Positions 1 to 64,000 of a stretch of 64,000 nucleotides of DNA are shown here, piece by piece. Positions within the stretch are counted from its first letter, which is position 1. Each line of letters begins with the position of its first letter. The stretch is taken from positions 1,702,001 through 1,766,000 of the forward strand of contig JASJOG010000003.1 in the NCBI GenBank assembly GCA_030142905.1, written 5' to 3'. The DNA is from Heliopora coerulea (taxonomy: Eukaryota > Cnidaria > Anthozoa > Scleralcyonacea > Helioporidae). A program made the translations under genes and the position numbers. The notes beneath the pieces were generated by a model. That model was not told where the DNA came from. It was given only the letters and a program-made list of their open reading frames with translations, and did no database searches.

Positions 1-922
1 TTACATGACGGGTGGGCTTTACCGGTCATCCACTGTCAGCCTAATTAACACTCGGTAAATTTCGTTGATTTGCACACTTCAAAAATCCACTGAAATTTTT
101 AATGGTACAAATCCTAAATTTTTTGTTTACTACAAAGTTTGACTTGGTCTTTTCGACTATGGTAATTCTGAAGTTTTGACATTGACGATGTGACGTCATA
201 TGAAACAACCTGACAAGCAGCTTCTTCTTTAATTTTTCTTCGTCAGTTATTAGTCAGTATCATAAATTACGTTACATTTCTTTAGTAATGTACCTATTAA
301 TACTTTAGTCCATCCACATGATACGACACTCCCATAGGATTCATCACCCTGGCGTATATGTAAGTTTTCCTTTAAGAGCATAATTCCTACCTAAGATTTG
401 TTCGCAGCTGCTGCAATACATCATAAAGGTTCATATGGGTGAATTGTTTAGATCAAGACGAACAATCTTGTGCGACAATCATAAATGTGCGTTTACGTTT
501 TGTTCGCATTTTCGTATCTTCTGTCATCTGTCGTCTGTTACTTCATACCATGTCATGTCTTTTCGTCTCTTGTCGTGTTATGCCATTATGTTACGTGACG
601 TCACTTCAAGTCAAAACACGTCACATCATGTCACGTCACGTTATGTCATGTCCTGTAATGTCAATCATATCATGTGTCATATCGTGTCATATGTGATGTC
701 AAGTCAGGCACGTCTCGTCACGTCACTTTATGGCATCTCATGTAATGTCATGTCATATGTGATGTCAAGTCAGGTCGGGTCTTGTGTCATATTTTGTCAT
801 AAAATATAGTAATAATTTATTTATAATTATATAATAACGAATAACAATTGCTCATTTCGCACAGCTAGAATCATGCTTTAAATATCGAAAAGTTTAGAGT
901 ACATCACTTGTTGTTATTTTAG
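1..922. other. Intronic/upstream sequence before the first visible HDAC11 exon
   Basis: No exon matching the N-terminal third of HDAC11 could be found here, so that part probably lies upstream of the window. Apart from the degenerate TGTCA-rich tract at about 520-800 I see nothing recognisable. Confidence 0.5.
520..800. repeat. Degenerate TGTCA/TCACG simple-sequence tract
   Basis: Short words such as CATGTCATGTC, TCACGTCA and TGTCATATG recur irregularly over about 280 bp. The low complexity keeps several frames open on the + strand, but the translations are only Ser/Val/Met/His/Cys-rich repeats, so I regard those frames as non-coding. Confidence 0.7.
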
Positions 923-965
923 GCTGGAAAATTAGCTATTGACAAGGGATGGGCGATAAATATTG
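923..965 (+). CDS. HDAC11: HDAC11 exon: AGKLAIDKGWAINI segment
   Basis: Acceptor TTTTAG just before 923 and donor GTAAGG after 965. It ends in phase 1, and the split glycine codon is completed by the next exon. The peptide matches the conserved strand before the catalytic histidines. Confidence 0.88.
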
Positions 966-3900
966 GTAAGGGATTATTGAAAGTAACTGCCTTATTTTGG
1001 TTAGTCGAGTGAAACTTTCATTCGACGTAGAAATATAAGCTGCTAATCCTTTTAGGAAGTGTTATCCATCGAACGGCATATAAAGATAAGTAAACCTCAG
1101 TAGCACTGTTATTTTCAATTCAAGGAGGAGGCTTTCATCATTGTCACAGCAGTGATGGTGGAGGATTCTGTGTTTATGCTGACATTACATTATCAATACA
1201 CGTAAGATATCTTTATTTAAAGCCGAATAAAACTGGTGTGTAAACGAAGACGTAGAAAACCAATGAAAAGGATTACGTAATTTTTGACTCCAACACCATC
1301 CTCGTTTTGTACTTATTTGAGAAAACACCTTCCGTGATATTAGGACAAACACGGGCTGATCTGAGAAAACGTAACGCAGAATGGACAATAATATTTCTAT
1401 ACAATTTCAATCTTAGATTTTTCGTCGGAAACAAAGAGAATGCAATTTTTTTTCCTCTGCGTGCGACGATTCAGACGGATAGCATTTTCAGTTAGATTTA
1501 ATGTCAACCTACTGACTACTTTAGTATTATTTAGAACCATTTATAACGAAGAAAAATAACCTTCAGAGTTGATTACAACTTCACTAGTACGTTGTTTTGC
1601 CGAAATGCTCTAAATTTATCAAGGAGTGTCACTGTCATGGCTTCCTTAAACTCTATCTACTGTTCGTTGAACTTAAATGAGAAAGGTGTTTGTCACCAGT
1701 CATCAGACGTTTAATGGTCATAGATCCCCATTTGAGGCTAACAAACATTCTGTAAAGATTTTACACTGACGTACGTTTGCGTATCGTGTGTCTTAATTCC
1801 TTGGTCGGGCATTATACATGGTGCATATCAGTGGACTGCACAGTTAAAGTCCATTGAGAGTTACAGCCATGTCAAAGCTTACAGCTTAGGCAGTTCCCCT
1901 GTGTCGAACTAAACATTTGTATAACTTTTGCACTCCATCCTAGCGTAAAACAATGGTTAATGCAGCCACGAGAAGCTTACGGGTTTGACCCCCTTCTTTA
2001 GTTCAGTAACAGAAATTAGATTTGTTGAAGAAGACATTTTGTGAGGATTTTAGGTGGACAATCGTTTGCGCATTGTTAGTTAGAATTACTCCTCAACGCC
2101 AGTCGAATTATTTATCTTTATCGCCCTGGAAGAGCTATTTTCATTGTATGAGGACACATCTTTGATTTTGGACTTGTGCTCGCTTACGCTCGACATTATG
2201 TATTTAGTAAATACCAAATTCTTGTAATGGAAGTGTCTTGAGTGCAGGTTATCACTTTGCTTTGTTATTTCTTTTTTCTTATTAGTTTTTATTTAAAAAC
2301 TGTGAATCTGTATCAACAGCAATGATAATAGACTTGGACGCACACCAAGTATGTCTGCAGGTTAATCGTTTCTTATGATTAATTAACATCTTAATGTTTT
2401 TACTATGTGACTCTGGGTGTTGGTCAGAATCATGCGGTACTATACCGCCCATGACCTCACAAGTTGCAGCTAGAAAAATTGATAAATCAACATAAAAACA
2501 AATAAATCAGAACTTGGTTTGACTATAAAAAGATTTCGCGGCGAGCAAGTTGTTTAGAAACGCCAGTATTGCATTATTTTGAAACTGTTAAGAGCAAACC
2601 AGATGGGTGAAAGCTAAAGATGACAAGAAGAGACTTGTTTGGCCAAAGAAGCAACATCGATAAACTGCTCCACGAAAGAAATAAACGTAATTAGTTAGCT
2701 GTCGTTAGAAAAATCACATTTTCTGTATGAGAACAGACGCGAATATCCTCATTTTCCTTTTATATGGGGCTAATTTTTCCGGTTTAAATTACGCCATTCA
2801 TGTTCCATCAGAGTACAGAGAAAACCTTCCGTAATGTTTATTAATTTTCCGTTTTTTAAATATACGTCCATACGATTGTATATGTCAATCGCAAGGTCAT
2901 CTTCATTGAACACTCTGGTCCCTTATCAATCCAAGTTCGTTCCGAGCTGCACTGATGAGCTGTAGTACAGCGAAACGTACGTCTGCAGATTGAACACATA
3001 TATACGCTCCCACATTTCGATGTTGTTGAGCACTCTACGGATATATAACGATAACCGATAGCGTTAAGCAGTGCCCACCGCTCGAGTAGCGGTTTGAGTA
3101 CTCTGGTTCCTTATCAATCCAAGTTCGTTACGAGCTGCACTGATGAGCTGTAGTACAGCGAAACGTACGTCTGCAGATTGAACATCCACACACACACACA
3201 CACATATATATATATCTGTATGTATGTTTATGTCTATATACGTAACTATAGATATATCAATAGCTACCTCTGCCATCAATACATATCCATCTATATCTAA
3301 TTATGTAAGTCTTAATATATGCAAGTGTGTTCAAGTAATAGATACAATGTATGCTGCCGAACTGTATGGGATTTACAAGGTTAACCGTAGTAAATCCCAT
3401 GCAGTTCGGACACAAGTATTGTATCTGTCTTGAAATAAGAATTCATTTAAATGGCCATGTTTACCTGCTTTTGAAGTTTCAGGTAATTTTAACATCGAAA
3501 ATCAAAGAAAAAGTTTATGTAAATGAGGACGAATCAGTGTCCGATTTACAACATACTAATTGGCCAATTTCTTTTGTGTTTTCTTTATGAATTATTGAGT
3601 ATTTCAGTACATTTACGTAAATCCTCATACGTGTAAATAGAATAATGTATACACACATCTTGTTTATTTCTTGAGGGGAATGGTCATGAACGTGATTTTA
3701 TGGATGATAAAAAGGTTTATATTATGGACGTTTACAATTCTCAGATATATCCTGGTGACAATATTGCAAAAAGTAAGTACTAAATGCTTCAGAGTACTAG
3801 TTTACACGCGGTCGATATTTGGGGTCAACTTAACCCAACCAAAATCTCTTTCAACCCCAGCGGATCCGAACCCGAAGACAAAGAGACTGACCTGGTTCCG

Positions 3901-6900
3901 AACATGCATGCAGTGTAACACTAACAATAATAACAGTTCAAATGGCAGTAATTAAATCAAGGAGTTTAGGAAGTACGAGTTTTCTGTATTAACCATTAGT
4001 GGCCAGACAGGATTTTTGGTCAGCATAACCCAAGTAAATAGACAAACTGATAGATTGAGAGCCGATAGCCATCCGAAAATTTAAATTGTATTTGAATTCG
4101 AATCGAGAATGTTGGAAAGGTTGCAGTTTACTTGCTGATATTACTGGTTTTATGGCACTTACTCTCTGATATATTCACTTGTTTTGTTTTCAACGCAAAC
4201 TTTTGGTCCTAAATTAGTGATTTAATACAAGATTGCTACATATATATAAAACAGTATCAAGCTATGGAAGCTCATAATTTGTTTCCATTTCTTTTTTCAC
4301 GGCAGGGGCAATCAGGAAAAAAGTTGAACTAAAACATAAAACAGGTGACAATACCTATCTTTCACTGGTTGAAAGGTACACATTGTATAATTTTAACTGT
4401 CTTTTTCCCTCGGTTCTTCTTTCAATGATATAAAAAAATAAAAGATAACTTTGCCTTACTGTATTAATGTTCCCGAGTCTGAGGTTCATCTTTTAAGCGC
4501 TTGATAATTTATCTGTGTTATTGTGGATAGAGATCCTTGTTAGACTATAAATCTGACAGTTTCCTGGTCAATAACCAGGTGTTACGAGATCAGCAGTAGT
4601 TTAGTGTTGCTCCAACTACTGACCAAATTCTCGATTATTACTTAATTAAAAAGTTAAAAGCACCACTTAATAGTAAATCATACAGTTTCTATCTAGGTTT
4701 TGATATGGACATGTATTCTTAGGTAAAATGTAAAAATAATAAGAATATGCACGTTACAATCTTCTCGTTAAATAACCGACATGCTGGATTATTTTAACGA
4801 TCCCTGTACTAGTTATAACAGCCATCTCGTCGGAATATGATTTGTCTCGTCCTCTTAACACCCAGAAGTTACCACTTAGGAGTGTTCTGTATAATTCATC
4901 TTCATCAAGACTGAATAATATGGCACTGTGTCGAACGTCAAAGACGTCTTGGACCCTTTCAAGCATTTCTCTTCGGTTTTCAGCAATAGACTGACGGTTC
5001 ATGACAAAGTGCATTCCAATTTCGGTACAACGTGTATTACATAAGGTGCACGTGTAAAAGTCGCCATCATCTATAACTGCGTTTTCAAGCACGCTTGAAA
5101 TATCACCACAAAGTATATTAACAGGCTGTCATCGTGTTTATATTAAATGGATTTCGCTTGGCTACCTTCCACAATTCCAACGGCTCAAGATTGCTGTCGA
5201 TGTACCTGAAGCGTCCGAGCTCATTTATTTCAGCAGTTTTCTGCTTATACCTCCCAAGCTGAAATTCATGGATTCTTCCAACAACTTCTCTGTTCCATGC
5301 ACAACGTCTAGGAGTGTAGCCACTTTTCAAATAGCCATCTATGTGTGACATAAGTTGTATTTTTGTAAAACTTCAATAATATCAGGAAAAAACCCAAGAG
5401 ATTATTTTGCAAGCTTATATTTGAACGATAACAGACGTTTCACAAAAAGATTTTGTGTAACGACTAGGGTGGTGATGTTAATATCTTATAAAGAAATAAT
5501 AGTTTCCTTTTATCGATATAGTCCTCCATTGTCCAAATACCGAGACAGCCAATTGCAGCTTCCGATATAGTGTTAGTGCTTATTTTATTTAAAATTTTGC
5601 TGACTGCAAACGGTTGTTTCGAATTTTTCCTCAACCAGTCTAGATGTAAAATTTCAATGTTATAAACTATTTGTATTAATACTAAAATTTCAACGTTCGT
5701 GCCGGAAATGACACTATATTTGCTTGTTTTCAAAATATTCTTTCACGTCGCTGAAAACTTGCGAATATGAGCCTTAAAGGAAAAACTAGAACCGTTACAC
5801 TCATTCCTACACTGGCGATGCCAAGGATAACAAGAGTTGATCTCCAATGATCTTAATTATCTTGAGCTTCGGTATGACTGTAGAGGTCCTGCTTGCGTTA
5901 AGGTTTATCTACACAATATTGCTACATGAAGTTGCGAGTCCTGACGTATGGTATTCAATCATAAGAAGTCTTCAGGACGTATTCCAACATTCCAGGAGAA
6001 TGCTATTCGGTAGTTTTTGTGCTAAGGTATCATTACATACATCAGGGTACGAATCGCGTGCTTCAGTCGCATGTAGATAGCACTTCGTTCAGCGAAACGT
6101 TTCCCTATGAGGTTTAAAGTCATCTGGCATTAGCTAGATTAAAATGATCAAAGTTATCGAGCGCGAACACACAAAAGAATGATAAAAATTTGATTCTGCT
6201 CGAGAAAGTTTCCCCTTGAAGAGTGAAATTACGGCTGAAGTCGGAAATTGTCGTGACAGAGCAGGAAGTCTGGTAAATACTAAGCAGATCATGTCATATA
6301 CAGTTATCTTTACAAATGTTGTCATTATTTTTCAAACAATATGTTAACTGTATGAACTGTCTGGTTAGAGTATGGTTTTGTTCTTGTGGTTCTTATGACT
6401 AAATTGCCGCAATTCTCTTTATCTTAGAAGTATGCGAGAGGCTTTAAGTGAATTTCGTCCTGATATCATTGTATTCAATGCAGGTAAGTATACATTCATC
6501 ATTCTAAATGAAGAGTGATTGTTGTGTATCCTATTCTGTAGATTTAACTTAACAAAAGTCAACGTTTATTTTAAAAACTCTACTTCATTTTCCTGTTCTC
6601 TGTTTTCTAGGCACTGATATTCTTGAAGGTGATCCACTTGGTAATTTATCCATAACAAGCCAGGTATGATTTTTGTATAACAAGAGAATTTATTTTGCTG
6701 TATGTCGATCATCTGATTGATTGGTTGGTTGATTGCTCGATGGATTGTTAACAATCAATAAAATAAAAGTTTGGCCAGCTGGTTATGTGTTACGCTGATT
6801 CTTTGGTTGGTGGATTGGCTAACTGGCTGGTGAGAAATGATTTGCTGTCTGGCAAACGGATGGGTGATAGGCTGGTTGGCTTGCTGGCCGTTTGGATGGC

Positions 6901-9030
6901 TGGTTGGTTATATTACTGTACGGTTGACTCGTGGGTTAGTCAGCTGACGGATAAATGATCTAGGTCAATTGACGGGATGATTATGTTGGTATAGCTCATG
7001 TTTGTTTGCCTATACAGGGAATTATTAAAAGAGATGAAATGGTGTTTCACTTTGCTCGAGATAGAAATATACCAATTTTTATGCTAACTTCAGGAGGATA
7101 TCAAGTAAGCATTTATACGTCCTTTTTTAAAATCCTCTCCTAAGGTCCAATCAGAATTCTTAGGTAGTAGATCCACGAATAAATTACGTAATTTCCCTTC
7201 TCTAGGGAGTTCTGTAATATTCGAAAGTTTCTATCTGAAACTCAGTTGCTAGGACATCGGATAAAATTTTCACTTATGTTTTATTTTGTCTTAGTTTTTC
7301 TTACTACCTCAGAAGCGACCTGTTTATTAAATTCCCGAAAAAACTTTTGTCTAAATGCAACGTACGATCCCGTTGTATCCCAGATAATCAGTGTATATTA
7401 GCCTATACCAACAGGTTTTCAGTTTATGGGGTGCGCGGAGAGCCTACACGGATCTCGGGCATTTCAATTCCACCCTACTGAGCGACTTGTCAAAAATCGT
7501 CCAATCCACGAAAATGGAAGGTACAATTTTGTGTGAGCAAAGAAACCGATTTACACGACCAGTCGATGACACTATTGCTTTTGTCGTCACATCTGGACCG
7601 TTTACGACTCTAAAAATCACAAATGCGGCCACACTGAGATAAATCAAAGGCCCAGCTAAATCTTTTGAAATGTTTGCTGAATCGTTTCTCAAGTAGTTTC
7701 TTCACGGAGCCAAACAAGAGTCCGAAGTTTGCCGCCTTGACTCCCTTTAGATGATAGAATTAAGCCAAAATAATATAAAGTTGGAATATTAAACTTTTGC
7801 AGTGTTCTGTGGATTAAACAGATGAGGTGAGCATATAGTCATATAAGGTCTAAAGCACTCTTAATCCCTTATAATGGTGGACCTTTATTGCCATAATGGC
7901 GAGCGATTTTCCTATTAAGTTAGAGCCCAAATTTCCCAGTCAATCTGGTTTCAGAAACGTTCAACCATTGAAGCATGTAATCAAGTTTAAAACTAACTAG
8001 AATCCCGGCATGTGTCAGTCAAGCTGTTAGTTAACTATCCATCAATCAGCATTTTGGACGGAGACATACCAATGTCTCAGATTCCTGCGGGCTCTCCCGC
8101 CATCCCACAGAGATCCTGATCGCAAGGTGCGTGTATATTCAATGTGGGGTACCCAGTTTTGACTTCAAATTACGCCTCAGCAATGTATTTAGCAAAATAA
8201 GGAAACTAAATCACGTAGGAAAAAATCCCGAAAGAAGACACCAAGTTATCGAAAATACATTGCTGGTTTCATGTTTCGTACAAGTACCGTTTTTTAACCT
8301 GAAGCTTTGTGTCCTTCAGAAACGTGAATGAACACGCAAATGCCAGTTAAAGGGAACCGCGCTTTTAAGAAATTTTGTATTCATGTAATTAATTTTGTCA
8401 CCAAATGTTACCGTTTACTTGCTTTAGTTGCAGTCACTCGCGTGCTTTTGATGGTTAATTTTGTGCATTTTCTTACGGTAGAATCTTCAGATAAATTTGC
8501 TATTTGAACCAACTTTTCTAGAAATTCGTTGACCTTTTGCACTCATTTATAGAAAAGCTGATGACGTCACGTCAATGTGCAGCATATTTTACCGAAGTTC
8601 CACACTTAATTAAATATTCGCCATAATTAAATAATAAATTAAATAATTAAATATAAAGGTCTGAATTCAATAAAGTTTAGCGGTAATTACTAACATTTTC
8701 AAATATCACTGTTTGCACAACCAGCGGATAACAATGTTCTCAGCAATGTTTCAATGCCAGTTATGTTTCATTTCCCTCTAAAGTATCCATCTGCGATTTT
8801 TCAAAGACCAACCTTGCATTCTTTCTTTTTTCAAAACCCTACGTGAAACGGTAATACGATGTGTACGTTGTTGTTCTTTTTTCGAACTTCTGTAGAGACG
8901 AACAGCTAAATTAATAGCCGACTCGATATTGAATCTGTACAATCAGGGATTGATTAGCTACAATTATTCAGAGTTCCGTAAGTATGTGTTACAACTAAAG
9001 CATGCTTTAGCAGTTTGCAATAAAAATTAA
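923..9030 (+). CDS. HDAC11: Histone deacetylase 11 (class IV), 3' nine exons; 5' end outside window
   Basis: Nine exons encode the last ~226 residues of an HDAC11 orthologue: 923-965, 1125-1201, 2286-2348, 3676-3772, 4306-4375, 6428-6483, 6611-6663, 7018-7104, 8896-9030. Every junction is GT-AG and the phases join without correction. Visible active-site signatures are GGGFHHC (tandem general-base histidines), DLDAHQGNGHERDF (zinc-binding Asp and His), NAGTDILEGD (second zinc Asp) and TSGGYQ (transition-state Tyr), so the enzyme looks catalytically intact. In animals HDAC11 is mainly a long-chain fatty-acyl lysine deacylase in nucleus and cytoplasm (family knowledge). The C-terminus RRTAKLIADSILNLY matches the family and is followed by a divergent tail. 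The first ~125 residues are missing. Introns carry a hammerhead repeat, a LINE and a minisatellite. An AATAAA overlaps the stop codon and another lies at 9132-9137. Confidence 0.93.
1125..1201 (+). CDS. HDAC11: HDAC11 exon with catalytic His-His
   Basis: Encodes GGGFHHC followed by a second glycine run (DGGGFCVYADITLSIH). Acceptor CAAG, donor GTAAGA, ends in phase 0. The two adjacent histidines are the HDAC charge-relay pair. Confidence 0.92.
2286..2348 (+). CDS. HDAC11: HDAC11 exon with zinc-binding DLDAHQ
   Basis: Twenty-one codons, phase 0 at both ends, acceptor TTAG and donor GTATGT. It ends in AMIIDLDAHQ, whose Asp and His ligate the catalytic zinc. Confidence 0.9.
2947..2988 (+). ncRNA. 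Type I hammerhead self-cleaving ribozyme, copy 1
   Basis: Stem I 5' strand CTGCA (2947-2951), core CTGATGA (2952-2958), stem II GCTGT-AGT-ACAGC (2959-2971, five perfect pairs), core GAAAC (2972-2976), short stem III with loop GTAC, cleavage triplet GTC ending at 2983, then stem I 3' strand TGCAG (2984-2988), fully complementary to the 5' strand. All catalytic-core bases are present. Outer GTTC/GAAC pairing may extend stem I beyond an internal loop. Confidence 0.87.
3135..3176 (+). ncRNA. Type I hammerhead self-cleaving ribozyme, copy 2
   Basis: Identical core to copy 1: CTGCA (3135-3139), CTGATGA (3140-3146), perfect five-pair stem II with AGT loop, GAAAC (3160-3164), GTC cleavage site ending at 3171, TGCAG (3172-3176). 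Copy 1 reads GTTCCGAG and this copy GTTACGAG in the stem I internal loop. Confidence 0.87.
3187..3217. repeat. (CA)n(TA)n microsatellite
   Basis: An uninterrupted CA run passes into a TA run directly after the second hammerhead repeat. Confidence 0.9.
3676..3772 (+). CDS. HDAC11: HDAC11 exon GNGHERDFMDDKKVYIMDVYN
   Basis: Begins GNGHERDFMDD immediately after DAHQ, as in the family, and continues through VYIMDVYNSQIYPGD. Acceptor TTGAG, donor GTAAGT, ends in phase 1. Confidence 0.92.
4306..4375 (+). CDS. HDAC11: HDAC11 exon AIRKKVEL...LSLVER
   Basis: Acceptor GGCAG, donor GTACAC. Encodes the AIRKKVEL helix that follows the YPGD segment in HDAC11. Enters in phase 1 and leaves in phase 2, matching both neighbours. 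Confidence 0.85.
4754..5733 (-). pseudogene. LINE 3' remnant: post-RT region with C-terminal zinc-knuckle-like segment
   Basis: Three minus-strand blocks read in order 5733-5464, 5351-5118, 5092-4754 in different frames. Recognisable pieces are LGIWTMEDYIDKRKLLFLYK, LEPLELWKVAKRNPFNI and CTLCNTRCTEIGMHF, an order typical of the region after the reverse transcriptase in non-LTR retrotransposons, whose end has a C-x2-C...H...C knuckle. The last Cys appears replaced (MNRQS). At least two frame changes show it is dead. It lies in an HDAC11 intron, antisense to the host. Clade not determined. Confidence 0.6.
6428..6483 (+). CDS. HDAC11: HDAC11 exon SMREALSEFRPDIIVFNAG
   Basis: Acceptor CTTAG, donor GTAAGT. 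Encodes the helix and strand ending in FNAG that precede the second zinc-binding aspartate. Confidence 0.9.
6611..6663 (+). CDS. HDAC11: HDAC11 exon TDILEGDPLG
   Basis: Acceptor TTCTAG, donor GTATGA. TDILEGDPLGNLSIT carries the zinc-binding Asp and is nearly identical to the vertebrate segment. Confidence 0.93.
6715..6935. repeat. Degenerate TGGTTGGC/GGATTGAT minisatellite in HDAC11 intron
   Basis: Words such as TTGGTTGG, CTGGCTGG, GGCTGGTTGG and GGATGG recur over about 220 bp with no fixed period. Confidence 0.65.
7018..7104 (+). CDS. HDAC11: HDAC11 exon with catalytic Tyr (TSGGYQ)
   Basis: Twenty-nine codons from GIIKRDEMVF to MLTSGGYQ, phase 0 at both ends, acceptor ACAG and donor GTAAGC. 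The tyrosine of GGY stabilises the reaction intermediate in HDACs. Confidence 0.93.
7105..8895 (+). other. HDAC11 last intron, no recognised element
   Basis: Open stretches at 7391-7642 (+) and 7444-7692 (-) overlap each other antisense and match nothing I recognise. The rest is AT-rich. Confidence 0.5.
8896..9030 (+). CDS. HDAC11: HDAC11 terminal exon
   Basis: Acceptor CTGTAG. Starts RRTAKLIADSILNLY, the expected continuation after GGYQ, and ends in a TAA at 9028-9030 after a lineage-specific tail of about 28 residues. Confidence 0.9.
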   Translation, partial: RRTAKLIADSILNLYNQGLISYNYSEFRKYVLQLKHALAVCNKN

Positions 9031-10491
9031 ACTTTTGATTAACGCTGGCTGAACCCGTTACCTTTAGGCTCAGAAGTATCTCTGTGAAAACTGCAAGAAC
9101 AAAGTCAACTGATTTCTGTGGAAGGATTATCAATAAACCTGTGATTGCATTAGTATTCCACATAAAATAGAGCTTTTTCACTCAGTCTCTAGAGATTCAA
9201 ATAACAGAGAGTATGATGGCCTGTGGGTGTACCTAAACAACAGAGAATGATTAGTGTGTAGTTAATTAATCATAAGTCTGTAGTTCAGGAACACCAAATT
9301 TGCGGTGGTGAGGTCAAGTGAAAACGCTCCATATTGACCTAAACAATACTGACCAAGTGTCACTCAAGCCTTCAATGTCCATAGATGTCCACCTCAGTAA
9401 CTAATCTAACCACGCGCTTGAACTAAAGGGAAAACATAAGGATCGACGCATACAAAATAGGGCGTTTCTTACGTCAACATCGCTCAAGAAGAGTATGCAC
9501 AGACAAATCTGGATTTCCGAATCTGTAGAAAGGGAAAACGCTACAAGTTTCTGATTGTTTAATGTCTAGTAAAAAGTGAACCTTAGACGACAACACAGAT
9601 CCTTTTAACAAACATGTAATGCTTCCACTCATCATGCAAGGTAATGCAAATTTGATTACTCGGAAAGTAAACGGTATATAGAGGCCTTCAGGTTTGGAAT
9701 AGTCTTTCAGTGGATCAAAAGCTTTCGGATACTTTGTATGAAGCAAATGAGCAAGTGGTTCATATAAAAAGTTATTTTGTAAACGTAGGTACAAGCATTG
9801 TCAATTTTGAGTAATCCTAATAAAGTATTGCTTAGAGTGCATGCATACCTTCTGTTTGCATATGTATGAATGTATATATGTAAATAGGTATATGTATATA
9901 TTTACATGAGTGTTTGAGAACTGAAAACGGACCTCTTACAGATAAGAAACTAGTTTGAGGGATCCATGATTTGACAATTTAATCTGTTGTCGAAAATTAA
10001 GTTTGTTTTGAATGAAAGTATATTTAACCCGACAGGCGTGCGCACTGTACCGACAGACGTTCGTTGGTTTGTTACGAAAAGCTTGGTATAGGCATTGGTT
10101 TAGGGCATAAAAGCATCAACATCGTCTTACCAGACGATAACACATTTATACGCTATTAAATACCGAACAGTGTGGCCAATCAGACTGCAGCATTCACACT
10201 ACACTTGGGTAAGTCAGTACACTTCAAGTTTCATTTCAGGTGTGGTCAGGTCGGAAATTGTTTTGAAGAGGTGACTGCCCTGGTTGGATTTTAGGTTGCA
10301 GCCAAAAAGCCTGGTTCACTCTTACCTTAAGGTGGCTCTCTCCTGTTTTGCTTAGTTGAAAATGCTATTGAAATAAACTCTGCATTAAAAAGTATCGAGA
10401 CTGAACTGGATTTTTTATTTAATTATAAAACTTCTACTCTTGCTTTAACTTTTACATTTATTTATGTACTTAAATTTTTGATGTCTTGTCG
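9031..10491. other. Intergenic region between HDAC11 and the HECT transposon
   Basis: Holds a polyadenylation signal at 9132-9137 for HDAC11. A 106-codon minus-strand frame at 9474-9794 has no motif I recognise and no support from neighbours. Nothing else stands out. Confidence 0.5.
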
Positions 10492-10497
10492 GTACTG
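10492..10497. repeat. Left target-site duplication GTACTG
   Basis: GTACTG directly abuts the left terminus and is repeated exactly at 14783-14788 beyond the right terminus. Confidence 0.9.
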
Positions 10498-10507
10498 TAC
10501 GGTGGCC

Positions 10508-10722
10508 CGGAAAGGCAAAACGCAACAATAAATTGAACAAAACACAACAACAAATCCAATAGAACACAACAAGAAATTGAGCAAAACACAACAAGAAATT
10601 TGGCAAAACACAACGAGAAATTCGGCAAAACACAACAACAAATTGAGCAGAACACAACGAGAAATTCGGCAAAACACAACAACAAATTGAGTAAAACACG
10701 AGAAATTCGGCAAAACATCACA
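10508..10722. repeat. Left subterminal repeat array, ~22-bp unit
   Basis: About nine units begin CAAAACAC followed by AACAASAAATT. This low-complexity array keeps overlapping minus-strand frames open (10445-10757), giving spurious Cys/Phe/Val-rich peptides. Confidence 0.85.
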
Positions 10723-10805
10723 AATCTACATCTGCTGACCATAAAACGACGGCACATGGCTCACACGGCTATGTTTCAACCAGATCAAGGTTTGGAGCAT
10801 TCTCA

Positions 10806-12828
10806 ATGTTTTGCTCCAATTGTGGATTAAATTTGAAGGATGGCTGCAAGTTTTGTTCCAGTTGTGGCAAAAATGTTAGTAAAACCACAACAAATGACTT
10901 GGGTTCTGATGCTTTCACAACGAGGAAGAAAAGACCTTTGTCCTTCAATGAATTTTATAAGTCGAAAAGTGAGCAACGCACGAAGAAATCCTCAAAACGT
11001 GAAGATGAACTAATCAACATCGGAATAATGAAATATGCTAATGAAGAAGTTAAACCCGTAAGAGGGAAGTCATTGCCTCTGAAAATTAAAAAGAACTCTG
11101 ATTACAACGTTGTCCATCAAGCCGCCATTAAAAAGCGGCGTGAGTATGATCGGTCGTTCAATAATAACATTCAGTGGCTTTTAGTTTATCAGGATGGGAA
11201 AATTGCGAGAACCCTTCCAGGTTCAGATGTAGAATTTACTTTGAAAGGATATAAAGATGACTGTGGTAAGACATTTGCAAGAATAACATTGTATTTGTGT
11301 CCCGCTTCTGAACACGTCCAAGACAACGCCACTGAAGAGATCAAAACTGACACAAAACCATCAGATCTTTCACCATGCAATGAAAGTTTGCATGGTCAAA
11401 ACTTGTTCAACTGCGATGATGAATATGATGACGTTGTCTACCACGAAAATCCCGAAGAGAATGTTAACTTAGATGAAGCATATTCTATCATGAAAGAATT
11501 ATTTCCCGATAAAGGAGATAACGTGATTAAACCAATTGTAGAGCAAGCGGACGGGGATGTTAATGTCGTGGCTAATTTGTTGGCAGAAACTACCACAAGC
11601 ATCTCAAATGCACCTCCTGAAGCACCCCCTCTAAATCAGCATGCTGATCAGTGTTTGGAAGTAAAGAATTTCCAGTCACTTGATGATTTCTTGCAGTTCA
11701 AGCGCCGTCATTTTGATGAATCTAGTGCTTGTAAACGGCTTCGACTAAACATAAGAAGAAGGAAAATTTGGTCTGATGTTATGGAAAAGTTAGCTTTGTT
11801 TACGAACCCTCGTAAACCAGAAGCTTGTGATGTATGTCCTCAGTTAGATATTAAATTTATTGGTGAGGAGGCGGTTGATCAAGGTGTTAGCCGTGAATTT
11901 TTTTCTTGCATTTTTGAAGCTACTTTGCAAAAGATTATGATTGGGAACAACGAAAGGAATTATCAGACCTTCTTGCATGACAGCATTGCCCTTGAAAGTG
12001 GTCACTACTATTCATATGGTGTTCTAGTTGGATTAGCATTAATTCATGGATGTCCTGGCCCACACAACTGGTGCCCAAGTTTGGCCCATTACATTCTTGA
12101 GCAAGATTGCATAGTTAATCCTAGCCATGTCCCTGACCTTACTGTGTGAGAAAAACTGATTGCTCTTAGCGTATGTACATCAATGGAAGAAATGGAAACT
12201 ACTCTGGACAATTTTCCAGAAAGGTTTGATGCGGGGTATAACAAAGTGAAGATATCATTGGAAGATCGAGATGGCATGATAAACAAGGTAGCACGTCACT
12301 TTGTCATAAGTCAATGTCATGAAGAAATTCAGCAAGTTATTGCTGGACTAAATGACGTAGGAGTCCTTCAATGTCTAAAGCAATTTCCAGATGATGCCAT
12401 CAAGCAATTGATACCTTCTGATGACGTCACTTCAGAGTCAATTTTGCAATTTCTGAATGTAGTATATTCTCCTCAGGGATCTAACCGATGTCATCTACAA
12501 CCTCTCTCATTTTTTAGAACAAGTACAAGCAGGAAATGTAAGTTGTCAAACTGTTGATTTGTCAGATGTTGATGACATTAAAAGTGTTAAGTTATCACTC
12601 AATGATATTCTTCAGTTTTTGACTGGAGCAAGACATTTTTGCTCAGTATTACAGAAGGGTGAGATTGAATTTAATCATGAGGCCCCAGAAGGCAAGAGAC
12701 TTGAAGTGAGCACATGTGCATTTAGACTTTCAATTCCTTGCAACAAACGGTACACTGAGTCTGCAGTAGCATTCATACATAACATAACAGAAGACATCAT
12801 AAGCTCTCCAGGATTTGGAAAAATATGA
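10806..12828 (+). pseudogene. HECT-domain E3 ubiquitin ligase carried by the transposon (one nonsense, one frameshift)
   Basis: Starts with a zinc-ribbon-like MFCSNCGLNLKDGCKFCSSC (residues 1-20). A conserved middle block follows (LLVYQDGK...FARITLYL, ~125-165), then a CUE-like helix segment (YSIMKELFPDKGD, ~225) and a HECT N-lobe (IKFIGEEAVDQGVSREFF, ~355). The C-lobe near 12700-12830 carries the catalytic Cys in STCAFRLSIP. HECT ligases take ubiquitin on this Cys and pass it to substrates. An in-frame TGA at 12147-12149 interrupts the N-lobe, and a one-base frame change near 12475 separates frame 1 (10806-12557) from the C-lobe frame (12559-12828). It resembles G2E3-type HECT proteins that are multicopy in some invertebrate and fish genomes. 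No introns needed. AATAAA at 13083-13088. Confidence 0.85.
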
Positions 12829-13082
12829 GTAACTGATATTAAACAGACTATAGGATATATGTATATACATGCCTGTTGGCATTATATTTTAGATGCAGCA
12901 TTTGTTAATATTCTTGTTTATACTTTTACACTGTATGTTATTGTTTAAAGTTACAATTTGTACCTTTTATACAAGTGGTACATCTACATACAAGAACTTT
13001 TTTAAAGCCTTTAAGAGAGTACTTTGAAACATTCTGATAAGCCATGGAACTATTAACACACTGTATTGTTTATTTTATTGTT

Positions 13083-13088
13083 AATAAA
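13083..13088 (+). terminator. Poly(A) signal for the HECT gene
   Basis: AATAAA 255 bp after the HECT stop codon. Minus-strand AATAAA motifs at 13067-13078 and near 13135 would serve the convergent integrase gene, so the two 3' ends overlap. Confidence 0.55.
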
Positions 13089-13223
13089 AGAGCAAAAACA
13101 AATTGAATCTGAGATGCTAATTCTATTAATAGTTTTTATTGTTGGTGATCCCTATTGTCATTTAAGGTTAATGGATAATATCAGCCATGGTTGTTGTATC
13201 TTATAATGAAGAGTGGTTGTTGC

Positions 13224-14446
13224 TTATTCATCTGAAACCTGTAGAAGCATCTGGTACAACCGTAGAGTATCCCTCCAATTCGTGGGATGACTAAAGTTGT
13301 AATTGTTCATCACATATATAAAGTAATCTTTGAAAACTGATTCATTTACCGGCTCACGGCAGTAATTTTGCATATCAGCAATCATGGTCTCATCTACTGG
13401 ACATTTAAAATTTTCAGTTGAGAGGAAGTAGAGTGCATCCGGTCGTCCTCCAATTGTTTCGTGCCTTGAATGACGTATTCTGTGTGTATTCCAGTGTTCT
13501 TTGACTTGGTTTAGGTCGATTTCCAAAACATGAGAAAAGAAGAACCAGAGACATTCCACGTGCAATTCAGACCCAGTTTCAACTATTCCACGCTCAACCA
13601 AATCTTTGAAAAATTCTTCCACCAATGTCCTTTACCCCGAGAATAGAATGACCACCAATTTTCAATTCTTTGATTTGAGGGGGAGGAACCATACCTATGA
13701 CTATTAATTCCTGAATGCTCATCGTTTGATGCTTGCCGAACGTAACACTGCATAGCTGCCATAACACCGTTCTCTGTTCCACAATCCGTTCGTAATATTT
13801 GGGGACAGGCCGTGTATTGGCTAACACATTCTAGAAAGTGATGAGCCATTATATGTGGGCCGTTGTTAGTTCTTCCAACCTTTAACCATAGAATTTTACG
13901 GCTGTACCCATCTATGCAACCATGGATTGCAAAACCAAAGGGTTTTAATTTATCGTGACCATCAACATGCCAGCACCAGTTTGGTCCTGGATTTACGTAC
14001 TGTCTTCTTCTGAACTGGTGTCGTTTACGTTGTTCTGTTCCTTCCGGGTCAACCTCTCGAAGTAACCGTTCCACCGTCGCCCTCTTTGCTTGAATGTTAT
14101 GCTTAATTCTAAGGTGGTGCCACATGCTTCTATAGCCTCTTGAACTGCCAGGGCTGCTTATTTCTTCTTCGATATACTGGCGAACTTGATTTTCGTCAGT
14201 CTCCTGGTAATCTTTTCTCCGTAACCCAAATTCACGTAGCCTGTTTTTTAACGTTCTAAGACTCATCTTGATGCCGTGTTTCTTGTGCAGGAAAAGCCGA
14301 ATTTCTTCGTACTCATAACCGAATCGAAAATAGTGGCGGATCAAGCTCTCTTCCTTCTCCGTTGGACACCCACATTCAAAGCAAAAATTGTCAGTATGGG
14401 AACAAGTTGCACCACAAACATCACAAGACTGTATTTCATCTGCCAT
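13224..14446 (-). pseudogene. DDE integrase-core transposase of the HECT transposon (one frameshift)
   Basis: ATG at 14446-14444. Residues 6-26 form a zinc ribbon (CDVCGATC...CFECGCP) like that at the start of the HECT protein. A helix-turn-helix-like region follows (YEEIRLFLHKKHGIKMSLRT), then the integrase core with WHVDGHDKL (first Asp), LRTDCGTEN (second Asp) and NQRIENWW (Glu). The second Asp and the Glu are about 40 residues apart. Family integrases of this type insert the element by DDE chemistry. The frame at 14446-13583 shifts by one base near 13620 (after GHWW) into 13625-13224, which supplies the C-terminal part (EEFFKDLVERG...) and the stop. It is convergent with the HECT gene. 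Confidence 0.87.
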
Positions 14447-14554
14447 GTAAAATTCAAAAGACGATGCTACAATATAATTAACTATCGTTATATTCGATGG
14501 GATAAGCTAGAGAATACCAGTCAAATTTTCTGTACTTTTCCGAGATGGTTGTTA

Positions 14555-14770
14555 CAGATTCGTTGTTGTGTTTTGCCGAATTTATCGTTGTGTTTTGCTC
14601 AATTTATTGTTGTGTTTTGCCGGATTTGTCGTTGTGTTTTGCTCAATTTGTTGTTGTGTTTTATTGCATTTATTGTTGTGTTTTGTTCAATTTATTGCTG
14701 CGTTTTGCCCACCTGGGCCAATAAATTTGTTGCTGTGTTTGAAAGTATTTGTTGTTGTGTTTTGCCCCTC
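14555..14770. repeat. Right subterminal repeat array
   Basis: Reverse-complement copies of the left array (GTTGTGTTTTG words at ~22-bp spacing), ending against the right terminal inverted repeat. Confidence 0.82.
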
Positions 14771-14782
14771 CGGGCCACCGTA

Positions 14783-14788
14783 GTACTG
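14783..14788. repeat. Right target-site duplication GTACTG
   Basis: Exact copy of the six bases at 10492-10497. Confidence 0.9.
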
Positions 14789-15617
14789 GCACACCAACGT
14801 GACGATGACTTTTAATATGTCTATAACATGCATACGACCTGCTGTAATTCCTTGTCGAAACCAATTTACGTCAAGTATATGACCATAAGACCTGTCTTTC
14901 GGTGAGATTCAGGGATATTTGATCATGTTGTTTTGCCTTACCATCCATACTTTTTTTCATATTCCCGCTAAAAAGTAATGTGCTGGACAGTCGGCTATTC
15001 TTACGAAAAGTGTGGATCAGGCTTAAGAAACCTAAAGTTGGATTATCTAGCTCTTCGATATATGCAGTGGCGCATACATACGAACATGGGCGTTTCCCAA
15101 AACTTATTTGGCATATTCAACTGAAAAATACACGACAAATTTGGAATAATTTGATATCAGCCCTTTAAGTTTGGTCCACGAATGGAATTTCTTTGCGCAA
15201 TTTGTTCTCATAAATGATATCGCGTGGTTTAAAAAGTAATTTGGAAGATCGGTACGAGTTTAACGCCAATTGAAGCCTTCAAATCCAGCTCTGCGCCGCA
15301 GCTTAAAAAACGAGAATAGCGCCCTCACAATGCAGGAAATACTCTTTCAGAGACCCAAGAATTCAAACATTTTCTGGGAAACATGCCCCCGGACCCCCCT
15401 AATTAGAAAGCTTTCCAGGCCCGGGCATCACAAATTCACTGGTTACGCCACTGATAAATTCCAACATGGGCACTCATGTACACACAAATGGACAAGCATG
15501 TATCGGAGTACAGATGCATACGTTATCTAGTAGTATGTATGTGTGTATGGATATATACACCCACAAGTTCATAAACCACGTATTCACCAATTTAGTCAAC
15601 TAAAAAACGCGCACACC
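14789..15617. other. STIM 3' flank with a possible hAT terminus
   Basis: Probably contains the STIM 3' UTR (minus strand), but I see no AATAAA close to the stop. CAGTGGCG at 15065 and CGCCACTG near 15447, with a C-rich tract just inside the latter, look like ends of a hAT-type MITE. No target duplication could be found. Confidence 0.4.
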
Positions 15618-52078
<36,461 letters not shown>

Positions 52079-52603
52079 ATCTTATATTAACTACCAACAG
52101 CAACAGTGATGAATAATTTTCGATATTTCATAACTTCGACTGGTTCGTGCCATAACCATTGGCTCGATAAATATTGATAGACAGATACTAAAGATAAAAA
52201 CATTGTAATGATCGGAATATGTTCGGAAACCTACGTCACATTTTGAATGAGCGTCAGGCGTTTCAAGGGGATTCACTCTTGCGCAACCATGATACAAGAT
52301 GTTATATTGTTTCATTGAGGATCTGTTCCATCAATTCGATCATATGCATATAAATATAAGAACAGTGACTTTTGCGTTTTTGGTGGTGGTGCCCTGTCCT
52401 GTGATCCCGTCTTATATTAAGCTTTGTCCATTGCTTTGTTTCACTTTGTCACTCATTGATTTACGAGAATTTACGATATTTTCCGACAAATTATTTCCGT
52501 CTGACGTCAGGTTGATATGTAGTTGGCAAAGTGGGCAGAGTGACACGTAAAGAAGAAGCAGTGGCAGTCGTGAGGTTGATTTCACAATCAAAGCAGTCGG
52601 ATA
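52079..52603. promoter_or_regulatory. Divergent STIM/SRA1 intergenic promoter region
   Basis: Only 525 bp separate the STIM start (minus) from the SRA1 start (plus), so both promoters and 5' UTRs must fit here or in upstream untranslated exons. I see no clear TATA box for either gene. GTGACACGTAAAGAAGAAGC lies about 60 bp upstream of the SRA1 ATG. Confidence 0.6.
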
Positions 52604-55600
52604 ATGATGGGACCCACCGAACCTGTTGGTATGTATGTCATAATAGAAGATACACGTTAGTATTTTGACAAAATGTTCAACTATGAAAGTTTGTAAGTTG
52701 GGCGATCACGATTCATGACTAGATATCAGTTCACCTTTACGCAAGACCTTGTCACCGGTATTTTAGGTAGTCATCGTCTTCGTTTAGGACTCACAAATAT
52801 GACTGTTACATTAATGTGAAATGAATAATCAGTATACTTCCCTGATTTTGAATAACTTTCATCCAAACAGAGTGCCAATATATTTCTATAGTAGAACAGT
52901 AAGATTACAATACGTGGATAGCGAAACGTTTCTTGTGTCAACCTCTAATAAAAATGAAGTTAGACAACTGGGGTTTTTCCCAAAAATACTAATTCAGTGA
53001 GTTCTGTAGTTTTGTGGTAAAAATGTTTCAGTTATACACCGTACTGAATGACTAAAATGAAAGTTTTCGAGCTAGAACGCAAAGTATCGTAGTAAATCTT
53101 CAACCATCCCGTTTTGTTGTTAAGTATCCGGAGGAGTGATTTCCTATAATGGTGATTCAGAACGCGGATGGAATGATCCTCCAACTTTACCATTTACTGG
53201 CGTTACTGCTTCAAAGAAACCCCCCAAACTTGACTTGAGAAAGCGTGTGTCGCACCAAGAGGCATTGACTGGTCGAAAGATAACGTCGCCATCGAATCAG
53301 AACTATTCGAACCTATATAACCAAGCTAATCAGCTTACTAATGGTAAGAAAAACTTACATTTTTTGAAAATTTGACTCATTGATAATTAAGATTCCCATT
53401 GCTTCGCTGGGCTGGGTCACTTTCTTATTTTATTTTTTTTATTTTTTTTTTGTTTTGTTTTGTGGCTGTTGTGTTCGTTTCATAGTTACAGTTCGCTGCA
53501 GCCAACCGCCCACTAAAACATAAACGTCGCTTTAGAAAGTAGGATTATGTTAACACAAGCATTATGATACTTTTAGAATGAACTAATCGAGCCTTATTGA
53601 TCACAGTCGAATCATCTTGCTCACGCAAATCACACGTCATCATAACCGTCTATAATTTGTCAAGAACCTTGTGTTGTTAATATTTGGCCATTTATGCATG
53701 ATTTACTCAAACTAATTTCGTTTTATACCTTTGTGTTGTTTTCAGTCCATTTCACCGTTTTTTAAATGTTATTTTCGGAATTTTATTTTTAAAAACTTTC
53801 AATACAGATAAAGTGTAATATTGAGAAATAAAACTAAGCTGAAGAACAAAGTGTAATTTTGTTAAGTGTTTTTACTTATGCAAGCCAGTCTGGAAAGTTG
53901 TGTTTCAGAGTTTTGAAAAAGTGCTTACATAATTCTTATCTTTTATTTTTTGGTGATTTTCATAGGCTTATCAAAGTTGACCTTGGAACAGCAACAGACT
54001 GCATTTCAACCAATTCAACCTAGTGTGTCTCCAGCCATTTCTCCATGCCACAGTCGGCATTCAAGTGGCTCATTTACACCTCCACTGGCCACTGAATGTC
54101 AAAACTTTGCTGCTGTTGCCAAAAATCCATCCCAATGTCATATTGAAAGCCCTATATCTGCATGTAGTCAACCATCTGTAGTGAATCTTCCATCTAAGCA
54201 TTATAGTATGGATATGCAGGTCCCAGAGACCACAGGCGTCATAAATACATTGACACTGCAAACAACAAGTACACCAAAAGTATCATCACCACCTTCACTG
54301 CCTTCCAAACTTGGACAACCATTATTCTCTTTTCCTAATAGTCTTAACATGCTACCAGTTTCAAGTGCCTTGGATTCAACCCATGTTCGGTCAAATCCAG
54401 ACATTTTAGTTGATACATCACAGCATACTAAGAACTCTATGGATGAAAGGCAACTTTCAGCAAACACATCACTTGTTTTTTCCAGCCAAGAGACTACACC
54501 TGTTCCACTGATTTTTACACCATCTCCAACTGGTATAAATAATTTTACTACATCATCAAATGATCCTGTAGGGAAAACAAGTCCAGTGCTCAATAAGACT
54601 TACCCGAATGGCCCAGCTTCTAGTCTTCATACATCACCATCACAAATAAATGGCAGTGGTAGAGACTCTCCTTCAGTTTTTCCAGCTCCTCCACTGCATG
54701 TGATAAACAAATCACCAACTTCAACACCAACTAGAACCCATAGTCCATGTAATACATCAAGGAGCACAACTCCTGATAAGGGATTCAGATCTACTGATGG
54801 TAGTCGGCATAACAGTGAAGACTTTGACAGCCAAGAAGCTATCAAGGTCACTTCAGAAGCTCTAGAAGAAACCATTATAAAATGTAGCAGTATATTGAAG
54901 GTATAGTACTGTGCATATTGTACATAAGTGCCAATAAAGAAAGAAATTTCTAAATTCTCTTTAATTTTATTAATTTTATCATCATAACTGCACCAAATAT
55001 ATCAGTATCTAATAATTATTTTATTAAATATCCACCAATAAAATACAAGAATAAAAATGTAACATACTGTAACAGCATAACATTACAAAAAGGTAAATCA
55101 CAGGCCAGCAGAGCAAACCATAAACTGAAACTGACTACAAACAGAAGTTCTGAAACAAAAGGAAATGCTTAAAATTTTATGGATGACAACAACTTTAATC
55201 AAAAGTTAAAAACTATACTGCTATTAATGTAAACAGTTAATCTTTCCAAGTGAATAGATTTGATGATTTTTTTCCTGAGTTTGTTATTACAGTTAACCTG
55301 GTGGGGCAAGAGTCTAAAATATTGAACATGGTATTTGAATTTAGTAAAATTATTTACATTATAATTTTACTACTTATTTGTATAATTTATGTTTGGATAC
55401 AGGTTATAATGTAGATAGTGAGATAACTGAAAATTATAAAGGCCTAACTTACATTGAAAAAGATAATCCAGAAGAACACAGAATTTCAGCAGTAAACAGT
55501 TGAGTTTGGTCAATTGCTTTTTATAATAGAGATGGCTGGAATACCAATGGTATTATTAAATCATAGCCAGTAGCACAACACCCTCCAATGTATTATAATG

Positions 55601-58600
55601 CTTTAAAACATAGTATACCATATTTCATGGCATATAAGTTGATTTTCTAGGACCCAAAATTGATCACTAAAAGTCCACCTTGACTTATGCAAAGGGTCAT
55701 AAAATTGAGTGAAATCATAGGCCAGATGTACTAGTACCAGTCCTCTGTATGTGTCAAGAAATGGACCAATCAGCTGATTGCTAGTGATTGGGCACATCAA
55801 CACGGTCAATGTATTTTATTATAAACCTCGTTCTTACAGTGTAAAGACTTTCACATGCCTCCAAAACGACAAAGATATAAAGCACGATTCATGTCTTGAA
55901 ATATATGTTTGTATCTTCAACAAAGTTGAAGGTTGTTGACTTGGCTGAAAAGTCAAACAACTCTGCTGCTGGCTGCAAGGTTGGTGTTAGCAAGAAGCTT
56001 GTTCAAGACTGGCGGAAACAATCTGACAAAATAAAAGATCTACCAAAGACAAAATGTGCCGATTCTTTGTGTAATTTTCAATATTAAAATACACTGTAAA
56101 AGATTTGCCATGTTATTAAAGTTTCGTCAAACACTATTCTGTGTTTGGTAACCATTTAATTTGAGGGACTTAACTTATACTCAGGGTATCATAAAAATTA
56201 TGATTTTTTGGTCAAGAAATAAGGGGTCGAGTTGTACACCACGAAATACAGTAACTGTATAAAGTAATAGTACTTTAAAATGTGTGTAGCCTCTTGCCCT
56301 ACAGTGTATTTATAATAGGACACCTTTAAACCATCTGTAGCTACAAAGCAACCATGTACACCTAAGCTCTTCATGTTATGTTAGCAGCAGTTGGACTTTA
56401 TGAAAAGCTTCCTTGAGTAAGGGTGAAAAATGAAACTTGAATTTTTATATTGTGCTTGTGCCCTTATATTTTTTATTTTATGTTACTGCAGAATCGGGAG
56501 GTTGAAGATGTTAAAAAGAAGCTAGAAATCATGAAGCAACAATGGCTGGATGAAAAACTATCATTACCAGTTAAAATGAGCATGAAATTGCTGGCAAAAG
56601 GTACAACTTAAAATAATTGGTAAAAAAAGAAATATATAACAACATGACCAATTTCATTAATGGCTAACTTTGGACAATTTTAAAATTGGACAATTATCCC
56701 ATTAGAGTGTCATGGTCCAAGTTGAATGGATATAGTCCGTTGCAGCTATATCCAAACTGGAGTTGCAAAGATGTGTTTGGATTTCACATCAAAATGGAAA
56801 AAGGATACTTTATGAAATTAGCACTGTGTGTTAAAAGCTACATTTACATTATAGTAACTCCCCCTATCAGGCACTTTTTATTCAAAATATTTTGTACATC
56901 AGGGCTCTTCCTCTTTATTAAGATTAGAACCTGTCTTTATTTATGCTTTTCAGATAATACAAAAAAATCCCTATTAGTGAAGTCCTTGGGTTGTATGTAG
57001 GTTAATTTATACTCTTTTTGTTGAATCACTTGTACGTTTGGTGGAATATCCTTTATCCCATTATGATTTAATATTCCAAACAGGAGCCTATAAAATGAAC
57101 TGAAGCTTACTAATATCCCAAAGCTAACCCTTGTGACTCAAATGATTACTGAATGAAGTTTGAGAATCACTGTTGTCTGAGCTACTGAAACCAATGGGGA
57201 GTGTGTTGAAAAGAACTAGTATGTCATTATCACATCAAATTTACCAGTCCCAGCCTTGGTTTTCTTTTGTGTTCTCATGAATTACTGATTTTTAGAATTA
57301 TATATTAATATATTTACAATCTTATTTGATGAAATGCTACTATTCTGTTAAAAACAAATAATAAAAAGCATTAGGAATTAATATTGCACTGCATAATTTT
57401 TCAAACGGAGATCTCAACGAGATGGAAAGCATTTTGTTTGGACCTTGGCAGAAAGTCGCCAACAAGCGATAACTGGTGATATTGGAATCCTGACCTCTGA
57501 TGTTTTTGTTTTCCATGATCATTCTGACTGTTCAAATGTTTCTTTACGATTAGTGAACGCAACAAGAATGACAGTGTAGTTGCGCATCTGGTATGCAGAA
57601 TAACTGAAATGACAGTTGAGACAGAAAAAACCCTCCATCAGAGTATGCTTTCGCTCCAAACATTAGTTTTTCATTTTGTCGCTTTTTGGCAGAGTACTAC
57701 CTTTAAACTTTTTCTATTTCGTTCAAAACTGCCGACGAAACCCTGAATTTTTCATGATATTGCCGCTGAGCCAGCAGTAATATATTTTCTTATCTTCAAA
57801 AGCCTGCAGAGGAGGAGTATACGTCAAAACAATTGCAGAATGACCCTTTCGTCTTGTTTGCTGACCAAACCAATAATAAACATCACAGCAATTCCTGTAT
57901 TGTGCGGTATGCCAATTCATGGTTTATTTCCGCGGGCATTGATACTGAGGTTAAACGATCCACTGTATGAAAAAAAAAATCATTGACCTAAACAGACCGC
58001 TATGGTAATGTTAATCGTTTGAGTTAAGGTTGCCGAACGTGCCGAATTTCGCTTTGTAAAAGTTGCCGGACATTTTCTGTGAAAGAGTATGACTAGCAAG
58101 ATTTTACCACAAAAGTTAGATTTTCTGATTATCTTGATCATCAGGTTAATAAAATTAATCGACTGCACTCTAAGCATGAAAAATTTGGGAAACTCTTGGG
58201 GTCAATTGTTCAAAGCCTGGATAGTGTATTCGCCCAACAAGTCCCAGTGAGTGAATACAACTATTTATATTCCACATGGCTCGGCTTCCTTTGTTCTTTT
58301 GGGACGAAAATATTCATTAGCCCCTATTAACTGTCTAAAAGGCTGGTGGCACTTTCTATCAGTAAACGGGGAATGCGAGACCACAAACAATGAAGGAAAA
58401 CAATGGTGTGACAATGAATTCATATTCCCCCCTAATATCCTCCCCTATTTTCCACTGTAATAGTCCCCGGGCTGCTCTTTATCTTCCCTCTAATTACAAA
58501 AAAAAAAATAAGGAACACCAAGTATCAACAATACACATTTTATTCTGAACACGTATAAAACATCTCGCACTGTAAATACAACTGAGCAGTTGCTCATATT

Positions 58601-60902
58601 GAACGCATGTGACTTAGCTTGGGAAACACTATCGTCTACCATAAGTTCCTTTGTTGTATGCCATTCATGAAGCAGTCCTTACTTCTTTGTAAAACGTCTG
58701 AAACAGACTCTTTATATTTTCAATTAACCTGTTGGTAGGTATGAAGAGAACGTATATAGTTATGACGTGTTCAGTCGGATTCGATTCGACCCTAATTTTG
58801 TATTCAAAAATCTCGTCCAACTCACCACTCATGTTTACCAAGTTCTACAATACTGAACCAACCAAACTAATCTGTTTGCAATTTAAATATACCTTTTCAA
58901 CATCCCACTACGGACGTTTGTACTTCTATTGTATTATTTCAGCGCTTTAGATACGCATTCCGAAAGATCCCCAGAACAAAAGCATCTCTGCAATTGCCTC
59001 TCAGATCAACCTCGTCCGTGTGTAATATAAGTAAGTTATTTTGAGACCCCGCGAGGATATGTGATTCATTTACCTGAGGCTACGCCCTCGGTGAATAATT
59101 CACATATCCCCTCGCTCCTTCGAAATAATCTATACATATTTAAATAAACTACCAAAGATAAATTTTGCCTGCCTTAGTAGGCAGTTATCCATAGGTTATA
59201 GCTATTCTCGATGGTTTGTTCACGAGGACTTAACTACCGGATAAGCTGTCCGACCTGTATACAACCGGCCCCTGGTCATATTCGTATAAGGGTCGTATTT
59301 TTCTGGATGCATGATTGACAAATATGACACAACAAATGACTGTAATGTGTTTGTCACTCCACTTACTTGAAACACTAAAGCCTGGTTCACACGAGCGACA
59401 TAAGCATAAGGACAAGATCAATACGAAAACAAAGCATGACATCTCCTCTGGCACTTGCGTATGCTTCAACTATGATCTTAGCTTATGCTTATGCTAACGT
59501 ATGAGCCAGGCTTTAAGCCTGGTTCATACGCGAGCATAAGGACAAAACAAAAGGCAAAACAAAGGAATGACGTTAAGCCTGCGACATAAGGATCATCGTA
59601 ATCATAAACATAAGATTATAGTCCAACCATAGGCCAAGAGCCTAACAAAAGACGAAACAAAGAGAAATTCTTGTTGTTTTATCTTCGGAAGTGCCAGATG
59701 AGATATCATGCTTTGTTTTCGTATTGATCTTGTCCTTATGCTTATGTCGTTGGTATGAACCAGGCTTAAGCTAGCAGATCTGGGTTTGCTCAGTGGTCGG
59801 TCCTTTATCAATAGCATCAAAATAATTGAGCGGAAGGTGCTGTTTTTGCGTCAACATCTAAATGATAAGTTTTTCTCACATCCACCTTCGAAAGCGTGAC
59901 AAAGATAAAATAAATTACGATAAGCATGTTTCTTTGACAGAAAATATACAGTTAGATATTCTAGACACAAACAATGGCAACACCACCGTTATAAGAAAGA
60001 GGACTTGATGCAACACCTGGTAAAAATAAATTGCACGATGATGGACAAATGTTTATACGATAATATGCGCTCTGAAAAAAACTAGATTGATGGTCAATGC
60101 CTTACATATTTTACGTACGTGAAGAGCAGTATCAAACACAAACATTAATGCTTCACGACTTCATAATTAGTATGAAGCAAGACAGTGTGCTTGTATGTAT
60201 TTTCCGACGTAATCTGTTGGGATTAAGAATAAAACGTTAACACATTGGGTGAGCCTATTCCTCACTCCACTGCCAGAGGACTCGGCGTCCTACAGACCTC
60301 CCAACCTTGAGAAGATCAATCTCTGGCCTAATCAGCCCTTTACATCTTCATATAAGAACTTTGACGTTATTAGTTAGGCAGTTGGAGGAGACATCCTCTC
60401 CTTCCAAAATTTATAAGTAAACCAAGCACCTGTTGTTAGAAACCTCCGGTGGTAGTGATGCTTGAGTTAATCCCTTTGCAGGTTTGTTCATATTATTGGT
60501 GCTCTTATATCATATACCTGTACATGATATTTTCTGTCAGTTGGCAAACATTTTTCCTTTGGGTGAGAATCACGCTAAAATAGTGTTATTATTTAGCATT
60601 GCTGGATGATGACCCTCAGACTGCTCACAAACTTCACGTCCAACTTATGGTGGATTATGTTGGAGAGGTAAAGTTAATTTTTAGTCCTTCGGTTACTTTA
60701 TAACGTGCAACAGTTGGTCAAGAAGTACCTTGTAGATTTTTGAACATGTTGATAATGAAAGTGATGTCCATTGATAATAATAATGATACCAGTAATATTC
60801 TAAATCTGTTCTTTTATTTAGGTTAAACAGTGGATGGTTGCTATCAAGAGGTTAATCACTGCAACTGGAAATCTTAACGTGAATACTCAGATTTCTCAAT
60901 GA
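52604..60902 (+). CDS. SRA1: SRA1-like protein (steroid receptor RNA activator family), complete 6-exon gene
   Basis: Exons 52604-52628, 53137-53343, 53966-54900, 56492-56600, 60597-60667, 60822-60902; all GT-AG, phases consistent, 475 codons. The N-terminal signature GDSERGWNDPP matches SRA1 (GNKERGWNDPP). The C-terminal helical SRA1/Sec31 domain is spread over exons 3-6: TSEALEETIIKCSSILK, LEIMKQQWLDEKLSLPVK, AHKLHVQLMVDYVGE and VKQWMVAIKRLI. In mammals SRA1 is both a coregulator RNA and a protein (236 residues in human). This protein is about twice as long because exon 3 encodes ~311 mostly Ser/Thr/Pro/Asn residues. The start is the first of two adjacent ATGs in a 25-base coding exon. Confidence 0.9.
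53137..53343 (+). CDS. SRA1: SRA1 exon 2, conserved GWNDPP motif
   Basis: VISYNGDSERGWNDPPTLPF then LDLRKRVSHQEALTGRK. The acceptor GGAG at 53133-53136 was chosen because it joins exon 1 in phase without stops. Donor GTAAGA. Confidence 0.85.
53966..54900 (+). CDS. SRA1: SRA1 exon 3, Ser/Thr/Pro-rich expansion and first domain helix
   Basis: Acceptor CATAG. It begins LSKLTLEQQQTAF, continues with about 290 low-complexity residues rich in Ser, Thr, Pro and Asn (for example SPTSTPTRTHSPCNTS), and ends ALEETIIKCSSILK at donor GTATAG. Upstream in-frame codons 53950-53965 are intronic. Confidence 0.9.
54933..54938 (+). terminator. Intronic poly(A) signal after SRA1 exon 3
   Basis: AATAAA 33 bp beyond the exon 3 donor. 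Reading through the donor adds one Val codon and a stop (GTA TAG), so a short isoform ending ILKV is possible. Confidence 0.45.
55613..56251 (+). mobile_element. pogo/Tigger-like element fragment in SRA1 intron 3
   Basis: Ends are inverted: GTATACCATATTTCATGGC at 55613 and the mirror of CTGTATTTCGTGGTGTAC at about 56251, next to TA. The interior encodes MPPKRQRYKARF (55855) and, after a frame change, LKVVDLAEKSNNSAAG and KLVQDWRKQSDKIK, the N-terminal DNA-binding HTH of pogo-like transposases. No DDE domain is left. Confidence 0.7.
56492..56600 (+). CDS. SRA1: SRA1 exon 4, SRA1 domain helices
   Basis: NREVEDVKKKLEIMKQQW then LSLPVKMSMKLLAK, matching human ALLQEQWAGGKLSIPVKKRM. Acceptor CTGCAG, donor GTACAA. 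Confidence 0.92.
56601..59035 (+). other. SRA1 intron 4, proximal part
   Basis: Open frames at 56686-57000 and 58251-58460 carry no recognisable motif. No transposon domain seen. Confidence 0.45.
59036..59129. repeat. Short imperfect hairpin repeat
   Basis: TTATTTTGAGACCCCGCGAG and a mirrored CTCGCTCCTTCGAAATAA enclose complementary ATATGTGATTCATTTACC / GGTGAATAATTCACATAT. Likely a foldback MITE. Confidence 0.55.
59379..59766. mobile_element. Two adjoining PIF/Harbinger-type MITEs
   Basis: First copy 59379-59512 has termini AGCCTGGTTCACAC / GTATGAGCCAGGCT. The second, about 59515-59766, starts GCCTGGTTCATACGCG and ends TATGAACCAGGC. Both abut TTAA/TAA sequences as expected of TWA targets. 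The right end of the second is an inverted match to the left end of the first (CATAAGCATAAGGACAAG). Confidence 0.65.
60597..60667 (+). CDS. SRA1: SRA1 exon 5
   Basis: ALLDDDPQTAHKLHVQLMVD plus YVGE, aligned with human DAADDIHRSLMVDHVTE. Acceptor TTTAG, donor GTAAAG. Confidence 0.9.
60822..60902 (+). CDS. SRA1: SRA1 terminal exon
   Basis: VKQWMVAIKRLITATGN..., aligned with human VSQWMVGVKRLIAE. TGA at 60900-60902. The C-terminal tail is shorter than in human. Confidence 0.92.
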   Translation, partial: VKQWMVAIKRLITATGNLNVNTQISQ

Positions 60903-62055
60903 AAAGGGGTTATATTTAGTATAAAGTGCTATGCTTTCTATTGGTAAGGAGGAATCGTGTCAGTCCTGCACAGATCATTATTACATACTGTATGTGCAAA
61001 TACAGTACTAACTCGGGTCCAAGAAAATACTTGGGCGGTGTTTTTAGGCAAGTTTAATAATTTCGGGAAAGATACGTTATTTTAAAATAATTCGATGAAA
61101 TTTGAGAAGGGAATTTGTATGTGGTATGTCTCCTTGACATTTTAATGTACACGAAACGCCCGTAATACTTGTTAGTTAAATAGTTAAAGTATTAAATGTA
61201 AAGAAGATAGTTTAAGAAACATTCTAGCACAGTATGATAGAATTATGCATGGTAAACGACATTTTCAAATGATTTACCTTGTAACCACCTAGAACAGTTG
61301 GAGCTGCCTGTCTAGGGCCACTTTGGTTATGGCAAGGTCTGAATATTGGGAATCTTACACTTCTTGTGAGTATCTAAGATCAGTCTTTACGAGATGGTGT
61401 TTCTCTATGCCTGTAAATACCAAAACTTTAATTCACTTTTAAAATTGACAAACAGTGTTCATCACAAATTGATCATTATTGTCGGTATTAGCGACGGCAT
61501 TAATTTTTACAAATTAATGCACTTTTCTGATGTATTTCACTTAATTACTCAGACCTTCTGATGGGCAGTCTCTTAAGCTCTACCCGAATTAGTTACATAT
61601 ATATGCCGTCGGTACGTTTTAGTAGAAATAATTTCCTTGGAAGAGAGAGGACCTTACAGGTGGTGAAACCTTATAAAATGGGAAGTCTATGATTTTTTTC
61701 AACACAAGAATTATTTTATGATATACTAAAAAATGGAACATCTATATACATTAATGTGAAATGTATTTATTGAGATAAATGTATTGAACATGAGTCCTTG
61801 ACTTGTATTTTGATTGTTATTTAAGAGTGAATTTTGTTAGCAATTTATTCCGGCAGCCACGAACATCATACTTCCGTAGAACAGGGCTCCATACCCATGC
61901 CGAAGGCTATAATTCCGCACTCGTGGGCGTAGGTGGGGGAAGCTTTTTATCCTTCGTTGGTCGTTTCCTATTAAATCTGTCAGTTTCCTGGAATATGAGC
62001 TGGTTGACGTCGACTTTTGGTCGTAAAACTTTGTTCCGCCTTTATGCAATATTAT
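60903..62055. other. SRA1 3' flank
   Basis: Likely 3' UTR and intergenic DNA. No recognised gene. Overlapping frames at 61803-62133 on both strands lack motifs. Confidence 0.5.
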
Positions 62056-62547
62056 ACACTTAATGTCTGGTCCCGAGGAAAACAGTTTTGTTTTCCCGAG
62101 ACGAAGTCGAGGGAAACATCGAAACTCGAGCAAAACAAGATGGCGTCCTGTTATGTTTACGTTGCGGAAGAACTTTTTTTCAACAAACTAAGTTGCCGTG
62201 CCAGACAACACCAAAAAAGCAACTAAATTTGGCAATTAAGTATTGAAAGATATGTATTTCTTTTATTTCTTAGCAATAAATAACTCAGGATGTGTTTAAA
62301 AATGGTTTGTTTACAAATGATGAGTGGGCGACAAGCCGACATCCCGTAAAATTGTGAAAAATTCAAAAAAGTGTTCATGAAAACTTTTTTTGCGAGGTAT
62401 ATGCAAAGCAGTTATTCGCGTCAGTGTTGATGAATAGTGTAGATATTTTTCTCGCCGCTTCGCGACTCGGTAAATGTCCACCACTATTCACCTCCACTTC
62501 CGTGAATAATTGTTCTCTGTTTCCCGAGGGACAAGACATTAAGTGTT
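62056..62547. mobile_element. MITE with ACACTTAATGTC termini
   Basis: ACACTTAATGTCTGGTCCC at 62056 mirrors GGGACAAGACATTAAGTGT ending near 62546, each next to CCCGAGG words. Non-coding. Superfamily not determined. Confidence 0.65.
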
Positions 62548-62598
62548 TTGTTATATAGCAACAGACAAGAAAAAAAGAAAATCAGTTAACTCCGACCC

Positions 62599-62786
62599 AG
62601 TGGCGTAAAGGACTATGGGCAGGGTTAGAGCAACTCCTAAGGTTCCCCGACCTCTAAGGGGTCCCTGATGAATCTGTGAAGACAATTGAGATTAAAGTCT
62701 TGAAAAATATGTCTGCACTAAGGGGGGTGACGGGAGCCCCCGAACAAATATCTCCTAAGGACCCCCAGTAGTTTCGTTACGGCACT
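62599..62786. mobile_element. Possible hAT MITE (CAGTGGCGTAA termini)
   Basis: CAGTGGCGTAAAGGAC at 62599 and the mirror of GAGTGCCGTAACGAAAC near 62786, with G/C-rich tracts inside. No 8-bp target duplication could be matched. Confidence 0.45.
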
Positions 62787-63095
62787 CAATAATTTCTCAA
62801 GGTTTTTCGTTGGTGATTCATCTCGTGAAACCTCCATACAAAATACAAAGAGTGTAGTAAAAACACTTTTGACAGCCTTTTGTGTATTTGTCGAATCTTT
62901 TCCCTGTATAAGATCCGGTATTTCATCGTGGGAAAAAATGTGTCCTCGCATGAAACAAACATCCGCTACTGGACTTTGTACTATTTATCGCCGGAATTCA
63001 TGCAACAAAGTTTAATCACGCTATACTGTGTTCACGTGCTGTTGTAGCCCGCTTGGGCAATAATTTTAAAATTGTATCTGCGCGGGATACATTTA

Positions 63096-63757
63096 AGGCT
63101 GGTCCACAATGATCGTAAGTTGTCGCAAGAATTGCACGACTGCTCACAACAGCTCACAACAGCTCACAACAGCCCGCAACTCATGGTTCACAATGGTTGC
63201 AAGAGTTGCAAAGAGTTTACGAGAAAAAAGTTGCGCAACTGCTTGCGATAGTGGTGCACAATGACGTTGCTGTTGCGAGAAGATGACTCAAAATTCGAGG
63301 GGCAAAAAATATTTCTAGTTGTAGCGCGTTTCAGTAGATTCTTACGTTTCTTGGGCGAGAAATTTTTTTGGCAACTATTTGTCTGCTGCTGTATAAACAT
63401 GGCCACATTCAATTCTAACCGAAGACTACAAAAACTACTTCTAGTTTACCTGGTAAAGTGCAGATATGACCGTTGGGTTCGAGAAATACAGGATCCTAGA
63501 TATTATGTTTAGGACATTCAATCCGTGGTAAAGCAACGTACGACACGGTACACATTGCAATCTTCGGTCGCAAGTAGTCGCAAATAGTTGTAACGAGTTG
63601 CAATCGCGTCGCAAAAGTTTAACCGAGTCAAACTCTTGCGACTGCGACCACGACTGTTGAGGGACTGCTGCGACAGTCGCAGCTCCATGTACACTATCAT
63701 ATCTAGTCGTACGACCGTTGTATCGCAAGCTGTCGTGCAACCATTGTGAACCGGGTT
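63096..63757. mobile_element. PIF/Harbinger-type MITE with TTA target duplication
   Basis: Left end AGGCTGGTCCACAATG at 63096 mirrors AACCCGGTTCACAATG ending at 63757, flanked by TTA at 63093-63095 and 63758-63760. The subterminal parts are rich in GTTGCGAC/CACAACAGCT words. Frames inside (for example 63441-63740) are repeat-derived. Confidence 0.72.
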
Positions 63758-64000
63758 TTAGATTTAGCTAATACCACGTGACCACAATTCAACCAATGGC
63801 AGTCAGTGTTATCTCCCGCAAAACTCCAGCTATATAACAACACATAATATGCTCCATCATTAGCTCATTGACAAAATTATAATCCAGCTGCGGCTGCGGA
63901 AAACAGCCGTAATTCCATACAAGATTTAATACCATGAGTTAGTATTAAATGTGTTTTAAATCTTATGTGGTATCAGTAGCTGGTGGTTTATCGTTAGTAC

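Follow-up and report, generated by a model that had tools for sequence, protein, structure and literature searches.

What is an E3 ubiquitin ligase gene doing inside a DNA transposon? The question is raised by a 4,285-bp element at positions 10498-14782 of the stretch of Heliopora coerulea DNA analyzed here (C223:1702001-1766000, 64,000 nucleotides, hereafter the window), in which a HECT ligase gene (plus strand) and a transposase gene (minus strand) are convergent, tail to tail, between the termini (Table 1). The first-pass annotation had described termini, a target duplication and subterminal repeats enclosing both genes, and its coordinates proved exact. The subterminal repeat pattern occurs 14 times in the window, against 0.05 matches expected from shuffles, and all 14 fall within the two subterminal regions of the element. 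Neither gene is intact in this copy. The reading that we favor, at a probability of roughly 0.6, takes the element for a cut-and-paste transposon of IS3EU type, with the HECT ligase as its regular second gene, acting at the element ends.

Table 1. Features of the transposon, with positions counted from the first base of the window.
Feature	Position	Strand	Basis or remark
Left target-site duplication, GTACTG	10492-10497		sequence
Left terminal inverted repeat, TACGGTGGCCC, 11 bp	10498-10508	+	imperfect repeat reaches ~10555
Left subterminal array, 22-bp unit, 8.4 copies	10515-10699	+	
HECT E3 ligase gene, broken	10806-12828	+	TGA at 12147, frameshift near 12.5 kb; open in C759
N-terminal C4 zinc ribbon of ligase	10806-10874	+	Pfam PF13240, E 4e-5, 23.7 bits (cut-off 25)
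Ubiquitin-like (beta-grasp) domain	11004-11303	+	transferred from C759 ligase residues ~71-170
CUE-like segment	11493-11585	+	below Pfam cut-off in window copy
HECT domain	11739-12828	+	Pfam, relatives' scores, fold match
Codon of presumed catalytic cysteine (STCAFRLSIP)	12715-12717	+	36 residues before C-terminus
DDE transposase gene, broken	13224-14446	-	frameshift near 13.6 kb; open in C759, 405 codons
Integrase core PF24764 rva_4 with D, D, E	13610-13999	-	Pfam
N-terminal C4 zinc ribbon of transposase	14369-14425	-	read from sequence
Right subterminal array, 22-bp unit, 6.6 copies	14563-14709	-	
Right terminal inverted repeat, complement of TACGGTGGCCC	14772-14782	-	perfect over 11 bp
Right target-site duplication, GTACTG	14783-14788		sequence

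When the 430-Mb host genome was searched with the left 263 bases of the element, 10 matches were returned, corresponding to both ends of five copies that are 93.7-98.1% identical. Exact 6-bp duplications, all different, flank four of the five (GTACTG, CTTTTC, GATCTC, and ATATGG), and no target duplication was found for C544, the most diverged copy. Both frames are open in C759 (683 codons for the ligase and 405 for the transposase); C79 has an open ligase frame and a transposase with one stop. The ligase had been assigned to the element at first pass, and copies lacking it were sought as a refutation, which fails because all five copies found with these termini hold both genes.

The element belongs to IS3EU/GingerRoot by its ends, the length of its duplication and its transposase. 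As characterized in the available part of Kojima and Bao (2023; PMC10045372), IS3EU/GingerRoot elements have TA..TA termini, 6-bp duplications and a DDE transposase without an HHCC motif, all shared by the element described here; membership is assigned on these traits. TACGG..CCGTA termini are found in the window copy and in the divergent elements C17, C62, C748, and C412. Where the first-pass annotation had spoken of a DDE integrase, a DDE transposase is indeed present, but it is frameshifted and its Pfam match is to PF24764 rva_4 (76 bits against a cut-off of 26, and 110.8 bits in C759), rve remaining below its own cut-off. Catalytic residues D161, D219, and E260 (numbered on the 405 residues of C759) are spaced by 57 and 40 residues and are invariant among 16 sequences. 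Upstream of the core the HHCC motif is absent; many transposases have a C4 zinc ribbon instead, followed by HTH-like stretches that score below the Pfam cut-off.

The ligase of C759 (P0139, 683 residues) is composed, in order, of a C4 zinc ribbon, a ubiquitin-like region, a CUE-like segment and the HECT domain. Its ubiquitin-like region was modeled with a pLDDT of 84-97 per block of ten, and the fold matches of residues 71-170 are mostly ubiquitin-like folds. CUE scores above the cut-off in the relatives P0002 and P0013 and in C223, where the zinc ribbon passes as well. The HECT assignment held for the gene once its breaks were masked: when the pieces of the window ligase were searched singly, one of three matched HECT, at 13 bits against the Pfam cut-off of 23.9, whereas masking both breaks with an X brought the HECT part to 28.9 bits. 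The match in the window copy is thus a weak one. Scores below 23.9 were also obtained for C759 (23.1 bits, just under), P0001, P0007, P0008, and C311 (23.5 bits); values are higher in relatives further removed, reaching 58 in C62, with 48.9 for P0002 and 31.8 for C223. The model of the C62 ligase has a mean pLDDT of 62.4, with the N-lobe mostly at 67-93 and the C-lobe below 50. Compared with the PDB using Foldseek, it gave 88 matches at E <= 0.001, the best being the HECT of WWP2 (4.7e-8), and the best 50 of the 88 all contain a HECT ligase. The catalytic cysteine of HECT ligases lies ~30-40 residues before the C-terminus, with a Phe at -4. All 23 ligase tails read (those matching the end of the HECT profile built here, with some copies counted twice via two loci) have the cysteine, 31-37 residues from the end; Phe at -4 is present in 20 and absent in P0008, P0017, and L028, and the Thr preceding the cysteine is missing in three (L024, L026, and L031). 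The ligase has the usual catalytic residues and is predicted to be an active E3 serving the element.

Comparison of the two open ligase frames, C759 and C79, gave a dN/dS of 0.31 (22 of 40 changes non-synonymous, p = 0.0005), and that of the transposases of the same copies gave 0.26 (13 of 25 changes, p = 0.002). Further ligase comparisons with C759 gave 0.42 for C25 (p = 0.008), 0.66 for C544 (p = 0.007), and 0.61 for the window copy (p = 0.15), all pairs involving C759 sharing that sequence and hence not being independent; outside these, values were 0.54 for C750 against C48 (p = 0.01) and 0.79 for C223 against C61 (p = 0.1). Significant constraint was thus absent in two of the six ligase comparisons, those of the window copy and of C223 with C61.

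The pairing of ligase and transposase extends well beyond this family. A transposase query of the genome gave at least 106 matches (103 of 489 candidates scored), clustered to 90 loci, and a ligase query gave 74 matches at 45 loci. Within 6 kb of one of the 90 listed IS3EU transposase loci lie 28 of the 45 ligase loci, where chance alone would give 0.11, and every one of the 28 has a transposase convergent to it; five of the 28 are the element's own family, and copies inside the other families are not independent of one another. One further pair, on C310, is non-convergent and consists of a second, more distant transposase next to the same ligase. By the ligase query, no partner was found within 6 kb for 17 of the 45 ligase loci and 61 of the 90 listed transposase loci, many of the partnerless loci being fragments and diverged ligases being missed by this query. 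An independent search of the genome with Pfam HECT found 15 of 46 HECT clusters to be linked, all 15 convergently, and this generic profile adds a ligase to three more transposase loci (one on C16 and two on C759). It did not list the element's own family because the HECT of that family is too diverged.

With the element's own family set aside, a HECT lies within 1.5 kb at 14 of the 24 best-matching transposase loci, and longer DNA or coordinates add a ligase at C223b, C412, C61, C445 (tail only), and C311 (23.5 bits). The ubiquitin-like part alone was seen at L040, no ligase was found within ~4 kb at L027 and L041, and L032 and L035 were left unextended. On the transposase tree, ligase evidence is present in six of seven clades, grouped by eye, that of the C311 clade being marginal. 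The remaining clade (C745 and C90, decayed copies) has no ligase within ~4 kb, and the ligase may therefore be dispensable. A ubiquitin-like N-terminal part lies upstream of HECT in 8 of 10 diverged elements examined, and the ligase families that keep the cysteine are ~30% identical. Ends were sought at 10 flanked loci. Four gave both as TACGG inverted repeats, with duplications matching at 6/6 positions in C748, 6/6 in C412 (where the ligase is internally shortened), 5/6 in C62, and 1/6 in C17; at C709, C244, and C124 the right end only was found, and at C112, C223b, and C311 neither end.

These observations show that the ligase is old, conserved across deep clades and no recent cargo. The first-pass annotation had left open whether it was cargo or a functional part of the element, and the second option gains, because the ligase recurs convergently in diverged IS3EU elements, its cysteine is kept, and it has accumulated fewer amino-acid changes than neutral (p = 0.0005). 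The matching position of a ubiquitin ligase in widely differing members of this family of animal transposons suggests a part for protein tagging in their movement or survival.

Both proteins tend to begin with the same type of zinc ribbon. A C4 ribbon near the N-terminus was found in 62 of 121 transposases and in 15 of the 16 ligases examined. In one clade (clade C, comprising L022/L051 on C412 and L062/L019 on C223) the terminal arms reach 122-128 bp into both genes, so that the two proteins start almost alike. For the ribbon of a catfish ligase (P0016), the nearest match is the ribbon of a medaka transposase (P0113), with a score of 90 and the next at 68. In the element's own family the two ribbons have diverged, and that of the ligase is not closest to that of its own transposase (permutation fraction 0.14).

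Two possible functions had been named at first pass, degradation of host restriction factors and regulation of the transposase. We propose that the zinc ribbon of the ligase, being of the same type as that of the transposase, would recruit the ligase either to the ends of the element or to the transposase. There it would ubiquitylate proteins assembled at the site, most likely the transposase complex, so that these could be taken apart, or their dosage controlled, once cutting or insertion is over. That the ligase acts on the transposase complex itself is a narrower claim, to which we would give slightly less than even odds. A stronger form, which we advance only tentatively, would make the transposase and a dedicated HECT ligase obligate partners in each IS3EU element, with ubiquitin transfer built into transposition: both proteins would be steered to the ends by their ribbons, the ligase would remodel the transposase-DNA complex, and the arms, which in one lineage encode the start of both proteins, would thereby keep the pair matched.

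The same conserved second gene with its retained cysteine would also be expected if the ligase were directed at host defense, ubiquitylating and removing factors of the chromatin, small-RNA or DNA-damage machinery by which the element is silenced or kept from inserting. The TET/JBP gene of fungal IS3EU, proposed to aid escape from silencing in the accessible part of Kojima (2025; PMC12730594), lends this some precedent. However, no host target is known, and defense alone leaves unexplained a zinc ribbon that is shared with the transposase and near-identical to it in one clade; we consider this rather unlikely. It is from the fixed pairing with the transposase and the shared ribbons that we infer an active E3 at the element ends instead. 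Catalysis itself could be doubted, the HECT protein being then a ubiquitin-binding scaffold or a transposase partner whose CUE-like and ubiquitin-like parts function without it; the divergent HECT scores (such as that of C759), the three tails without Thr before the cysteine and the three without Phe at -4 would fit. Yet the cysteine is present in every tail read, among families only ~30% identical, which makes a non-catalytic protein improbable.

Capture of a host HECT gene by one family only, in which it now rides along, could draw on the many HECT places in the genome (31 of the 46 clusters are not near a listed transposase). It is very hard to reconcile with linkage and convergence in six of the seven transposase clades, even with one of these marginal, and with the ubiquitin-like part that recurs upstream of HECT in most of the diverged elements. 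No support at all was found for two separate mobile elements or genes lying together by chance: exact termini and duplications enclose both genes in the own family and in the divergent C748, and all 28 linked ligase loci have a convergent partner. This last explanation is refuted by the copies at different places that carry different 6-bp duplications, and we give it practically no weight.

RAG1/RAG2 and ProtoRAG likewise form a transposon lineage with two genes, one of whose products has E3 ligase activity; there the activity resides in a RING part of the transposase, which is of another superfamily, and not in a separate HECT protein as here. IS3EU is already known, as are the accessory genes of fungal IS3EU (PMC12730594). 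In the part of Kojima (2025; PMC12730594) available, fungal TET+ IS3EU elements resemble ours in their TAYGG..CCRTA ends, their 6-bp duplication and a second gene opposite to the transposase, but that gene is an alpha-kinase and a TET/JBP gene is added; the words ligase, HECT, and ubiquitin are absent from the main text. HECT is not named in the available part of Kojima and Bao (2023; PMC10045372), no literature searched pairs IS3EU with HECT, and a HECT ligase as the regular second gene of IS3EU was not found in that literature, though Repbase notes may hold it. According to the available part of Bao et al. (2010; PMC2836005), OTU or Ulp1 domains are present in Ginger1 transposases, which thus also join an integrase-like transposase with ubiquitin or SUMO pathway enzymes. 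Unlike the ligase described here, these protease domains lie at the end of the transposase itself, and Ginger1 duplications are 4 bp rather than 6 bp. No Pfam match to OTU or Ulp1 was found in P0139 or P0140 up to an E of 0.1, and the main text of the Ginger1 paper (PMC2836005) makes no mention of HECT. From ubiquitin and SUMO proteases in DNA transposons, the same paper, in the part available, proposed a role of the ubiquitin pathway in transposition (Bao et al., 2010; PMC2836005), an idea that can be tested directly on a transposase and its dedicated, deeply conserved partner E3 ligase.

A Paramuricea protein named G2/M phase-specific E3 ubiquitin ligase (P0008) has a homologous HECT part and a ubiquitin-like region; it differs from the element's ligase in being annotated as a host gene and in having no zinc ribbon. 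Such names may often mark transposon genes, in which case some animal genes annotated as G2/M-specific E3 ligases would belong to transposons.

Several other features were noted. A second IS3EU-like element, with ends TACGGTGTCC..GGGCCACCGTA and 19/38-bp subterminal repeats, lies at 41685-44076 of the window. No transposase was seen in it; it has two 902-nt arms, 98% complementary, each holding the N-terminal (ubiquitin-like) part of a ligase gene, and its duplication is possibly GAAATT, with one additional base at left. At L020/L070 (C445:3345500-3351700) a frame of 333 residues, mariner/Tc1-like as judged by eye, interrupts an IS3EU copy. Downstream of the decayed transposase at L041/L068 (C745) are frames of 413 and 391 residues that, again by eye, have a viral or Polinton-like look. 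Open frames of 278 and 329 residues at 15618-16454 (minus strand) and 53917-54906 (plus strand) of the window may be host exons.
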